Origin: Leadbettera azotonutricia ZAS-9
GTDB lineage: Bacteria > Spirochaetota > Spirochaetia > Treponematales > Breznakiellaceae
Length of the DNA stretch: 64,000 bases
NCBI RefSeq assembly: GCF_000214355.1
Contig: NC_015577.1
Location: 310,001-374,000 of the forward strand
Reading direction: 5' to 3'
Position 1 is the stretch's first letter. The number at the start of each line of letters is the position of its first letter. Positions 1 through 64,000 of this stretch are shown piece by piece. The translations under genes and the position numbers were made by a program. The notes beneath the pieces are model-generated. The model was not told the DNA's origin, did not search any database, and worked only from the letters and a program-made list of their open reading frames with translations.

Positions 1-498
1 GCCGGCGCCCAGCACTATCAGCATGGGAGAAGCATTCCATACTGCGGAGAGGGCAAAGGCAATGGCATAGATGAGAATAGCCTTAATATCCTTAAAGACC
101 CCTTTCACCATTTTGATTACCGTATCCAGGATGAGAGCACCCACGGCAATGCGTATGCCCGTAAAGGCATGCTGCACCGCCGGAATATCGGCGAAATTAC
201 TGATAAAGAGGGCCAATGCCGTGATAAGGGTCACTCCCGGAATAATAAAGCCAAGGGTGGCCAGAATGCCGCCAAGAGGCCCCTTCTGCTTGTATCCTAC
301 AAAGGTCGAGAGATTTACGGCGATAATCCCCGGGGTGATTTGGGCGATGGTATAATAATCCATCACCTCGTCCATGGTGACCCAGCCCTTTTTTTTGATA
401 AGCTCCCGGTCAACCACGGGGATCATGGCATAGCCGCCCCCAAAGGTTATGCAGCCCAATTTTAAAAATGCCAGGAATACGCTTAAATATCCTTTCAA
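1..498 (-). CDS. chrA: Chromate transporter family protein (ChrA-type), N-terminal part, cut by window edge
   Basis: The reading frame runs off the left edge, so only about the first 166 residues are present. The translation has the ChrA-family opening: a first membrane segment, then a glycine-rich FGGGYAMIPV stretch, then a second conserved stretch around TPGIIAVNLSTFVGYK, and further hydrophobic segments. Family members move chromate or related anions across the inner membrane. The start is taken as TTG at 498-496, because no ATG lies nearby and the aspS stop ends two bases upstream, which suggests co-transcription with aspS. Many genomes split ChrA into two half-size genes. Whether this is a half-size or full-length protein cannot be seen here, and the substrate is uncertain. 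Confidence 0.8.
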   Translation of the reverse strand, partial: MKGYLSVFLAFLKLGCITFGGGYAMIPVVDRELIKKKGWVTMDEVMDYYTIAQITPGIIAVNLSTFVGYKQKGPLGGILATLGFIIPGVTLITALALFISNFADIPAVQHAFTGIRIAVGALILDTVIKMVKGVFKDIKAILIYAIAFALSAVWNASPMLIVLGAG

Positions 499-500
499 CG

Positions 501-2369
501 TTATACCGAAGGGGAACCTTCGCTCCTGTGGAGATCGGCGGGGGTTCCAGCCTTCGGTTGCACTATGGAAAGGTGGAGCTCGTTAAGCTGCTCCTGGCTC
601 ACCGTATTGGGGCTGTCGTCCAGGGGACTTTGGGCAAAGGAATTCTTCGGGAAGGCGATTACCTCCCTGATGGAAGTTTCCCCGGCCATGAGCATCACCA
701 GGCGGTCAAGTCCGGGGGCAATGCCTCCGTGGGGAGGCGCGCCGTATTTGAAAGCTTCGGTGAGGAAGCCGAACTTGGACTCAGCCTCGGCAGGATCAAA
801 GCCCACGATTTTGAAGATTTTCTTCTGGAGATCAGGATCGTGGATCCTTATGGAACCCGAGGCAAGCTCAAACCCGTTAAGCACCAGGTCGTAAAGGTCG
901 CCCTTTACTGCACCAGGGTCCTGTTCCAATGTCGCGTGGTACTTACCCTGGGGATAGGAGAACATGTGGTGAGCCGCTTCCCAGCGGTTTTCATCTTCGT
1001 TGAATTCAAAGAGGGGGAAGTCCACGATCCAGGCGAATTCAAATTTGGCGGGATCGCAGAGTCCCAGATCCCTTCCCAGTTTTGAGCGCACTGCGCCCAG
1101 GGCGGTGTTTGCAATACGGCGCTTACTGTCCGCCACGATGAGGATAAGATCCCCCTGCTTTGCACCAAGGCCTTTGATAATATCGGCGGCCTGGGAAGCG
1201 AAGAATTTTGAAACTCCCCCTTCAAGTATGCCTGCGCCTACCTTCATCCAGGCCATGCCCTTGGCCTTGTAGATCTTGGCCTGGGCTTCGAGTTCTTCAA
1301 TCTGCTTGCGGGAATAGTCCCCCTTACCGGGGACTACCAGGGCCTTAACACCGCCGCCTGAAATAGTAATGCCTTTGGCAGCGGCGGCAGCCTTGTCGGC
1401 TTCGCCCGCTGCAAGGGCATCCTTAAAAGCCTGGAACTCGCCGCCCGCCACATAGGGGCTAAAATCCTGCATTTTCATATCAAAGCGAAGGTCGGGCTTG
1501 TCGGTGCCGAAAAGCTCCATGGCCTCGTCATAACTGTAACGCTTGAATTGAGCGGGGAGGCTGGTGTTCAGGGTCTTTTTGAATATATGCCCCATAAGGC
1601 CCTCGACCATACTCAGAATATCTTCGCGGCCCACAAAGGACATTTCAATATCAATCTGGGTGAATTCAGGCTGCCTGTCGCCCCGTGCGTCCTCGTCGCG
1701 GTAACAGCGGGCGATCTGAAAATATTTGTCAAAGCCCGCCACCATGAGGATCTGCTTGTAGAGCTGGGGCGACTGGGGCAGAGCGTAAAACTGCCCCGCA
1801 TAGAGCCGCGAAGGCACAAGGTAATCCCTGGCCCCTTCGGGGGTGGAACGTATAAACGTGGGGGTCTCGATTTCGTAGAAGCCCCCGGCAGTAAGGTATT
1901 CCCTGACCGCAAAGGCGACATCGCTCCGCAGTTTGATTTTGCGCTGCATGGAAGCAGTGCGGAGATCCAGATAGCGGTACTTGAGGCGCAGTTCTTCCTT
2001 GGCTCCGGATTCCCCATCGATCTGGAAAGGCAGTACTTCGGCCCGGCTTAAAATGACGATCTTTTCAGCCGCCACTTCGATTTCGCCGGTGTCCATTTCG
2101 GGGTTTATCATCGAATCGGGCCGGGCTCGTACCGTGCCCTCTATAGCCAGGCAGTATTCGTTACGCAGTTCGGCAGTCAGGGACGCAAGCTCTGCAGGGG
2201 CGCCATCGTCTACCACCACCTGGGTTACGCCGTAGCGATCCCTCAGGTTGATAAAGGAGATGCCCCCGTGTTCCCGCTTGCGGTGTACCCAGCCATTAAG
2301 GGTAACCTTTTTACCTGCGTCGGCCTTGCGAAGGGCCCCGCAGGTTACCGTACGTTTCATTGTTTCCAT
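501..2369 (-). CDS. aspS: Aspartyl-tRNA synthetase, bacterial type
   Basis: This charges tRNA-Asp with aspartate in the cytoplasm. The 622-residue product has the class IIb layout: an N-terminal OB anticodon-binding domain (GWVHRKREHGGISFINLRD, residues about 26-44), class II motif 2 (ARCYRDEDARGDRQPEFTQ), the bacterial GAD insertion in the middle (about residues 300-430), and motif 3 (GIAPGLDRLVMLMAG) near residue 555. Length fits bacterial AspRS (about 590-610 residues). The C-terminal tail after the motif 3 region is slightly longer than usual. Start is M1 or M4. It lies between a GNAT gene 43 bp upstream and the chrA-like gene two bases downstream. Discriminating or non-discriminating specificity cannot be decided by eye. 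Confidence 0.97.
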   Translation of the reverse strand: METMKRTVTCGALRKADAGKKVTLNGWVHRKREHGGISFINLRDRYGVTQVVVDDGAPAELASLTAELRNEYCLAIEGTVRARPDSMINPEMDTGEIEVAAEKIVILSRAEVLPFQIDGESGAKEELRLKYRYLDLRTASMQRKIKLRSDVAFAVREYLTAGGFYEIETPTFIRSTPEGARDYLVPSRLYAGQFYALPQSPQLYKQILMVAGFDKYFQIARCYRDEDARGDRQPEFTQIDIEMSFVGREDILSMVEGLMGHIFKKTLNTSLPAQFKRYSYDEAMELFGTDKPDLRFDMKMQDFSPYVAGGEFQAFKDALAAGEADKAAAAAKGITISGGGVKALVVPGKGDYSRKQIEELEAQAKIYKAKGMAWMKVGAGILEGGVSKFFASQAADIIKGLGAKQGDLILIVADSKRRIANTALGAVRSKLGRDLGLCDPAKFEFAWIVDFPLFEFNEDENRWEAAHHMFSYPQGKYHATLEQDPGAVKGDLYDLVLNGFELASGSIRIHDPDLQKKIFKIVGFDPAEAESKFGFLTEAFKYGAPPHGGIAPGLDRLVMLMAGETSIREVIAFPKNSFAQSPLDDSPNTVSQEQLNELHLSIVQPKAGTPADLHRSEGSPSV

Positions 2370-2412
2370 GTATTATTTATAGAGAATGTTGGCATATCAT
2401 TCAATATGTATG

Positions 2413-3276
2413 CTATTTTTCCAGGTTCAGGCTGTAGCGGATAAGGCTTGGCTCAAAGCCGCTGCGGGCCAAAACCCGGGAGAAGCCTTCGAAACCTGCA
2501 GGGAGATCCACAAAAACCCGGGAGGCTTCCCCTGCTTTTAGTGCAGCAAGAAGCCGGGTGAGCAATGCCTCGCCTATGCCGAGGCCCCGGTATTCCGGCC
2601 TTACCTCCAGAATCCCTATGCGGAGTTCAGAATGTTTGCAGCCAGCCGAAATGAAGCCTGCGAATTCCCCGCCACCTGATTCAGACATAAAAGACATTTC
2701 TCCGGGAAATTTGGCAGCGTCTTCCGGTGAAATGCCTGCCTCTTTAGCTGCATCAATGCAAAGCTTATGAAGCTCCTTCGCAGCCTGAAGGTCGCTTTCC
2801 CGGAATTCGCGGAAGCGGAAATCCTCAAGCACCAGGTCGCCGGTATCCTCGGGCTCAAGGCCTATTTTTTCGAGGCCCCATTCTTCCCTTAAGGCATTGT
2901 ACCAGGAGATGATCTCCTGCTTCATTTCCCGCTCTTTATATAAGAACCACATTTTTTCAGCTTCCGGATGCTGGCTCAGGGTGTTTTTAAAAGCCCTGAA
3001 AACCCCCCGCCCCCTGTTGAGGGCCGAAGTGAGTTCGTCCCGGATCAATGGATTGCGGAAACCTGCGGCAAAACGCTCCATAAGCCTGAAGCCGCTGGAA
3101 GAATCCCATTCGGGGAGGCTGATATAGCGGCCTTCCTCATCGTCCCCTTCTTCGGGGGGATCGTCATCCCCCTCTGCCACGACCCCCTCTTTCGTATCAA
3201 TATGAAAATCGCCATCCTGATCTTCCATGGAAAACAGGATGTCATCCATGAGGGCTTCGGTTAATTCAAACTGCAT
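2413..3276 (-). CDS. UPF0158-like domain fused to a GNAT acetyltransferase
   Basis: The predicted product is 287 residues. Residues about 1-60 (FELTEALMDDILFSMEDQDGD and the following acidic stretch) resemble the small UPF0158 family, whose function is unknown. The C-terminal third (from about residue 150) is a GNAT fold with the acetyl-CoA loop seen as RPEYRGLGIGEALLTRLL. GNAT enzymes transfer acetyl groups from acetyl-CoA to amines; the acceptor here is unknown. The open frame extends upstream to 3507, but that part overlaps the preceding membrane-protein gene in another frame and looks non-coding, so the ATG at 3276 is preferred although it lacks a clear ribosome-binding site. It sits just upstream of aspS and probably shares its transcript. 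Confidence 0.7.
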   Translation of the reverse strand: MQFELTEALMDDILFSMEDQDGDFHIDTKEGVVAEGDDDPPEEGDDEEGRYISLPEWDSSSGFRLMERFAAGFRNPLIRDELTSALNRGRGVFRAFKNTLSQHPEAEKMWFLYKEREMKQEIISWYNALREEWGLEKIGLEPEDTGDLVLEDFRFREFRESDLQAAKELHKLCIDAAKEAGISPEDAAKFPGEMSFMSESGGGEFAGFISAGCKHSELRIGILEVRPEYRGLGIGEALLTRLLAALKAGEASRVFVDLPAGFEGFSRVLARSGFEPSLIRYSLNLEK

Positions 3277-3313
3277 GCATAATAGTAGGTATTGTTTTTC
3301 ATATTCGTCAAGC

Positions 3314-4429
3314 TTAAATTCCCAAAAAAGAGAGTACTGTTCTGATAAAAACAAGATTGATGCCGACTCCTGCCAGAAGCAGCAGGATCGCAATGAACTC
3401 AAGCAGATTGGCTTTTTTATTGTACTGCCTTGTGAGCAGGGAAGGATCTCCCGGCAGAGCCCCGTAAACCGCGAATTTATCCTTAGGTTCAGCGGGGAAG
3501 TCCTCATGAACCCCGCTTTCGTCTACAGGCAAAGCGCCATATACATGCCAATGATCTTTTAACCGCTTTTCCCCTGCCGGAATAATGAAGGGAAGATTTT
3601 TCCGGTAAAAAGTGCCAGGCAGGGTCAGATACTCCCGGGCTATGTAAGATTCCCCTCCGGGAGAATGGTAATGCAGAAGAAGGGCAGCCAGATCCCTATA
3701 AGCCCTGAGTATGCACACCCGCCACCAAAGCCTGCGATATACAATGGTAAAAAGAATGCCCGGAGGTACCCAGGGAAGAAGGGGGATGAAGAGGGCTGTA
3801 AGGGCGCTGACGGTAACTTCCCTGAACGCAGGCCGCGAGAAAAAGGCAAGGGCTATGATGATTTGCGCAAAAGCCCCCAGTATCAAAGAGTAGGGAGTAA
3901 AACGATTGATGTATTCGTTTTTTGCCCGCCCTGCCCTGATTGCCCTTATTGCAAGGAAGCGATCCCCGCCCTCGTAAAAAAGAACCAGCAGGGATTTTTC
4001 CGGGGTTGATACAAAGACGCGGCGCTTGTTTTTTACAGCTACAGTGCCTCCCACAAAAACTTTGGCTTCCCCTGTAAGGGCAGCAATGCGATCCCATTGT
4101 ATGCGCTCGGGCGCCTCTTCGCCAGGATCAAAGGCTGCGGGGATCCCTTCTTCGGATGTGTTGGGAAGCATAAAGGCATAGGCCCCGTCAAGCTCCACCG
4201 GCATGGTCAGTTTTCCGCTCCGTATCCAGAGCACCTTGTCCTCGGTAACAGATTCAAAATTGCCGGCAAAGTGGAACTCCGCCGGACCCGTATCCAGGCT
4301 GTGGCTCGAAGCATAGTCCAGCAGAGGGCTGGATCTTAAATTATCAAAACGCCTTCGAAAGCGCTTCCAGTTTTCTCGAACGATGAAAGCCCCTATTGTG
4401 GGAATCAGGGCATACCAGACAAATGCCAT
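3314..4429 (-). CDS. Multi-pass membrane protein of unknown function
   Basis: I do not recognise a family for this 371-residue protein. It begins with a short hydrophobic segment (residues 1-17), followed by a soluble region of about 150 residues with beta-rich character. Two closely spaced membrane segments follow around residues 180-235 (LILGAFAQIIIALAFF and ALFIPLLPWVPPGILFTIV), then another soluble stretch, then a C-terminal hydrophobic segment (LLEFIAILLLLAGVGINLVF). The alternating soluble and membrane layout resembles spirochaetal proteins of unknown role seen beside housekeeping genes. It ends 37 bp before the UPF0158-GNAT gene and likely forms one operon with it and aspS. It is divergent from the metallo-hydrolase gene, with only 47 bp between the starts. 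Confidence 0.7.
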   Translation of the reverse strand: MAFVWYALIPTIGAFIVRENWKRFRRRFDNLRSSPLLDYASSHSLDTGPAEFHFAGNFESVTEDKVLWIRSGKLTMPVELDGAYAFMLPNTSEEGIPAAFDPGEEAPERIQWDRIAALTGEAKVFVGGTVAVKNKRRVFVSTPEKSLLVLFYEGGDRFLAIRAIRAGRAKNEYINRFTPYSLILGAFAQIIIALAFFSRPAFREVTVSALTALFIPLLPWVPPGILFTIVYRRLWWRVCILRAYRDLAALLLHYHSPGGESYIAREYLTLPGTFYRKNLPFIIPAGEKRLKDHWHVYGALPVDESGVHEDFPAEPKDKFAVYGALPGDPSLLTRQYNKKANLLEFIAILLLLAGVGINLVFIRTVLSFLGI

Positions 4430-4476
4430 TCCGATAATGACTAGGAAATTTTGTGGTCTCAGGGTATTATCCTCCT

Positions 4477-5058
4477 ATGGAAGAACAAATCATAGAATGC
4501 CTCCCAGTTGGCAGTCTGGCCGCAAATTGTTGGATCTATTCTCCGGAAGGGGAAGCCGGAAACGGCTTTAGGCCCTGCACAGTTATCGATCCCGGAGACG
4601 AAGCACCTTATATTATATCAGTATTGCGGAAATTAAAACTCCGTCCAACATACATACTGTTAACCCATGGCCACTTTGATCATCTTACGGGCCTGCCCGG
4701 TTTGGCTGAAGCCTTTCCTGACGCAAAGATCGCCATACACAAGGACGATGCTCATTATGCACCCAAGGCCCAACTCCTCCTTTCTGAAGGCGATACCGCG
4801 GGCCCTTTCAAAGTGCTTCACCTCCCGGGCCATACAGAAGGCTGTGTTGGCTATTATGACGAAAAAACCGGCGTCCTCTTTACCGGGGACACCCTGTTCT
4901 GCGGGGATTACGGCCGCACCGATCTTCCCGGCGGCGACTTCAATAAACTTGTGCAAAGCTTAAAACGCCTTTTTGCCATGGACCCGGAAATATCAGTCTG
5001 TCCGGGGCATGGGCCGGGTACCACCATTGGGATCGAGGCAAAGAGGGGCATGGTTTAA
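4477..5058 (+). CDS. MBL-fold metallo-hydrolase, glyoxalase II-like
   Basis: This is a small (193-residue) metallo-beta-lactamase-fold hydrolase. The metal-binding motif THGHFDH lies near residue 65, followed by the later ligands in HLPGHTEGC, FTGDTLF and CPGHGPGTT. These give the two-metal site of the glyoxalase II/YcbL subgroup. Such proteins hydrolyse thioesters such as lactoylglutathione, or related substrates; the actual substrate is not evident. The ATG at 4477 is chosen over an upstream in-frame ATG at 4453 because family members start close to the MEEQIIECLPVGSLAANCW stretch. The product is likely cytoplasmic because no signal peptide is seen. Confidence 0.85.
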   Translation: MEEQIIECLPVGSLAANCWIYSPEGEAGNGFRPCTVIDPGDEAPYIISVLRKLKLRPTYILLTHGHFDHLTGLPGLAEAFPDAKIAIHKDDAHYAPKAQLLLSEGDTAGPFKVLHLPGHTEGCVGYYDEKTGVLFTGDTLFCGDYGRTDLPGGDFNKLVQSLKRLFAMDPEISVCPGHGPGTTIGIEAKRGMV

Positions 5059-5174
5059 AACATCAGACATCCGCGAGGGCTTCTACGGGGGCCAGCTTGG
5101 CTGCCCGCTCCGTATCTATACAGTATATTAATTTTTTGATATTACGCAAGGTTTTTAAGCATTTTGAACGGCCC

Positions 5175-5203
5175 TTGGCAAAACAGCGATTTTATGCTAG
5201 GGT
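5175..5203 (+). promoter_or_regulatory. Putative sigma-70 promoter
   Basis: TTGGCA and TAGGGT are separated by 17 bp, about 20 bp before the start codon of the small DUF2158-like gene. The hexamers are imperfect but correctly placed. Confidence 0.4.
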
Positions 5204-5223
5204 AGTGTCTACAAGGAGTTTTA

Positions 5224-5460
5224 ATGAGCGTACGAGCAACAGAACGATTGATTGGAGACGTAGTTATTGCAACAGGCCTCGCAAACAGCCCCAAAATGGT
5301 GGTTCAGAGTGTCAATATTGATGCCAAAACAGTGACCACTGTATGGTTTTCTGATACCCACGAGGGGCAGGAAGCCGTATTTCCGGCCAGTTCTTTGGAC
5401 AGGTTTGAAGCCCCTGCTGCCCCGGCCAAGGCGTCGAAGAAACCAGGAAAGAGAAAGTAA
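5224..5460 (+). CDS. Small DUF2158/YodC-like protein
   Basis: The product is 78 residues. A single small beta-rich domain carries GDVV near the start, then a hydrophobic KMVVQSV strand, then VWFSD followed by an acidic loop and VFPASSLDRF. That order matches the small DUF2158 (YodC-like) family, whose function is unknown. The C-terminal 17 residues are a basic Ala/Pro/Lys-rich tail that could bind nucleic acid (inference). The start is well supported by AAGGAG six bases before ATG. The gene stands alone between a predicted promoter and a strong hairpin. Confidence 0.7.
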   Translation: MSVRATERLIGDVVIATGLANSPKMVVQSVNIDAKTVTTVWFSDTHEGQEAVFPASSLDRFEAPAAPAKASKKPGKRK

Positions 5461-5468
5461 TCAGCAAT

Positions 5469-5497
5469 GCTAACGGCCCTCGTCAGAGGCCGTTAGC
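5469..5497 (+). terminator. Hairpin after the DUF2158-like gene
   Basis: This is a perfect 10-bp inverted repeat (GCTAACGGCC / GGCCGTTAGC) with a 9-nt loop, starting eight bases after the stop codon. No T-run follows, so termination strength is uncertain. Confidence 0.5.
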
Positions 5498-5542
5498 TGT
5501 CCGAACCGCATACCCTCCGGCCCCTGCATATCCAATATACTT

Positions 5543-6412
5543 TTGTTTATTATACAATCAAGCACAGTGCCTGTTTATCTTATAGTAGTATCAGCCTTGA
5601 TTTTTATAAGCCTCGCCACAATTATCTTTAACAGAATGATCGTCGTTGTGTATACGCTTGAATCTTCAGCCCTTAAGGCAGGGGCTTCCATTAATATTGT
5701 GCTTGCCTCGGATCTTCACAGCACCAAATATGGAAAGGATCAAAGCCGCCTTCTTGACGCAATTAAAAACCAAAACCCTGACCTCGTTTTATTGACCGGT
5801 GATATTATCGACGAGCATTACCGGCTTTTCCCCATAGAAAGGGCAATGCTTTTCTTAAAGGGCATAGCGGCCTTGTGCCCGGTTTTCTTTGTCCCCGGCA
5901 ACCATGAATTCTATACCAGGGATATTGCCAATATACGCCAAAAATTGAAATCCTTCGGCATCCATACCCTCTCTGATAATTATGAGCGCATTCAAATCAA
6001 AGGAAGCCATCTGCTCATTGCGGGCATAGAAGATCCGGAAAAAGAAATCTACGAAGATCCCGGGTACAGCCAGGGCGAAGCTATGGAAAAAGCCTTTGCG
6101 GGCTTAAGCGAAATCGCTTCCTATAAAATACTCCTGGCCCACCACCCCGAGCGCATAGAGAGTTACCTCAAATACCCCTTTGATCTCGTGGTCTCCGGCC
6201 ATGCCCATGGCGGCCAATTCCGCATCCCCCGTATCATGAACGGCCTCTATGCGCCCCACCAGGGCCTGTTCCCAAAATACGCAGGGGGGCTTTATGCCTA
6301 CGGTAGGCAGACCCATATTGTGAGCCGGGGGCTTGCGGCGAACATACTGCCCAGGTATTTCAACAACCCGGAGCTGGTGGTCATTAAGCTGAAAGATTCA
6401 CAAAAACCGTAA
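5543..6412 (+). CDS. Membrane-anchored metallophosphoesterase (YkuE/YaeI-like)
   Basis: The protein is 289 residues. A hydrophobic N-terminal segment (residues about 9-32) anchors a calcineurin-like phosphoesterase domain. The dinuclear metal-site motifs appear in order: ASDLHS, LLTGDIID, VPGNHEFY, LAHHPE and SGHAHGGQ. The last is typical of the YkuE-type subgroup that acts on lipid-linked or UDP-sugar-linked substrates at the membrane. The true substrate cannot be told from sequence. The start is the TTG at 5543; no good ribosome-binding site is visible, and a GTG at 5564 is an alternative that would shorten the anchor. It appears to be a single-gene unit between two hairpins or promoters. 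Confidence 0.85.
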   Translation: MFIIQSSTVPVYLIVVSALIFISLATIIFNRMIVVVYTLESSALKAGASINIVLASDLHSTKYGKDQSRLLDAIKNQNPDLVLLTGDIIDEHYRLFPIERAMLFLKGIAALCPVFFVPGNHEFYTRDIANIRQKLKSFGIHTLSDNYERIQIKGSHLLIAGIEDPEKEIYEDPGYSQGEAMEKAFAGLSEIASYKILLAHHPERIESYLKYPFDLVVSGHAHGGQFRIPRIMNGLYAPHQGLFPKYAGGLYAYGRQTHIVSRGLAANILPRYFNNPELVVIKLKDSQKP

Positions 6413-6447
6413 AAATCCATATTTCAGAAAATTCGGAGCCGAAGGGC

Positions 6448-6510
6448 TTGACAAGTTATTCGGTTTCTTTTAATGTTTCTATTAACAGAAACGTTTCTCT
6501 ATATAGAAAC
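6448..6510 (+). promoter_or_regulatory. trpB2 promoter with tandem palindromic operators
   Basis: A TTGACA box (6448-6453) is followed after 17 bp by TAATGT (6471-6476). Two adjacent inverted repeats with the same arms, GTTTCT-N6-AGAAAC, occupy 6475-6492 and 6493-6510, over the -10 and the predicted start site. A third GTTTCT half-site lies in the spacer at 6463-6468. The arrangement indicates cooperative binding of a dimeric repressor. Confidence 0.6.
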
Positions 6511-6556
6511 GAATTAACAAGAGAACCTCTACCGGAGGTTCAACAAGGAGCACATT

Positions 6557-7945
6557 ATGGCAAAGAAAATCCCCACCCGCCTCTACCTTTCCGAGGACGA
6601 GATCCCCCGGTTCTGGTACAACCTCCGGGCGGACATGAAGGCAAAACCCGATCCCCTACTGCATCCCGGAACCCTAAAGCCAGCCACTGCCCAAGACCTT
6701 GAGGCGGTATTCTGCAAGGAGCCGGTAAAACAGGAGCTGGACGACAGTACCCGCCTCATCCCCATCCCCGAAGCTCTTGAGGAGTTCTACCTTTCCTACA
6801 GGCCCGCGCCCCTTATCAGGGCTTATTTCCTAGAAAAAGCCCTGGGGACACCGGCGGAAATTTACTACAAATTTGAAGGAACCAATACCTCGGGGAGCCA
6901 CAAACTCAATTCTGCGGCAGCCCAGGCCTATTACGCCAAAGAGGAAGGTCTCACTTCGGTAACTACCGAGACCGGCGCCGGCCAGTGGGGCACGGCCATG
7001 GCCATGGCGGCTGGGTACTATGGCCTGGGCCTCACTGTGTACATGGTCAAAGTGAGTTCAGAGCAGAAGCCCTACCGCAAGGCCCTGATAGAAACCTACG
7101 GGGCAAAACTCATCCCCTCGCCTTCAAACACCACCGAATCGGGCAGGAAGATACTGGAAAAAGACCCCGACACCGGGGGCAGCCTGGGCTGCGCGATTTC
7201 CGAGGCAGTGGAGCAGGCGGTAAAAACCGACAAGTGCCGTTATGTGCTGGGCAGCGTGATGAACCACGTGGTACTCCACCAGTCCATCATCGGGCAGGAA
7301 ACCAAGGCCGCCCTGGACAAATACGGCATAAAGCCCGACATCATCATCGGATGCGCCGGGGGCGGTTCCAATCTCGGCGGCCTTATCGCGCCTTTTATGG
7401 GCGAAAAACTCCTGGGCAAGTCAAACGCCAATACCCGCTTCATCGCCGTGGAACCCGCGTCATGCCCCAGCTTTACCCGTGGCCGCTATGCCTACGATTT
7501 TGGCGACACCGCCAGGACCACTCCCCTTATCCGCATGATGACCCTGGGCAACGGCTTTATCCCTTCGGCCAACCACGCAGGGGGCCTCCGCTACCACGGC
7601 ATGAACCCCATCCTGAGCAAGCTCTACAAAGACGGACTCATCGAGGCGCGCTCGGCAGTGCAGAGCGAAGTCTTTGACGCGGCAGTGCAATTCATGAAGG
7701 TTGAAGGAATACTGCCTGCCCCGGAATCGTCCCACGCGATCAAGGCGGCCATTGACGAAGCCCTGGAGTGTAAAAGAACAAAGGAAAAGAAGGTGATAGT
7801 CTTCGGCCTTACCGGTACGGGCTACTTTGACCTTACCGCCTACATTGCCTACAACAACAAGACCATGACGGACTATATCCCCACAGACGAAGATTTGGCA
7901 AAAGGCTTTTCGAGCATTCCGGACATTCCGCAGAATAAGGATTAA
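6557..7945 (+). CDS. trpB2: Stand-alone tryptophan synthase beta chain, TrpB2 type
   Basis: This is a PLP-dependent enzyme that makes tryptophan from indole and serine. The 462-residue product has the longer TrpB2 form, about 50-60 residues longer than TrpB1. Visible motifs are the start of the PLP site (FEGTNTSGSHKLNSA, with the lysine that forms the Schiff base), ETGAGQWGTA, the phosphate-binding GCAGGGSNLGG, and the C-terminal GLTGTGYFD. AAGGAG lies seven bases before ATG. No trpA or other trp gene adjoins it, so it probably works alone, salvaging indole as proposed for TrpB2 enzymes. Transcription is likely under a specific repressor, because paired palindromes overlap the promoter. A strong hairpin follows. 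Confidence 0.93.
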   Translation: MAKKIPTRLYLSEDEIPRFWYNLRADMKAKPDPLLHPGTLKPATAQDLEAVFCKEPVKQELDDSTRLIPIPEALEEFYLSYRPAPLIRAYFLEKALGTPAEIYYKFEGTNTSGSHKLNSAAAQAYYAKEEGLTSVTTETGAGQWGTAMAMAAGYYGLGLTVYMVKVSSEQKPYRKALIETYGAKLIPSPSNTTESGRKILEKDPDTGGSLGCAISEAVEQAVKTDKCRYVLGSVMNHVVLHQSIIGQETKAALDKYGIKPDIIIGCAGGGSNLGGLIAPFMGEKLLGKSNANTRFIAVEPASCPSFTRGRYAYDFGDTARTTPLIRMMTLGNGFIPSANHAGGLRYHGMNPILSKLYKDGLIEARSAVQSEVFDAAVQFMKVEGILPAPESSHAIKAAIDEALECKRTKEKKVIVFGLTGTGYFDLTAYIAYNNKTMTDYIPTDEDLAKGFSSIPDIPQNKD

Positions 7946-7948
7946 CGC

Positions 7949-7986
7949 AAGACCTTCGTTATGCAGCAGTGCATAACGAAGGTCTT
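7949..7986 (+). terminator. Bidirectional terminator hairpin between convergent genes
   Basis: This is a perfect 17-bp stem with the 4-nt loop GCAG, immediately after trpB2 and just before the 3' end of the convergent small gene. It probably stops transcription from both sides. Confidence 0.8.
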
Positions 7987-8013
7987 ATGCCATTGCAAAT
8001 CCGGAAAATCAAC

Positions 8014-8427
8014 TCACACCGCCACCCGGTATTTCCGGATGACATAATCACGGATTTCATCTTCCGCCACCTTGCTCTTTTTAAAGCGGAATTGTCTCGT
8101 GTCTTTTTTTGAAGACTCTTTTTTTGGACGCTGCTGCTCGCGGACAATCCGGTCGGCAAGCAGCAGGGAGCCTCTTTCGAGGCACTGCCAATACACGTCC
8201 TTATACAGTTCAATCCGGGCCTGCCTGTACTCTTCTACTGTTGCAGCTTTTATCCAAAGAACCGCAGTGCGGTTATCATGTTTTACCCCTGGGTGCGCCC
8301 GTCCACGAGCATCCGCTTCCAGTCTATCCCTGGCCCGTATGGGGAAAACCAGGGGGATAAAGCGACGCTTGCCAACATGCCCGCATTTACAGCAGACAAG
8401 AAAATAGTGATTTGCATTGTCTTTCAT
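8014..8427 (-). CDS. Small basic protein with an N-terminal CxxC pair, unknown function
   Basis: The 137-residue protein is unrecognised. Near the N-terminus (residues 12-15) CCKCGH suggests half of a zinc ribbon or knuckle. The rest is strongly charged, with an acidic-basic helical middle and a Lys/Arg-rich C-terminal third (QQRPKKESSKKDTRQFRFKK), consistent with nucleic-acid binding (inference). AGGAGA lies about seven bases before the ATG, and a promoter is predicted at 8474-8502. The gene is a single transcription unit that converges on trpB2. Confidence 0.65.
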   Translation of the reverse strand: MKDNANHYFLVCCKCGHVGKRRFIPLVFPIRARDRLEADARGRAHPGVKHDNRTAVLWIKAATVEEYRQARIELYKDVYWQCLERGSLLLADRIVREQQRPKKESSKKDTRQFRFKKSKVAEDEIRDYVIRKYRVAV

Positions 8428-8473
8428 AGTGTTCTCCTATGCACCATGGAATTTGTTCCTTTAGAACACCTCT

Positions 8474-8502
8474 AATATACTAAATTTTTAAGGGATCGGC
8501 AA
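8474..8502 (-). promoter_or_regulatory. Putative promoter of the small CxxC protein gene
   Basis: On the minus strand TTGCCG (8502-8497) is 17 bp from TATATT (8479-8474), about 45 bp before the start codon. Confidence 0.5.
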
Positions 8503-8582
8503 ATTTTTCCTTGCATATATTTTAAGGATTTTTAACCGCGGAGTCGAAGAAGTTAAAGGAAGACAGGGATTTGTAATTCTTG

Positions 8583-8654
8583 ACTCATCTTATTTGATGA
8601 ATTTGCCGAATTAAATTCATCTTGTTTGATGAATTCAAAAATTACTGTTTTTTT
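8583..8654 (+). repeat. 72-bp dispersed repeat, copy 1
   Basis: It matches 21245-21316 over 72 bases with two mismatches. Inside are two copies of a short hairpin, each reading TTCATC or TCATC, then TTATTT or TTGTTT, then GATGAA. The copy ends in a seven-base T-run. This copy lies between the 3' end of cheB and the promoter of the small CxxC gene. The gap at 8428-8756 holds nothing else that I recognise apart from the promoter and terminator listed separately. Confidence 0.85.
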
Positions 8655-8680
8655 AAGGGTTTTTCAGATTAAGCTCTATA

Positions 8681-8720
8681 GGCGGGAAAAAACCGCCAAT
8701 TAAAAACGGGAAAAGCCCGG
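8681..8720 (-). terminator. Putative cheB terminator (two small hairpins)
   Basis: Read on the minus strand, CGGG/CCCG (8719-8707) is followed by five T, and GGCGG/CCGCC (8697-8681) lies just beyond. Both are 35-75 bp after the cheB stop. The stems are short. Confidence 0.45.
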
Positions 8721-8756
8721 CAGCCCTCCGATCTTTTCCTTTGCGGTTAAAAGCCC

Positions 8757-9899
8757 TTACCTTACCGCTTTCGCTATCTCGCAGATCCTGCGGCCCATGT
8801 TCTGGAGCGAAACCTGTTCCATGACATGGCCAAGCTCGTAGGCTACCCGGGGCATGCCGTACACAACCGCAGTGGCCTCGTCCTGGCCTATGGTCATGCC
8901 GCCTTCTTTGTAGATGGTGCCAATCTGGGCAGCGCCGTCGCGGCCCATGCCGGTCATGATCACGCCGAGGGCATGGTTCTGGTAGGCGAGGGCGACCGAG
9001 GCAAAGAGCACGTCCGCAGAAGGCCGGTGGCCCGAAACCTGGGGAGTGCTTGTAAGATGGACAATGCTGCCGGTGGCTTTTTTCTCCACCTCGAGGTGCT
9101 TGTTGCCCTGGGCAATGAGGATGCGGCCAGGCTTAATGGCGTCGCCCTCTTCGGCCTCTTTGACATCGAGGGGGCAGAGCCTGTCGAGGCTCTTGGCAAA
9201 TTCGTTGGTGAACCCCGGGGGCATGTGCTGGACTACCACGATGGGGACGGCGAGGTCTTTGTCAAGGTTGGCAAAGACCACCCGCAGGGCGTCAGGCCCG
9301 CCTGTGGAAATGCCCAGGGCGATGATCTCGGTCTTGCCGGGTTTGCGTATCTGGGCAGGAGGCTTGGCAGGGCCTGCGGCAGGGGTTCCGCTCAGCCCAA
9401 GGAGGGTGGCGATATCGGGCCCCACTCCCACGTGCTCGGGCTTTTTGGTGTATTCGGAAGGCGAAAGCACCTTGCGTCCCTGGCTGCGGCGGAAAGAGCC
9501 GCCATACCCCAGGAGCATGGTTACCAGGGTATCCCTGACAGTGTGAATATCTTCTGAAACCGAGCCCGAAGGCTTCTGGATAAAGTCGCTCGCCCCAAGG
9601 GCAAGGGCTTCCATGGTGATTTCGGCACCCCTGGCAGCAATGGATGAAAGGATGACCACAGGGATCTGGATGTTCCGCTTCTTCCGTTCCTTGAGGAATT
9701 CGATGCCGTTCATTTCGGGCATCTCCAGATCCAGAACGATAACGTCAGGGTTAACCCGGGGTATCTTCTGAAGCGCGAATACACCGTTCATGGCTTTGTC
9801 AGCTATCACCAGGCCCGGCGTGTCTTCCACCATCCTGCCAATGAGATTCCGCATCAACGCAGAGTCGTCAACAATCAAAACCGATACTTCATCAGCCAC
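8757..9899 (-). CDS. cheB: Chemotaxis response regulator protein-glutamate methylesterase CheB
   Basis: CheB removes methyl groups from (and deamidates) chemoreceptors during adaptation. The 380-residue protein has an N-terminal receiver domain with phospho-acceptor D57 (VIVLDLEMPEMNG) and the conserved lysine in FIQKPSG. A linker of about 70 residues follows, then the C-terminal esterase. The catalytic triad is visible as S198 in GISTGGPDAL, H225 in VVQHMPPGF and D321 in MTGMGRDGA. The start is GTG at 9899 behind GAGGAG. It lies 19 bp downstream of cheR, so the two adaptation enzymes are co-expressed. No cheA or cheW adjoins; a candidate receptor lies at 30512-32332. Confidence 0.97.
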   Translation of the reverse strand: MADEVSVLIVDDSALMRNLIGRMVEDTPGLVIADKAMNGVFALQKIPRVNPDVIVLDLEMPEMNGIEFLKERKKRNIQIPVVILSSIAARGAEITMEALALGASDFIQKPSGSVSEDIHTVRDTLVTMLLGYGGSFRRSQGRKVLSPSEYTKKPEHVGVGPDIATLLGLSGTPAAGPAKPPAQIRKPGKTEIIALGISTGGPDALRVVFANLDKDLAVPIVVVQHMPPGFTNEFAKSLDRLCPLDVKEAEEGDAIKPGRILIAQGNKHLEVEKKATGSIVHLTSTPQVSGHRPSADVLFASVALAYQNHALGVIMTGMGRDGAAQIGTIYKEGGMTIGQDEATAVVYGMPRVAYELGHVMEQVSLQNMGRRICEIAKAVR

Positions 9900-9918
9900 A
9901 ATTTTCTCCTCTATTATA

Positions 9919-10740
9919 TTATATGAACTTGCGGTACAGGGTCGCCCACTCAGTTTTCACGAATTCGAATTTGGTGGCCATTCCAAAAAGGGATTCAGAG
10001 TGCCCGATGAAAAGGAAGGACTTGGACGCCATGGAATCCCAGAAACGGTTTATGACATTGGTCTGGGCAGCCTCGTCAAAGTAGATGATGACATTCCTAC
10101 AGAACACAATGTCCAGATTCCTCTGGCCCGAATCGTTTTTGAGGTTATGGTAGTCGAAGCGTATCCTGGACTGGATGTCCGCATGGATCTTGTAGCCCCC
10201 TTCAACCTTGTCAAAGTACTTTTTGAGGTACGCGTCGGGAATTCCCGTGATTCTGGCGTCTGCGTAGAAGCCCTCTTTGGCGGTCATAAGGCACTTTAGG
10301 CTGATATCCGATGCCACAATGTCGAATTTCCACGACGGAGGCAGGATTTCGCTCATCAGCATGGCAATAGTATAGGGCTCTTCGCCCGTGGAACAGCCCG
10401 CGCTCCATATCTTGATGGTAGTATTGCCGCTCCCTTGCTTGATTTTCATCAGCTCGGGCACCACAAAGTGCTCAAGGGCGTCAAAATGGGCCTGGTTGCG
10501 GAAAAACCGGGTAAGGTTCGTGGTGATAGAATCGAGGAAACTCTTAAGCTCTCCCTGATCCTTGGCAATGGTGGCAAAATAGGTCTTTACCGAATCACTA
10601 CCTTTATCGCGTAACCGCTCCCTTAGCCGTGACTCGAGGATGGAGCGGTTGGTAGCGGTAAAATTGATGCCGCTTTCGTTATAAATCAGGGTGCGGTATT
10701 GTTCAAAATCCGCATCGGAAAAGAACACAACATCTGCCAT
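9919..10740 (-). CDS. cheR: Chemotaxis protein methyltransferase CheR
   Basis: CheR transfers methyl groups from S-adenosylmethionine to receptor glutamates. The 273-residue protein has the usual two parts: a helical N-terminal domain (residues 1-75) and the SAM-dependent methyltransferase domain with WSAGCSTGEEPYT near residue 112. Next come VASDIS, the acidic pocket, and CRNVIIYFDE, which is typical of CheR. Length matches E. coli CheR (286). No C-terminal TPR extension is present. It is the first gene of the cheR-cheB pair. A ribosome-binding site is not obvious before the ATG. Confidence 0.96.
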   Translation of the reverse strand: MADVVFFSDADFEQYRTLIYNESGINFTATNRSILESRLRERLRDKGSDSVKTYFATIAKDQGELKSFLDSITTNLTRFFRNQAHFDALEHFVVPELMKIKQGSGNTTIKIWSAGCSTGEEPYTIAMLMSEILPPSWKFDIVASDISLKCLMTAKEGFYADARITGIPDAYLKKYFDKVEGGYKIHADIQSRIRFDYHNLKNDSGQRNLDIVFCRNVIIYFDEAAQTNVINRFWDSMASKSFLFIGHSESLFGMATKFEFVKTEWATLYRKFI

Positions 10741-10824
10741 GCTATAATAGTATGAACTGGAACGCCGCCTGTCAATCCGGCTAAATGAAATTTGGAGAAT
10801 TACAGACGGAAGGCGGGCTGCCGG

Positions 10825-11022
10825 TTATTTGACATCCCGTTCCAGGATGACCACCATTTCCTGGCGCTCTTTGCCGACAAAGCCGGGGAAGTCTCCTGTG
10901 GTGCATGAAATAACCCGCCAGCCCTGTTCGGCATAGGCGTTCAGGGCCATTTCAAGCCTGGCGGGATCGAACTTGCTGGAAAACCATTTGTCCTTTTGGG
11001 TCAGGACTTTGTATTCTTTCAT
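10825..11022 (-). CDS. DUF4177 small protein
   Basis: The product is 65 residues. MKEYKVLTQKD, then a central helix ending in LNAYAEQGWRVISC, then a final strand MVVILERD are the hallmarks of DUF4177, a small alpha/beta domain of unknown function. It overlaps the pssA stop by four bases (ATGA), so it is translationally coupled to phosphatidylserine synthase and is the last gene of the psd-pssA unit. No catalytic residues are known for the family. Confidence 0.75.
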   Translation of the reverse strand: MKEYKVLTQKDKWFSSKFDPARLEMALNAYAEQGWRVISCTTGDFPGFVGKERQEMVVILERDVK

Positions 11023-11831
11023 TCTTCATCCTCGTCGTCGTCTTTTGCATGGGCAAGGCCGAAGCGGGATCTGTGGCGTATAAAATGGGTCAGCAGCATG
11101 GCGAAACCCGAAAGGGCATAAAGGGAAAAAATGATAAAAATGATATTTTGGGGGAACACGATGATGAGTATAGCCAGGACTATTACGAAAACCAAAAGCT
11201 GGACCGCCCTGGGCTTGGAAAGCTCCATGTGCTTGAACGAATAATAGGGTATGTTGGAAACCATAAGGAACGACAGCACCACCATGACTATGGGCATAGC
11301 CTTAAAGAAGGCAGGCATGTTCTGCATGAGCAAGGGGATGGTCCTGAAGTTGAGTCTTGTGTCGGCGGGCCCCAGCAGTTCATAGCTCAGCACAAAAGAG
11401 ATGATCACCCCGGCCGAAGCAGGCGTGGGGAGGCCCTGGAAGTAATTGGCGACTGAACCGCCAGCCGCCTTCACATTGAAGCGGGCAAGGCGCATGGCGC
11501 TGCAGAGCACAAAGAATACCGCAATGGCTACGCCTATCTTCCCCATGGACTGGAGCACCAGCATGTAGATCAACATGGCCGGGGCTATGCCGAAGGAGAC
11601 GAGGTCGCTCAGCGAATCAAGCTGGACGCCGAATTCGCTGGTAGTATGGGTCAGGCGGGCTATCCTGCCGTCGAGTATGTCGCAGAACAGGGAAAGCACC
11701 AGTGCCCAGGCCGCAGGGATAAATTCACCCTTAATGGAGACCATGATGGACAAAAGGCCGAAGGTCATGTTCCCGCAGGTGAAGAGGGAGGGCAGAATGT
11801 AGATGCCTTTTTTCAATTCTTCCTTTTTCAT
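11019..11831 (-). CDS. pssA: CDP-diacylglycerol-serine O-phosphatidyltransferase (phosphatidylserine synthase)
   Basis: This membrane enzyme joins CDP-diacylglycerol and serine to make phosphatidylserine, the substrate of the neighbouring decarboxylase. The 270-residue protein contains the CDP-alcohol phosphotransferase motif DILDGRIARL...GVQLDSLSD (the D-G-AR-G-D-D pattern) near residues 50-75. It also has several membrane segments, the last around residues 225-250. An acidic tail, DDDEDEE, ends the protein. AGGAG stands before the ATG. It overlaps psd upstream and the DUF4177 gene downstream by four bases each, which makes a tightly coupled phosphatidylethanolamine operon. Confidence 0.94.
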   Translation of the reverse strand: MKKEELKKGIYILPSLFTCGNMTFGLLSIMVSIKGEFIPAAWALVLSLFCDILDGRIARLTHTTSEFGVQLDSLSDLVSFGIAPAMLIYMLVLQSMGKIGVAIAVFFVLCSAMRLARFNVKAAGGSVANYFQGLPTPASAGVIISFVLSYELLGPADTRLNFRTIPLLMQNMPAFFKAMPIVMVVLSFLMVSNIPYYSFKHMELSKPRAVQLLVFVIVLAILIIVFPQNIIFIIFSLYALSGFAMLLTHFIRHRSRFGLAHAKDDDEDEE

Positions 11832-12469
11832 TTTAATTCTCCTACTATCGTAATGCCGGCCCGCACCTTGTCTTCGGGCCTGACGCTGATCACCGCTTTT
11901 TTGGGCAGATGAAGATCCACCTGGGAGCTGAACTTTATAAGGCCGATCTTGTCCCCTGCCCTTACCGCATCCCCCGCCTTGACCCAGGAGACGCAGCGCC
12001 TTGCAAGGAAGCCCGCAATCTGCCTCACCGTAAAAACGCCCTTCTCACTATCCACCGTAATAATGTTCTGCTTGTTCTCCGATTGGGCCAGGGGGTTCCA
12101 GGCGGCCAAAAACTTGCCGTCCTTGTGCTCCACGCTGCGTACCGTGCCGCTCAGGGGCGCCCTTTGGAGATGAACGTTAAAGATTGAAAGGAACACCCTG
12201 AGGATTTTTTCATCATCCTTTTCGACTATCTCCATGACTGTCCCGTTGCAGGGCGAAAGAATAGCGCCCGGCGCCTCTGTTATCCTGATTTTGGGATCCC
12301 TGAAGAAGAAGAGGCAAAAGAGCGAAAAAATCACCAGGAGTATGCCGGGGCCCAGGCAGATATACACCGCCAATACCCCAAGCCCTGCCAGGCAGGGCAC
12401 GAGAATGAATGCCAACCCGGCAATAAAAGGGATAAAAATGAAGGGAAACCCTTCTTTAGCTATGGTCAT
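11828..12469 (-). CDS. psd: Phosphatidylserine decarboxylase, short form, with unusual FSSQ processing site
   Basis: This converts phosphatidylserine to phosphatidylethanolamine at the membrane. The 213-residue product is the short (archaeal-type) Psd: N-terminal hydrophobic segments (about 8-55), then FFRDPKR-like FFRDP, SPCNGTV, SIFNVHLQRAPLSG, and a C-terminal hallmark region. Pyruvoyl-dependent Psd enzymes usually self-cleave at Gly-Ser in an FGSRVD-like motif. Here the motif reads KFSSQVD (codons around 11925-11945), so the expected glycine is serine. Ser-Ser cleavage is known in other pyruvoyl enzymes, so function may be kept. GGAGG precedes the ATG, and the start overlaps the upstream membrane-protein gene by 14 bases. 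Confidence 0.9.
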   Translation of the reverse strand: MTIAKEGFPFIFIPFIAGLAFILVPCLAGLGVLAVYICLGPGILLVIFSLFCLFFFRDPKIRITEAPGAILSPCNGTVMEIVEKDDEKILRVFLSIFNVHLQRAPLSGTVRSVEHKDGKFLAAWNPLAQSENKQNIITVDSEKGVFTVRQIAGFLARRCVSWVKAGDAVRAGDKIGLIKFSSQVDLHLPKKAVISVRPEDKVRAGITIVGELK

Positions 12470-13217
12470 GATCTTCCTCCGCAGGGATCTCCGCCGGAAT
12501 TTCCCCGGTCTTTCGAGCCAACACGGTCCTTTTTTCGATTACTTTGATGCTTACATACTCGCCTACGAACAGAAGCCCCATAAGGACATAGGTAACGCCG
12601 CCGTTATAGATACCCCAGACAAGATCAGACTCGAGTATGGCGGTGATCAGGGAAATAATAAAGTCCAGAATGAAGAAAATGCACCAATAAACAGTGCATT
12701 TGCGGCAATAATTTTCAAAATAGGCCTTTTCAAGGTGCTCGTTCAGCTTTTTATCGAAAACATTGATAAAGGAATAGACAATGGTAGGCGGTATGAAGAG
12801 TGATGTCCCAAAAATGGTAAGGTAGACAAGATCGGCCAGGGCAGGGTAAATCTTGAAGATAACCCTCGAAAGCGCCTCGGAATCGATGAAAAAGGTGGTA
12901 GACAGGCACACGATGCCTATGGAAAACAGTATGACAGGGCTTATGAAGATAAAAACCGGGTGCCGTCCGTGATAATTGCTCCGGTTCATAAAGGCGTACG
13001 CCACAGCAAGCACTATGATCAGGATGGAAAGATAGCGAATGGATAATTTAAAAATAACCAGGGCGCTGAAAACCAGCAGCGGATACAGGATGATCAAAGC
13101 TCCAAAAAGGACCCTCATCCGGTTTTTCGCAGCATTGGTCTTCACTGGCTTGTTTTTGTTCAGAATATTAAGTCCTTGGAAAAATTTACCCGGTTTATGG
13201 AAAAATGTCAACTTCAC
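12456..13217 (-). CDS. COG4648-like multi-pass membrane protein
   Basis: The 253-residue protein has about six membrane segments. The C-terminal half (CTVYWCIFFILDFIISLITA, then LWGIYNGGV-like VWGIYNGGVTYVLMGLLFVGEY) resembles COG4648, a membrane family often encoded with acyl carrier or aryl-polyene and lipid genes. Its biochemical role is unknown. It overlaps psd by 14 bases, so a link to envelope lipids is plausible (inference). The start is uncertain: GTG at 13217 lies inside a 16-bp tandem repeat, and ATG at 13118, just before the first membrane segment, is an alternative. Confidence 0.65.
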   Translation of the reverse strand: MKLTFFHKPGKFFQGLNILNKNKPVKTNAAKNRMRVLFGALIILYPLLVFSALVIFKLSIRYLSILIIVLAVAYAFMNRSNYHGRHPVFIFISPVILFSIGIVCLSTTFFIDSEALSRVIFKIYPALADLVYLTIFGTSLFIPPTIVYSFINVFDKKLNEHLEKAYFENYCRKCTVYWCIFFILDFIISLITAILESDLVWGIYNGGVTYVLMGLLFVGEYVSIKVIEKRTVLARKTGEIPAEIPAEEDHDHS

Positions 13218-13241
13218 GGTTGCAACACTTCACGGTTGCAA
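13211..13241. repeat. Tandem 16-bp direct repeat upstream of the lipid operon
   Basis: ACTTCACGGTTGCAA occurs twice, at 13211-13225 and 13227-13241, with a 16-bp period. It lies across the proposed GTG start of the first operon gene. It could be a regulatory binding site or a simple duplication. Confidence 0.7.
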
Positions 13242-13264
13242 TTTCATGGGTGAAAACCAGAAGT

Positions 13265-14020
13265 TCAGCTCATGAACCAGATAGACCACCAGTGGCAAAG
13301 GGCTCCCAAAAGGACAAAAACATGCCAGGTTACATGGGCGCCCCGGTCGGATTTTTTTTGGAACACTCCGGCATTCTCCATTGGCGCAGGTTCCTTTGGG
13401 GTATTGAAGCGGACATTTCTCCGGCGGCCCAGGGCATACCAGACGGTTCCCAGGGTATAAAAGACACCCCCGGCTGCCAGAAGGAGGAGGCTTCTGGGGG
13501 GCAGGGCCCTGGCCAGGGGTATGCACCCCCCTACTATGGCCCAACCCATGAGGAGATAGACCGTGAGTTCCATTTTTTTAAGGGCTTTGCAGCCTACCCC
13601 GTAAAGGACAATTCCCGTTATTGCCAGGGCCCATTCAATTCCGAAGAGGGTCCAGCCCAGGGGACCCCGCAAACCAATGAGGCATAAGGGGGTATAGGTT
13701 CCTGCGATAAACAGGTAGATCGCCTGGTGGTCAAAGACACGGAAGATACGTTTTATCTCGGGACGCTGGTGGGCATGGTACAAGGTGGAAGCCAGGAACA
13801 TGCAGGTCATGGCAGCGGCAAAGATCACATAACTGGTGGTTGCCCGTCCGCCTCCGCCGTTTCCCCCAAGGAAACCCTGGGCCCGGAGAACGAGCAGCAC
13901 CAGCCCCGCCGCCCCCAGAAGGGCCCCAAAACCGTGAAGCAGGGAATTGGCTATTTCTTCTCCCAAAGTTTGGTAGGGAAGGATCTGAGTAAGGGTTTTT
14001 GTATGCTGCCATGTTTTCAT
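13265..14020 (-). CDS. Hemolysin III family (HlyIII/PAQR-like) membrane protein
   Basis: The protein is about 251 residues with seven membrane segments. Conserved HlyIII/PAQR residues are visible: the S-x3-H motif in LASTLYHAHQ, the central DHQAIYLFIAGTYTP, and the C-terminal H-x3-H in GAHVTWHVFVLLGALCHW. In PAQR relatives these bind zinc and support hydrolase activity. Bacterial members affect membrane homeostasis rather than being proven toxins. The frame is open to an ATG at 14098, with a further ATG at 14074. The 14020 start is preferred because it begins shortly before the conserved LGEEIANSLLHG and leaves room for a promoter of the divergent SDR gene, but 14098 has a better ribosome-binding site. 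Confidence 0.85.
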   Translation of the reverse strand: MKTWQHTKTLTQILPYQTLGEEIANSLLHGFGALLGAAGLVLLVLRAQGFLGGNGGGGRATTSYVIFAAAMTCMFLASTLYHAHQRPEIKRIFRVFDHQAIYLFIAGTYTPLCLIGLRGPLGWTLFGIEWALAITGIVLYGVGCKALKKMELTVYLLMGWAIVGGCIPLARALPPRSLLLLAAGGVFYTLGTVWYALGRRRNVRFNTPKEPAPMENAGVFQKKSDRGAHVTWHVFVLLGALCHWWSIWFMS

Positions 14021-14124
14021 ACCAATTAAGACACCGGTACCATCATCCGGTTGCAGTACCGCGACCGAAGGCATTACAATAAAGCAATAATTTATCATAA
14101 GGATACATCCTTTAGGGAGAATGC

Positions 14125-14880
14125 ATGGAAATCGATCTGAAAGGAAAAATAGCCGTAGTGAGCGGCGCCTCGGGTGAGCTGGGCCGGGTAATGGCCTCGA
14201 CTTTGGCGTCCTGCGGAGCGGATATAGCCTTGCTCTACCTGAGAAACGCTGAAAAAGCCAATGAATTGGCTGCCAAAATTAAAACCGGGGGCCGCCGTGT
14301 ACTGCCGGTTCAGGTGGATTTGAAAGATGAAGCATCCGTGCTGGCCATGAAAGACTCTGTTGTCAAAGGCCTGGGCGAACCCGATATCGTGGTGAACGCC
14401 GCAGTAAGCCAGTACAAGTGGGTTGCCATACTGGAACAAAACATTGACGACTTCCAGGATCAGTTCGAGACCTGCGTCAGGCAGAATGTGCTCATGGCAA
14501 AGGCCTTTTTGCCGGCGATGATCGCCAAAGGCCGGGGCCGCTTTATCGGCATCAACTCCGAACGTTCCTATCTCTGTACCGCCAACTCCGGCGCTTATGC
14601 CTCCGCCAAACGCGGCATGGACGGCCTCTACCGGGTACTCGCCAACGAGGTAGGCCCTTCCGGCGTTACCGTAAACCAGGTTGCCCCGGGCTGGACCATC
14701 AGCGACAAAGACCGCGCGAACCACACGGAAATAGCCCCTGAATACAGCGCCAAAATCCCCCTTGCCCGCCGCGGCACGGATCAGGAAATAGCCAACGCCG
14801 TGGCCTTTCTGGCTTCGGATCTGGCTTCGTTTATCACCGGGGTGACCATCCCGGTCTGCGGCGGAGCGGTGATGGTTTAA
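14125..14880 (+). CDS. Short-chain dehydrogenase/reductase, FabG-like
   Basis: This is an NAD(P)-dependent oxidoreductase of 251 residues. Cofactor-binding GASGELGR lies at about residues 14-21, the structural NAAVS motif (variant of NNAG) follows, then the active-site serine in GINSERSY and the catalytic YASAKRG (Tyr-x3-Lys). The C-terminus shows AFLASDLASFITG, typical of FabG-like SDRs. The substrate is unknown; it may be a 3-oxoacyl or sugar-like ketone. AGGGAG stands seven bases before the ATG. It is divergent from the hemolysin III gene and ends 38 bp before the convergent MFS gene. Confidence 0.88.
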   Translation: MEIDLKGKIAVVSGASGELGRVMASTLASCGADIALLYLRNAEKANELAAKIKTGGRRVLPVQVDLKDEASVLAMKDSVVKGLGEPDIVVNAAVSQYKWVAILEQNIDDFQDQFETCVRQNVLMAKAFLPAMIAKGRGRFIGINSERSYLCTANSGAYASAKRGMDGLYRVLANEVGPSGVTVNQVAPGWTISDKDRANHTEIAPEYSAKIPLARRGTDQEIANAVAFLASDLASFITGVTIPVCGGAVMV

Positions 14881-14918
14881 GCCCCTTTCCGTCCTTTATC
14901 ATATGGGCTTTGAGGTTA

Positions 14919-16123
14919 TTAAGTCTTAGCCTTATGGTTAATCCTCTCTGACGTAAAGAGCATTATTGCCACATAGGCCATGAGAAACAGGGGAATGGCA
15001 ATCATATTTGTTCTCGCTGCAATCAGCCCCACCAGGGGCGGCACGAGGGTCAGCCCCAAATAGGCGCTTGCCATTTGGAGGCCTATGACCTTCTGGGAGT
15101 TGGCTGCGCCAAAGCGGGAGGGAGTAAGCTGGAGCATGCTGGGGAAGATGGGCGAACAGCCGAAGCCTATGAGCCACAGGGCGGCGTAGGCCAGGAATCT
15201 TTGGCCCGGCAGTTGAATCTGCACAACTGTTTGCAAAGCGCCCGGCAGGGCGAGCAGCAAGGCTCCCCCTAAAATGATCCAGAGGCCGCCGCGTATGAGA
15301 TCCTTCCCCGAAAACCTGAGGGTGAGGAAACCCGAAAAAAGCGGCCCACGGTGATGCCCAGGTAATAAAGGGCAATGGCGCTTGCGGCATCGGGCTTGGC
15401 AAAGCCCCGGTTTTCCGTGAGGAAGCTCGCGCCCCAAAGGCCCAGGGTGTACTCGGTTGCGCAGTACACAAAAAAGGTGATCATGGCTTCGATCACCCCC
15501 GGTATTTTTACAAGGCCGAAATTCTTCCCCAATTCCGAAACAAAAGAACCTTGAGGTTCGGCTGCCCTGGGCTTGTCCTGTATTTTCCATAAGGGAAGGG
15601 ACACAATAAGCAGCAAACTGACCGCAAATTGTATTACGCTTAAGGCAAGATAAGCCCCCCGCCAGTTACCGGCCTGACTCAAATTCAGGCTGATGATGAA
15701 GGGCCCGATAAAAGCCCCCACTCCCCAAAAGCAGTGGAGCCAGCTCATGTGGCGCGGTGCATAGTGAAGGGCGATATAGTTGTTCAGCGCAGAATCTATG
15801 GCACCTGCGCCGAATCCCAGGGGCAGGGCCATGAGAGTAAACCACCAGACCGAGTGGCTGAATGAAGAACCCAGCAATGCCGCCGCAGTGAGCAATACGC
15901 TTAGGGCAGTAACCTTGCCCGTGCCAAAACGGCCGGTGACCCAGGAACAGCCCAGGCTTGAGATTATCGTACAGACCGATATGGTGATGAAAATAATGCC
16001 GGCAGTTTCAAGCGGCGCGCCCAGTTCAAGGCGTATCACAGGCCAGGCGGTTCCCAAAAGGGAATCGGGCAGTCCAAGGCTGATAAAGGTGATGTAGATG
16101 AGGATTAAAAAGAATGTGGCCAT
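14919..16123 (-). pseudogene. MFS transporter (FHS/fucose permease-like) broken by a one-base frameshift
   Basis: The first frame (16123 down to 15269) encodes the N-terminal two thirds of a 12-helix major facilitator: SLGLPDSLLGTAWP at the start, then GFGAGAIDSALNNYI and LHCFWGVGAFIGP. At about 15335-15340 the minus strand has six T. One extra T would join ITVGRF to FSGFLTLRFSGKDLIRGG and continue the remaining helices to the stop at 14919, giving about 400 residues. Without it the first frame ends after 18 unrelated residues. The homopolymer suggests a sequencing error, phase variation or real inactivation. The substrate is probably a sugar. The 3' end of the hybrid-kinase gene at 16130 is six bases upstream. 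Confidence 0.85.
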
Positions 16124-16129
16124 TTTGAA

Positions 16130-18313
16130 TTATTTCCTCAAATAACTTCGGAGTTTATCCAGAACTTCGTTAATATCCAGAGGTTTTCCCACATGATCAT
16201 TCATGCCCGAAGCGAGGCACCTTTCCACATCTTCCCTGAACACATTCGCAGTCATCGCGATTATTGGAACAGGGGTTAACTTTTTCTGTGGAGTTTGCGA
16301 AGCAAACTCCAAGCCTTCGAAGCGTTCAGCTTCGAAGGCACGTATTTTGCTTGTAGCTTCATAGCCGTCCATTTCGGGCATCTGGACATCCATAAAGATA
16401 AGCTGGTATTTGTCCGGATCAGAGCGAAACATTTCAAGGGCTTTGCTGCCATTTTCGGCGCAGTCGATTTTCAGGCCTGTTGGTTCAAGCAGGGTGATGA
16501 CTATCTCGCGGTTGATTTCAACATCTTCCGCCAGGAGCATATGGTAGTCTTCGAAATGATCTTCGGCAGATAGATCCTGGTCGGCCCGTTCCGCTGCGAT
16601 GATGCTTTCTTTACCGAGGCACTCAACGATGCAGTCCATGATGTTGGACTGGAAAAGGGGTTTGGGGAGGAATTTATTGACCCCTACATCTTTGGCTTCT
16701 TTTTCGATGGAGTTCCAGTCGGCGGCGGAGATCATTATTACAACCGACTTGGGCGGCACCGAAGCCCCCGCCGATTCATGCTCCCGTATCCAGCGGGAAA
16801 GGGCCACGCCGTCCATGCCGGGCATTTTCCAGTCCACAAAGTAAATGTCATAGAAGCCGTTTTTTTCAATGAGGCTGCAGGCTTCTTCGCCGCCTGGGGC
16901 AGTATCGCAGGCAATGTGGTGATGGGACACAAGGTCTTTGAAGTATTCGCAGATATCCGGCGTATCGTCCACCACGAGGATACGCAGGTTGTGGAAGTTT
17001 ACCCCTTCCGCAAGGAGGCTGTGGAGTTCGTCGGTGCCTTTTTCAGTTTCAATTATAAAGGAAAAGGTTGAGCCTTTGCCTTCTTCCGAATCTATCCAGA
17101 TACGACCGCCCATCATTTCCACGATACGCTTGGAAATGGCGAGGCCAAGGCCGGTGCCGCCGAATTTGCGGGAGGTGGAGCCGTCAGCCTGCTGGAAGGA
17201 ACTGAAAAGCTTTTTCTGCTGTTCCTCGCTGATGCCTATGCCGGTGTCGGTTACGGAAATCCGAACCGTAAAGATTTTTCCTTCCTGCTTTTCGAGGCAG
17301 GCATTCAAAATAACGGAACCCCGCTCGGGGGTAAATTTGACCGCATTGGAAAGGAGATTTGCAATAACCTGGGCAAGGCGCTGATCATCGCTTATCAGGG
17401 TTTTTGGAATTTTGTCATCGATATGAACAGCAAATTCCTGATGCTTTTCGTCTACCTTGAAGTTTATTACATTCACTACTTTTTGGAGCATCTTTTCAAA
17501 ATTGAAACTGTCGAATGAGAGTTCAAGTTTGTTGGCTTCGATTTTGGACATATCGAGTATATCGTTGATGACGCCCAAAAGGTGGTTCGAAGCGTCTTCA
17601 ATTTTTTTGAGGCAGTAATTCTTTTTATCCAGCTCCTGGGATTTCTTTGCAATGGCCGTCATGCCGATAATGGCGTTCATGGGGGTCCGCATTTCGTGGC
17701 TCATGTTGGCAAGGAATGCGCCCTTGGCTGCGCTGGCCCTCTCGGCCTCGTCCCTTGCGATTACGGCTTCTTCCCTGGCCCGTTCAATTTCGGTAATGTC
17801 GTGAAAGAGCATCATGGCCCCTTCGTTCTCGCCCTCGCTGTTCACCATGGGGTTAATCTGAATTATGTATTTGAGGGGAGTACCGTCTTCCGCGATGCGG
17901 GTATCCTCGAATTTAATAGGAGTATTACTGTTAACTACTTCTTTGAGTTTTAGATAGATGGCTTCGACCCATTGGGAGTCTACAATGAGATTGAACACTT
18001 CCTGAAAGGTATGGCCGTAGATGAGATCGGTATTTATGGTTTGAAAATTTTTCAGAAAAAATTCAGTGCAATATATGAGGCGGTTTGTCTTATCCAAAAG
18101 GAGTATGGAATCGGGACAATTTTCGAGAAGCAGCTTCATGTACTTTTCGCGGTCACGCTGCTCGGAAGTACGGGTAGTCTGCTGATTCGCTTTTGCCGTG
18201 GCGACCTGGCGTTCAAGTTCCAGTGTTCCACGGAGCTGCTGTATTTCCCGTTTGTTTTTGCGATCCTGTTTTTGGAGAGCCTCTATTTGCTGTATAAGAT
18301 CATCTTCCTGCAT
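16130..18313 (-). CDS. Soluble PAS hybrid sensor histidine kinase with two receiver domains
   Basis: The 727-residue protein has no membrane segment, so it is cytoplasmic. Order: N-terminal coiled coil (1-55), PAS domain (about 60-175), HisKA with phospho-acceptor H206 (NMSHEMRTPMN), HATPase with N box LLSNAVKFTPE, G1 DTGIGI and G2 GGTGLGLAISK. A first receiver (about 440-560, VDWKMPGMDG) and a second receiver (about 585-727, MDVQMPEMDG) follow. It lies nine bases after a FIST sensor gene and almost certainly works with it. It is closely similar to the kinase at 26745-28835 but carries an extra stretch of about 18 residues in the second receiver, encoded by two perfect DNA palindromes. Confidence 0.95.
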   Translation of the reverse strand: MQEDDLIQQIEALQKQDRKNKREIQQLRGTLELERQVATAKANQQTTRTSEQRDREKYMKLLLENCPDSILLLDKTNRLIYCTEFFLKNFQTINTDLIYGHTFQEVFNLIVDSQWVEAIYLKLKEVVNSNTPIKFEDTRIAEDGTPLKYIIQINPMVNSEGENEGAMMLFHDITEIERAREEAVIARDEAERASAAKGAFLANMSHEMRTPMNAIIGMTAIAKKSQELDKKNYCLKKIEDASNHLLGVINDILDMSKIEANKLELSFDSFNFEKMLQKVVNVINFKVDEKHQEFAVHIDDKIPKTLISDDQRLAQVIANLLSNAVKFTPERGSVILNACLEKQEGKIFTVRISVTDTGIGISEEQQKKLFSSFQQADGSTSRKFGGTGLGLAISKRIVEMMGGRIWIDSEEGKGSTFSFIIETEKGTDELHSLLAEGVNFHNLRILVVDDTPDICEYFKDLVSHHHIACDTAPGGEEACSLIEKNGFYDIYFVDWKMPGMDGVALSRWIREHESAGASVPPKSVVIMISAADWNSIEKEAKDVGVNKFLPKPLFQSNIMDCIVECLGKESIIAAERADQDLSAEDHFEDYHMLLAEDVEINREIVITLLEPTGLKIDCAENGSKALEMFRSDPDKYQLIFMDVQMPEMDGYEATSKIRAFEAERFEGLEFASQTPQKKLTPVPIIAMTANVFREDVERCLASGMNDHVGKPLDINEVLDKLRSYLRK
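16290..16339. repeat. Pair of in-frame palindromes inside the second receiver domain
   Basis: GGAGTTTGC/GCAAACTCC (16290-16310, 3-nt loop) is followed two bases later by GCCTTCGAAGC/GCTTCGAAGGC (16313-16339, 5-nt loop). They encode the FEAERFEGLEFAS segment that the paralogous kinase lacks. The frame is preserved. Confidence 0.8.
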
Positions 18314-18322
18314 AAATCTGCC

Positions 18323-19474
18323 TTATAGAACACAGAGTGAAAAGGTGAAATTGTGAAAATGGTTATATAGCTTCCCGTCTTCTCCCCGTACGGGGCAGAT
18401 TTCGCCGCTTGCATAGGCCAAAAAATAAGGAATATCGCCAATGGTACTGATGGCAAGTTCCATCTCCTTTGAGCTTACAGGCGACAGCATAAGATAACGG
18501 GTTATGCAGGGGGACATGAAAATCCCTGACCTTTTGCCGGTTTTGAGGGCTTTGTCCAGGGAAGCCCTGGCGGTTTCGATTATGCCCTCGGGATCGATTT
18601 CGCCGCCTGAGAAGGAAGTTCCCTCAGGAACCTCGCCCCCCATCAGGATGCTGCCGTCTTCGAAAACACGAAACACCCCTAAAGCAACGGGACCGGATCC
18701 GTCCGGAAACCTCATTATAAGGGGAAACGAAGTGGGATCGATTCCAACTTTGGTAATATAGCCAATACTGTTGAGGTATTGGGCGAAGGGAACGCCGTTG
18801 GCTTCCTGGACAATGCAGCCCGAGGACTTTGTGACGAGAGCCTTGCGGGTAGAGATGTTCCGGTCGGGAATTGAAGTGACAATGAATTCGGGTTCGATAT
18901 CGCCATGTAAAAGCAGCATAGCTACCGAAGTTGCTCCGGACTTTTTCTTGCCTATGGTTTTGCAGTGCTCTGAGTCCAATACAGCGTCCGAAGCGATGGT
19001 TCCCCAAATGGGAATACCCTTGCTGGCGCGATCCATGACTTTGAGTATATCGGGAGCAATTAATTCGCCCATAAGGGGGAATATAGTGATGATGAAGCTG
19101 GGATCAGAAGGGAGGCCGGCGCGGGCTTCCGCGTAGGCTTCCTCAAGGGGTTTTTCATATTCTGCCCTGGAGAGGGGGACGGTATAGGCGGTTTCGAACA
19201 AAATATCATCGCTGGTAAGGACGGTAAGGTTAAGGCGGTACATACCGTAATCGCCTTTGGAGGCGCTTGCGGTGGTAGTCAGGCCAATAACTTCGAAGGG
19301 GAGGCTTTCAGAGATTTTTTGCACCACGCCGGTATCAATAAACTCATAGTAACATACGATAATACCTACAGAATTTTTACTCAAAGTCTTGAGATCTATC
19401 TGCTCAAGTATCTCTTTAAGCGCGTCTTCCGGCTCGTCAAGTTCTGTCGTGAACGCATTGCGTACCTGTACCAT
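18323..19474 (-). CDS. FIST-domain sensor protein
   Basis: FIST proteins are proposed small-ligand sensors that signal to kinases or cyclases. The 383-residue product has the FIST_N region (about 1-200: VGIIVCYYEF, then SLPFEVIGLTTTA, then WGTIASDAV) and FIST_C (about 210-383: FAQYLNSIG, then GGEVPEGTSF, then a C-terminal LAYASGEICPVRGEDG and NHFHNFTFSLCVL). The open frame begins at 19537, but GGAGG five bases before the ATG at 19474 decides the start. Kinase gene 16130-18313 follows nine bases after. A paralogue with the same ending is at 25534-26724. No signal peptide is seen, so the protein is cytoplasmic. Confidence 0.88.
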   Translation of the reverse strand: MVQVRNAFTTELDEPEDALKEILEQIDLKTLSKNSVGIIVCYYEFIDTGVVQKISESLPFEVIGLTTTASASKGDYGMYRLNLTVLTSDDILFETAYTVPLSRAEYEKPLEEAYAEARAGLPSDPSFIITIFPLMGELIAPDILKVMDRASKGIPIWGTIASDAVLDSEHCKTIGKKKSGATSVAMLLLHGDIEPEFIVTSIPDRNISTRKALVTKSSGCIVQEANGVPFAQYLNSIGYITKVGIDPTSFPLIMRFPDGSGPVALGVFRVFEDGSILMGGEVPEGTSFSGGEIDPEGIIETARASLDKALKTGKRSGIFMSPCITRYLMLSPVSSKEMELAISTIGDIPYFLAYASGEICPVRGEDGKLYNHFHNFTFSLCVL

Positions 19475-19508
19475 GGAATCCTCCATTAGGTTAATTTGTA
19501 TTTCTAAA

Positions 19509-19537
19509 ATATCATTATTTTCCAATTTAGTATACAA
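19509..19537 (-). promoter_or_regulatory. Putative promoter of the FIST-kinase operon (first copy)
   Basis: On the minus strand TTGTAT (19537-19532) is 17 bp from TGATAT (19514-19509), 35 bp before the start. Confidence 0.4.
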
Positions 19538-19541
19538 TTTT

Positions 19542-19570
19542 TTGACGTTTTTTTAATAGTCGCATATAAA
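19542..19570 (+). promoter_or_regulatory. glyA promoter
   Basis: TTGACG (19542-19547) and TATAAA (19565-19570) are separated by 17 bp. It lies back to back with the FIST operon promoter, leaving a leader of about 50 nt before glyA. Confidence 0.65.
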
Positions 19571-19625
19571 CGCCCTGGCGAAACATCTTGCCACCCCGCC
19601 CTTGTTCAGGTATCCTGAAATCATC

Positions 19626-21137
19626 ATGAACAATAACCCTGTTGCCGCTTACCTTGCCGCCACCCCTAAAGAAAAGGTGGATGTCGGTTTTTTGGCTTAT
19701 CTTTGCAACCTTCAGAAAACCGCCCTTGTGGCCCCTGAAATCGCCGCTTCCATCGTAAAAGAGCTCGAAAACCAGCGGAAACGGGTAAAACTCATCGCCA
19801 GCGAGAATTATTGCTCCCTTTCGGTGCAGCTCGCCATGGGCAACCTCCTCACGGACAAGTACGCCGAAGGCATGCCCCATCACCGTTTTTACGCGGGCAA
19901 CGAAAACGTGGACGATATCGAGTCCCTGGCCGCCGAAGAAGCCCGTACGCTTTTCGGCGCCGAATACGCCAACGTCCAGCCCCACTGCGGGGCAGACGCC
20001 AACATGCTGGCATACTGGGCCATTCTGACCACAAAGGTCGAAAACCCCGCACTTGCCAAATGGGGCGAAACCAACCTCTATAAATTGAGCGACAATCAAT
20101 GGAAGGAACTCAAGGCCGAACTCGGGAATCAGCGTCTTTTGGGTCTCGACTACTATTCCGGCGGCCACCTTACCCACGGCTACCGCTATAACATCTCCTC
20201 CCGGCTTTTCGATGTGTATGGTTATACGGTTTCAAAAGAAACCGGCCTTTTGGATTATGACGATATTGAAAAACAGGCCAAAGCGGTAAAGCCCCTCATC
20301 CTTTTGGCAGGCTATTCCGCCTATCCCCGGAAGATCGATTTTAAGCGCATGAGGCAGATTGCCGATTCGGTGGGCGCTGTTTTTATGGTGGATATGGCCC
20401 ATTTTGCGGGCCTTGTGGCGGGCAAAGCCTTTACCGGCGATTACGACCCCGTCCCCCACGCCCATGTGGTAACCACCACCACTCACAAGACCCTCCGGGG
20501 CCCCAGGGCCGGCCTTATCCTCTCCACCAACGAATTCGCCGAAGCCCTCGACAAAGGCTGTCCCCTTACCATGGGCGGCCCCCTGCCCCATGTCATTGCC
20601 GCCAAGGCCGTGGCGTTCAGGGAAGCCTCCAGACCTGAGTTCCGCGATTATGCCAAAAAGATAGTTGAAAATACCCAGGCTCTCGCAGCCGCCTGTGCCG
20701 GGGGAGGCCTTGAAGTCCTCACCGGCGGCACCGACAACCACCTCTTTCTGGTGAATGTCCGGAGCGCGGGCATTTCGGGCCGTCAGGCAGAGAGCGCTCT
20801 CCACGAGTGCAATATTACCGTTAACCGCAACAGCCTCCCCTTTGATCCCAACGGCCCCTGGTATACCTCGGGCCTCCGCATCGGCACCGCGGCAGTGAGC
20901 ACCCTCGGCATGGGCAAGGCCGACATGGACGAGCTGGGCGCCATTATCGCCCTGGTGCTGAAGCACACAAGCCCCGCGCCTGACGGCAAAGATCCTTCCA
21001 AATTGAGCAAGGCCAAATATATTATAGAAGAAAAGGCCAAGGCCGAAGCTGTTGACCGGGTAAAGAAACTCCTCGACCGCTTCCCGGTCTACCCCGAACT
21101 GGATCTCAAGTTTTTAAAGGAATCTTTTGTCTCATAG
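19626..21137 (+). CDS. glyA: Serine hydroxymethyltransferase, long form
   Basis: This PLP enzyme interconverts serine and glycine and charges tetrahydrofolate with a one-carbon unit. At 503 residues it is about 85 longer than E. coli GlyA (417). The extra length is mostly an insertion after ANMLAYWAIL (about residues 125-200), a form known from treponemes and chlamydiae. Active-site signatures are ENYCS, HHRFYAGNE, DMAHFAGLVAG and the PLP lysine in TTTHKTLRGPRAG. The ATG at 19626 is chosen; a TTG eight codons earlier is possible, but neither has a strong ribosome-binding site. It is transcribed divergently from the first FIST-kinase cassette. Confidence 0.96.
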   Translation: MNNNPVAAYLAATPKEKVDVGFLAYLCNLQKTALVAPEIAASIVKELENQRKRVKLIASENYCSLSVQLAMGNLLTDKYAEGMPHHRFYAGNENVDDIESLAAEEARTLFGAEYANVQPHCGADANMLAYWAILTTKVENPALAKWGETNLYKLSDNQWKELKAELGNQRLLGLDYYSGGHLTHGYRYNISSRLFDVYGYTVSKETGLLDYDDIEKQAKAVKPLILLAGYSAYPRKIDFKRMRQIADSVGAVFMVDMAHFAGLVAGKAFTGDYDPVPHAHVVTTTTHKTLRGPRAGLILSTNEFAEALDKGCPLTMGGPLPHVIAAKAVAFREASRPEFRDYAKKIVENTQALAAACAGGGLEVLTGGTDNHLFLVNVRSAGISGRQAESALHECNITVNRNSLPFDPNGPWYTSGLRIGTAAVSTLGMGKADMDELGAIIALVLKHTSPAPDGKDPSKLSKAKYIIEEKAKAEAVDRVKKLLDRFPVYPELDLKFLKESFVS

Positions 21138-21244
21138 CCCAATGAAATGACCAAACGCATTGCAGACGAACTGCCCGGAAGCAGCACAATAATAGGGAAA
21201 GGGGGAGTAGTCCTCTGATCTTTTCCTTTTCCTGAATTTTCGAT

Positions 21245-21316
21245 ACTCATCTTATTTGATGAATTTGCTGAATTAAATTCATCTTATTTGATGAATTCAA
21301 AAATTACTGTTTTTTT
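21245..21316 (+). repeat. 72-bp dispersed repeat, copy 2
   Basis: It is the same element as at 8583-8654 with two differences. Here it lies downstream of glyA and overlaps the last codons of the convergent membrane-protein gene, supplying that gene's final KKQ and stop codon. Confidence 0.85.
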
Positions 21317-21888
21317 GCGGTTTTTGTTCTCGAAACTCCCTTCACAAACCCCCGGATTACAAAGACAAGCGAGATGGCCTGCTGAAAAATAAGGATAGTC
21401 TTGCCCTGGAGGTACATGAGGGTTCCCATGCTGCAAAGCATCAGGGCAAAGAAGAGCCAGCCAGAGGGCTTTTTCTTTGCCAGGAGGTATGTCCCCAGGA
21501 GAAAACCGGCGGTAACCCCAAGCTCAAGGATCTGGGAGAAGGCGGTGATTCCGCCGAAGAAAAAAACGCTGTACCCAAGACCCAGGACTATCATAATCCA
21601 TGTAAAGATTTTCACCCCCCAGTCCGCAAGGGCCGGCGCTTTATCAAGGCCCTTCCATGCAAGCGCAAGCCCCAGGACGAGGGCAGGGGCGCCTCCTGCC
21701 TCGTTGGCTGCGGCGATCCAGTTGTGCTTGCCTGCGAGAAGCATGACCCAGGCGGGGAGGCCGATTATGTAAGCCAGCCACCCTGCAACGCGCCAGGGGC
21801 GATCTTTTTCCAGGCCCTCGGCATGGGACAATAATATTTTTGCCAGGAGATATCCGCCGCCTCCCCAGATTTGCAGGAATAGATCCAT
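21304..21888 (-). CDS. Multi-pass membrane protein, weakly PnuC-like
   Basis: The 194-residue protein has about six or seven short membrane segments and no recognisable soluble domain. The C-terminal pattern (GWLFFALMLCSMGTLMYLQG, then ILIFQQAISLVFVIRG) is reminiscent of PnuC-type vitamin transporters, some of which carry thiamine, but the resemblance is loose. It is the last gene after thiSG, thiH, thiE and the UDG-like gene, all on the same strand with overlaps or no gaps, so a role in thiamine or precursor uptake is an attractive but unproven inference. Its last codons come from the 72-bp repeat element. Confidence 0.6.
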   Translation of the reverse strand: MDLFLQIWGGGGYLLAKILLSHAEGLEKDRPWRVAGWLAYIIGLPAWVMLLAGKHNWIAAANEAGGAPALVLGLALAWKGLDKAPALADWGVKIFTWIMIVLGLGYSVFFFGGITAFSQILELGVTAGFLLGTYLLAKKKPSGWLFFALMLCSMGTLMYLQGKTILIFQQAISLVFVIRGFVKGVSRTKTAKKQ

Positions 21889-22641
21889 TTAATTTCCTTT
21901 TGTCCCCATCACCCGTTCGCGGTATGCCGAGCCCATGCGTTTCAGGGTTTCCATTGCTGTCTCTTTTGGCAGAGCCTGCTTGTTAAAATCTATGGTAAAT
22001 TGATTCATTGAAAAATGGCGGAAGAAAAAAATCTCTTCCCGCCGTTTGGGAAGTTTGGCATAATGATCAATTAAATCTTCGGTATAAGTTTCAAACACCC
22101 CGCCCTTTTTCATTTCAGAATACCCGATAATCCACACAGGGATTGGCGCCAGGGCCCGGTGAAATTCCAAAAGCAATTCGGCCATTATTTTTTGCGATTC
22201 ATTAATTGCCTCTGATAATTTAGCGCCACCAAGGCTGCATAATTCCGCAAGCTCCGCAGTCCTGGGAGTATGCACGGGCGTCTTGTTGAGGATAATTGCA
22301 TTTTTGCGGAAATCAATTTCCAGTTCAGGATGATTGCGGAAAAACCCTTCGGCTATTTTCCCCGAAGGCCCTACAAGGTAGCGGCGATTTTCCGCGGCCT
22401 GTTCCCTGCGCCCCGGATTATCAGCCACCAATATCAGTTTGATAGTATCCGTCTGGGTGATATCGTCGAGAGCCCCATTGTAAACCACAGCTGTCTCGAT
22501 TTTATAAGCGGGCCCGCTGCGGCTGTCGATCAGTTTTTGCTCCAGCATCCCCAATTTTGGCAGATCCTGGAGCATTTTTTGCACCATAAACCGGTATTTT
22601 TCGCGGATTTTGACGAATTCCTGCCAAGCCTTTTTTTTCAT
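21889..22641 (-). CDS. Uracil-DNA glycosylase-superfamily-like protein
   Basis: The 250-residue protein has a segment LILVADNPGRREQAAENRRY followed by LVGPSGKIAEGFF. This mimics the G-E-x-PG and PFVGPAG-type motifs of family 4/5 uracil-DNA glycosylases. A later IILNKTPVHTPR and VWIIGYSEM also fit the fold. I see no intact catalytic set typical of a proven uracil glycosylase, so it may act on another base or be a nucleotide-binding relative. It overlaps thiE by four bases (ATGA) and abuts the membrane-protein gene, so it is part of the thiazole operon by position. The functional link is unexplained. Confidence 0.6.
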   Translation of the reverse strand: MKKKAWQEFVKIREKYRFMVQKMLQDLPKLGMLEQKLIDSRSGPAYKIETAVVYNGALDDITQTDTIKLILVADNPGRREQAAENRRYLVGPSGKIAEGFFRNHPELEIDFRKNAIILNKTPVHTPRTAELAELCSLGGAKLSEAINESQKIMAELLLEFHRALAPIPVWIIGYSEMKKGGVFETYTEDLIDHYAKLPKRREEIFFFRHFSMNQFTIDFNKQALPKETAMETLKRMGSAYRERVMGTKGN

Positions 22642-23318
22642 GCCCCTTCCTTCAAACCTGAACCTTGCCCGGCACAGGGGTTAGGAAAACAGGCTGCCCC
22701 GAGGCGGCTTCGGAGCCCTGCGATCAGCGCCGGGGGATCAGGGCTTTCCATAAGCGAAGACATGATGCAAACACCTTCCGTCCCGCATTTTTCTACCCCG
22801 GCAATAGTATATTCCGAAATACCCCCGATGGCATATACCGGGATTTTCACCGCCCTGCAAACCGAACCAATAAATTCCAAACCCCGAGGCTCAAGCCCTT
22901 TTTTGCAATCAGTGACAAACACATGGCCCGCAATGAGCCATGCTGCCCCGGACCGTTCCGCTTCAGCGGCTTCTTCCGCCGAATGAACAGAAACGCCAAA
23001 AGCAATTCCGCGATCCCTCAAGCGGGCAAGATCCGCAGAAATGAAAGCCCCGGTTTTAAATACCGCCCAGGGAAGCTGAATGGATTTAGCGTTAAGATCG
23101 ATGGCTGCTTCAACCTGGGTATGGAGAATTAATTCTACGTTCCCGGGTCTGCAAATGTCCAACACCTTACGCGCCAGATCTTCATATCTACCTAAAGAAA
23201 GATCCTTCTCCCGTAAAACAAAGGCATCAATGCCGCTGACGGCAATTTTCTTCACCTGGGCTAAAAATCCATTTTCGCCGCCGCAAAGAAGCCGATTAGT
23301 AACCCCGACGATCCTCAC
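22638..23318 (-). CDS. thiE: Thiamine-phosphate synthase family protein (ThiE/TenI)
   Basis: ThiE couples the pyrimidine diphosphate and thiazole phosphate halves of thiamine. This 226-residue TIM-barrel shows FVLREKDLS (the L-R-x-K substrate motif), ELILHT, an AGHVFVTDCKKGLEPRGLEF loop, and YAIGGI for phosphate binding. The usual N-D motif after the second strand is less clear, so TenI (thiazole tautomerase) is an alternative. The C-terminal 25 residues are an unconserved tail. It follows thiH by 14 bp and overlaps the UDG-like gene. Confidence 0.82.
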   Translation of the reverse strand: MRIVGVTNRLLCGGENGFLAQVKKIAVSGIDAFVLREKDLSLGRYEDLARKVLDICRPGNVELILHTQVEAAIDLNAKSIQLPWAVFKTGAFISADLARLRDRGIAFGVSVHSAEEAAEAERSGAAWLIAGHVFVTDCKKGLEPRGLEFIGSVCRAVKIPVYAIGGISEYTIAGVEKCGTEGVCIMSSLMESPDPPALIAGLRSRLGAACFPNPCAGQGSGLKEGA

Positions 23319-23332
23319 TGCGTATCCTCTCT

Positions 23333-24493
23333 TTAAATATAAATATAATCGCTCATCACCGGCTGAAGTCCCTTGGCAAGAAGCATACGGTAAATCTCCT
23401 CCACCGTCCGGGTGTCGCTGATCTCGAACTGTTCGTCACCCGCAGCCTTGCCCGAGTGCCCGCCGATGCCTACATCGACCCCGGCTGAAATTTTTGTGGC
23501 TGCAATTTCAACTGCGCTGTCCCTGAAGCGGGCATTCTCGCGGGTAGAAATAGTTATCCCGGCATGGGGCATGAAGATGCGGTAGGCGCACATCACCTGG
23601 AGGAGTTCAGCCTCGCCCACGTCTTTGGGATTAAGGGTAGCGTCAGTGCTGATGGGCCTTAAGCGGGGGCAGGAAAATGAAATTTCGGCATGGGGGTATT
23701 TGCGCTGAATAAGGGATGCATGAATGCCTGCGGCAAAAGCATCCCTGCGGAAACCGCCCAGGCCGAGGAGGCTCGCAAAGGCTGCGCCCCGCATGCCGCC
23801 TTTAAGGGCACGCTCCTGGGCATTGAAGCGGTAGGGAAAAATGCGCTTGCGGCCCGAGGGATGGAGCTGGCCGTAAAGTTCCGTGTCATAAGTTTCCTGA
23901 AAGACTGTTACAAAGTCGGCGCCCTTATTGCGAAGCATGGCATACGCATCGCTGTTCATAGGATAGACTTCGAGGCCCACCATGCGGAAATAGTTTCGTG
24001 CCAGGGCGCAAGCCTCGCCTATGTATTCAGGGTTTGACATTGAGGGGCTTTCGCCGGTGAGGAGGAGTATTTCTTCCAGGCCTGTGGCGGCTATGGCCTT
24101 CATCTCCTCTTCAATTTCTTCAAGGCTTAAGCGGGCGCGCTTGATTTTATTATGGCAATTGAATCCGCAATACACGCAGGCATTCTCGCAATAATTGGCA
24201 ATGTAGAGGGGGGTGAAAATATACACCGAATTGCCAAAGCGCTTGCGCGTTTCCCTTTGGGCAATACGGGCCATGTCTTCAAGATAGGGGGAAGCAGCGG
24301 GCGAAAGCAAAGCGCCGAAGCCTTCAATGGTGCAGATGCCGGAAGCCTCCATGGCTTCGAGGGTTCGCAGCACTTCCCTTTCTGTATACCCTGATGCATT
24401 GTATGCGGCGGCGGCTTCCAGCACTTTGTTCATTATGGAAGGATCGGTCTGCTCCATATCATCAAGGTAGACCATGGGGTCCGGCTTATTCAT
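23333..24493 (-). CDS. thiH: 2-iminoacetate synthase (tyrosine lyase)
   Basis: This radical SAM enzyme cleaves tyrosine to dehydroglycine, a precursor of the thiamine thiazole under anaerobic conditions. The 386-residue product has the cluster motif [11 protein letters not shown] (C-x3-C-x2-C) near residue 105. The ThiH/HydG-type features [22 protein letters not shown] and [17 protein letters not shown] follow. It ends without the extra C-terminal cluster of HydG, which favours ThiH. The open frame extends upstream, but the ATG at 24493 overlaps the thiSG stop (ATGAATAA), implying translational coupling, so that start is used. Confidence 0.93.
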
Positions 24494-25469
24494 GCATGCC
24501 CCCGTTTTTGTCCTCGTGCAGAAACCCGGTGAGAGGGGACGAGGCTGATCCGGTCTTCTCCAAAACCCTGCCCAAGCCCGCAAGGTACGCCTTGCGGCCT
24601 GCCTCTATGGCGTTCTTAAAAGCTTCCGCCATTGCCGGGATGTCGCCCGCAGTCGCTATGGCGGTGTTTGCCATCACCGCTGCCGCGCCCATCTCCATGA
24701 CTTCGCAGGCCTGGGAGGGCTTGCCTATGCCCGCGTCTATGATCACAGGCAGATCCATCTCGTCTAATAGTATCCTGATAAAATCCCTGGCGCAGAGGCC
24801 ACGATTGGAACCAATTGGAGATGCAAGAGGCATGATGCAGGCGGCTCCGGCGTTTGCCAGATCACGGGCTGCGTTAAGATCCGGGAACATATAAGGCATG
24901 ACGATAAAACCTTCTTTGGCGAGGATTTCTGTGGCTTTGATCGTTTCGCTGTTATCGGGAAGCAGGTACTTTGAATCCCTGATGACTTCTATCTTGACGA
25001 AGTTTCCCGAACAAAGTTCACGGGCGAAACGCGCTATCTTCACCGCCTCTTCCGCCGTCCTCGCCCCCGAGGTATTGGGAAGCAGGGTAACGCCTGGGGG
25101 TATATAGTCCAGGATATTCTCCCTGCCCCCGGTATTTGCCCGCCTCAGGGCCACGGTTATCATCTGGGCCCCGGCGTTTTCCACCGCCGCCTTTATCAGG
25201 GCGAGGGAATACTTCCCGGACCCCAAAATGAACCGGGAGGTAAAGGCATGCCCCCCAATCACCAGGGGATCGGCGGCCCCGCCCCCCATGAAATGTACTA
25301 TTTCCACCCTGTCGCCATCCTTCAATATAATAGAGGGATAATCCTCTTTGCGCACTACCTCGTCATTTATGCCTATGGCGATATGCCTTTTGTCATAGCC
25401 TTGTTTCTGCAATAAATCTTCGAGATTGGAACCTGCCGCCTCAAGGGGGGTCCCATTCACCATCACCAT
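24486..25469 (-). CDS. thiSG: ThiS-ThiG fusion: sulfur carrier joined to thiazole synthase
   Basis: Residues 1-64 form a ThiS ubiquitin-like sulfur carrier ending in VHFMGGG (G62-G64). ThiG follows at once ([20 protein letters not shown]), with the Schiff-base lysine K159 in [16 protein letters not shown] and the phosphate loops PIGSNRG and DAGIG. ThiG condenses iminoacetate, deoxyxylulose phosphate and the ThiS thiocarboxylate. Normally the ThiS Gly-Gly must be C-terminal; here it is internal, so processing or another sulfur route is implied. Total 327 residues. GGAGGA lies before ATG 25469. No TPP riboswitch is seen in the 64-bp gap upstream, and thiF and thiC are absent from the window. 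Confidence 0.92.
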
Positions 25470-25482
25470 GCTTTCCTCCAGG

Positions 25483-25516
25483 TTGTATTATATATAAAAT
25501 ATTGGTAATATTGTAA
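25483..25516. promoter_or_regulatory. Interlocked divergent promoters for thiSG and the second FIST-kinase cassette
   Basis: Plus strand: TTGTAT (25483-25488), 17 bp, TAATAT (25506-25511). Minus strand: TTACAA (25516-25511), 18 bp, TATAAT (25492-25487). Each -10 overlaps or touches the other's -35, so the two polymerase sites cannot be filled together. Confidence 0.55.
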
Positions 25517-25533
25517 GCGAAGAAGGTAGAACC

Positions 25534-26724
25534 ATGCTAAGCGCAACAGCAATCAGCTACGAATTGGACGATTCGGAAGCGGCCGCTCGTGAATTGGCGG
25601 CCTCTATCAAAGAAAAACTCTCCCTTAAAAAAAATTCCCTGGGCATATTGTTTTGCGACGCTGATTGCGACGGAGCTGCCCTGAGCGCCGAGCTTGAGAA
25701 ACTGCTGGGGATCACTGTCGGCGGCATGACTACCCTGGCCGAACTTGAGAACTCGGGCTGCCTTGACGGGGCTTTGGTCCTCATTGTCCTGACTGCCGAC
25801 GACTGTTTCTTTTCGCCTGCTGTCTCAACTTCGCTTATAGGCAACAATTATGAGGAGAAGATGGTAGCCGCCTATGAGGCTTCTGCCCATGGGGTAAGCG
25901 GTTTTGGGGAAAAACCCGCGTTTATCTTCGCTTTTTGCCCCTCGGGGATGTCCTTTTCGGGGGATAAATACCCTGATGTGCTTTCCAAGGCTGCCCCCAA
26001 TGTCCCGATCATAGGGGGTGTAAGCTCCGACGACTATGATTACAAAAGGGCCAGGGTTTTCCTTTCGGGGAAGGCCTATTTGGACAGCCTGGTGCTGATA
26101 AGCGTTTGGGGCAGGGCAAAGCCTATCTTCTCCCTTCGCCATGTGACCTCCCGCTTTGCCGAGCGTATTCGGCGGGTGGTCAGGGCCGAGGGCAACAAGG
26201 TTTTTACCGTCGGGGACGAGACCTTTGTAAAGTACCTTGAAGGCTTTGGGCTTAAAACCAATGTTCCCGATATACTCCTGGCCTTCAATTCCTATCCCAT
26301 GATGCTGACCAGGGAGGGGGGCGATGAGATTCCCCTGATGCGCCATATTTCGGCTCTCGATCCAAAAGATGGTTCGGGCACTTTCCTTGGCGATGTGCCT
26401 GCGGGCTCGCTTGCGAATATATGCCTGGTAAGCAAAAAAGATGTTATGGCTGCGTGCCGTGAATCCATGGAAGCCCTTCTTGAAGAAACCCAAAAGCAGG
26501 GCGATTATCAATACTCGACTATTTTTTGCATTTCCTGCTGCGGCAGGGCTATGATACTTGGCTCTGATTCTGATGCCGAAGGGCAGATACTTTCAGAGCT
26601 TTTGCCCAAAAACCTTAACCTTGCAGGGGCTTACTGCCTGGGCGAAATATGCCCTGCCAGGTATAAAGACGGGGAAGCGGCAAACCGCTTCCACAATTGT
26701 TCCATAACTTTTTGTGCCATATAA
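25534..26724 (+). CDS. FIST-domain sensor protein, second copy
   Basis: The 396-residue cytoplasmic protein has FIST_N (SLGILFCDADCDG, then GITVGGMTTLAELE, then VPIIGGVSSDDY) and FIST_C (VKYLEGFGL, then FLGDVPAGSLANICLV). It ends in AYCLGEICPARYKDG and NRFHNCSITFCAI, the same ending pattern as the FIST protein at 18323-19474. The two share layout but have diverged, so they may sense different ligands. AAGG is placed eight bases before the ATG. Its kinase partner starts 20 bp downstream. Four cysteines near the C-terminus (FCISCCGR and FHNC) might tune redox or metal sensing, which is inference only. Confidence 0.88.
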   Translation: MLSATAISYELDDSEAAARELAASIKEKLSLKKNSLGILFCDADCDGAALSAELEKLLGITVGGMTTLAELENSGCLDGALVLIVLTADDCFFSPAVSTSLIGNNYEEKMVAAYEASAHGVSGFGEKPAFIFAFCPSGMSFSGDKYPDVLSKAAPNVPIIGGVSSDDYDYKRARVFLSGKAYLDSLVLISVWGRAKPIFSLRHVTSRFAERIRRVVRAEGNKVFTVGDETFVKYLEGFGLKTNVPDILLAFNSYPMMLTREGGDEIPLMRHISALDPKDGSGTFLGDVPAGSLANICLVSKKDVMAACRESMEALLEETQKQGDYQYSTIFCISCCGRAMILGSDSDAEGQILSELLPKNLNLAGAYCLGEICPARYKDGEAANRFHNCSITFCAI

Positions 26725-26744
26725 GGATACGGCGGTGAAACAAA

Positions 26745-28835
26745 ATGCCTGAAAGCACAGAAAAAGAATTAAGCCAGCTTCAAAGGCAGCTTAAGAAACT
26801 TGAACGCGATTATCGTGCCCTTTCCATCATGCACGAGCAGACCGAGAGGCTCAGGGATGTCAATGAGGCAGCCAAGGAGCTTTCAAATTTCTACAATCAG
26901 CTTCTTCTCAAGAACACCTCCGGTATTACCTACATGGTAGACCGTGATATGCACTTTATATTGGGGAGCGAGAAAACAGTAGCACTTTTAGGTTACGGTG
27001 AAATGCGCGAGATGGCGGACATTCCTTTTGAGGTTCTTTTTGCCAATACTATGGAAGAAGGCTGGGTTGCGGAAACTGAAAAGCGCTGCCGGGAAGTTAT
27101 GGAATCGGGCAATACCATCGAATACGAAGAAAAGGTGCGCCTAAAGGGCATTGGGGAAGCGGTCTATCAAACTGCCATTACACCTGCTGCGGAAAAAGAC
27201 GGAGGATGCAGGGGCGCAGTGGTAGTGATGAACGATGTTACCGAGCTTTTCAAAGCCCGCGAAGCCGCCCTCAAGGCAAGCCAGGCAAAAGGCGCTTTTT
27301 TGGCGAACATGAGTCACGAGATGCGTACCCCCATGAATGCCATTATCGGCATGACTACCATTGCAAAAACCTCGGAAGGGCTGGAGCGCAAGGATTACTG
27401 CCTCCAAAAAATCGAAGAAGCGTCCACCCATCTTTTGGGGGTCATCAACGACATACTGGATATGTCAAAAATAGAAGCCAACAAGCTTGAACTTTCCTTT
27501 GTGAACTTCAATTTTGAACGCATGCTCCAAAAGACCGTGAATGTCATCAACTTCAAGGTGGAAGAGCGGAAGCAGGTTTTTACCGTTCATATCGGGGAGC
27601 ATATACCCCGTTTCCTCCTGGGGGATGATCAGCGCCTGTCCCAGGTTATTGCCAACCTTCTTTCAAATGCAGTCAAATTCACGCCGGAGGGCGGGAATAT
27701 CAGGCTTAAGGCCATTCTGGATCATGAGGAAGAGGGTGTTTATGTTGTACGCATTGAAGTGAGCGATTCCGGCATTGGCATCAGCAAAGAGCAGCAGGCA
27801 AAGCTTTTTAGCTCTTTCGAGCAGGCTGAAACAGGCACTTCCCGTAAATTCGGCGGCACGGGCCTGGGGCTTGCCATCTCCAAGCGCATTGTTGAAATGA
27901 TGGGAGGCAGCATCTGGATAGAATCGGAACTCGGTCAGGGTTCTACCTTCGCTTTTACCATCAAGGCCGAGAGGGGCCACGATGAATACCCCAGCCTCCT
28001 TGCTTCGGGTACAAGCTTAAAGAATATGAGTGTCCTGGCCATAGACGATATGGGCGAGATACGCGATTATTTTGAAACCATCATGGGCCGTTTCGGCATT
28101 AAGTGCGATATTGCGGAATCCGGCGAGGAAGCGATAAAGCTGATAGAAGATCACGGTGCTTACGATCTTTATTTTGTGGATTGGAAAATGCCCGGCATGG
28201 ACGGCATAGAAACTTCCCGGAAAATAAAATCCCTTACCACAGACAAATCAGTGGTGATTATGATCTCGGCAGGCGAATGGGACTATATCCGGGATGATGC
28301 CAAAAAAGCGGGGGTGGATAAATTCCTTCCCAAGCCCCTCTTCCCCTCAAGCATTGCAGACATTATCCGGGAATGTCTGGGCTCTCAAAATATTGCGGAA
28401 GCGAATGAAGAAGCCCAGGAAGAAAAGATGGACCGCTTCGACGGCTTCTCCATGCTCCTTGCAGAAGATGTGGAAATTAACCGTGAAATAGTCCTTGCCC
28501 TCCTTGAGCCCACTCGCCTGATTATTGATTGTGCCGAGAACGGCAGCCAGGCTGTGGAGATGTTCAGGGCTGCCCCGGACAAGTACAATATGATCTTCAT
28601 GGATGTGCAGATGCCCGAGATGGACGGCTATGAGGCTACCCGCACAATCCGCAGCCTTGATGTGCCCAGGTCAAAGGAAATCCCCATAGTGGCAATGACA
28701 GCCAATGTGTTCAGGGAAGACGTGGAGAAATGCCTTGCCTCGGGTATGAACGATCATGTAGGGAAACCCCTGGACCTGGCGGAAGTAGTGGATAAGCTGC
28801 GAAAATATATGCCCAGGAAGACTTTTAAGAATTAA
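26745..28835 (+). CDS. Soluble PAS hybrid sensor histidine kinase, second copy
   Basis: The 696-residue protein is built like the kinase at 16130-18313: N-terminal coiled coil (1-50), PAS (about 55-165), HisKA with H191 (NMSHEMRTPMN), HATPase (LLSNAVKFTPE, DSGIGI, GGTGLGLAISK), receiver 1 (VDWKMPGMDG) and receiver 2 (MDVQMPEMDG), ending in NDHVGKPLDLAEVVDKL. Catalytic and receiver parts are nearly superimposable on the first copy, whereas the coiled coil and PAS differ. It follows the FIST gene by 20 bp. It has no DNA-binding output, so signalling must proceed through another protein or a phosphotransfer protein outside the window. Confidence 0.95.
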   Translation: MPESTEKELSQLQRQLKKLERDYRALSIMHEQTERLRDVNEAAKELSNFYNQLLLKNTSGITYMVDRDMHFILGSEKTVALLGYGEMREMADIPFEVLFANTMEEGWVAETEKRCREVMESGNTIEYEEKVRLKGIGEAVYQTAITPAAEKDGGCRGAVVVMNDVTELFKAREAALKASQAKGAFLANMSHEMRTPMNAIIGMTTIAKTSEGLERKDYCLQKIEEASTHLLGVINDILDMSKIEANKLELSFVNFNFERMLQKTVNVINFKVEERKQVFTVHIGEHIPRFLLGDDQRLSQVIANLLSNAVKFTPEGGNIRLKAILDHEEEGVYVVRIEVSDSGIGISKEQQAKLFSSFEQAETGTSRKFGGTGLGLAISKRIVEMMGGSIWIESELGQGSTFAFTIKAERGHDEYPSLLASGTSLKNMSVLAIDDMGEIRDYFETIMGRFGIKCDIAESGEEAIKLIEDHGAYDLYFVDWKMPGMDGIETSRKIKSLTTDKSVVIMISAGEWDYIRDDAKKAGVDKFLPKPLFPSSIADIIRECLGSQNIAEANEEAQEEKMDRFDGFSMLLAEDVEINREIVLALLEPTRLIIDCAENGSQAVEMFRAAPDKYNMIFMDVQMPEMDGYEATRTIRSLDVPRSKEIPIVAMTANVFREDVEKCLASGMNDHVGKPLDLAEVVDKLRKYMPRKTFKN

Positions 28836-28850
28836 CGCTTTTACTGTTGA

Positions 28851-29648
28851 TTAATCCTTGCCCAAGTGCAATTCTGCGCAAAAAACCGCCTGAATGCCCT
28901 TTGCCCCCGTCCTCCTGCCCTCAAAGGCAAAGGCTTTTTCCGGCGAGGCAGGGTAATTTTCCCTTACAATGCCGGGCGCATCGGGAAGCGCAGGGAGAGG
29001 GGCCGACCAAAGCTCAACGGTTTCGCCGGGCAGCACTTCGCTCACATAATTTATGTCAAGCCGTATCTCGTCGGCAGCGTCCAGCATATCGGGATCGGCC
29101 ATATCCTGAATCCATTGAATATACCGGGCGTTGTTTACATGGCCGTAGAAATCAATATCCGAATACGCGGCCTTGCGTTCTCCGGTTTTTGCAAGGCCCT
29201 CTTTCGGCTTAAGGTTCAAAGTCCCAGCAGGAAAGGCATCCACCCCTTCGTTTAAGGGGAGTTTTTCCATTATATCCCTGGCGCGCAAGGGGCGGCGTTT
29301 TTCTATATCCAGAATGAGCCAGTTCGCCCTGCCCCGGGCAATGGCTTTGCCGGAATTGTCGCGTATGGCATAATCCCTTAGGGCAAAAAGCATGTCCCAG
29401 CCCCTGGGCCAGCTCTCAACCGTAACGATTTCGCCAAATTTGGGCCGTTTTTCCATAAATACCGAAATCCGCGAAAGTATCCAGCCCTGTCCGATTTTGG
29501 CAAAGGCGTCAAAGCCCACCCCGAGCCTGTCCGCGTGGGCAATTGCCGCTTCCTGGAAATAGCCAAAGGCTGCCCCGAGGGTAAGCCTGTTGGATCGATC
29601 CACATCGCCGAAACGTATGGGAGTTGTTTCTTTTATTATATCCAGCAT
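28851..29648 (-). CDS. Acyl-ACP thioesterase, FatA-like
   Basis: The 265-residue tandem hot-dog protein releases fatty acids from acyl carrier protein. The first hot-dog shows IRFGDVDRSNRLTLGAAFGY and FQEAAIAHADRLGVG. The second contains AYSDIDFYGHVNNARYIQW, the N-x-H/N motif used for catalysis in plant and bacterial FatA/B enzymes. The frame is open to 29720, but that would overlap the divergent sugar isomerase start, so the ATG at 29648 is preferred, without a strong ribosome-binding site. It ends 15 bp from the 3' end of the convergent second hybrid kinase. Confidence 0.85.
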   Translation of the reverse strand: MLDIIKETTPIRFGDVDRSNRLTLGAAFGYFQEAAIAHADRLGVGFDAFAKIGQGWILSRISVFMEKRPKFGEIVTVESWPRGWDMLFALRDYAIRDNSGKAIARGRANWLILDIEKRRPLRARDIMEKLPLNEGVDAFPAGTLNLKPKEGLAKTGERKAAYSDIDFYGHVNNARYIQWIQDMADPDMLDAADEIRLDINYVSEVLPGETVELWSAPLPALPDAPGIVRENYPASPEKAFAFEGRRTGAKGIQAVFCAELHLGKD

Positions 29649-29702
29649 GGTTTTATAAATGCTATCATTGACAGAAGCAAAAGGCAATCCTAAAATATCC
29701 TT

Positions 29703-30464
29703 ATGAAACTCGCCGCTCAACTGTATAATTGCCGGGATTACACAAAAACCCCGGCAGAAATAGAGGCTACCCTGCGCCGTGTCAAGGCAATAGGTTTTGA
29801 CACAATCCAGATTTCAGGTTTTGGCCCCTGCGACCCTGGCCTGCTGGCCGGCTGGATCAGGGAAATTGGCCTCGAAGTTTGCGTAACCCACACCCCCTGG
29901 GCGAGGCTTGCGGATGCGTTGGAACTCAGAAAAGTGATAGAAGAGCACAAGAAGCTTGGCTGCAAGCTCGTCGGCTTGGGCAGCCGCCCCCATGATGCCT
30001 ACCCCAATAGCCATGAAGGCTGGAGCCGCTTTATCAAGAAAGCCAATGAAATCACCGGACAGATTAAAGGCGAGGGCCTTGGCTTCAGCTACCATAACCA
30101 CGACTTTGAATTTGAAAAATGGGCAGGCGTCACCGCCATCGATCGCCTCATCGCCGAATGCCCCGAAATGCTCTTTACCCTGGATGTATTCTGGGTTCAG
30201 GCCGGCGGCGGCAATCCGCTCAACTATATAAAAAAGCTTGAGGGCCGCATCAGGGTAATACATTTTAAAGATTACCGCATGGCAAAAGGCGTCCGCCAAT
30301 TCGCGGAGATAGGGCTAGGCGTCCTGGATTGGGATGAAATAATCCCCCTCTGCAAAGAAACCGGCATAGAAACCGCAGCCATCGAGCAGGATGCCGACTG
30401 GCTGGACGACCCCTTCGAGAGCCTTGCGGTCAGCCGGGAATTCCTGCTGAGTAAAGCGCAATGA
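29703..30464 (+). CDS. Sugar phosphate isomerase/epimerase, xylose-isomerase-like TIM barrel
   Basis: The protein is 253 residues of the AP-endonuclease-2-like fold. Metal-binding landmarks are FSYHNHDFEFEK (two histidines), FTLDVFWVQAGG (Asp), IRVIHFKDY and a final acidic AAIEQDADW. GLGVLDWDEII is typical of myo-inositol or ketose epimerase relatives. The substrate cannot be assigned. The gene begins 54 bp from the divergent thioesterase and ends just before a terminator hairpin. No transport genes adjoin directly. Confidence 0.85.
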   Translation: MKLAAQLYNCRDYTKTPAEIEATLRRVKAIGFDTIQISGFGPCDPGLLAGWIREIGLEVCVTHTPWARLADALELRKVIEEHKKLGCKLVGLGSRPHDAYPNSHEGWSRFIKKANEITGQIKGEGLGFSYHNHDFEFEKWAGVTAIDRLIAECPEMLFTLDVFWVQAGGGNPLNYIKKLEGRIRVIHFKDYRMAKGVRQFAEIGLGVLDWDEIIPLCKETGIETAAIEQDADWLDDPFESLAVSREFLLSKAQ

Positions 30465-30472
30465 TGCGAAAT

Positions 30473-30508
30473 TAACAGTAATACACTTAACTAAATGTAT
30501 TACTGTTA
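30473..30508 (+). terminator. Bidirectional terminator hairpin
   Basis: TAACAGTAATACA and TGTATTACTGTTA form a perfect 13-bp stem with a 10-nt loop, between the convergent sugar isomerase and the methyl-accepting protein. Confidence 0.75.
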
Positions 30509-30511
30509 TAC

Positions 30512-32332
30512 TTATTCTACCTTAAACTTTGACACTTCTGCTACCAGGGTATCGATATGCTCTTTGTTGGCGATGCTTATCTCAGCCACCCGGCTAACCG
30601 ATTCGTTTATTAAATCCGCGCCGACTGCCATTTCGCCCATGCCGTTGCTTATTTCCTGGGTGAGCATTTCGAGATTCTTGCTTTCATTGATAACATCTTT
30701 GCTGCCGTCAAGCATTTCAATTGATCCGCTTTTTACACGCTGGGTAATATCGTTGAGCTTGCCCACCGCTTCGAGGATCTGCTGGCTGCCTATGCCCTGT
30801 TCCTCCATGGCGTTGCGTATATTGGACTCCTGATCCGACACTGTGCGCACCCCGGTATCTATGGCCTCGAATTTGTCCAGCACCGTATTGGTGGATTTGG
30901 TGATCTTGTCGATGGAGCTTTTTATCTTTTTAAGCACATCGGAAATTATCTTGGACTGTTCGCTGGAGTTCACAGCCAGCTTGCGTATCTCGTCGGCTAC
31001 AACAGCAAAGCCCTTGCCCGATTCGCCCGCATGGGCAGCCTCGATGGCGGCGTTCATGGAGAGGAGGTTGGTTTGGCTTGCAATGTTTTGCATCACCGAG
31101 TTAATTTCGAGGAGGCCTTCGGACTCGCTGGCAATCTCTTTGATGTCTTCCGATACTTCCTGGAGGCCGTGGCGGCCCACCTCGGAAGCAGCAGTGAGTT
31201 CACTGACGTTTTCGGCATTCCGCACCAGGGTGTTGGTAACACTCTGTATGTTGGCCAGCATCTCTTCGATGGCGGAGGAGGATTGGGACACGCTGACGGC
31301 CTGCTGTTCAACATTGGTGTTGAGTTTTTCTATATTCAGCGTAACCCGTTCCATGGTTTCGCCTTCCTGGGTTACCGACTGGGCCTGATGCATCACCTGG
31401 CTCTTAATGCTCTGGATATTGGCGGTGATCTCGTTGGTGGCAGAAGCGGTTTGCTCCATATTGGCCGCAAGTTCATTGCCAATATTGAAAAGGCTTACGG
31501 TTTGGCTCTTGATGACCACCACCAGGTTCTTGATCTTGTCCAGGGTCAGGTTGAAGTAGCCTGCAAGTTCGCCGATTTCATCCTTGTGCAATACATGTAT
31601 TCGCTTGGTCAGATCCCCCTCGCCGGAAGAAATTTCCTGCAGTATTTCATCGATAGTACTAAGGCGGCTGAAGATCATGCGAAGGAAGAAGAACATCATA
31701 ACAAGGCCTGCCGCCATGAATGCAACACCCATGATGACCTGGCGCACTGTTTCCGCTTTGATATCGTTCATAAGCTGCTCTGCCGCGAAGTCGCAGCCCA
31801 CTATGCCCACAATGTTTCCGGAGGAATTCAGAACAGGAGCATAGATTGAAATGAGCCAGCCCCAATCTTCCTGATCCGCAGGCCGGCCATAGGTAATAGT
31901 CTTGGTCGTCCAGCAGCGGGCAAAAGCCTCATCGTAACCGGAAGTATCATCTGTATCCCCAAGAGAAGAAAAACCGTCGCCGCCTATTACATCGCTTCCG
32001 TCTATGACAAACTGATAAATGCTGCCGCTTACCGGCGCCATAGAGTAAAGATAGACGGCGCTGGAATTCTCCTTCAGGTTGTAAAGACGGAGCTGGGTAT
32101 CAATGAAAAAATCGCTTTCGTCATCCTTCGATTTGAGCAGGGCCTCAAAAGCGTTCCCGTCAATTAAGTCTGCGGCTTTCTTTGTCATATTAATGCCCTG
32201 TTGGTTGAATATGTTGGTAGCCATATTGATTGACGACTGGAGCGAGAAATAGGAAGAAATAACGCAGAGAGCTACGATAAAGATGGAAAAAAACAGGACA
32301 AAGCGGAATTTGAGGGATTGGGTCAGTTTCAT
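30512..32332 (-). CDS. Methyl-accepting chemotaxis protein
   Basis: This is a transmembrane receptor of 606 residues. TM1 is about residues 10-32, a periplasmic sensor of about 160 residues follows, and TM2 is about 195-220 ([19 protein letters not shown]). A HAMP domain (about 217-275) leads to the signalling helices, whose tip reads [30 protein letters not shown]. The sensor contains [19 protein letters not shown], consistent with a dCACHE-like fold, though this is not certain. AAAGGA precedes the ATG. It lies 11 bp after the exported nitroreductase gene, which suggests that enzyme or its substrate is related to the stimulus. It is probably methylated by CheR and CheB. Confidence 0.95.
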
Positions 32333-32343
32333 AAATGATTCCT

Positions 32344-32913
32344 TTATTTATAGGTCACTAATTGGGTGGCAGGATTCCTGGCTGATGCGGAACCGACCGC
32401 ATCAACCCCGGCCGGCAAACGTCCAATTCTTACCAGCACTACCGCATTATGCCCCTGGGGGAGGGATAAATCGTTCTTTAGGTTTTTGTTGAGCCCATCA
32501 ATAGGGCCCGTATAAATGCGGGAGCCAAGCCCAAGGGCCTGGGCGGCCAGGTAAATGCTCTCCGCAGCCAGGGCGCAGTCCAGAATTTGAACCCCATTGG
32601 TCTTGCCGTCCCCCTGGGCCGAAATAACGATGAGCACATTGCCGTCCGTAAGGTTCGGGACTATTTTGTTGGCCAGATCCTGGTTCTGCACCACCGTAAA
32701 ATGCCAGGGCTGCCGGTTCGCCGCGCTGGGGGCCCTCACCGCAGCCTGGACGATAAGGTCAAGCTCGGCCCTGCTAACTGCCCCAGGGGCAAAGCTCCTT
32801 GCAGCAAAATGGCTCACCATAGGCTTTAAAGCCGGGCTGTTTGCATCCTGCGCGGAAAGCAGGGACAGGACAAACAGGGAAAGGCAACATATGAGAAAAA
32901 GCGTCTTTTTCAT
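32344..32913 (-). CDS. Exported nitroreductase-family protein
   Basis: The protein has 189 residues. Residues 1-21 are a signal peptide ([21 protein letters not shown]). The mature part is a small nitroreductase fold: [20 protein letters not shown], then [17 protein letters not shown] (FMN-binding loop), then [17 protein letters not shown] and [10 protein letters not shown]. The family uses FMN to reduce nitro, quinone or other substrates and is usually cytoplasmic, so secretion is unusual. It lacks some of the length of classical members (about 210-220). AAGGAG precedes the ATG. It is the first gene of a two-gene operon with the chemoreceptor. Confidence 0.88.
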
Positions 32914-32941
32914 AATGAAGACTCCTTCATATTATAGAAGA

Positions 32942-32970
32942 ATAATATAGATATTATAGCTTTATTACAA
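32942..32970 (-). promoter_or_regulatory. Putative promoter of the nitroreductase-chemoreceptor operon
   Basis: On the minus strand TTGTAA (32970-32965) and TATTAT (32947-32942) are 17 bp apart, 28 bp before the start codon. Confidence 0.5.
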
Positions 32971-33065
32971 GAGTTCTTAAAAAAAGCCTATTTTTAAGGG
33001 TTCTGTATCAGATTTTTCATGAAATAAAAACAAATCGATTATATAAAAGTCAGAAAAGATTCAGC

Positions 33066-33161
33066 ATGCACCATTGGCATATACCGATCCAATCCAGTTT
33101 AAAAATGCCACCCCAGCCTTTCCCGCCGCTTCCTGGTAAAGATTATCTTGAAATTATTTAA
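33066..33161 (+). pseudogene. Relic of a second GH172 (DUF2961) gene
   Basis: About 96 bp upstream of the intact gene repeat two pieces of its 3' part. The first (33066 onward) reads M-H-H-WHI, then after a one-base shift DPIQFKN, matching MYRWHITDPVRFEKD of the intact protein. The second ends FPPLPGKDYLEII with a stop, matching FPKLPDKDYLEVI. The middle of the C-terminal region is deleted. It is a decayed tandem copy, not a functional gene. Confidence 0.8.
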
Positions 33162-33199
33162 TGGATTTTATACATTTACATATTTTATAGGGGGCAATC

Positions 33200-34282
33200 A
33201 TGTTTTCAGGTCTCGATACTAATTTAGGCAATCTTTCTTTTTTATCAAACGCTCAAAGCCGTTCCATTAGCCCGGAGAATTTCAAGGGCGAAAAAGGCAA
33301 GGGTGCCATCTGCGATCTTGATAAGGGCTCAGCTCAAAAGGCAGCCAGGGAACTTGGCAAAGGCTGGAAGGTCAATCCATTTATCGTGATGAAGCCTCAC
33401 GAGGTTTTTGAAATCGCCAATATCGAAGGTCCCGGCGCAATCAAGCACATTTGGCTCACCCCCACCGGAAAGTGGCGGAACACCATTATCCGGTTTTATT
33501 GGGACGGCCAGGCCCAGCCTTCAGTTGAGTGCCCTGTCGGCGACTTTTTCTGCGCAGGCTGGCAATGCTATAATCAGATTTCCTCCATAGCAGTCTGCGT
33601 AAATCCCGGAAGCGCCTTTAACTGCTACTGGACCATGTCTTTTAAAAAAAGCTGCCGCATCACCCTGGAAAATCGTGATGATGAAAATGCCACTATGTAT
33701 TACCAGATCGACTATACTCTTACCCAGGTTCCCGAAGACAGCGCCTATTTTCACGCACAGTGGAGGCGTTCAAATCCTCTGCCTTACAAAGAAGTTTACA
33801 CTATATTGGATGGTGTTAAAGGCAAGGGTCATTTTGTAGGAACGTACCTTGCCTGGGGGGTAAACAACAATAACTGGTGGGGCGAAGGGGAAATCAAATT
33901 CTATATGGACGGCGACAGCGAATACCCCACCATCTGCGGGACCGGTACCGAAGACTATTTCTGCGGCTCCTACGATTTTGAAGATCCCTACACCAGGGAT
34001 CGGTATATTTCTTTTACCACGCCTTACACGGGCTTCCACGAGATTAAGCATGATGAACTTTACAAATGCCAAAAACGTTTCGGCATGTACCGCTGGCACA
34101 TCACTGATCCTGTGAGGTTTGAAAAAGATCTTAAGGTGACGATTCAGGCTTTGGGCTGGCGCGAAGGCGGCCGGTATCTTCCTTTACAGGATGATATCGC
34201 TTCAACGGCTTTCTGGTATCAAACCCTGCCGGCAGCCCCGTTCCCGAAGCTGCCGGATAAGGATTATCTCGAAGTTATATAA
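33200..34282 (+). CDS. GH172-family glycoside hydrolase (DUF2961)
   Basis: The 360-residue protein belongs to DUF2961, now a glycoside hydrolase family with difructose-anhydride and D-arabinofuranoside-active members. Conserved features are GPGAIKHIWLT, FYWDGQAQPSVECPVGDFF, KSCRITLENR and the glutamate-containing GTGTEDYFCGSYDF, ending in a second jelly-roll with FGMYRWHITDPV. No signal peptide is visible, so it may act inside the cell on imported oligosaccharides. GGGGG lies five bases before the ATG. It is convergent with the GH38 mannosidase gene, 20 bp apart, and a relic copy lies upstream, so the locus arose by duplication. Confidence 0.88.
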   Translation: MFSGLDTNLGNLSFLSNAQSRSISPENFKGEKGKGAICDLDKGSAQKAARELGKGWKVNPFIVMKPHEVFEIANIEGPGAIKHIWLTPTGKWRNTIIRFYWDGQAQPSVECPVGDFFCAGWQCYNQISSIAVCVNPGSAFNCYWTMSFKKSCRITLENRDDENATMYYQIDYTLTQVPEDSAYFHAQWRRSNPLPYKEVYTILDGVKGKGHFVGTYLAWGVNNNNWWGEGEIKFYMDGDSEYPTICGTGTEDYFCGSYDFEDPYTRDRYISFTTPYTGFHEIKHDELYKCQKRFGMYRWHITDPVRFEKDLKVTIQALGWREGGRYLPLQDDIASTAFWYQTLPAAPFPKLPDKDYLEVI

Positions 34283-34302
34283 GATCGCGATACTGACGAC
34301 AT

Positions 34303-37300
34303 TTATGGGTGTTTGAAGGTTACTAATAGGGTCTTAATCTCAAAGCCCCTGAAATTGAGCGGAAGATCCCTGCCTGCAAAGCGCAGCTTCTTCGGGTTGT
34401 CTTCCAGCATATCCACTGCTACGGCGGAGGCTATGTCCCTGGAGAAGTGAAGCGCCGTGCGGGCCCTTCCGCCCAGGCTTTCGTAAAGCCTGATTACAAC
34501 GGTCTTCTTCTTGTCAATCTCGGGCAGCTTAACGCTCTCGGCAATGACGCCCTTGCCGTCAACAGTGAAAAATGAATATTCAGCCCCTGACTTTACCGGC
34601 GTCCCGGCTTTGTCGGAAACCTCAACCACCGCAGGATCGTTAAGTTCGTAGCCTTTGCGCACTATATTGGCATCCCCGAAGGAACCCGCAAAGGGCACGA
34701 GGGAGTAGGTGAAACGCTGTTCGCCTATGTCGGCTTCGGTGTCGGGGGCGGTGGGCGAGCGGAGCAATGTAAGGCGCATGCTGCCGCCTGATACATCGTG
34801 GCCGTACTTGGAATCGTTAAGCAGGGCAAGGCCGCCGCCTTCTTCTTCCATGGAGATCCACTTGTGGGCGCAAATCTCAAACTTGGCCCTGTCGTGGGGG
34901 AGGTTCTTGTGGGTGTTCCTGAGGAGGTGGCCGTACTGGACTTCGCAGCGCACCTGGGTGGCGTCCATGGCGGTGTTAAAGCCCACTTTAAGGAGCCGTC
35001 TCTTTTCCTTCCAGTCAACTTTGGTGACAAAGTCGATGCGGCGTTCGCCTGAGTAGAAGATCGTGTCCTGGGTGAGGGCCGAAGCTTCGCCAATGGCATA
35101 TTTTCTGCGGAGTATGAAGCAGACCGGGCCATCGCTCACTTTCTCTGTTGAGAGGAGCCTTGTCTCTTCTTCAAGGTATTTGGTCCAGTCCGAATCGATG
35201 TCCCAGGCTTCCCACAGTATGGGCACATCCTGAGCGCTTACAAAGCCGTTGAAGTTTCCGCCCTGGGCTACGAGTTCACGTTTAGCTTTAATATCGAAGA
35301 GGCTTACGATTCTTCCCGCCTTGTCAAACTTGACGCGATAGAAGGGAGTCCTCAACGTTTTCTCCTGGTAATTAAAGGGGGAATCAAGTTTGAGGCCTTC
35401 TACCGCCGAAGCTTCTTTGGCAGCAAGGGCAGTAAAGTGAGCCCAGCCCAGGCTGGGCAATTTGGGGTTAAAGATCGCTGCTTCCTTGCCGTCAAGATCC
35501 TTATAGCGCTGGAGGGGATAAATACCCGTAGAAGGTTTCACCGCACCGCGCTTATTGGGAGAAGCAGCCACACCGCCCGAAGCCTTGAGGGCTGCGGCTT
35601 TTCCGAGAGCAGTTGCATCGAGCGTTACCGGATCAGCGCGTTCCCACGAAAGATCGTTGAATACTGCTGCGCCGCCGCCAAGTTTGGAGAGGATCTTCTT
35701 CCGTGCAGAAACCGCGAGGACTGCAAGTTCTTCTTCCATCTTTTTATAGGCCGCTTCGGCTTCGGCATATACACGGCCGATTGACGAACCGGGAATGATA
35801 TCGTGGAACTGGTTGGTGAGAAGCACCTTCCAGTTTTTAAGCAACTCATTTTTGGGATACGGCGCAAGGCCTTCCTGGGAAACAATGGAATAAAGCCATT
35901 CAATGTTTCGCAGCGCAAATTCCAGTTTGCGGTTATAGCGCTTTGTCCTGGCCTGGGTAGTGTAAGTTCCCCGGTGGAGTTCCAGGTAGAGTTCGCCCCG
36001 CCACTCGGGCCATTCTTTTTCTTTGCCGAATATGGCGTCCAGAGCGTTACTAACTTTGCCCCAGGACGATTTTGGTGCGCCTTCGAGGTTGCTTAAGCGG
36101 CGGGCCATTTCGAGATCGCCCCGGGCAGTGCCGCCGCCGCCATCGCCTTCGCCTACGGAGTTAATGGCGCCCGACTGGATTTCCTTGTGCTGAATCTCTC
36201 CCCAAATTTCGGTAAGGGCTTTGGGACTAACCCTGCCGTTATAGCCCATTGCGCGTGAAGAGATATAATGGGTTTTTACCGCGCTGCCGTCTATGCCCCT
36301 CCAAATAAAGGTATCGTAGGGGAAGCGGGTAGTATCATTCCAGCCAATTTTGCTGGTAACAAAATATTTTATCCTGCAGCCTGCCAGAATCTGGGGCAGG
36401 GCCGCTGCATAACCGAACACATCGGGCAGCCAGAGTGTATCGCTTTCGTAGTTGAGCATTTCCTTATTGGCTGCCTTGCCTACGAGGAATTGGCGTATCA
36501 GGGATTCGCCGCCAGTGACATTGCAGTCCGCTTCGACCCACATGCCGCCGTTGGGCTCCCAGTTGCCTTTTTTGAAAGCGGCTTTAACCGCATTGAAAAC
36601 ATCGGGGTAATTGTTCTTTACTCCCTCAAGCTGGGCGGGCTGGGTCTGGATGAACACAAACTCGGGGTATTCCTCGGCAAAGCGGGCCATGTTCATATAG
36701 GTGCGGGCAGCCTTCCTCTCGGTTTCGCCAATGTGCCAAAGCCATGCGTGGTCAATGTGGGCATGGCCGATGAGGTGAATCTCGGGCGCGGTGGAACCAT
36801 TTTTCGCTTTAAGGAGGGGTGCAATCAGCTTCCTGGCGTTGGCGGCCTCGCTGTCCAGTTCCTTTCCTGTGGAAGAATAATGGATGGTCATAAGGGCATC
36901 ATAAAGGCCGCGCAGCACCCGCGCCTTGCGCAGCGAATTGTTGTCCAAACCCTGGGCTAGTTCCAGAAGGCATTTAACATCGTAGTAGAGGCCGTAAATA
37001 GGTTCGACCCTTTCCACGAGGGCGCCGCCCACAAAGGTGTTGGGGTAATCATCAATAGAGCGGCCCAGAGTGAGTATCACCTGCTGCCCCTGGAAGGGAT
37101 GGCAACCTGGGTAGTAATGGCCTGAGTATGATTCAATGTGCAGGGTATGGTTCTTGCCATCGGCGCTCACCTTGATTTTTTTATGCACAGGATTAAAAGC
37201 GCCTACTGGCTTCCCGTCAATAAAGACCAGGGAGTCCGCATTGGGCACTACCCTGAGGTAGAGGGGGTAGGCATTTTTCGCCGGTGTTTTAAAGGTCGCG

Positions 37301-37500
37301 CGGAACCATGACAAGTGCCAGGGCTTGCCGTAAGGATAGGGGCTGGGAATTTTTTTCCAGCTTTCCTTGTCAGGGGGCGCCCTGAAGGACTTATCAGTTT
37401 CGAAAGTTTCAAAACTGAGGGGGGCAAGCTCGCGGTACCTGTTCTGTTTCAGGAAATGCAGGTACTGGGTGATCCGTTGTTCAACTTTGGGAATTAGCAT
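34303..37500 (-). CDS. Alpha-mannosidase, glycoside hydrolase family 38
   Basis: This is an exo-acting alpha-mannosidase of 1065 residues. The catalytic domain (about residues 240-560) shows the metal-binding HLIGHAHIDHAWLWHIGET, the family signature ETERKAARTYMNM, and the nucleophile aspartate in DTLWLPDVFGYAAALPQIL. A helical three-bundle and the large C-terminal beta domains follow (about 650-1065). No signal peptide is present, so it is cytoplasmic. It is the last gene after a binding protein and two permeases on the same strand, with a small hairpin in the 51-bp gap, suggesting it degrades imported mannosides. Confidence 0.95.
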   Translation of the reverse strand: MLIPKVEQRITQYLHFLKQNRYRELAPLSFETFETDKSFRAPPDKESWKKIPSPYPYGKPWHLSWFRATFKTPAKNAYPLYLRVVPNADSLVFIDGKPVGAFNPVHKKIKVSADGKNHTLHIESYSGHYYPGCHPFQGQQVILTLGRSIDDYPNTFVGGALVERVEPIYGLYYDVKCLLELAQGLDNNSLRKARVLRGLYDALMTIHYSSTGKELDSEAANARKLIAPLLKAKNGSTAPEIHLIGHAHIDHAWLWHIGETERKAARTYMNMARFAEEYPEFVFIQTQPAQLEGVKNNYPDVFNAVKAAFKKGNWEPNGGMWVEADCNVTGGESLIRQFLVGKAANKEMLNYESDTLWLPDVFGYAAALPQILAGCRIKYFVTSKIGWNDTTRFPYDTFIWRGIDGSAVKTHYISSRAMGYNGRVSPKALTEIWGEIQHKEIQSGAINSVGEGDGGGGTARGDLEMARRLSNLEGAPKSSWGKVSNALDAIFGKEKEWPEWRGELYLELHRGTYTTQARTKRYNRKLEFALRNIEWLYSIVSQEGLAPYPKNELLKNWKVLLTNQFHDIIPGSSIGRVYAEAEAAYKKMEEELAVLAVSARKKILSKLGGGAAVFNDLSWERADPVTLDATALGKAAALKASGGVAASPNKRGAVKPSTGIYPLQRYKDLDGKEAAIFNPKLPSLGWAHFTALAAKEASAVEGLKLDSPFNYQEKTLRTPFYRVKFDKAGRIVSLFDIKAKRELVAQGGNFNGFVSAQDVPILWEAWDIDSDWTKYLEEETRLLSTEKVSDGPVCFILRRKYAIGEASALTQDTIFYSGERRIDFVTKVDWKEKRRLLKVGFNTAMDATQVRCEVQYGHLLRNTHKNLPHDRAKFEICAHKWISMEEEGGGLALLNDSKYGHDVSGGSMRLTLLRSPTAPDTEADIGEQRFTYSLVPFAGSFGDANIVRKGYELNDPAVVEVSDKAGTPVKSGAEYSFFTVDGKGVIAESVKLPEIDKKKTVVIRLYESLGGRARTALHFSRDIASAVAVDMLEDNPKKLRFAGRDLPLNFRGFEIKTLLVTFKHP

Positions 37501-37514
37501 AATAACCTCTATTT

Positions 37515-37530
37515 TAGCAGCGTTAGCTGC
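37515..37530. other. Small intercistronic hairpin
   Basis: AGCAGC/GCTGCT with a GTTA loop sits between the permease and mannosidase genes. It might stabilise or process the transcript. No clear T-run follows on the transcribed strand. Confidence 0.35.
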
Positions 37531-37551
37531 TGTTTTAATCGAATCGAAACT

Positions 37552-38424
37552 TTAACCTTTAACCGCCCCTATGGTAATGCCCTCCACAAAGAATTTCTGG
37601 AAGCAGAGGAATATCACAACCACGGGCAGGGCAACCATGGAAGAAGCCGCCATAAGCAGCTGATACTCCAAACCATGCTCTGAACGGAAAAGCTGGAGGC
37701 CTATGGAAATAGGATAAATATCTTCCTGATGCAGATAGATAAGGGGAGTGAGGAAGTCGTTCCATGAAGCTACCGCAGTGAAGATGGCGACTACCGCAAT
37801 TACCGGCCGCATGATGGGCAGAATGAGCCTGACAAAGATCTGGAACTCGTTAGCCCCGTCTATGATGCCGGCATCGGAAATTTCTTTAGGGATTCCCATA
37901 AGGTACTGGCGCATCATGAATATCTGGGTAGCGGACCCTACATAGTAAGGCAGGGTCAAAGGCACATAGGTATTTATCAAATGGACTTTTGCAAAGATAT
38001 CGAAAAGGGCGATCATGGTAACCGGGAAGGGAATAAACATGGTCGCAATTACCAAATAGAAAAGCACATCCCGCCCCTTCCAGTTTATACGGCTCAAGCC
38101 ATAGGAAACCAGGGAATTTGAAACCATTGCCCCGATAACCGCAAAGGTTGCGATGACGAGGGTGTTAAACATGTAGCGGAAGAAAGGTATGTAGTTAATA
38201 GCCTGTACATAATTTTCAAAATGAAATTCTTTCGGGAAAAGAGTCGGAGGAATTGACAGTAATTCGCTTGGCGCTTTAACGGCGCTAATCAGCATCCAGT
38301 AAAAGGGAAGGATGAAGATTATGCACATAAACACCAATACTATACGGGGAAAGATCCGGGTAAAGAAATAGCGTACAGCATAAGCCATGGAGGAATATCT
38401 TTTTCTGCTCAATGTATTGGACAT
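37552..38424 (-). CDS. Sugar ABC transporter permease (MalG-type)
   Basis: This is an inner-membrane component of a carbohydrate importer, 290 residues. It has six membrane segments and the cytoplasmic EAA loop (EISDAGIIDGANEFQIFVRLILPIM) near the middle. The frame is open to 38472, but AGGAG eight bases before the ATG at 38424 fixes the start. It follows the MalF-type permease by 11 bp. No ATPase gene is in the cluster, so it likely uses a shared multifunctional ATPase encoded elsewhere. Confidence 0.93.
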   Translation of the reverse strand: MSNTLSRKRYSSMAYAVRYFFTRIFPRIVLVFMCIIFILPFYWMLISAVKAPSELLSIPPTLFPKEFHFENYVQAINYIPFFRYMFNTLVIATFAVIGAMVSNSLVSYGLSRINWKGRDVLFYLVIATMFIPFPVTMIALFDIFAKVHLINTYVPLTLPYYVGSATQIFMMRQYLMGIPKEISDAGIIDGANEFQIFVRLILPIMRPVIAVVAIFTAVASWNDFLTPLIYLHQEDIYPISIGLQLFRSEHGLEYQLLMAASSMVALPVVVIFLCFQKFFVEGITIGAVKG

Positions 38425-38435
38425 GATTTTTTCTC

Positions 38436-39332
38436 CTATTCCGACTCGTAATGAACCCAGCTGCGTCCCCACTTAAACACCCCTACTGCAAGGAGCACAC
38501 TGCCGAGGAACAGGAACAAAGCCAATGCGGCAGCATAGCCCATACGGGAATACTGGAAGGCTGTTTTATAGATGTAGACAACATAGAACATCAGCGAGTT
38601 GGAAGGCCCAACAAGGCCATAGCCGCCTGACGCCATGAGGTAGGCTTGGGTAAAAGCCTGAAGACCGGCGCTCAAACCCCAAATGATATTGTAAAGAATA
38701 ATCGGGGTAATCATGGGAATAGTAATCGTGAAGAAACGCCTGAAAACCCCGGCGCCGTCAATTTCCGCAGATTCATAGAGATCCCTAGGAATGGAACGGA
38801 GGGAGGCCAGGAATATTAAGGCAGCGTTCCCTGCCCCGTACTGGGCAAGGATGACTACCGATGGTTTCGTAAAGTGGCGATCCCCAATCCAGTCGATCTG
38901 GGGAAGATGGAGGGCTAAAAAGATGCGGCTCAATAATCCGTATGCAGGATTGGTGAAGAGGAGCCATACATACACCAATGCAAAAGCAGGCAATATGGAA
39001 GGGAGATAAAGTATAGCCCGGTAGACCGAGACTTCCTTGACCTTTTGGTTCATTGCCAGGGCAAGGCCAATTGCCACTACGATCCCCACAGGGACTGCAA
39101 AGGCAGTATAATAGAGGGTATTATACGCTGATTGGCGAACCATGGGATCGCTGACCAGCTCTTTAAAATTCGCCATGCCAATTGATACGGCTTTGCCGAA
39201 ACCGGAATAGTCGGTGGTGCTCAAATAGAATGAATAAAAAATGGGATATATTTGCAGTGCGAGAAATCCGAAAATCCAGGGAGCGCAAAACAACAGCCCA
39301 TTCCGCAAATTGCGTTTTTCCAGCCGGGACAT
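38436..39332 (-). CDS. Sugar ABC transporter permease (MalF-type)
   Basis: This is the partner membrane subunit of 298 residues. Six hydrophobic segments are seen, and the EAA loop reads ESAEIDGAGVFRRFFTITI around residues 190-210. The cytoplasmic N-terminus is short (KRNLRNG). A good ribosome-binding site (AAGGAAGG) precedes the ATG. It lies between the binding-protein gene, with an attenuating hairpin in the gap, and the second permease. Neighbouring GH38 and GH172 enzymes suggest a mannoside or related oligosaccharide as substrate (inference). Confidence 0.93.
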   Translation of the reverse strand: MSRLEKRNLRNGLLFCAPWIFGFLALQIYPIFYSFYLSTTDYSGFGKAVSIGMANFKELVSDPMVRQSAYNTLYYTAFAVPVGIVVAIGLALAMNQKVKEVSVYRAILYLPSILPAFALVYVWLLFTNPAYGLLSRIFLALHLPQIDWIGDRHFTKPSVVILAQYGAGNAALIFLASLRSIPRDLYESAEIDGAGVFRRFFTITIPMITPIILYNIIWGLSAGLQAFTQAYLMASGGYGLVGPSNSLMFYVVYIYKTAFQYSRMGYAAALALFLFLGSVLLAVGVFKWGRSWVHYESE

Positions 39333-39391
39333 AATACCTTCCTTATAAGAACAACATACCTCGAAGCGGTTTGCCTCGGGGTTGCTGATTC

Positions 39392-39427
39392 AAAAAAACA
39401 GGACGGCCTCCCGAAGGAAACCGTCCT
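39392..39427 (-). terminator. Partial terminator between binding protein and permeases
   Basis: AGGACGG/CCGTCCT (39427-39400) with an internal TTCC/GGAG helix is followed by seven T (39398-39392). It probably lowers permease expression relative to the binding protein. Confidence 0.75.
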
Positions 39428-39440
39428 AAATTACTTAAAA

Positions 39441-40781
39441 TTACTGGAGGGGAAGGAACTTGTTGAGCTGGGCCTGGGTCTGGGTTTCTACTACCTGCAG
39501 AGCCTGCTGCGGGGTAGAAGTGTTGTCAACCACGGCTTGCTGGGCAGCGGTCAGCTGATCCCAATAGAAGGCGCCTACAGGGAGCACCGGTCGGCTGCGG
39601 GCGATGGGGAGTATGGCTTTGAAGAACTGATGCTCGGTAGTGAAGATGTCTTCGTTCAGCAGGGAAGCATAGGTCGGAAGATGGGTGGTTCCCTTGGTAT
39701 AGATCCTCTGGCCATCGGCGCCGCAGGCCCATATCATGAATTTTACCGCAGCTTCGGTACGTTTGCTTCCGGTAGGAACTACCAGAGACCAGCCGCCAGC
39801 AAAGGAGGTTGGTTTGTCGCCGGCCTTGGGAATAGGCAGATAGGTGATGCCGTATTCCAGATTGGGGGCATATTCCCTGAACTGGCTGATCATCCAGTCG
39901 CCGTTAACCATAATGGCAACCTGACCGGTGATGAAGGGGTTGTTCTGGGGAGGATTGTTCGGGGGAGTATAGGTGGAGAGGAAGGTCCGGATCTTCTGGG
40001 GGCCTAAGTCTTTTGACCAGTCGTAGAGCATCTGATAGGCATCCACAACGCCCTTGTCCAGAGGGGTTACTTTCCCTGCGGGGATGTTGGCAAACTGGCC
40101 GTTGTATACAAAGCCCCAGATATAGTGCCAGCCCTGAAGTTCAGTGGCAAAGGGAACAAGCCCGACCTGGGTCAGGTTGCCCTGGGCGTCGGTCTTTACG
40201 AGCTTTTTGGAAATGTCCCAAAGGGTCTGGACTGTGACAGGACCCTTGGCAGGATCGAGGATCGCAGGATCAATCCCGGCCGCGCGGAGCAGGTCTTTGC
40301 GGTAGAAAATGGCGCGGACATCGGTATCCAGGGGGAGGCCATAGGTCTTGCCCTTGAACTGGGTCTCTTGCCACGCGAAATCAAGGTACTTGCTCTTGAG
40401 ATTGGGATCGAGCTTGTTGATTGCAGGGGTGATGTCTTCGAGCATACCGGCTGCGGCGCGTTCAGCAATTGTGAACCTGTCGAGGAAGTATACATCGGGG
40501 GCAGTGCCGCCGCGGATGGAAGTGGCAAGCTTGGTGATTTCAGTCTCTGAACCAGGAACGCTGACGATCTCTACAGGTACTGCGGGGTTGGTGGCATTGT
40601 AGCCGGCAACTATGTCCCTGAGCACTTCGAGGTCATGGGCGGTGTGGGAAGTCCACATTACCACTTTTTCTGTTGCTGCTCCGCCGCCTGCTGCGGCACC
40701 CTGCTGGCTGCTGCCGTTCGCAAACAAAGCGCCCGCGCCGAGGATAAGCAATACGCTTACCAATGCAATGATACGTTTCAT
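39441..40781 (-). CDS. Extracellular sugar-binding protein (family 1)
   Basis: This ligand-capturing subunit of the ABC importer has 446 residues. Residues 1-22 form a signal peptide (IIALVSVLLILGAGALFANG), without a lipobox cysteine. A low-complexity SSQQGAAAGGGAA linker follows, then the family 1 fold. Typical motifs are the IRGGTAPDVYFLD strand-loop and a later GQVAIMVNGDWM. AGGAGG precedes the ATG by five bases. A sigma-70 promoter and a regulator palindrome lie upstream. It is the first and likely most abundant product of the mannoside-type operon. Confidence 0.94.
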   Translation of the reverse strand: MKRIIALVSVLLILGAGALFANGSSQQGAAAGGGAATEKVVMWTSHTAHDLEVLRDIVAGYNATNPAVPVEIVSVPGSETEITKLATSIRGGTAPDVYFLDRFTIAERAAAGMLEDITPAINKLDPNLKSKYLDFAWQETQFKGKTYGLPLDTDVRAIFYRKDLLRAAGIDPAILDPAKGPVTVQTLWDISKKLVKTDAQGNLTQVGLVPFATELQGWHYIWGFVYNGQFANIPAGKVTPLDKGVVDAYQMLYDWSKDLGPQKIRTFLSTYTPPNNPPQNNPFITGQVAIMVNGDWMISQFREYAPNLEYGITYLPIPKAGDKPTSFAGGWSLVVPTGSKRTEAAVKFMIWACGADGQRIYTKGTTHLPTYASLLNEDIFTTEHQFFKAILPIARSRPVLPVGAFYWDQLTAAQQAVVDNTSTPQQALQVVETQTQAQLNKFLPLQ

Positions 40782-40852
40782 TAAAACCTCCTGAAGGTTT
40801 GTGGGGTCTGGGCCCCTTGAAAATTGATTTCCGGTTTCACCGGTTATGATTT

Positions 40853-40881
40853 AGAATACAACCAAATTATCAATTTGTCAA
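40853..40881 (-). promoter_or_regulatory. Promoter of the sugar transporter operon
   Basis: TTGACA (40881-40876) and TATTCT (40858-40853) on the minus strand are 17 bp apart. The leader is about 65 nt. Confidence 0.7.
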
Positions 40882-40891
40882 GCTTTTTTTT

Positions 40892-40919
40892 AATATCATT
40901 ATATAATATGATATATCAT
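40892..40919. promoter_or_regulatory. AT-rich palindrome, candidate regulator operator
   Basis: ATGATATATCAT (40908-40919) is a perfect 12-bp palindrome, with a further ATATCAT at 40893-40899. It lies upstream of the transporter promoter and overlaps the stop codon of the regulator gene. A related ATGATATATC is at the regulator's own promoter. Confidence 0.5.
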
Positions 40920-42034
40920 TTAACCAGGGCTGTGGAATCCCCGATTATCAATTTTGCCTGGACCAGGTAATCCCCATTTAGAGAAGGGTCTTCCCCGGAA
41001 ATGACCTTATGCAGTGTTTCAACCGCCAGCTTTCCAATGGCATATTCATCCTGCGAAAGATAGGTGATGGGCGGCGGCCCAACCAGCGAGAAAGGCGAGT
41101 CGAATGTGAGAATGGAAAAATCGTCCGGTATCCTGCGCCCCAGCTTTTCCGCAGCCGCTTTGACAAGGAGGGCCATGAAGTACTCGGCGGTAAAGGCCGC
41201 AGTGATTTCTGAATGGGCATCCAGATGCCTGCGGATTTGTTCTATGTCCGTCTGTATCCGCTCAGGGGCATAAAAGGGGTGGGTCCAGGTGCTGCTCAAA
41301 TTTTGGTAAAAATGGGCGGGATCATGGCTCACCCCGAATTTGGCAAAGGCGTTTATGAAGCCCTGGCAGCGGTCTTCCACGGTCGAAGTATGCTTTATGG
41401 GGCCTGAATAAAAAGCAATGTTCCGGTGCCCCAGGCGGAAAAGGTATTCCACGCCCATTTCAGCGGCTTCCAGGTTGTCGGTAGTCACAGTGGGCGCCGC
41501 AAGGCCCTTCATCTTCCTGTCCACAAAAACCACCGCACGCTTTCCAAGAATAAGGTTGAGTATCTCCGAATTGTAATACTCCCCATGAATGGGCAGCATG
41601 AGAATCCCTGCAATTCCCGGGCCCGCAAGCGACCTGATTGCCTTTTCTTCTTCTCCGGCCAGGTCCCTGGTACGCTTAAAAATGAGATGATATCCAAGTT
41701 TTGCGCAGGTTTCTTCTATTCCATAGATGAGTTTTGTGCCAAAGGCATCGGAAAAATCGGGCATGATGAAGCCAATGACCGGGGCCAAGAGGGATTCCCG
41801 CCCGAGTTTTTGCTGAAACCCATCGCGTACAAAGGAACCCTTCCCAGGATAACGGGATATAATGCCTTGTTCAGCCAGAAGCTCCAAAGCCTTTTTGCTG
41901 GTTATGCGGCTTACGCTATAGGTTTGGCAAAGATCCTTTTCCGAAGGCAGCTGCGAACCCGGAAGAAGCCTGCCCGAGGTTATTTCCTCCAGCAAGTGGT
42001 TATAAATAAGCCTATAGCAAGGTTGGGCTCCCAT
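40916..42034 (-). CDS. GntR-LacI chimeric transcriptional regulator (AraR-like)
   Basis: The 372-residue protein has an N-terminal GntR-type winged helix-turn-helix (residues about 5-72: LPSEKDLCQTYSVSRITSKKAL). It is joined to a LacI-type effector domain (about 83-372: VIGFIMPDF, AGILMLPIHGEYY, VVFVDRKMKG, TTDNLEAAEMGVEYLFRLGHRNIAF, then DSPFSLVGPPPITYLSQ). It is expected to release or bind DNA in response to a sugar. It lies just upstream of the transporter operon on the same strand, and similar palindromes stand at both promoters, suggesting it controls the mannoside genes and itself. The start at 42034 lacks a clear Shine-Dalgarno sequence. Confidence 0.92.
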   Translation of the reverse strand: MGAQPCYRLIYNHLLEEITSGRLLPGSQLPSEKDLCQTYSVSRITSKKALELLAEQGIISRYPGKGSFVRDGFQQKLGRESLLAPVIGFIMPDFSDAFGTKLIYGIEETCAKLGYHLIFKRTRDLAGEEEKAIRSLAGPGIAGILMLPIHGEYYNSEILNLILGKRAVVFVDRKMKGLAAPTVTTDNLEAAEMGVEYLFRLGHRNIAFYSGPIKHTSTVEDRCQGFINAFAKFGVSHDPAHFYQNLSSTWTHPFYAPERIQTDIEQIRRHLDAHSEITAAFTAEYFMALLVKAAAEKLGRRIPDDFSILTFDSPFSLVGPPPITYLSQDEYAIGKLAVETLHKVISGEDPSLNGDYLVQAKLIIGDSTALVK

Positions 42035-42039
42035 AATAT

Positions 42040-42077
42040 TGATATATAATGATATATCTTTTACGGCGGACAGTCAA
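42040..42077 (-). promoter_or_regulatory. Regulator promoter with overlapping operator-like repeats
   Basis: On the minus strand TTGACT (42077-42072) is 17 bp from TATCAT (42054-42049). The -10 lies within ATGATATATC, and a second TGATATAT is at 42040-42047, consistent with autoregulation. Confidence 0.5.
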
Positions 42078-42129
42078 GGCCTATTTGCCCCAGGCTGAAA
42101 ATATGGTATGGTGATAATAAGGAAGAAAT

Positions 42130-43539
42130 ATGAATATAAATTTCTATTCCCTCGGCGCTGCCGAAGAAGTGACAGGCTCCAAGCATGTGCTGGAAATCGA
42201 CGGAAAAAGCTATCTCATAGACTGCGGCGCCTTTCAGGGCAGCCGTGCCGAGGCTGATCGCAAGAACCGCAATTTCGGCATAGCGGCAGACCGAATTGAT
42301 TCAGCGATCCTGACCCACGGCCACTTTGACCACTGCGGTCTCTTCCCCCTCCTTGCGAAACAGGGCTACAAGGGCAACATTTACGCCACCCCTGCCACTC
42401 GGGACATTGCAAGCCTCATCATGATGGACTCCGCCAACATACAGGCCCGTGACGCCGAGTATCTCCGCAAACAGGCCCACAAAAAAGGCGAGAAGTTTGA
42501 ATGGACCCCTTTGTACGAGGAGAAGGATGCGATCCAGGCTACAAGCCAGATGGTGGGTGTCTCATACAACAGGCCCATGCTTATCGGCGATGGGATCGAC
42601 CTGGAATTTTATGATGCAGGCCACATCCTGGGTTCGGCCATGGCCTATATCACGGTAAAAAAAGACGGCAGGGAAGTGCGCATACTTGCTTCAGGCGACC
42701 TGGGCCGCAAGGAAAAGCCCATTATACGCGATCCGGATCGTCCTCCTGCCCCGGATTATATCATTCTCGAAAGCACCTACGGCGACCGGCTCCACGAAAA
42801 CGCCGACAATGCCATGGAACGCCTGGCGGAAATTGCAAAACGCACAGTGGCTGCCAAGGGCAAGATCCTCATCCCTGCCTTTGCCATAGAGCGCACCCAG
42901 GAGCTGGTCTACTATTTTCACATGCTCGTGGACGAGGGCATAATTCCGGAAATCCCGATTTACGTGGACTCCCCCATGGCAACCAACGCCACTACGATTT
43001 TCCAGATTCACCCCGAATGTTACAGCGAGGAAATAAAAGACGCCTTCATCAAGCACCATAAAAATCCTTTTGGTTTTAATTCGCTCCATTTTACTACCAG
43101 TGTCCAGGAATCGAAGGATCTGAATGATATGAAAGGCCCCCTCATCATTATTTCCGCTGACGGTATGTGCGAAGCCGGCCGTATCCAGCATCACCTCATC
43201 CATAACATTGGCGACCCCAACACTACCGTGCTTTGCGTAGGGTACATGGCGCAAAATACCCTGGGCAGGCGCATACGCAACAAAGAAGGGGAAGTCAAAA
43301 TCCATGGCCAATGGTTCCAGCGCCGCGCTGCGGTAGAAGAAATCAACGCCTTCAGCGCCCACGCCGACTATTCAGAGGCCATCTCCTGGCTTAAGTCCCT
43401 GGACTGTTCGCGTCTAAAAAGGATATTCATGGTTCATGGCGAGCCCAAAGCCCAGGCGGCGTTTAAGCAGCATCTGGCCTCGGCAGGATTTTCTGACGTA
43501 GATGTGGTTAAATACGGGAACACCTACGAGTTGAAATAA
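42130..43539 (+). CDS. MBL-fold beta-CASP RNase-like hydrolase
   Basis: The 469-residue enzyme has the MBL core with THGHFDHCG near residue 60, DAGHILGSA and SGDLGR. The beta-CASP lid carries STYGDR, IPAFAIERTQELVYY and SADGMCEAGRIQHHL, and the final metal ligand lies in FSAHADY. This matches the family of KH-less beta-CASP proteins related to CPSF subunits and bacterial YsxB-like nucleases; substrates are likely RNA. AAGGA lies six bases before ATG. It is divergent from the sugar regulator and is followed by a methyltransferase gene 41 bp away. Confidence 0.93.
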   Translation: MNINFYSLGAAEEVTGSKHVLEIDGKSYLIDCGAFQGSRAEADRKNRNFGIAADRIDSAILTHGHFDHCGLFPLLAKQGYKGNIYATPATRDIASLIMMDSANIQARDAEYLRKQAHKKGEKFEWTPLYEEKDAIQATSQMVGVSYNRPMLIGDGIDLEFYDAGHILGSAMAYITVKKDGREVRILASGDLGRKEKPIIRDPDRPPAPDYIILESTYGDRLHENADNAMERLAEIAKRTVAAKGKILIPAFAIERTQELVYYFHMLVDEGIIPEIPIYVDSPMATNATTIFQIHPECYSEEIKDAFIKHHKNPFGFNSLHFTTSVQESKDLNDMKGPLIIISADGMCEAGRIQHHLIHNIGDPNTTVLCVGYMAQNTLGRRIRNKEGEVKIHGQWFQRRAAVEEINAFSAHADYSEAISWLKSLDCSRLKRIFMVHGEPKAQAAFKQHLASAGFSDVDVVKYGNTYELK

Positions 43540-43580
43540 TCGGCGGTATTTCCCGCAAAATCGTATTTTAAGGAATGGAC

Positions 43581-44309
43581 ATGATATATCTTTCAGGCTT
43601 TCACGCCATTGAAGAGCGCATAAAATCGGGTAGGGCGTGCGGCCCCCTCCTAGTGGCCAAAGCAGGCCCCCGGGCCCGGGAACTTTCAGATCTGGCAGCA
43701 GAGAAGAAGATACGCATAGACCGCGTAGGTACTGCCGATCTTGACCGTCTGGCCCCGGATCACCGAGGCGTCGTGCTTGAAGTGGACGAACCCAGCGCGG
43801 GGGCGGACATCACCCTCGAAGAATTCCTTGCCGGCCTTGGAGACCGTAAAGAAGCCCTTGCGGTAGTGCTGGACGAAATCACAGACCCCCACAATTACGG
43901 TGCCATACTCCGCTCCTGCGATCAGTTCGGCGTGGATATCGTCATTACCCGCAACAGGCGCATCGCCAAACATGCCGAGGTAATTTCCAAAACCTCAGCC
44001 GGCGCCTCGGCCTGGGTTCCTTCGGCAGAAACCGCCAACCTTCCCCGTGCGGTAGAGGACTTAAAGCAGGCAGGCTTCTGGATCTACGGCGCCGACATGG
44101 GGGGCGAATCTTCCTGGGATAAAGACCTCAAGGGCCGCACCGCCCTGATTTTTGGCGGCGAAGGAACAGGTATCTCCCGTCTTCTCAGGGAAAACTGCGA
44201 CGCCTTGATTTCCATTCCCTCCCTGGGCCGCATCGATTCGCTTAACGTTTCAGTGGCAGCAGGAATACTGCTTTACGAAGTAACCCGCCAAAAGAAGAAA
44301 AAAAAGTGA
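43581..44309 (+). CDS. SPOUT RNA 2'-O-methyltransferase, TrmH/RlmB family
   Basis: The 242-residue protein has a small N-terminal substrate-binding domain (FHAIEERIKSG) and a knotted SPOUT methyltransferase domain. Motif 1 is DEITDPHNYGAILRSCDQFGVD, motif 2 is IFGGEGTGISRLLRENCD, and motif 3 is ISIPSLGRIDSLNVSVAAGILLYE. RlmB methylates G2251 of 23S rRNA; TrmH methylates tRNA. The sequence fits RlmB better because of the N-terminal domain. The ATG at 43581 is preferred over 43575 because AAGGA is six bases before it. Confidence 0.92.
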   Translation: MIYLSGFHAIEERIKSGRACGPLLVAKAGPRARELSDLAAEKKIRIDRVGTADLDRLAPDHRGVVLEVDEPSAGADITLEEFLAGLGDRKEALAVVLDEITDPHNYGAILRSCDQFGVDIVITRNRRIAKHAEVISKTSAGASAWVPSAETANLPRAVEDLKQAGFWIYGADMGGESSWDKDLKGRTALIFGGEGTGISRLLRENCDALISIPSLGRIDSLNVSVAAGILLYEVTRQKKKKK

Positions 44310-44310
44310 C

Positions 44311-45156
44311 ATGCGCAGCGAAAGAGAAATGATGGCCCTCATCCTCGGGGTTGCCCAAAAGGATGAGCGCATACGGGCAGTGTGGATGAATGGTTCGCGC
44401 ACCAACACCAATGCTCCCAAAGATGATTTTCAGGATTACGATATTGTATACCTGGTAACAGAAAGGGAATCATTCATACGCGATCCGTCCTGGATAGATG
44501 TCTTTGGCAAACGGGTCATTCTGCAAACCCCCGAAGATATGTCCCTCTTTCCATCCGAATATCCCGATACCTACGCATACCTCATGCAGTTTGAAGACAG
44601 GAACCGCATAGACCTTACCCTGGTTCCCCTGGAATTTTTGGAACCCAATGTTAAGGGCGATAGATTGACAGTAATACTGTTGGACAAAGATAATCGTATT
44701 GATCCTATTCCTCCTCCGTCTGATGAAGACTACCATGTCAAAAAACCCTCAGCCGCTTTTTATGATGATTGCTGCAATGAATTCTGGTGGGTCTCGACCT
44801 ATGTAGTTAAGGGTCTTTACCGGCATGAGTTCCTCTATGCGGCGAGTCATCTGAACAGCTGGGTAAGGGAACAGCTTCTGCAAATGCTCTCCTGGCAGGT
44901 TGGAATAGAAACCGGTTTTTCACTCAGCGTCGGGAAAAGTTATAAATACCTCAGCAAACATCTTCCCGAAGAAACCTGGAAGCGCCTGAGGTCAACTTTT
45001 AAGATGGATACTGAAGAGAATATACGGACCGCCTTTAACGAGACTTTGCAACTTTTCCGGGAATCCTCAAAACTGGTAGGAAAACACTTAGGCTTTGCTT
45101 ATCCCGATTACGACGAAAAGGTTACTGCCTATATTGAAGGACTCAAATCCAGGTAG
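44311..45156 (+). CDS. Aminoglycoside 6-adenylyltransferase-like protein (ANT(6) family)
   Basis: The 281-residue protein has the nucleotidyltransferase motif MNGSRTNTNAPKDDFQDYDI (the GS..D.D pattern) at residues 26-45. IDLTLVP follows, then the family's C-terminal helical region with VSTYVVKGLYRHEFLYA and WQVGIETGFSLSVGKSYKYL. ANT(6) enzymes adenylylate streptomycin and confer resistance. Chromosomal relatives often have no proven role. It starts one base after the methyltransferase stop, so it is probably co-transcribed, without a strong ribosome-binding site. Base use is like its neighbours, and no mobile element flanks it. Confidence 0.88.
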   Translation: MRSEREMMALILGVAQKDERIRAVWMNGSRTNTNAPKDDFQDYDIVYLVTERESFIRDPSWIDVFGKRVILQTPEDMSLFPSEYPDTYAYLMQFEDRNRIDLTLVPLEFLEPNVKGDRLTVILLDKDNRIDPIPPPSDEDYHVKKPSAAFYDDCCNEFWWVSTYVVKGLYRHEFLYAASHLNSWVREQLLQMLSWQVGIETGFSLSVGKSYKYLSKHLPEETWKRLRSTFKMDTEENIRTAFNETLQLFRESSKLVGKHLGFAYPDYDEKVTAYIEGLKSR

Positions 45157-45268
45157 CCCGGCCGTCCCCCGGGAGAACCTGATTTAAATCAACATACACA
45201 TATTTTTGGTATGCACTATTTCTCCGTTCATTTTTTTAATACATGATAAAGCCATCTTTCCATAGCTC

Positions 45269-45296
45269 TTGACAAATTCAATAGGAATACTATTAT
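45269..45296 (+). promoter_or_regulatory. pdxK promoter
   Basis: TTGACA (45269-45274) and TATTAT (45291-45296) are 16 bp apart, with a 22-bp leader before the GGAAGG ribosome-binding site. Confidence 0.65.
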
Positions 45297-45325
45297 ATAG
45301 CAGCATAACCATAGGAAGGTATAAA

Positions 45326-46141
45326 ATGATCAAAATTGCAACAATCGCTGGTTCCGATGCCTCGGGAGGCGCAGGTCTTGAGGCTGACCTCAAGACCTTT
45401 GAGGAATACGGTCTCTACGGCATGGCAGCCGTAACCGTAATCGCCACCATGAACCCCGACAAGGGCTGGTCCCACCAGGTCTACCCCATAGCCGAAGATG
45501 CCCTCCGCTCCCAGCTCGAGACGGTCTTCAAAGGTGTTGGCGCCGCTGCCGCCAAGTCCGGCATGCTCGGTACCTTCCACGCCGTTGCCCTCACCCAGGA
45601 ATACATCAGCTCCTTCAAGATAAAAAACTACGTCCTGGACCCCGTGATGGTCTGCAAAGGCGCAGGCGAGGCCCTCAACCCCGAACTCAACGCCGCAGTA
45701 GCTGAAAAACTCCTCCCCCTGGCCGAAGTCGTCACCCCCAATCTCTTTGAAGCCGAACAACTCTCGGGCCTCAAAGAAATCGTCACCATTGACCAAATGA
45801 AGGAAGCCGCAAAAATCATCCATAATAAAGGCGCCCGCCACGTCTTCATCAAAGGCGGCGCCAAACTCCCCAACCAGTCCAAAGCCATAGACCTCCTCTA
45901 CGACGGCAAGAATTTTGAACTCCTCGAAGGCGAACTCATCAAAACATCCTGGAACCACGGCGCCGGCTGCACCACCTCCGCCGCCATAGCCTCAGGCCTG
46001 GCCCGAGGTCTTTCCGCTCACGATGCAACAGCCCTTGCCAAAAAGTTCATCACTACCAGTCTGAAAAACTCCTTCGCCCTCAACCAATGGGTCGGCCCTG
46101 GAAACCCCTCAGCCTGGAGGGCCGGAAAGCTTTTTGAGTAA
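45326..46141 (+). CDS. pdxK: Pyridoxal/pyridoxine kinase, ThiD-like PdxK type
   Basis: This phosphorylates vitamin B6 vitamers (or hydroxymethylpyrimidine) with ATP. The 271-residue ribokinase-fold product shows ATIAGSDASGGAGLEADLKT, DPVMVCKGAG, TPNLFEAEQLSG and the anion-hole loop SWNHGAGCTTSAAIASGLARG. The GAGC with cysteine is typical of Bacillus-type PdxK rather than ThiD, although ThiD remains possible. The frame is open 19 codons further upstream, but GGAAGG before the ATG at 45326 and the promoter placement fix the start. Confidence 0.88.
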   Translation: MIKIATIAGSDASGGAGLEADLKTFEEYGLYGMAAVTVIATMNPDKGWSHQVYPIAEDALRSQLETVFKGVGAAAAKSGMLGTFHAVALTQEYISSFKIKNYVLDPVMVCKGAGEALNPELNAAVAEKLLPLAEVVTPNLFEAEQLSGLKEIVTIDQMKEAAKIIHNKGARHVFIKGGAKLPNQSKAIDLLYDGKNFELLEGELIKTSWNHGAGCTTSAAIASGLARGLSAHDATALAKKFITTSLKNSFALNQWVGPGNPSAWRAGKLFE

Positions 46142-46200
46142 GGTTAGGTTTTTGAAGATTGGAGTATGAGCATTCATTGGTTTACCGTACTTGACCCGTA

Positions 46201-46216
46201 GGCCGCGACAGCGGCC
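46201..46216 (+). terminator. Hairpin downstream of pdxK
   Basis: GGCCGC/GCGGCC with loop GACA, 60 bp after the pdxK stop and before the left IS end. No T-run follows, so its role is doubtful. Confidence 0.3.
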
Positions 46217-46259
46217 AGTCAATCGTTACCTTAAAAGAGCCAAGTCCGAAGGACCGTAA

Positions 46260-47658
46260 TGCCTCAAAATAAAATCTAACCGAAAGGAACGGCTGCCTCA
46301 CAATAAAAATCTAACCGTGGCTAAACATCTTCAAGAGCCGAAGCAGCAAGGGACTTCTGGCTCTGAAGCTCGAAGAGAGCCATCAGTGCATGGTTGACCA
46401 GGCGTTTCTGTTTGACCGGATTGAGACGGGCAGCCCTGCGTCGAAGCTCGTCCTTGAATGTATCAGGAAGGTCAGGGGATTCCAAGAGGCGCCTGTAGGG
46501 CGACTTGGGTTTGTCGTACACCTTCTTGACCCTGGCCCCTATCCGCTCCTTGGCGATTATTTTTTCTGAAGGGTAAAAATAGTTGAGCAGGGGACAGAGA
46601 TGGCGGTAGACCTCGGCCAGGGCGTCTCTGGCCTGGAGGGTGTCATAGCGATAGTACCCCACGGTCCTGCGGACGGTCATGTCGTTTTTCTGCTCCACGA
46701 AGCAGTTGTCGTTCTTGTGGTAGGAACGGCTGCGGGTGAACTGGACGCGGTGTTCGTCACACCATGCCTTGAGCTGGTAATTAATGAACTCCCCGCCGTT
46801 ATCGCTGTCGATGCCCAAAAGGGGGAAGGGAAACTGGGAGGGGAAGAGAGACACCTCCTCTTTAACCCAGCGATGGGCCTTGTTGAGGAGGGCGCGGAGC
46901 TCCACCCAGCCTGAATAGACATCGGTGGCATTGAGGGTACAGCAGAACTCGCCTGAGGCGTTTCCGCCGTCATGAACCACCGTATCCAGCTCAAAAAAGC
47001 CCGGTTTCCTCTCATCCCAGGCATAAAAGACACGGATGGGGATCTGGTGCTTGAGGAGGCCGCCGGGCCGTGTGGCGCTCCGTCCTTTTAATTCCAGCTT
47101 CTTCCGTTCAGGCTTGAGCTTCCGGTCGATGGTGGCGGGGCTTATGGCAAGCAGCTGCGCCTTTACCTCCTTGGTGATGCCAAACTCCTTGCAGGGATTG
47201 AGGAAAGGCATCTGTTCCCGGAGGAAGGGGGAAAGCCTTTTCCCGCACATGTAATCAAAGAACTCCCAAATCAGTTTGAGGGCTTTTATCGTTGCCGCCT
47301 GGTAGACCGGCTTCCGCCCTCCCCCTGCTTTTCGTTTTTTAAACGCATCGGCCTTGAGCTTAACAACCCTTCCGGCCAGTCTGACCAGTTCCGTTCTCCC
47401 CCAATTCGCCAAAAGGTGCAGGGCGTATTTCCGGTTGTACCCTGTGTTCTGGACAAACTCGTCCAGGATAGCGGTCTTGCCCTTTTTCCCGGCTTTGCGA
47501 TACCGCTTGCTGATTTCTCTGGCAAGCGCCTGTTTCTCTTTCATCGTTAACCCCATTGAGCCCTCCGGTACCCTTGTTACCGGATATAGGCTACATAATT
47601 TGGGTTAGAATTTTATTATGAGGCATTCCCTGTTTTGGGTTAGATTATTCATGAGGCA
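46260..47658 (-). mobile_element. Insertion sequence with duplicated terminal inverted repeats
   Basis: The element is about 1.4 kb and encodes one rve-type transposase. The left end has TGCCTCA...TCTAACCG at 46260-46282 and again at 46294-46317. The right end has the reverse complement at 47602-47625 and 47637-47658. So each end carries two copies about 33-34 bp apart, resembling double transposase-binding sites. I find no convincing target-site duplication. It lies between pdxK and tRNA-Ala. Family placement is uncertain, possibly an ISNCY or IS1202-like group. Confidence 0.85.
46321..47556 (-). CDS. IS transposase with integrase (rve) catalytic core
   Basis: The 411-residue transposase has an N-terminal helix-turn-helix region (EKQALAREISKRYRKAGKKG, about 7-26), a linker, and a DDE catalytic core. 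The first Asp is in FFELDTVVHDGG (about 195), the second in LGIDSDNGGEF, and the Glu in NCFVEQKNDMTVRR. The C-terminus is basic. GGAGG is four bases before the ATG at 47556. A CCGGTA...TACCGG hairpin just upstream partly covers the ribosome-binding site and might limit translation from read-through transcripts. The frame is intact, so the element may be active. Confidence 0.92.
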   Translation of the reverse strand: MGLTMKEKQALAREISKRYRKAGKKGKTAILDEFVQNTGYNRKYALHLLANWGRTELVRLAGRVVKLKADAFKKRKAGGGRKPVYQAATIKALKLIWEFFDYMCGKRLSPFLREQMPFLNPCKEFGITKEVKAQLLAISPATIDRKLKPERKKLELKGRSATRPGGLLKHQIPIRVFYAWDERKPGFFELDTVVHDGGNASGEFCCTLNATDVYSGWVELRALLNKAHRWVKEEVSLFPSQFPFPLLGIDSDNGGEFINYQLKAWCDEHRVQFTRSRSYHKNDNCFVEQKNDMTVRRTVGYYRYDTLQARDALAEVYRHLCPLLNYFYPSEKIIAKERIGARVKKVYDKPKSPYRRLLESPDLPDTFKDELRRRAARLNPVKQKRLVNHALMALFELQSQKSLAASALEDV

Positions 47659-47710
47659 ACGCGAGGACTTGACACATTCGCCCTCAAAGTATAAGCTGGA
47701 AGGGCACTTT

Positions 47711-47784
47711 GGGGGTGTAGCTCAGTTGGCTAGAGCGGTTGAATGGCATTCAACAGGTCGCCGGTTCAATTCCGACCACCTCCA
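47711..47784 (+). tRNA. tRNA-Ala, anticodon GGC
   Basis: This is a 74-nt cloverleaf. The acceptor GGGGGTG pairs with CACCTCC and includes the G3-U70 pair that marks alanine tRNA. The D arm is GCTC/GAGC, the anticodon stem GTTGA/TCAAC has loop ATGGCAT (anticodon GGC), and the T arm GCCGG/CCGAC has one C-A mismatch. The discriminator is A; CCA is not encoded. It lies 52 bp outside the right IS end. Confidence 0.93.
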
Positions 47785-47866
47785 CTAAAGTAAAAATCAG
47801 CCGTCTAATTTAGCATTACCTTAAAAATGTCACAGAAAGCCTTTCGGACTAAGCAAGGCGCAAAAC

Positions 47867-47904
47867 AAAAAAAAGGCTGTCCGGGAAGCATTTCCCAAAC
47901 AGCC
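47867..47904 (-). terminator. Rho-independent terminator of the ribose-type ABC operon
   Basis: On the minus strand GGCTGTTTGGGA and TCCCGGACAGCC form a nearly perfect stem, followed by eight T. It lies 50 bp after the binding-protein stop. Confidence 0.88.
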
Positions 47905-47955
47905 CCACATCTTGCACCGATGTTGTTTGCGCAGTTTTAATTACGCAAAAATGGA

Positions 47956-48900
47956 TTATCTGAACTTTGCCAAATTTGCCTTGTTTACTACAGTGGCGCC
48001 GGAGTCAACGCTCTTTTGAGCAATGGTTCCGCCAGTAGAATCAGTATAGGCATTCTTTACACCCAAAGATCCCATTGTTTCAGGATTCTGGGCCATGGTG
48101 GCGACAAGGACACCCTGTTCAATCTGGTCAAGAACCGATCCGCCTTTGTCGAATCCAATTCCCAGTACCTTGGACCCTTTGATCGCATTGGCTACGCCAA
48201 CGGTGCTGCCCTCATTGGTTCCGAAAATACCCACTACACCCTGAGTGATGTAATTGGCGGCGATTTCCTGTGATTTAACGGGGTCGCCTTCACCATACTG
48301 TGTGGGAAGGAGGGTAAAACCTTTTCCTGCAAAAGCCTCGCGGAAACCTGCTTCCCGGGCTACAGCCGAGTCTGTTGAGGGGTTTACGTTAACAATGCCA
48401 ATGCTTCCCGAGCTAGTACCAGCAGCGTTGAGCGTTTTAAGCAGCTCTTCGCCCGCTGTCTTGCCGGCGGCTTTGTTGTCTGTTGCAATTGTTGCGAGAG
48501 CTCCGGACCAGGTAGCAGGAGAATCGACATAAATAAACTTGACTCCTGCCTTGCTGGCTTCCTGGATGGCGCCGTTAATGGCGTCTGCGCTGTTGGCAGC
48601 CAACAGGATGTAATCTGCTTTGTTGGCAGCAGCGTTGTTGACCTTGTTGATCTGGGCGGCATCGTCTTTTTTCTCGGGGGAGTCGAAATGGTATTCGAAT
48701 TTATCCGCGCCGAGCTCGGCGATTGCTGCCTTTGCACCTGCGTCAACTGAAAGCCAGTGTGCATCCATCTGATCCATTGTGATTAAGTAAATCTTAATCT
48801 TTTTTGCACCCGAGCTCTGGCTTCCGCCGCTGGCAAACACACTGCCCGCTGCCATCAACATGACAAGCGCCGCAATTACCGACATCTTGAGTAATTTCAT
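47956..48900 (-). CDS. Ribose-type sugar-binding protein (RbsB-like)
   Basis: This exported binding protein of 314 residues has a signal peptide (MSVIAALVMLMAAGSVFAS) and a mature end SGGSQSSG typical of treponemes. The LacI/RbsB-like fold shows ITMDQMDAHWLSVDAGAKAA, LLAANSADAINGAI, YVDSPATWSGALATIATDN and GIFGTNEGSTVGVANAI. The ligand is likely a monosaccharide or related compound, though not necessarily ribose. GGAGG precedes ATG. It is the last gene of an ATPase-permease-binding protein operon and is followed by a strong terminator. Confidence 0.93.
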   Translation of the reverse strand: MKLLKMSVIAALVMLMAAGSVFASGGSQSSGAKKIKIYLITMDQMDAHWLSVDAGAKAAIAELGADKFEYHFDSPEKKDDAAQINKVNNAAANKADYILLAANSADAINGAIQEASKAGVKFIYVDSPATWSGALATIATDNKAAGKTAGEELLKTLNAAGTSSGSIGIVNVNPSTDSAVAREAGFREAFAGKGFTLLPTQYGEGDPVKSQEIAANYITQGVVGIFGTNEGSTVGVANAIKGSKVLGIGFDKGGSVLDQIEQGVLVATMAQNPETMGSLGVKNAYTDSTGGTIAQKSVDSGATVVNKANLAKFR

Positions 48901-48952
48901 ACTCTTTCCTCCATAAACATGATTTTATTTCAAGGCAAAATGCCCGAAACAA

Positions 48953-49984
48953 CTATTTCTTGCGCTGCCTGATTATCACATCGGACAGCACGGAAATCAC
49001 GACAATAATACCTACTGTTATATTCTGGATCGCTATAGGAACATTTGCAAGGGAAAGACCGTTCGACAGTGTTGACCAAATGGCGGCCCCGACAATTGTA
49101 CCCAGCAATATTCCCTGTCCGCCAAGTGTGCTTACACCGCCAATAACACTTGCCGCGACGGCATAAAGCTCGTAGGTGTTCCCGGCGCTCATGTCCCCTG
49201 TACCGCTTTGCGCTGTCTGGATAAGCCCGACAACTCCTGCGCAGAGGGCGCTGACCACATACGCTACCATGGTAACCTTGAGCACGCTTATGCCGGACAT
49301 TTTGGCCGCCTCGATATTGCTGCCGACCGCGTACATGTGGCGGCCGATTTTGGTACTGGTAAGGATAAAGTTAAAGATGAACCAGATTACCAAAGCGATT
49401 ATAATCGTAGAGAATAAAAATCCGAACTTGTGATAGTAAAAGAAATTTTTAAAAGCTTCTATCTGTGAACGCAAAGACTCGGCAGCTTCGGGGCTTATCA
49501 ATTTGTAATTTTCGCTTGAATCTATAGCCCTTGTATTGCGGCTGCCGTTGCTAATCTGCGCTATGCCCCTTGCTATCGTCATCGTCCCGAGTGTCGCGAT
49601 GAAGGGCGGAAGTTTGAACTGGGCAACAAGGAAACCGTTGGCGACTCCGACAACCATGCATGCAATGAGCGCAATCCCCGCAGCAAATACCGGCGGCACA
49701 TTATGGGTCATAAGAGTCGCTGAAATCATACAGCTCATGCCAAGCACAGAACCTATGGAAAGATCGATATTGCCTGTGATCAGTACATAGGACTGGGCAA
49801 TTCCGACTATAATAAAAGGCGCGATCTGTCTGAGCAGGTTCTGGATGTTTCTTGGGCCCAGAAAGTTGTTGTTCAGCATCTGGAAGATCGCCAGCAATAC
49901 GATGAGAAAGCCCGATACGACTATAACCTGGCCGACGCCCCGCGCACGGAAAGCCCTTTGAATGCCGTTTAACTTAATGCCCAT
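48953..49984 (-). CDS. Ribose-type ABC transporter permease (RbsC-like)
   Basis: This inner-membrane permease of 343 residues has eight to ten hydrophobic segments. Family signatures are ITGNIDLSIGSVLGMS, GVANGFLVAQFKLPPFIATLGTM and GRHMYAVGSNIEAAKMSGI, followed by IGGVSTLGGQG. An unusual loop of about 30 residues (NYKLISPEAAESLRSQIEAF) interrupts the middle where many RbsC proteins are shorter. AGGAG is placed seven bases before ATG. It lies 9 bp after the ATPase gene and 52 bp before the binding-protein gene. Confidence 0.94.
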   Translation of the reverse strand: MGIKLNGIQRAFRARGVGQVIVVSGFLIVLLAIFQMLNNNFLGPRNIQNLLRQIAPFIIVGIAQSYVLITGNIDLSIGSVLGMSCMISATLMTHNVPPVFAAGIALIACMVVGVANGFLVAQFKLPPFIATLGTMTIARGIAQISNGSRNTRAIDSSENYKLISPEAAESLRSQIEAFKNFFYYHKFGFLFSTIIIALVIWFIFNFILTSTKIGRHMYAVGSNIEAAKMSGISVLKVTMVAYVVSALCAGVVGLIQTAQSGTGDMSAGNTYELYAVAASVIGGVSTLGGQGILLGTIVGAAIWSTLSNGLSLANVPIAIQNITVGIIVVISVLSDVIIRQRKK

Positions 49985-49993
49985 AACGTCTCC

Positions 49994-51496
49994 TCATGCT
50001 ATCTTTTTCTCGAACCTTGTCGCCAGATCCAAAAGCGTTTCCTGGGTAGCTTCTGTCCTGGACATTACGCCGGTTATTCTGCCATCGCACATTACGAGGA
50101 TCCTGTCCGAGATTCCCAGTATCTCCGGCATTTCGGAGGACACAAAAAGAATGCCGACGCCATCCTGCTTAAGTTTGTTTATGATATTATAAATTTCTAT
50201 TTTGGCCGCAACATCAATGCCCCGTGTAGGTTCGTCAAAGATCGCAACCCTGAAACTTCTGGACATCCATTTGCCTACCACGACTTTTTGCTGATTTCCT
50301 CCGGATAGATTCGCCGCATCGCTTTCTACGGTGGACAGCTTTATCTTCAAATCGTCAACGGATTTAAGCGCCATTTCCTTTTCTTTGCTCTTGCTTACAA
50401 TCCCGAAAATATCTGAAAGCATATCGAGATTCGGAAGACCGATATTGCTTTTTACGGAAAGCTTGGTGAATAGCCCGTCTTTTTTGCGATCTTCCGGGAT
50501 AAGCACAATCCCTGCCCGGATGGAATCCACGGGCTTGTTTATGGTGATGGGCTTGCCATCAAGGATTATTTCTCCCGACTGTTTCTGGTCAATACCGTAC
50601 AGGGCCCGGGTGGTTTCGGTCCTCCCTGCGCCCATAAGACCGGCTATCCCCACGATTTCGCCTTCATGCAGTTCAAAACTCACATCCCGTACAAGCCGGC
50701 CCGCATTGAGGTTTTTAACTTCCAGCACAGTCTTCCCGACAGTGCACTCGACACGGGGGAACTTTTCTTTTATGTCCCGGCCGACCATGTAGGAAATCAA
50801 TTTTTGCTGGGTAGTTTCGGCGTAGTTCTGGGTGATGACATACGTACCGTCCCGGAGAACAGTAACTCGGTCAACAATATGCTGAAGCTCTTCCAGCCTG
50901 TGGGATATGTAGATAATTCCGCAGCCTTTTTCTTTGAGGTTTCGGATAATTTTGAACAGTTCTTCAATTTCAGTTGCGGTAAGGGCCGAAGTAGGCTCGT
51001 CCATGATCAGAACACGTGCGTTTTTCGAGAGGGCTTTTGCAATCTCCACCATCTGCTGCTTGGAAACCTGCAGATCGCCGACCGGCAATTCCGGATTTAT
51101 ATCGATATTGAGACTTTGGAGGAGTTCCCGGGCTTTCTCGTTTGCAGCCCGCTTGTCAAGCAGCCCATGTTTGGTCAATTCTTTCCCAAGAAATATATTT
51201 TCGGCAACAGTGAGGTGCGAACACAGGTTCAGTTCCTGATGTATTATCGCTATGCCTAATTCCGATGCAGTCTTTGGATTGAGGGTGTCGATGTTCTCAT
51301 CGAAAACCTTGATATTGCCCGAGTCTTTTGTATAGACCCCACTGAGAATCTTGACCAGTGTGGACTTTCCAGCCCCATTCTCACCCAGGAGGGCATGAAC
51401 TTCCCCGGCTTTGAGATTGAAGCTGACATCCTTGAGGGCCGGAACACCGGAAAATGCTTTGCATATATTTTCCAGTTCAACTATATAATCGCCCAT
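49994..51496 (-). CDS. Ribose-type ABC transporter ATPase with two nucleotide-binding domains (RbsA-like)
   Basis: The 500-residue protein has two ABC domains. The first has Walker A LLGENGAGKSTLVK, signature LQVSKQQMVEIA and Walker B VLIMDEPTSAL. The second has a degenerate Walker A (GLMGAGRTE), the signature LSGGNQQKVVVGKW and Walker B VAIFDEPTRGIDV, as usual for RbsA/MglA. The start is ATG 51496. A GTG seven codons upstream is in frame, but the promoter (-10 at 51506-51511) leaves almost no leader and no ribosome-binding site, so the mRNA is probably leaderless. It is the first gene of the operon. Confidence 0.93.
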   Translation of the reverse strand: MGDYIVELENICKAFSGVPALKDVSFNLKAGEVHALLGENGAGKSTLVKILSGVYTKDSGNIKVFDENIDTLNPKTASELGIAIIHQELNLCSHLTVAENIFLGKELTKHGLLDKRAANEKARELLQSLNIDINPELPVGDLQVSKQQMVEIAKALSKNARVLIMDEPTSALTATEIEELFKIIRNLKEKGCGIIYISHRLEELQHIVDRVTVLRDGTYVITQNYAETTQQKLISYMVGRDIKEKFPRVECTVGKTVLEVKNLNAGRLVRDVSFELHEGEIVGIAGLMGAGRTETTRALYGIDQKQSGEIILDGKPITINKPVDSIRAGIVLIPEDRKKDGLFTKLSVKSNIGLPNLDMLSDIFGIVSKSKEKEMALKSVDDLKIKLSTVESDAANLSGGNQQKVVVGKWMSRSFRVAIFDEPTRGIDVAAKIEIYNIINKLKQDGVGILFVSSEMPEILGISDRILVMCDGRITGVMSRTEATQETLLDLATRFEKKIA

Positions 51497-51505
51497 AGTA
51501 GTAAA

Positions 51506-51534
51506 AATATACAGCACTATTGGAGTATTGTCAA
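51506..51534 (-). promoter_or_regulatory. Strong promoter giving a leaderless ABC operon transcript
   Basis: TTGACA (51534-51529) and TATATT (51511-51506) are 17 bp apart. The ATG begins ten bases after the -10, at or within about three bases of the expected start site. Confidence 0.65.
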
Positions 51535-51586
51535 GAAGAAAGAAAACGCATTGCTGCCGCGCATTTCACATCCGCGAATCAGGCCA

Positions 51587-52840
51587 TCACCTTGGCTGCG
51601 CTGCTCCCGACTGTACAACCGTAATGGTAAAGGTCGCTGTCCTGCCGTTAAAAGAAACCACAATAGTCTGTTCGCCAAGGCGGTAACTGTCAAAACGGCT
51701 GATAGTTAATTGCTGCAACGGGATAAGTTCATTGGTATTGTCGGTGTAAATCCCCAGGGCTATCATCCCCGAGATATCAAGGCTTTCGCCAAGCGCATAT
51801 ACCCGTTTTTCAGGCAGTTGCCGTATTTCGATATACGAGAGGCCGATTACGGTTATGGGAAAAGTTGCGGTTCTGTTTTCTATGGTAATTCTCAGCGTTT
51901 GGGTTCCCGCTTTTGTAGTGTCAAACCCTGAAACAGTGGTGGCATCAATGTTAATGAGGCTGTTCCCTATGCCTTCCCAAAATCCGGTAAGCTCCAGGCC
52001 GGCAAGATCAATAGTTTCGCCTTCTTTGTAAACGGTTTTTGAAGGCGTTCTGGTAACTGTGATGGATTGGAGCGGCACCACAGCGACCCTGAAATTAGCC
52101 GACTTTCCTGAATAAGAAAGGACGATATTCTGGTTCCCTAAAGCGATACTGTCAAATTCAGAAACCAGGATGGAGCTTGAAGGAATGACGCTGCTTCCGA
52201 GACCCTCCCAGGTTCCGGTAAGCTCCAGGCCGGTAAGGTCAAGCTTTTCGCCCCGTCTGTAGAGGGTTTTTGTTGGCAGCTTTGTAATCGCCAGAGTGGA
52301 CAAGGGCCTTACCTGGACTTCCACTTCTGCGATTACACCTTCGCCGTTGAGCCTTATAATTTGGCTTCCAAGGGACATAGGATCAAAGGAAGATGCTGAA
52401 AGGCTGGCAAGCGGGAAGTACCCATCTTTGATGCCTTCCCAGGTCGCCGTAACGATAATGCCGGTGAGGTCAAGGCTTTCTCCCTGGCGGTAAATTGTCT
52501 TGGTCGGAGGGCGGGTAATGGTGAGGGCCAGCAGCGGCTTAACCTCCACCGAAAAATAAAGGCTGTTGCCGCTGAGATTAATCATAAGGTTTTGCGTTCC
52601 CGGTTGGTGCTTGTTGTAACCGGAGATATTGGCAGGGCTAACCTGAACCTGTCTGTAGCTGTCATCGCTATAGGTACCCATCACTACAAGCCCGGTCAAA
52701 TCGAGATCCTCTCCCTGCCCATAAACGGTTTTAAACGGACCGCTCTGCAAAGAAGCGCTTTCCAGGGTCTTGCATCCCACCAGGACGGAAAATAGAATCG
52801 CAAGTGATAGTAACGATACAACAGCGCATTGCTTTCTCAT
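51587..52840 (-). CDS. Lipoprotein of five bacterial Ig-like repeats
   Basis: The 417-residue product starts with a lipoprotein signal (SLLSLAILFSVLVGC, lipobox LVGC). Five tandem repeats of about 75 residues follow. Each carries a variant of P-KTVY-GE-LDLTGL-V-GTW, then FD----G-Q-I, then a strand ending in V-V-PL, as in bacterial Ig-like (Big_3/4-type) domains. Such repeats bind surfaces or act as spacers. No catalytic domain is present. The upstream frame to 52906 lacks signal features, so ATG 52840 is chosen. It lies between two ABC operons on the same strand. Near-identical repeats could recombine to change copy number. Confidence 0.82.
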   Translation of the reverse strand: MRKQCAVVSLLSLAILFSVLVGCKTLESASLQSGPFKTVYGQGEDLDLTGLVVMGTYSDDSYRQVQVSPANISGYNKHQPGTQNLMINLSGNSLYFSVEVKPLLALTITRPPTKTIYRQGESLDLTGIIVTATWEGIKDGYFPLASLSASSFDPMSLGSQIIRLNGEGVIAEVEVQVRPLSTLAITKLPTKTLYRRGEKLDLTGLELTGTWEGLGSSVIPSSSILVSEFDSIALGNQNIVLSYSGKSANFRVAVVPLQSITVTRTPSKTVYKEGETIDLAGLELTGFWEGIGNSLINIDATTVSGFDTTKAGTQTLRITIENRTATFPITVIGLSYIEIRQLPEKRVYALGESLDISGMIALGIYTDNTNELIPLQQLTISRFDSYRLGEQTIVVSFNGRTATFTITVVQSGAAQPR

Positions 52841-52915
52841 GACAGAAAATTTATCATAAATCGGCAAAAATGGCAAGGCTTGCGCATTTACCCTGAATAA
52901 GCGCAAATACGCTAA

Positions 52916-53683
52916 TTACAAATCAATACCTGATTCCACGAGCTGCTTTGTGCGTGGATGTTTCGGTGCAGCAAGTATCTCACTGGCAGACGCATCTTCG
53001 ATAATCTCCCCTTTATCGAGCATGATGATCCGGGTGGAAATATCCGCCACCACCGGGAGATCATGGGAGACCATGATTAAGGTAAAGTCCTTGTTTTGTT
53101 TGAGGGTATGCAGCAGATTGAGTATTTCAATTTTGGTGATGATATCCAGGGCGCTTACAGGTTCATCGGCAATAAGGACCTCGGGGTTGGTAACCAATGC
53201 CCGGGCGATAGCGATACGCTGCCGCTGGCCGCCTGAAAATTCCACAGGAATACGGCGGAGCACATCTTCATCCAGTTCGACAATGCGCAAGGCTGCGATG
53301 ATTTTTGCCTTTCGTTCTTCTTTATCCACAGCCAGCTTTAATGAATCCAATGGTTCCCCTATGATGCTTTCAATTTTCTGGGTTGGATCAAGGGATAGAA
53401 AGGGATCCTGGAATACCGGCTGAACCCTGCTTCTGAAAACCTTGATATCCTGCCTGGTCATGGTTTTAAGTGATGTACCATAAAAACTAACCGTTCCATG
53501 CTGTACCGTGAAAAGCCTCAGGAGCAGGGATAAAAGGGTTGTCTTCCCACTGCCCGATTCACCGACTATTCCGAGACTTTCCCCTTTGGAAACAGATAAA
53601 GAAATATTTTTAAGGATATTCTTTTCCTTATAAGCGAAATACACATTGGCAAGGTCAAAAACAGTATTCACATCTTTACTCAC
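52916..53683 (-). CDS. Peptide-type ABC transporter ATPase (DppF/OppF-like)
   Basis: The 255-residue ATPase has Walker A GESGSGKTTLL, the Q loop FQDPFLSLDPTQ, the signature FSGGQRQRIAIARAL and Walker B VLIADEPVSALD. The C-terminal region after the H loop (MVSHDLPVVADI) is short, lacking the longer DppF tail. It powers uptake with the partner ATPase, whose gene overlaps it by four bases upstream. It is the last gene of a five-gene operon (binding protein, two permeases, two ATPases). The substrate is probably an oligopeptide, or nickel or another small ligand. Confidence 0.93.
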   Translation of the reverse strand: MSKDVNTVFDLANVYFAYKEKNILKNISLSVSKGESLGIVGESGSGKTTLLSLLLRLFTVQHGTVSFYGTSLKTMTRQDIKVFRSRVQPVFQDPFLSLDPTQKIESIIGEPLDSLKLAVDKEERKAKIIAALRIVELDEDVLRRIPVEFSGGQRQRIAIARALVTNPEVLIADEPVSALDIITKIEILNLLHTLKQNKDFTLIMVSHDLPVVADISTRIIMLDKGEIIEDASASEILAAPKHPRTKQLVESGIDL

Positions 53684-54504
53684 AATGAACCCGGGTTCTT
53701 TGCCCCAAGGCTTAATTTCCGCGCGGAGGATATAAGCAGCTTTGTATATTCATGCTGAGGGTTTTTAATAAGGGCGTCGCCATCGGCTTCTTCAACAATA
53801 GTTCCATCCTTCATGACAATAATCCTGCGGGCAATTTTATGGACAATTGCAATATCATGGGAAATAAAAAGCACCGCAATTCCCCGCTTCGCTGCGGTAT
53901 CATGAATCAGTTCCACAAGCTGCTTTTGAATTGATGCGTCCGTAGAGCTGGTGGGTTCATCCGCAATGAGCAGCTTTGGCGAACATGCAAGGGCAAGGGC
54001 GATGGCAACCCGCTGTCTCTGCCCTCCGGAAATCTCGTGGGAAAATGACCCGGCAATACGCTCAATATCGCTTAATTTGACTTCTTCCATCAAAGCTAAA
54101 ACCGCATCATGCAGTTTTATACCTGTAAGGCCTGAGTGTTTTTTCAGGGGCAGGGCGATTTGCTTCCCTGTCTTCATTAATGGGTCCAGGGCATAGCCTG
54201 GTTCCTGAAAAACAATCGCAGCATCCCTGCCTCTAATATTTACTAGGCTGCTTTCGCGGGCCCCGATGATTTCATTTCCATTAAGCAGTATGCTTCCGCT
54301 TGGATACATGGTCCTGGGCAAAAGCCCTGCAATCGCCAGGGATGTGAGGGATTTGCCGCTCCCCGATTCACCCACAAGCCCCAAAACCTCCCCTTGGTTG
54401 ATATAAAAACTGATTCCTTTTATGAGGGTATTTTGGGTGTTACGCAAACTGACGCTTAATCTCCTGACTTCCAGCAGCGGCCGTTCCGGTATATTCCCGC
54501 TCAT
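53680..54504 (-). CDS. Peptide-type ABC transporter ATPase (DppD/OppD-like)
   Basis: The 274-residue ATPase has Walker A GESGSGKSLTSLAI, the Q loop FQEPGYALDP, the signature ISGGQRQRVAIALAL and Walker B LLIADEPTSSTD, then LFISHDIAIVHKIA. The expected cysteine-rich C-terminal [4Fe-4S] tail of some DppD proteins is absent, with the protein ending soon after HEYTKLLISSARKL. It overlaps both the permease upstream and the second ATPase downstream by four bases, so the subunits are translationally coupled. Confidence 0.93.
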   Translation of the reverse strand: MSGNIPERPLLEVRRLSVSLRNTQNTLIKGISFYINQGEVLGLVGESGSGKSLTSLAIAGLLPRTMYPSGSILLNGNEIIGARESSLVNIRGRDAAIVFQEPGYALDPLMKTGKQIALPLKKHSGLTGIKLHDAVLALMEEVKLSDIERIAGSFSHEISGGQRQRVAIALALACSPKLLIADEPTSSTDASIQKQLVELIHDTAAKRGIAVLFISHDIAIVHKIARRIIVMKDGTIVEEADGDALIKNPQHEYTKLLISSARKLSLGAKNPGSL

Positions 54505-55313
54505 TGAGCAATTCCCCCTCCGGCGCCGTATTTGTCACGGATAGCGTCTGCCAGCAGGTTTACGCCGATAACGATGGCGATGATTGCCAGGCCCGGCACG
54601 ATGGCCCCGAGAGGGGCGGTCAGCACCGTTGACTGGGCATTCTGCATAAGCCTGCCCAGGGAAGCGTTTGGAGGCGGCACCCCAAGCCCCAAATAGGAAA
54701 GGCCCGCCTCCGCTAAAATAGATACCCCGAAAATAACGGCGATATTCACCGACAGAACCTGCCAGATGTTTGGCAATATATGGATAAAAGTGCTGGCAAT
54801 GCTGCCGGTGCCCGAGGTTTTCGCGCTGATAAAAAACCATTTTGACATTACCTGTTTTGTCAGTATCCTGGTGAGCCTGGCAATAACTGCGGAACAGGCG
54901 ATACCTATTGAAATGATAGCTGTCCAGACACTTCTTCCCTGGGTCGCGCCGATAAGCATAGCCAGCAGCAGAGTGGGAAATGCTATCAATGTATCGAGAA
55001 AGGACGAACTTGCGCTGTCCGCCCATTGGGGCAGCCATGCAACCAGAAGACCGATTAAAACGCCGATCAAAGCTGCAATGATGGTAGCAGTGAACCCGAC
55101 CATGTACGCTATCCGTGTGCCCACCATCACATAACTGGCAAGATCCCTGCCAAGCCTGTCGGTTCCGAAAATATGCGTCAGGCTTGGGCCTTCAAGGCGT
55201 CCGCCTGAGGTATCGTCAAGGTCATAGGGTGTCCAAAAAAGGGATACCGCCGCTATGAGAAAGGTAAGCGCCAGGAGCAGAATGGCGGCATACAGCCGCA
55301 GGTTTTTTTTCAT
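54501..55313 (-). CDS. Peptide-type ABC transporter permease (DppC-like)
   Basis: The 270-residue inner-membrane protein has six hydrophobic segments. The N-terminal DDTSGGRLEGPSLTHIFGTDRLGRDLASYVMVGTR matches the DppC signature HPLGTDxxGRD. The cytoplasmic EAA loop SAKTSGTGSIASTFIHILPNIW lies near residue 165, and PNASLGRLMQNAQ near 225. Its ATG overlaps the TGA of the amber-interrupted DppB gene (ATGA), which shows that the original DppB frame extended to this point. Confidence 0.93.
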   Translation of the reverse strand: MKKNLRLYAAILLLALTFLIAAVSLFWTPYDLDDTSGGRLEGPSLTHIFGTDRLGRDLASYVMVGTRIAYMVGFTATIIAALIGVLIGLLVAWLPQWADSASSSFLDTLIAFPTLLLAMLIGATQGRSVWTAIISIGIACSAVIARLTRILTKQVMSKWFFISAKTSGTGSIASTFIHILPNIWQVLSVNIAVIFGVSILAEAGLSYLGLGVPPPNASLGRLMQNAQSTVLTAPLGAIVPGLAIIAIVIGVNLLADAIRDKYGAGGGIAQ

Positions 55314-56263
55314 TTTTGCTGGCCCCGCAGCCGGGGATCAAGAACCCGCTGCAAAACATCTGCAAAAAAGCCGATTACCAGGACGAGAAAAGTTGTGGTA
55401 AGCATCACTCCCTATATGGAAGAATAGTCATGCTGCGCGATTGCTTTTGTTAGCATGGAGCCCAGGCCCGGAAGGGAAAATACATTCTCTATCACAACAG
55501 CTCCCAAAAGTGTAGACGAGAGTTCTATACCCAAAATGGAAACCACCGGAACATAGGCGTTCCTGAGACCGTGGAGCACAAATGATGAACCCTGGGAAAA
55601 CCCCAGGGACCGCGATGTGCGGATATACCCTGAATCCAGGATATTCAAAATGCTAGCCCTGATATACCGGGAGAGGGTCGCGGTCATTACAAACACAATG
55701 GTGAGTACCGGCAGAATCAGGGATTCAAGGGCTTTCCCGAAATTCGACCAGCCATTATTCGGCCATCCTCCAGAGGGAAGTATATGCAGGCGGAGGGCAA
55801 AAATCCATACAAAGATAATGCCTACCCAAAACGCCGGTATAGCGATACCTGCCTGTGTGCCCAATGTGATCACATGGGCATACCAGGTTCCGTTTTTATA
55901 TGCGGCGATAAACCCGATGATACTCGCCATTATAAATGAAATTACAAATGAGATGAGGGTCAGGGGGATGGTAACACTAAAACGTTTAACCACTTCAGGG
56001 GCTACCGGAATACCCGAGACCAGGGAATCACCGAAGCTGCCCCTGAGGACGCTGGTAAACCAATTAAGGTATTGCTGCCCCAGGGGTAAATTAGAACCGG
56101 TCTTTATCCTGGCCGCGAGGATCTGTTCCGGCGTGGCATCCGCCGGAAGTATCGCATTCGCCGGATCGCCGGGAAGCAGCCGCAGCAGGATAAAGATCAC
56201 CAACAGTGCAATGACGAACGAGACAAGCAGAAAAAAGAACCGGTGCAGCAGATATCTTGTCAA
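55310..56263 (-). pseudogene. Peptide-type ABC permease (DppB-like) with in-frame amber codon
   Basis: The frame from 56263 reads 283 residues of a DppB permease (RLLPGDPANAILP, GIPVAPEVVKRFSVTIPLT, SRSLGFSQGSSFVLHGLRNA, then VFSLPGLGSMLTKAIAQHDYSSI) and meets TAG at 55414-55412. Family members have DY-x2-QG here, so CAG probably became TAG. After it the same frame continues for 33 codons with the expected final membrane helix and LDPRLRG end, and stops at 55310 overlapping the dppC start (ATGA). The last helix is lost unless the amber codon is read through. TAG ends other genes here, so it is not a reassigned codon. Confidence 0.85.
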
Positions 56264-57774
56264 TTAGTCTTTACAATGTTGTAAGCGTAAAACTGGGAAT
56301 TAAGCCCATTAATGGGATACCCTGAAACATTGGAAGCGCTGATCACGATCTGCGGGTAGAGGTAGAGCCAGACGCTGGCAGCCTCCCGGGCGATAGTTCT
56401 GTTGACCTCAAGCAGTTTTTGGGTCTGTTCTTCCGGAGTGTTTACCTGTTCCGATTCGGACACCAGCCGCACTACCTCAGGGTTGCTGTATCCCCAATAA
56501 AAGTCGGGATTCCCATACCATACAACATCACGATCATTCACGTGCTCCTGCAGTGTGGCTGCGAAATTCCGCTCCTTATATACCTTTGTGTACCACTCGT
56601 CCGCAGAAATGGAATTAATATTCACCGTAATCCCAACGGCGGCAAGTTCGCTCTTTAAGAATTCCGCTACCGTGGGGTGAGGATCATAAGTTGGAGTATC
56701 CAGGGTAAAAGCAAATCCATTGGGATAGCCTCCGGAAGCAAGCAGCTGTTTCGCCAGATTGATATCGTAGGGATTGGCGTTCACCAAAGATGCATCGTAC
56801 CAGGGATCAGTCGGAGGCACCATGGAACCGATAAGGGAGCCATAATTCCCCCAAATTGAACTGAGCAGTTTTTGCCGGTTAACGGCGGAATAAATAGCCT
56901 TGCGGACATTTGCGTTATTAAAGGGAGGATTGCGATCATTAAAGGCAAGCAGTTCCTTTGTGGTGGAGGCGCCGTTATTGATCACATACTTGCGGTTGTT
57001 TTCAAACTGGGCTATCCCATCGGGGCTTTGAACCGCAGTAATGATATCAATCTGTCCACTTAAAAGGGCGTTGCTCAGGGCGCTGGCATCGGTAAAGTAA
57101 TTGAATACAACCCCGGCATTTTTCGCCGGCGTACCCCAATACCCGTCCCACTTCTTGATGCTTAAGGAACTGCCCCGGGTCCACCGATCCAGGACATAAG
57201 GGCCGGTACCATCCTCAGAAGTTTTAAAATCCCTCCCGTCAATATTAAGTATCCATAAATAGGCAAGATTATAGAGGAAGGAAATAGAGGGGGTGTTAAG
57301 GGTAAAAACCACGGTCTTTGCATCAGGAGTTGCAACACTTTTTACAATCCTGAAGCTGGATATCCGGGCCGAGAGGGAACCCGGTGCGACAGCCCGTTCA
57401 AAGCTGGCCTTAACATCGGCTGAGCTTAAGGCTTTTCCTGAATGAAACCGCACCCCGTCCCGAAGGGTAATGGTGTAGGTAAGTCCATCAGCGCTTTTGG
57501 TATAGTTAACTGCTAACAGGTTTTCGACTTTTCCCTCATCAGTCAGTTTAAAAAGGCCTTCGTACACATTGCCATTAAACGCTTCCGTAACCCCCTGGCC
57601 GCCCCCTTCAGTACTGGATAAATTGGTAGGTTCGTAGAGGGAACCGATATTGATAATTACCGAAGCCGGGATTGCCCCGGATTGGTCATTCTGTGCCCTG
57701 GCATACAGATTCTGCCCGGCAAATACCGCCAAAGCCAAAACTGCTGCAAGCCCCTGTAACTTAAAATACTTCAT
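56260..57774 (-). CDS. Peptide-type extracellular solute-binding protein (family 5)
   Basis: The 504-residue protein has an N-terminal signal peptide (GLAAVLALAVFAGQNLYARA). The family 5 fold follows: the conserved entry segment YEGLFKLTDEGKVENLLAVNYTKSADGLTYTITLRDGVRFHSGKALSSADVKASFERA, then TGPYVLDRW, then NDRNPPFNNANVRKAIYSAVNR. It binds peptides or similar ligands for the ABC importer. AAGGAG lies eight bases before ATG. It is the first gene of the operon and overlaps the permease gene by four bases. It is intact, although its permease partner is interrupted. Confidence 0.93.
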   Translation of the reverse strand: MKYFKLQGLAAVLALAVFAGQNLYARAQNDQSGAIPASVIINIGSLYEPTNLSSTEGGGQGVTEAFNGNVYEGLFKLTDEGKVENLLAVNYTKSADGLTYTITLRDGVRFHSGKALSSADVKASFERAVAPGSLSARISSFRIVKSVATPDAKTVVFTLNTPSISFLYNLAYLWILNIDGRDFKTSEDGTGPYVLDRWTRGSSLSIKKWDGYWGTPAKNAGVVFNYFTDASALSNALLSGQIDIITAVQSPDGIAQFENNRKYVINNGASTTKELLAFNDRNPPFNNANVRKAIYSAVNRQKLLSSIWGNYGSLIGSMVPPTDPWYDASLVNANPYDINLAKQLLASGGYPNGFAFTLDTPTYDPHPTVAEFLKSELAAVGITVNINSISADEWYTKVYKERNFAATLQEHVNDRDVVWYGNPDFYWGYSNPEVVRLVSESEQVNTPEEQTQKLLEVNRTIAREAASVWLYLYPQIVISASNVSGYPINGLNSQFYAYNIVKTN

Positions 57775-57791
57775 GTTGAACTCCTTATATC

Positions 57792-57821
57792 ATAGTAATC
57801 CGATAGGAATAAAATAGTCAA
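57792..57821 (-). promoter_or_regulatory. Putative promoter of the peptide ABC operon
   Basis: On the minus strand TTGACT (57821-57816) and TACTAT (57797-57792) are 18 bp apart, just ahead of the AAGGAG ribosome-binding site. Confidence 0.5.
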
Positions 57822-57924
57822 GCGGAAGATATACCAAAGAAGGATAAAAAACCTGGAAATTAAAATCAGGAACAGACCCCGATGTTTTCATTCATCTATA
57901 ACCTCTCAATATCAATAATTTTTT

Positions 57925-57998
57925 ATCGATAATAAAATATCGATTTTTTCCTAAAAGTACTTTACAAAACTTTTTCTATTTGATATAAATTTATCGAT
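57925..57998 (+). promoter_or_regulatory. adhE operon promoter with ATCGAT operator-like sites
   Basis: TTTACA (57961-57966) and TATAAA (57984-57989) are 17 bp apart. An inverted repeat ATCGATA-N6-TATCGAT stands at 57925-57944, about 17 bp before the -35. A third ATCGAT at 57993-57998 covers the predicted start site. The gap 57822-57924 shows nothing else. Confidence 0.55.
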
Positions 57999-58003
57999 TA
58001 GTG

Positions 58004-58038
58004 ATTTGAAAGCGAATCCCTGGGTATTACTTTCAAAT
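58004..58038 (+). other. Leader hairpin of the adhE transcript
   Basis: ATTTGAAAG and CTTTCAAAT form a 9-bp stem with a 17-nt loop in the leader, about 40 bases before the adhE start. It could affect mRNA stability or early translation. Confidence 0.45.
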
Positions 58039-58077
58039 TATAAGTGTTTTGTTTATGATTGAAACAGGAGGTCAGCA

Positions 58078-60699
58078 ATGGCTGAAACAAAAAAGTACGA
58101 GACGGTCAACAGTCCGGAGACGCTGGAAAAGGCTCTGGCGGGTATACGGGCGGCGCAGAAAATCTACGCTGCTTTTACCCAGGAGCAGGTGGACAGGATT
58201 TTCTTTGCTGCGGCCTGCGCTGCGGACCGGGCGCGGATCAAGCTGGCAAAGATGGCGGTGGAAGAAACCGGCATGGGCATTGTCGAAGACAAGGTGATTA
58301 AAAACCACTATGCGGCGGAATACATATACAATGCTTACAAAAACACCAAAACCTGCGGTATTATCGAAGAGGATGCGGCTTATGGAATCAAGAAGATTGC
58401 CGAACCCATTGGGCTTATAGCGGCGGTTATCCCCACTACCAATCCTACCTCCACAGCGATTTTCAAAACCCTCATCTGCCTTAAGACCCGCAATGGGATT
58501 ATCATTTCCCCCCACCCCAGGGCAAAGGGCAGCACAAATGCGGCGGCCAGGATTGTGCTGGACGCGGCAGTCGCGGCGGGCGCCCCCGAGGGGCTTATAC
58601 GCTGGATAGACGAGCCGAGCCTCGAAATGACCAATACGGTAATGAAAGAGGCGGATACCATCCTCGCCACCGGAGGGCCGGGCATGGTGAAGTCGGCCTA
58701 TTCTTCGGGCAAGCCGGCTATCGGCGTTGGTTCAGGCAATGTCCCGGCTGTCATCGATTCAAGTGCCGATGTGATTTTGGCGGTTAATTCAATAATCCAT
58801 TCCAAGACCTTTGACAACGGCATGATTTGCGCATCGGAACAATCGGTAATTGTGCTGGACGATGTGTATGACGCGGTGAAAAAAGAATTCCAGGCCCGGG
58901 GCTGCCATTTCCTCAGTGCGGCGGATACAGAAAAAGTGCGGAAGACCATTATCATTAATGGCGCGCTTAATGCCAAAATCGTAGGGCAGAAGGCCCACAC
59001 TATAGCGGCTCTTGCAGGGGTGAAAGTCCCGGAAGCTACAAAAATAATTATCGGCGAAGTTAAAAGTGTTGATATCAGCGAGGAATTTGCCCACGAAAAA
59101 CTTTCGCCTGTGCTGGGCATGTACAAGGCCAAGACATTCGGCGAAGCCCTGGACAAGGCTGAACAGCTTATCCGCGACGGCGGTTACGGCCATACCGCAT
59201 CCCTTTACCTTAACACGGTTACCGATAAAGCCAAGATCGATGAATTTGCTTCCCGCATGAAGACCTGCCGCATCATTGTGAATACCCCGTCTTCCCACGG
59301 CGGTATCGGGGATCTGTACAACTTCAAGCTTGCGCCGTCCCTTACCCTGGGATGCGGTTCATGGGGCGGGAACTCGGTTTCCGAAAATGTGGGAGTAAAA
59401 CACTTAATGAACATTAAAACTGTTGCTGAAAGGAGGGAGAACATGCTCTGGTTCAGGGCTCCTGAAAAGATCTATATAAAGAAAGGCTGCCTCCCGGTTG
59501 CCCTGGATGAACTTAAAAATGTGCTGGGCAAAAAACGGGTATATATCGTTACCGATAACTTCCTCTACAAAAACGGATACACCAAAGCCATCACCGGCAA
59601 GCTCGACGAAATGGGAATCGTCCACGAGACCTTCTTTGACGTGGAGCCTGACCCGACTCTGGCCTGCGCGAAGAAAGGCGCCGCCCTGATGACGGCATTC
59701 CAGCCTGACTGCATTATCGCCCTGGGCGGCGGTTCCGCCATGGACGCCGGCAAAATCATGTGGGTCCTCTACGAACACCCCGAAGCCGACTTCCAGGATA
59801 TGGCCATGCGCTTTATCGACATACGCAAGCGTGTCTACACCTTCCCCAAAATGGGCGAAAAAGCCTACTTTATCGCGGTTCCTACTTCGGCGGGGACGGG
59901 CAGCGAAGTAACGCCTTTTGCGGTTATCACGGATGAAAAAATCGGCATGAAGTACCCTCTGGCGGATTATGAACTCATGCCGGATATGGCAATTGTAGAT
60001 GCGGACTTGATGATGAACGCGCCCAAGGGGCTCACCAGCGCATCGGGAATCGACGCGCTCACCCACGACCTGGAGGCTTATGCTTCCATGCTTGCCACGG
60101 ATTATACCGACGGGCTGGCCCTCAGGTCCATGCAGATGATCTTCAAATATCTGCCCGCGGCGTACAATAATGGCGCCAACGATGCTATTGCCCGTGAAAA
60201 GATGGCTAACGCTGCAACCATGGCGGGTATGGCTTTTGCCAACGCATTCCTCGGCGTGTGCCATTCCATGGCGCATAAGCTCGGGGCTTTTCATCATCTT
60301 CCCCACGGTATTGCAAATGCCCTTTTGATAAACGAGGTGCTGCGCTTTAACGCTGTGGAAGTACCGCCCAAGATGGGGACTTTTTCCCAGTACGATCACC
60401 CCCATACCCTGGCCCGCTATGTTGAGATCGCCGACTTCCTTGGCCTTAAAGGAAAAACTGATGGGGAAAAACTTGACAGTCTTATTGCGGCAATTGATAA
60501 GCTTAAATCCGCGATAGGAATCAAAAAGACAATTAAGGATTACAACATCGACGAAAAAGATTTTCTTGCCCGCCTGGACGAAATGAGCGAGCAGGCTTTT
60601 GACGATCAATGCACTGGCGCTAACCCGCGCTATCCTTTAATTGCAGAAATCAGGCAGATGTACCTTAACGCCTATTACGGGAAAGGGGAGAAAGCATGA
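58078..60699 (+). CDS. adhE: Bifunctional acetaldehyde-CoA/alcohol dehydrogenase AdhE
   Basis: AdhE reduces acetyl-CoA through acetaldehyde to ethanol with NADH, and forms filaments (spirosomes) in other bacteria. The 873-residue product has an N-terminal aldehyde dehydrogenase domain (about 1-440) with catalytic C251 in NGMICASEQS and IPTTNPTSTAI. A linker follows, then an iron-dependent alcohol dehydrogenase domain (about 455-873) with GGGSAMDAGK and the iron-binding HSMAHKLGAFHHLPHG. AGGAGG precedes ATG. It is the first gene of a four- or five-gene operon and overlaps the kinase gene by four bases. The promoter region carries repeated ATCGAT sites. Confidence 0.97.
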   Translation: MAETKKYETVNSPETLEKALAGIRAAQKIYAAFTQEQVDRIFFAAACAADRARIKLAKMAVEETGMGIVEDKVIKNHYAAEYIYNAYKNTKTCGIIEEDAAYGIKKIAEPIGLIAAVIPTTNPTSTAIFKTLICLKTRNGIIISPHPRAKGSTNAAARIVLDAAVAAGAPEGLIRWIDEPSLEMTNTVMKEADTILATGGPGMVKSAYSSGKPAIGVGSGNVPAVIDSSADVILAVNSIIHSKTFDNGMICASEQSVIVLDDVYDAVKKEFQARGCHFLSAADTEKVRKTIIINGALNAKIVGQKAHTIAALAGVKVPEATKIIIGEVKSVDISEEFAHEKLSPVLGMYKAKTFGEALDKAEQLIRDGGYGHTASLYLNTVTDKAKIDEFASRMKTCRIIVNTPSSHGGIGDLYNFKLAPSLTLGCGSWGGNSVSENVGVKHLMNIKTVAERRENMLWFRAPEKIYIKKGCLPVALDELKNVLGKKRVYIVTDNFLYKNGYTKAITGKLDEMGIVHETFFDVEPDPTLACAKKGAALMTAFQPDCIIALGGGSAMDAGKIMWVLYEHPEADFQDMAMRFIDIRKRVYTFPKMGEKAYFIAVPTSAGTGSEVTPFAVITDEKIGMKYPLADYELMPDMAIVDADLMMNAPKGLTSASGIDALTHDLEAYASMLATDYTDGLALRSMQMIFKYLPAAYNNGANDAIAREKMANAATMAGMAFANAFLGVCHSMAHKLGAFHHLPHGIANALLINEVLRFNAVEVPPKMGTFSQYDHPHTLARYVEIADFLGLKGKTDGEKLDSLIAAIDKLKSAIGIKKTIKDYNIDEKDFLARLDEMSEQAFDDQCTGANPRYPLIAEIRQMYLNAYYGKGEKA

Positions 60700-61445
60700 A
60701 ACTTGAAAAAATAATCGCTGTCAGGACCGACAAAACCATCTACCTTGACGGGAACAAGGTTGTCAAAGTGATGGGCCCTTCGTACCCTGCATCGGATGTA
60801 CTGTCCGAAGCGCTGAACCTGGCTTGTGTGAACGAGACACCCTTAAAAACGCCAAAGCTTCTTGAAGTGACCCAGGTTGACGGGAAGTGGGCCATCGTGT
60901 GGGAGTACATCAAAGGCAAAACCCTTGCGGAAATCATGGATAAGGACAAGGCAAATTTCGAAAAAAATATGAGCCGCTTTGTGGACATTCAGCTGGAAAT
61001 GCACAGGTACAAAACCACGCGGCTGCCTCTTTTGACAGAAAAACTGCAGCGCAAGATAGGCGCCTGCGGCCTTGACGCTTCCTCCCGCTATGAATTGAGC
61101 ACCAGGCTTGCAAGCCTGCCCAAGCACACAAAACTGTGCCACGGCGACTTTAACCCCAGCAATATCATCATCACCGATAAAGACGAAGCCTATATCATCG
61201 ACTGGTCACATGCTACCCAGGGGAACGCCTCCGCAGATGCGGCTCAGACCTATCTCCTGTTCTGGCTTTCGGGAAACATTGATGCCGCCGGCGCATACCT
61301 GGAAAAATTCTGCAAAAAAAGCGATACCGCAAAACAGTACGTGCAGAAGTGGGTGTCCATTATTTCGGCTTCCCAGTTGGTGAAAGCAAAGCCCGCAGAA
61401 AAAGAATTTTTGCTCCATTGGGCAAATGTCGTAGAATACGAGTAA
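60696..61445 (+). CDS. APH-fold small-molecule kinase of unknown substrate
   Basis: The 249-residue protein is an aminoglycoside-phosphotransferase/choline-kinase fold. A small N-lobe (KIIAVRTDKTIYLDGNKVVKV) is followed by VWEYIKGKTLAEIM, the Brenner motif KLCHGDFNPSNIIITD (catalytic Asp and Asn) and YIIDWSHAT (metal-binding Asp). The acceptor may be a small metabolite, not an antibiotic, given the setting. It starts in an ATGA overlap with adhE and is followed 13 bp later by the [2Fe-2S] protein, so it is part of the fermentation/hydrogenase operon. A regulatory role is possible but unproven. Confidence 0.85.
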   Translation: MKLEKIIAVRTDKTIYLDGNKVVKVMGPSYPASDVLSEALNLACVNETPLKTPKLLEVTQVDGKWAIVWEYIKGKTLAEIMDKDKANFEKNMSRFVDIQLEMHRYKTTRLPLLTEKLQRKIGACGLDASSRYELSTRLASLPKHTKLCHGDFNPSNIIITDKDEAYIIDWSHATQGNASADAAQTYLLFWLSGNIDAAGAYLEKFCKKSDTAKQYVQKWVSIISASQLVKAKPAEKEFLLHWANVVEYE

Positions 61446-61458
61446 TTGAGGTGTTAAA

Positions 61459-61701
61459 ATGAAAATAACCGTTTGCATCGGAAGTTCCTGCCACCTAAAA
61501 GGTTCGCGGCAGGTGGTTGAGGGAGTGCAATCCCTCATTGCAAAACATGACCTGAAGAACAAGGTTGAATTGGGCGGTGTATTCTGCATGGGCAAATGCG
61601 ACACCGGTGTTTCCGTTACGGTGGACAAAGCCTATCATTCGGTGCAGCCCGAAAATGTCGAGGCATTTTTTAAAGAAGCTGTCCTGAAAAAACTTGCATA
61701 A
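61459..61701 (+). CDS. Thioredoxin-fold [2Fe-2S] ferredoxin
   Basis: The 80-residue protein has CIGSSC near residue 7 and FCMGKC near 43, giving the four cysteines of a thioredoxin-like [2Fe-2S] ferredoxin as in NuoE and hydrogenase small subunits. It probably passes electrons to or from the neighbouring hydrogenase. It lies 13 bp after the kinase gene and 20 bp before the sensory hydrogenase. Small size and lack of other domains distinguish it from NuoE (about 160 residues). Confidence 0.9.
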   Translation: MKITVCIGSSCHLKGSRQVVEGVQSLIAKHDLKNKVELGGVFCMGKCDTGVSVTVDKAYHSVQPENVEAFFKEAVLKKLA

Positions 61702-61721
61702 TACATAGCCGGGGGCAGCAG

Positions 61722-63449
61722 ATGACTGAGTATTTAAATTTAAAAGCGGCGGATTGCAAAAATTGCTATAAGTGCATCAGGCATTGTCCGGTAAAGGCCA
61801 TTCAATTTACCGGCAATTCGGCGCAGATTATACCGGAAGAATGCATACTTTGCGGCCGCTGCTTTGTGGTATGCCCCCAGAACGCCAAAGAAATCCGGAA
61901 CGATGTGAGTATTGCCGAGGCCCTTATTGGAAGCGGGGCCCCGGTATACGCAAGCCTGGCGCCCTCGTTTGCAGCCAATTATACTGACGAGTCCAGCCAC
62001 GCCCTCTCCATTGAACAGATGGAAACAGCCCTAAAGGAATTGGGTTTTGCGGGGGCTGAAGAAACTGCCCTTGGCGCGGCCATTATCAAACGTCAATACG
62101 ATGAAATGGTCAAGCGGGAGGACAAGAACATCGTTATTTCTACCTGCTGCCATTCGGTAAATCTTTTGGTGCAAAAATACTACCCTGAGGCACTGCCCTA
62201 TATTGCGCCTCTTCTTTCGCCCATGCAGGCCCACAGTGTGGATCTTAAGCGCCGTTATCCTGGGGCAAAAACAATTTTTATCGGGCCCTGCATTTCCAAA
62301 AAGGATGAAGCTGACCGTTATGGCGGTATTGTGGACTGTGTGCTTACTTTTGCCGAGTTATCCCAATGGTTTAAGCAGAAACGCATTGATATTGGCAAAT
62401 GCGCTCCCAGGAACACAGAAAGCCCGGTTACGCACACCCTTACCCGGCTTTTCCCGGTAACAGGCGGCATACTGCGTACCATGGCGAAAGAAAACCCCCA
62501 ATACACGTACCTTGCAATAGATGGTGTGACCAATATACAAAGAGCCCTTGAAGACATTATTAAAGGCAAATTGGACAAGTGCTTTATCGAAATGTCCGCC
62601 TGTACCGGAAGCTGTATCGGCGGTCCTTCCATGCAGAATGTGGCTGCCACCAACGGGATTCAGCGCAATACCGCGCCTGTACGCGATTATATCGCCATTA
62701 ATGCCTATGCAGGCAGCGAAGACGATCCGGTATTTGCATATGACACTAAAACGCTCTCGAAAAGCTTCCCTTCGCTTGCGGTACGAAAAGTGCATTTGGG
62801 GCAAAACGCCATTGATGAAGTACTGCGGAAAATCGGTAAAACAAAGCCCGAGCACGAATTAAACTGCGGCTGCTGCGGGTACAATACCTGCCGCGACAAG
62901 GCTCTTGCGGTGCTCGAAGGGAAAGCAAACCTTACCATGTGCCTGCCCTACCTCATCGAGAAGGCAAACTCATTTTCCGACGATATCATTAAAAATACGC
63001 CCAATGCCATAATAGTACTGAACGAAAGTTTTGAAGTGCAGCAGATAAATAACGCTGCCTGCAAAATGCTCCACATCAACGAGCATGATATACTTGGCGA
63101 TCAGGTTGTTCGCCTCCTTGATCCTATCCCGTTCATCGAAGTGAAAGACGAAGAAGAAAACCGCTACAACCAGCGCACCTATCTTGCCGATTATAAAAAG
63201 CATGTGGAGCAGACCATAATTTATGATAAAAGCTACCATATTATCATCTGTATTATGAGGGATATTACCGAGGCAGCGGATAAAAAAGAAGAAAAAACCA
63301 GGTTCAATCAGGAGACTATCGCCATTGCCGATAAAGTGATAGAAAAACAAATGCGCACAGTCCAGGAAATCGCATCCCTGTTGGGCGAAACTACAGCGGA
63401 AACAAAAATAGCCCTGACCAAGCTGAAAGAAGGCTTGTCAGGTGAATGA
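61722..63449 (+). CDS. [FeFe] hydrogenase-like sensor with ferredoxin and PAS domains (group C type)
   Basis: The 575-residue protein starts with two [4Fe-4S] sites (C12, C15, C18, C22 and C41, C44, C47, C51). The hydrogenase domain follows with L1 TCCHS (C142, C143), L2 GPCISKK (C190) and L3 EMSACTGSCIGG (C294, C298), so all H-cluster ligands are present. A further [4Fe-4S] domain (C382, C385, C390, C407) precedes a PAS domain (about 420-520) and a helical tail. This layout matches sensory [FeFe] hydrogenases, thought to report hydrogen or redox state rather than to turn over. It is probably cytoplasmic and follows the [2Fe-2S] gene by 20 bp. Confidence 0.93.
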   Translation: MTEYLNLKAADCKNCYKCIRHCPVKAIQFTGNSAQIIPEECILCGRCFVVCPQNAKEIRNDVSIAEALIGSGAPVYASLAPSFAANYTDESSHALSIEQMETALKELGFAGAEETALGAAIIKRQYDEMVKREDKNIVISTCCHSVNLLVQKYYPEALPYIAPLLSPMQAHSVDLKRRYPGAKTIFIGPCISKKDEADRYGGIVDCVLTFAELSQWFKQKRIDIGKCAPRNTESPVTHTLTRLFPVTGGILRTMAKENPQYTYLAIDGVTNIQRALEDIIKGKLDKCFIEMSACTGSCIGGPSMQNVAATNGIQRNTAPVRDYIAINAYAGSEDDPVFAYDTKTLSKSFPSLAVRKVHLGQNAIDEVLRKIGKTKPEHELNCGCCGYNTCRDKALAVLEGKANLTMCLPYLIEKANSFSDDIIKNTPNAIIVLNESFEVQQINNAACKMLHINEHDILGDQVVRLLDPIPFIEVKDEEENRYNQRTYLADYKKHVEQTIIYDKSYHIIICIMRDITEAADKKEEKTRFNQETIAIADKVIEKQMRTVQEIASLLGETTAETKIALTKLKEGLSGE

Positions 63450-63457
63450 GGCAATGT

Positions 63458-64000
63458 ATGGCACATTACAATAACAACGCCGTCCTCATAAAGCGTCAGC
63501 TTTTGGTTTCTATAATCAAATTGCTGCTTGAAGATAAACTGGAAGATGAGGTTGATCGTATTCCCTATGAGATGACCAAGGGAGCGGATTACGAATCCAT
63601 CCGCTGCTGCGTATACCACGACCGCAGCATTTTAAAAACCCGCATTTTGGCGCGGCTTGGTTTTTCCATCGAGGATTATATTGAAGACGGAAGCTCCCTT
63701 GTTCCCCAGGTCCGAAAGGCGCTAAAACGCAAAAAAATCGAAGGGCCTATACTCACGGTTTTGGATGAGGCCTGCAATGCCTGCATTAAAACCCAGTACC
63801 TCATAACTGACGCCTGCCAGGGTTGCCTGGCGAGGCCGTGTACTATGAACTGCCCCAAAAAGGCTATTTCTTTTAGCCGGAACAGGGCGGATATTGACAA
63901 GGCAAAGTGCATTAACTGCGGCATTTGCCTTCAAGCCTGTCCGTATCACGCGATTATCAAAATTCCGGTCCCTTGCGAAGAAGCATGCCCTGTGGACGCT
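63458..64000 (+). CDS. [FeFe] hydrogenase, group B-like, N-terminal part, cut by window edge
   Basis: The frame is open to the right edge (181 codons). The N-terminus (AVLIKRQLLVSIIKLLLEDKLEDEVDRIPYEM) and YHDRSILKTRILARLGFSIED match the helical lead of monomeric group B [FeFe] hydrogenases. TVLDEACNACIKTQYLITDACQGCLARPC and two [4Fe-4S] sites (CINCGICLQACPY) follow. The H-cluster domain lies beyond the window. It starts eight bases after the sensor hydrogenase stop, so it is likely the catalytic partner whose output is linked to the sensor. Confidence 0.85.
   Translation, partial: MAHYNNNAVLIKRQLLVSIIKLLLEDKLEDEVDRIPYEMTKGADYESIRCCVYHDRSILKTRILARLGFSIEDYIEDGSSLVPQVRKALKRKKIEGPILTVLDEACNACIKTQYLITDACQGCLARPCTMNCPKKAISFSRNRADIDKAKCINCGICLQACPYHAIIKIPVPCEEACPVDA

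Follow-up and report, generated by a model that had tools for sequence, protein, structure and literature searches.

Candidate operators of a variant Rex repressor in the adhE leader of Leadbettera azotonutricia ZAS-9

The closest described counterparts of the sites discussed here are operators of Rex, reported as TTGTGAAW4TTCACAA in Staphylococcus aureus (PMC2883068) and ATTGTTA-N6-TAACAAT in Thermoanaerobacter ethanolicus (PMC5886521). The structural description of the T. maritima protein has Arg48 reading G5, Lys49 touching G7 and A8, and Arg60 and Gly61 making minor-groove contacts with T4 and T3 (PMC8836258). In Caldicellulosiruptor bescii, a bifurcating [FeFe] hydrogenase belongs to the Rex regulon, and sites lying over or after the promoter were taken as indicating repression (PMC8579813). 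No Rex operator from Treponema or another spirochete was found in the literature searched, which did not extend to the comparative study Ravcheev 2012, and the same search returned no work on how spirochetes of termite guts control their redox genes.

The window analysed in the current study is a 64 kb stretch of DNA (bases 310001–374000 of the genome contig), and the leader of its adhE gene carries sites that are probably operators for a Rex whose gene comes last in the string headed by adhE. A sequence-only reading had pointed to repeated ATCGAT sites near the adhE promoter, and this was borne out, as an exact inverted pair, ATCGATA-ATAAAA-TATCGAT, lies at nt 57925–57944 and an extra ATCGAT at nt 57993–57998. 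The spaced pair ATCGATA-N6-TATCGAT has an expectation of 0.01 in shuffles of the window, and it occurs at a single exact place in the single-contig genome of 3,855,671 bp (control, 0). The hexamer ATCGAT by itself means little because it is common across the window (23 copies against 14.2 expected, exceeding all 100 shuffles), and most copies lie outside the adhE leader. The real unit is a 14-bp dyad, GATA-N6-TATC, rather than ATCGAT; where such dyads abut, the TATC/GATA junction reads ATCGAT, which accounts for the hexamers in the leader.

Three dyads can be read directly in the leader (Table 1), of which the imperfect O1 coincides in part with a half-site, TATCAATA, at nt 57910–57917, one 14-bp step to the left of the inverted pair, that had previously been overlooked. 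The window contains no perfect dyad besides O2 and O3, and two perfect dyads never occurred together when the 303-bp adhE leader was dinucleotide-shuffled 2000 times. O2 and O3 are 54 bp apart, or about five helical turns. The likely -35 and -10 elements of adhE, assigned by eye, are separated by a 17-bp spacer; an automated promoter scan, whose rule calls for T as the sixth base of the -10 element, did not list this promoter. The third site, which had been placed over the start point, does exist as an ATCGAT, but it is only the right half of the complete dyad O3, which overlaps the -10 element assigned by eye.

Table 1. Features of the adhE leader and of the genes that follow it, numbered from the first base of the window. 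NCBIfam or Pfam matches supplied the names of representative products; the remaining products were named by eye.
Feature	Position (nt)	Strand	Remarks
O1, imperfect dyad AATA-ATTTTT-TATC	57914–57927	.	one mismatch to GATA-N6-TATC; abuts O2
O2, perfect dyad GATA-ATAAAA-TATC	57928–57941	.	core of the inverted pair
O3, perfect dyad GATA-TAAATT-TATC	57982–57995	.	over the likely -10; right half is the third ATCGAT
Likely -35, TTTACA	57961–57966	+	assigned by eye
Likely -10, TATAAA	57984–57989	+	within O3; assigned by eye
adhE, bifunctional acetaldehyde-CoA/alcohol dehydrogenase	58078–60699	+	NF010378, 1375 bits, cut-off 951
APH-like phosphotransferase-fold protein	60696–61445	+	PF01636
Thioredoxin-like [2Fe-2S] ferredoxin	61459–61701	+	PF01257
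HydS-type [FeFe] hydrogenase domain with PAS	61722–63449	+	PF02906 + PAS; under NCBIfam cut-off
[FeFe] hydrogenase, start	63446–64000	+	TIGR04105; continues beyond the window

Downstream of adhE the order is APH-like protein, ferredoxin, HydS, [FeFe] hydrogenase, SpoIIE-like phosphatase and rex, the last two lying past the window on the same strand. The rex gene (G000:C1:376463–377077) begins 2.5 kb beyond the window end, about 8 kb downstream of the adhE promoter. Going by its architecture, the HydS-type protein is probably of the sensory type. A single contig of another family genome (L204, G077:C113) carries a fuller form of the string seen in the window, in which adhE, APH-like, HydS, SpoIIE-like phosphatase, NuoE/NuoF-like and hydrogenase-like genes stand in line with rex, all on the same strand.

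The Rex protein encoded by this string is 62% identical to the Rex query, passes the NCBIfam equivalog NF003994 (252 bits, cut-off 130), and consists of an N-terminal winged-helix domain (PF06971) and a C-terminal Rossmann domain (PF02629). A tree was built from 65 Rex proteins, with a warning of long branches from the program; a branch with support 100/99 separates the P60-type proteins (58 rows) from the four solved Rex proteins and three distant treponeme paralogues. Residue 48 is Arg or Lys and residue 49 is Lys in all 58 members of the clade (R and K in the ZAS-9 protein). The wing is altered, with Pro60 in 58/58 and Lys or Arg at position 61 in 57/58; the ZAS-9 protein has Pro60 and Lys61 where the glycine-rich Rex wing has Arg60 and Gly61. 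When the T. maritima contacts are numbered outwards from the middle of the dyad, G5 and A8 fall at -7 and -4 and match the first and fourth bases of GATA; exactly where residues 60 and 61 of that protein make contact, the operator carries TC or TA rather than TT. We infer that the wing change in the protein and the TT change in the DNA belong together. In the NAD(H) pocket the ZAS-9 protein has Tyr100, Asn92 and Asp115, with Met instead of Lys at position 120; across the clade Tyr100 is found in 50/58, Asp115 in 58/58 and Asn92 in 33/58.

The dyads are conserved before adhE in other members of the family. An AdhE match (E <= 0.001) was found in 90 of 98 family genomes, many of these matches being shorter paralogues, and leaders of the best-matching adhE genes carry the same arrays, with five half-sites in G086, four in G043, three each in G055 and G010, and two in several more. 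The centre of the half-site reads CG, TG, CA, AG or CT. Of 29 leaders, 24 entered the count; the duplicates L036, L049 and L074, the fragment L024, which has no leader, and L084, which belongs to another collection, were set aside. A pair with a gap of 6, in 14-bp phase, is present in 11 of the 24, a number that none of 100 shuffles attained, whichever gap between 0 and 24 was considered. The second commonest gap, 20 (nine leaders), equals two 14-bp steps. The gap-6 pair is absent from 13 of the 24 leaders, including that of the nearest relative, which is represented by 118 bp of leader only. The sequence-only reading had proposed asking whether the sites occur at random frequency or lack conservation before adhE in relatives; this check was run, by shuffling and on the family leaders, and the sites passed it.

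A comparison outside the family drew on the 80 best adhE loci from other genome contigs, mostly of Clostridia. Arrays of TATCGATA were present in 21 of 23 loci with a P60-type Rex beside adhE, against one of 57 without (p 5e-16), although these loci share ancestry and so are not independent draws. The exceptions are the two loci with a P60-type Rex and no array, and L084, which has an array and no such rex in the locus. The pair has a gap of 6 in eight of the 80 loci and of 7 in 14, and gaps of 3–5 and 8–11 did not occur; when gaps 4–9 were searched for exactly in the 22 genomes reached via those loci, a gap of 6 came up ten times, 7 five times and 4 once (control, one). The gap of 7, equivalent to a 15-bp register, falls in two Rex subclades of the tree, and a fixed dimer geometry does not account for it. 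This register was observed in the TATCGATA arrays of the clostridial lysR-rex-adhE loci L047, L056, L068, L075, L076, L086, L087, L096, L098, L104 and L105, several of which add a separate GTTA- or GATA-type 14-bp dyad closer to the gene. Over 195 family genomes, with cut-offs chosen by the authors (E <= 1e-40 for Rex, about 1e-80 for LysR), a motif place was found in 33 of the 55 with a P60-type Rex and in 27 of the 140 without (p 9e-8; control pattern, p 0.33); the other 22 genomes carrying this Rex have no motif place at one mismatch.

The arrays could instead be bound by a second, distant Rex, or by an unrelated regulator, with the P60-type Rex itself being just a target. We consider this unlikely, even though the ZAS-9 genome does contain a second Rex (nt 3310782–3311327; L199, G000:C1:3308500–3313500, ORF 2244–2816, minus strand) and the sites precede rex itself in several genera, since the arrays track the P60-type Rex over two phyla and switch register with its subclades. 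The distant Rex gene of G021 is preceded, at a distance of about 40 bp, by a textbook-like TTGTGAAATATTTCACAG (G021:C217:5030–5047), which hints that the distant paralogue reads the textbook word. A second, distant Rex paralogue occurs in many family genomes, and perfect copies of TTGTGAAATATTTCACAA occur in several g23 genomes; two Rex paralogues in one cell may each read a different word.

Less probable still is binding of the arrays, and activation of adhE, by a LysR-type regulator whose gene adjoins adhE or rex in some relatives. The sites precede lysR in G070, G077, G079, G082 and G092, and lysR stands upstream of rex-adhE in many Clostridia, but the complete ZAS-9 genome has no match to this LysR at E <= 0.001, and among the 80 adhE loci arrays accompany only one of 15 LysR loci lacking a P60-type Rex. 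Nor is LysR associated with the motif over the 195 genomes (p 0.35), where the motif is found in 1/9 of those with LysR and no P60-type Rex, and in 25/41 of those with the Rex and no LysR. The candidate was therefore rejected. Chance repeats within an AT-rich leader can be dismissed almost entirely, for while bare ATCGAT is over-represented in the window and a degenerate two-mismatch pattern stands at control level in the ZAS-9 genome (five places, two of them at adhE and one at hydABC, vs six), the shuffle tests and above all conservation at a fixed phase refute it.

With the P60-type Rex as the preferred regulator, the reach of the dyad was followed through the family. At one mismatch the pattern has 84 forward places in the 195 genomes, vs 27 for the reversed control. 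Judged by eye, 45 of the 84 are at promoters of adhE, rex, hydrogenase, CO dehydrogenase, formate dehydrogenase, metF, alcohol or alanine dehydrogenase, or lysR (five of the 45), and the other 39 are in coding DNA, at contig ends, before unrelated genes, or unread. The loci with dyads include rex, rex-adhE, adhE, an adhE paralogue, HydS with a small ferredoxin, and lysR, as well as hydABC (G121, G139), CO dehydrogenase genes (G077, G152), and formate dehydrogenase and metF-fhs (G037). In the ZAS-9 genome a dyad with two mismatches lies just upstream of a hydABC-type hydrogenase operon, and there is none directly before rex; another degenerate pattern gave 112 places there, vs 47 in the control, most of them due to chance. 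Dyads were also seen upstream of alanine dehydrogenase in G152, G034 and G141 (L195, L198, L209), two of the three beside a divergent Lrp-like gene, and this enzyme is a possible, if unexpected, redox target.

Leaders were further scanned for sites with at least 14 of 16 matching positions within 300 bp, leaving out one cooS and two hydC loci in which the leader was too short or had no position. Such sites precede cooS in 3/29 cases (G077, G152, G071; shuffle, 0.05) and hydC in 3/28, the ZAS-9 genome among them, and fhs in 0/30. Weaker cooS sites occur in G037 and G040, the former having a perfect core dyad yet only 13 of 16 matches. We regard adhE and rex as firm targets, and hydABC and HydS as probable ones; the acetogenesis genes of the G037 group are a lead, and for acetogenesis in general there is only partial support. 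The proposal of a dedicated regulator has survived in part. That a regulator acts on these sites is well supported, but it is not dedicated to adhE, because the dyad also precedes hydABC in the ZAS-9 genome, and rex, HydS and cooS in relatives. The suggestion that control follows the redox state fits, the best candidate being Rex, a family that senses NADH/NAD+; HydS, the sensory hydrogenase also named there, is a neighbour of adhE in the same gene string.

A plausible scheme can be drawn from these comparisons. Rex dimers would bind end-to-end on the 14-bp dyads GATA-N6-TATC. At low NADH, Rex would occupy O3 across the -10 element and, presumably in cooperation with O1/O2 about five helical turns upstream, block adhE. 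If a single transcript runs as far as rex, the HydS, hydrogenase and rex genes would probably be blocked too, by loss of read-through. As NADH rises, Rex would be released and the NADH-oxidising AdhE made.

Hydrogen, ethanol and acetate fluxes of termite-gut spirochetes feed the insect, and a defined Rex word would provide a search key for the redox regulon of these organisms. The P60-type clade would also represent a natural experiment, in which the operator of a repressor changes (wing substitution, 14 vs 15 bp) with the sensor half unchanged. A broader proposal, which we put forward tentatively and hold to be somewhat short of an even chance, is that a Rex clade common to gut treponemes and gut Clostridia has rewired its DNA word via the wing, binds as many as four dyads arranged head to tail, strictly in a 14-bp register (15-bp in two subclades), and extends its control to CO dehydrogenase and formate dehydrogenase in the acetogenic treponemes of the G037 group. 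If so, hydrogen/ethanol output and CO2-reducing acetogenesis would both answer to a single NADH sensor in these treponemes.

The textbook operator, TTGT(G/T)AA-N4-TT(C/A)ACAA, which comprises the forms TTGTGAA-N4-TTCACAA and TTGTTAA-N4-TTAACAA, differs from that of the P60 clade and is not matched by the adhE-leader sites, although the spacing, G-7 and A-4 are kept. At one mismatch it was matched in 149 of the 195 genomes, mostly near control level, and is uninformative in bulk. A lax scan found textbook Rex sites in 36 of the 80 adhE loci outside the family, vs three in one shuffle. In these clostridial leaders the gene and the place of the sites are the same, with GTTA half-sites instead; in L069 and L089 two GTTA-type sites likewise start 14 bp apart, and most of the loci with textbook sites have no P60-type rex in the locus. 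The 20-bp motif of C. bescii Rex is described as like that of other clostridial Rex proteins, and its targets differ (PMC8579813). Compared with the known systems, the wing is GKPK here rather than GK(R)G, the half-site is GATA rather than GTTA or GTGA and is flanked on its outside by TC or TA rather than TT, abutting rows of dyads are usual, and two subclades use a 15-bp register. Shared with the known Rex operators are the protein family, the targets (adhE, hydrogenases, rex), half-sites of four bases with six bases between them, and the outer G and inner A of each half-site. The sites thus appear to constitute a variant Rex operator and not a new kind of system.
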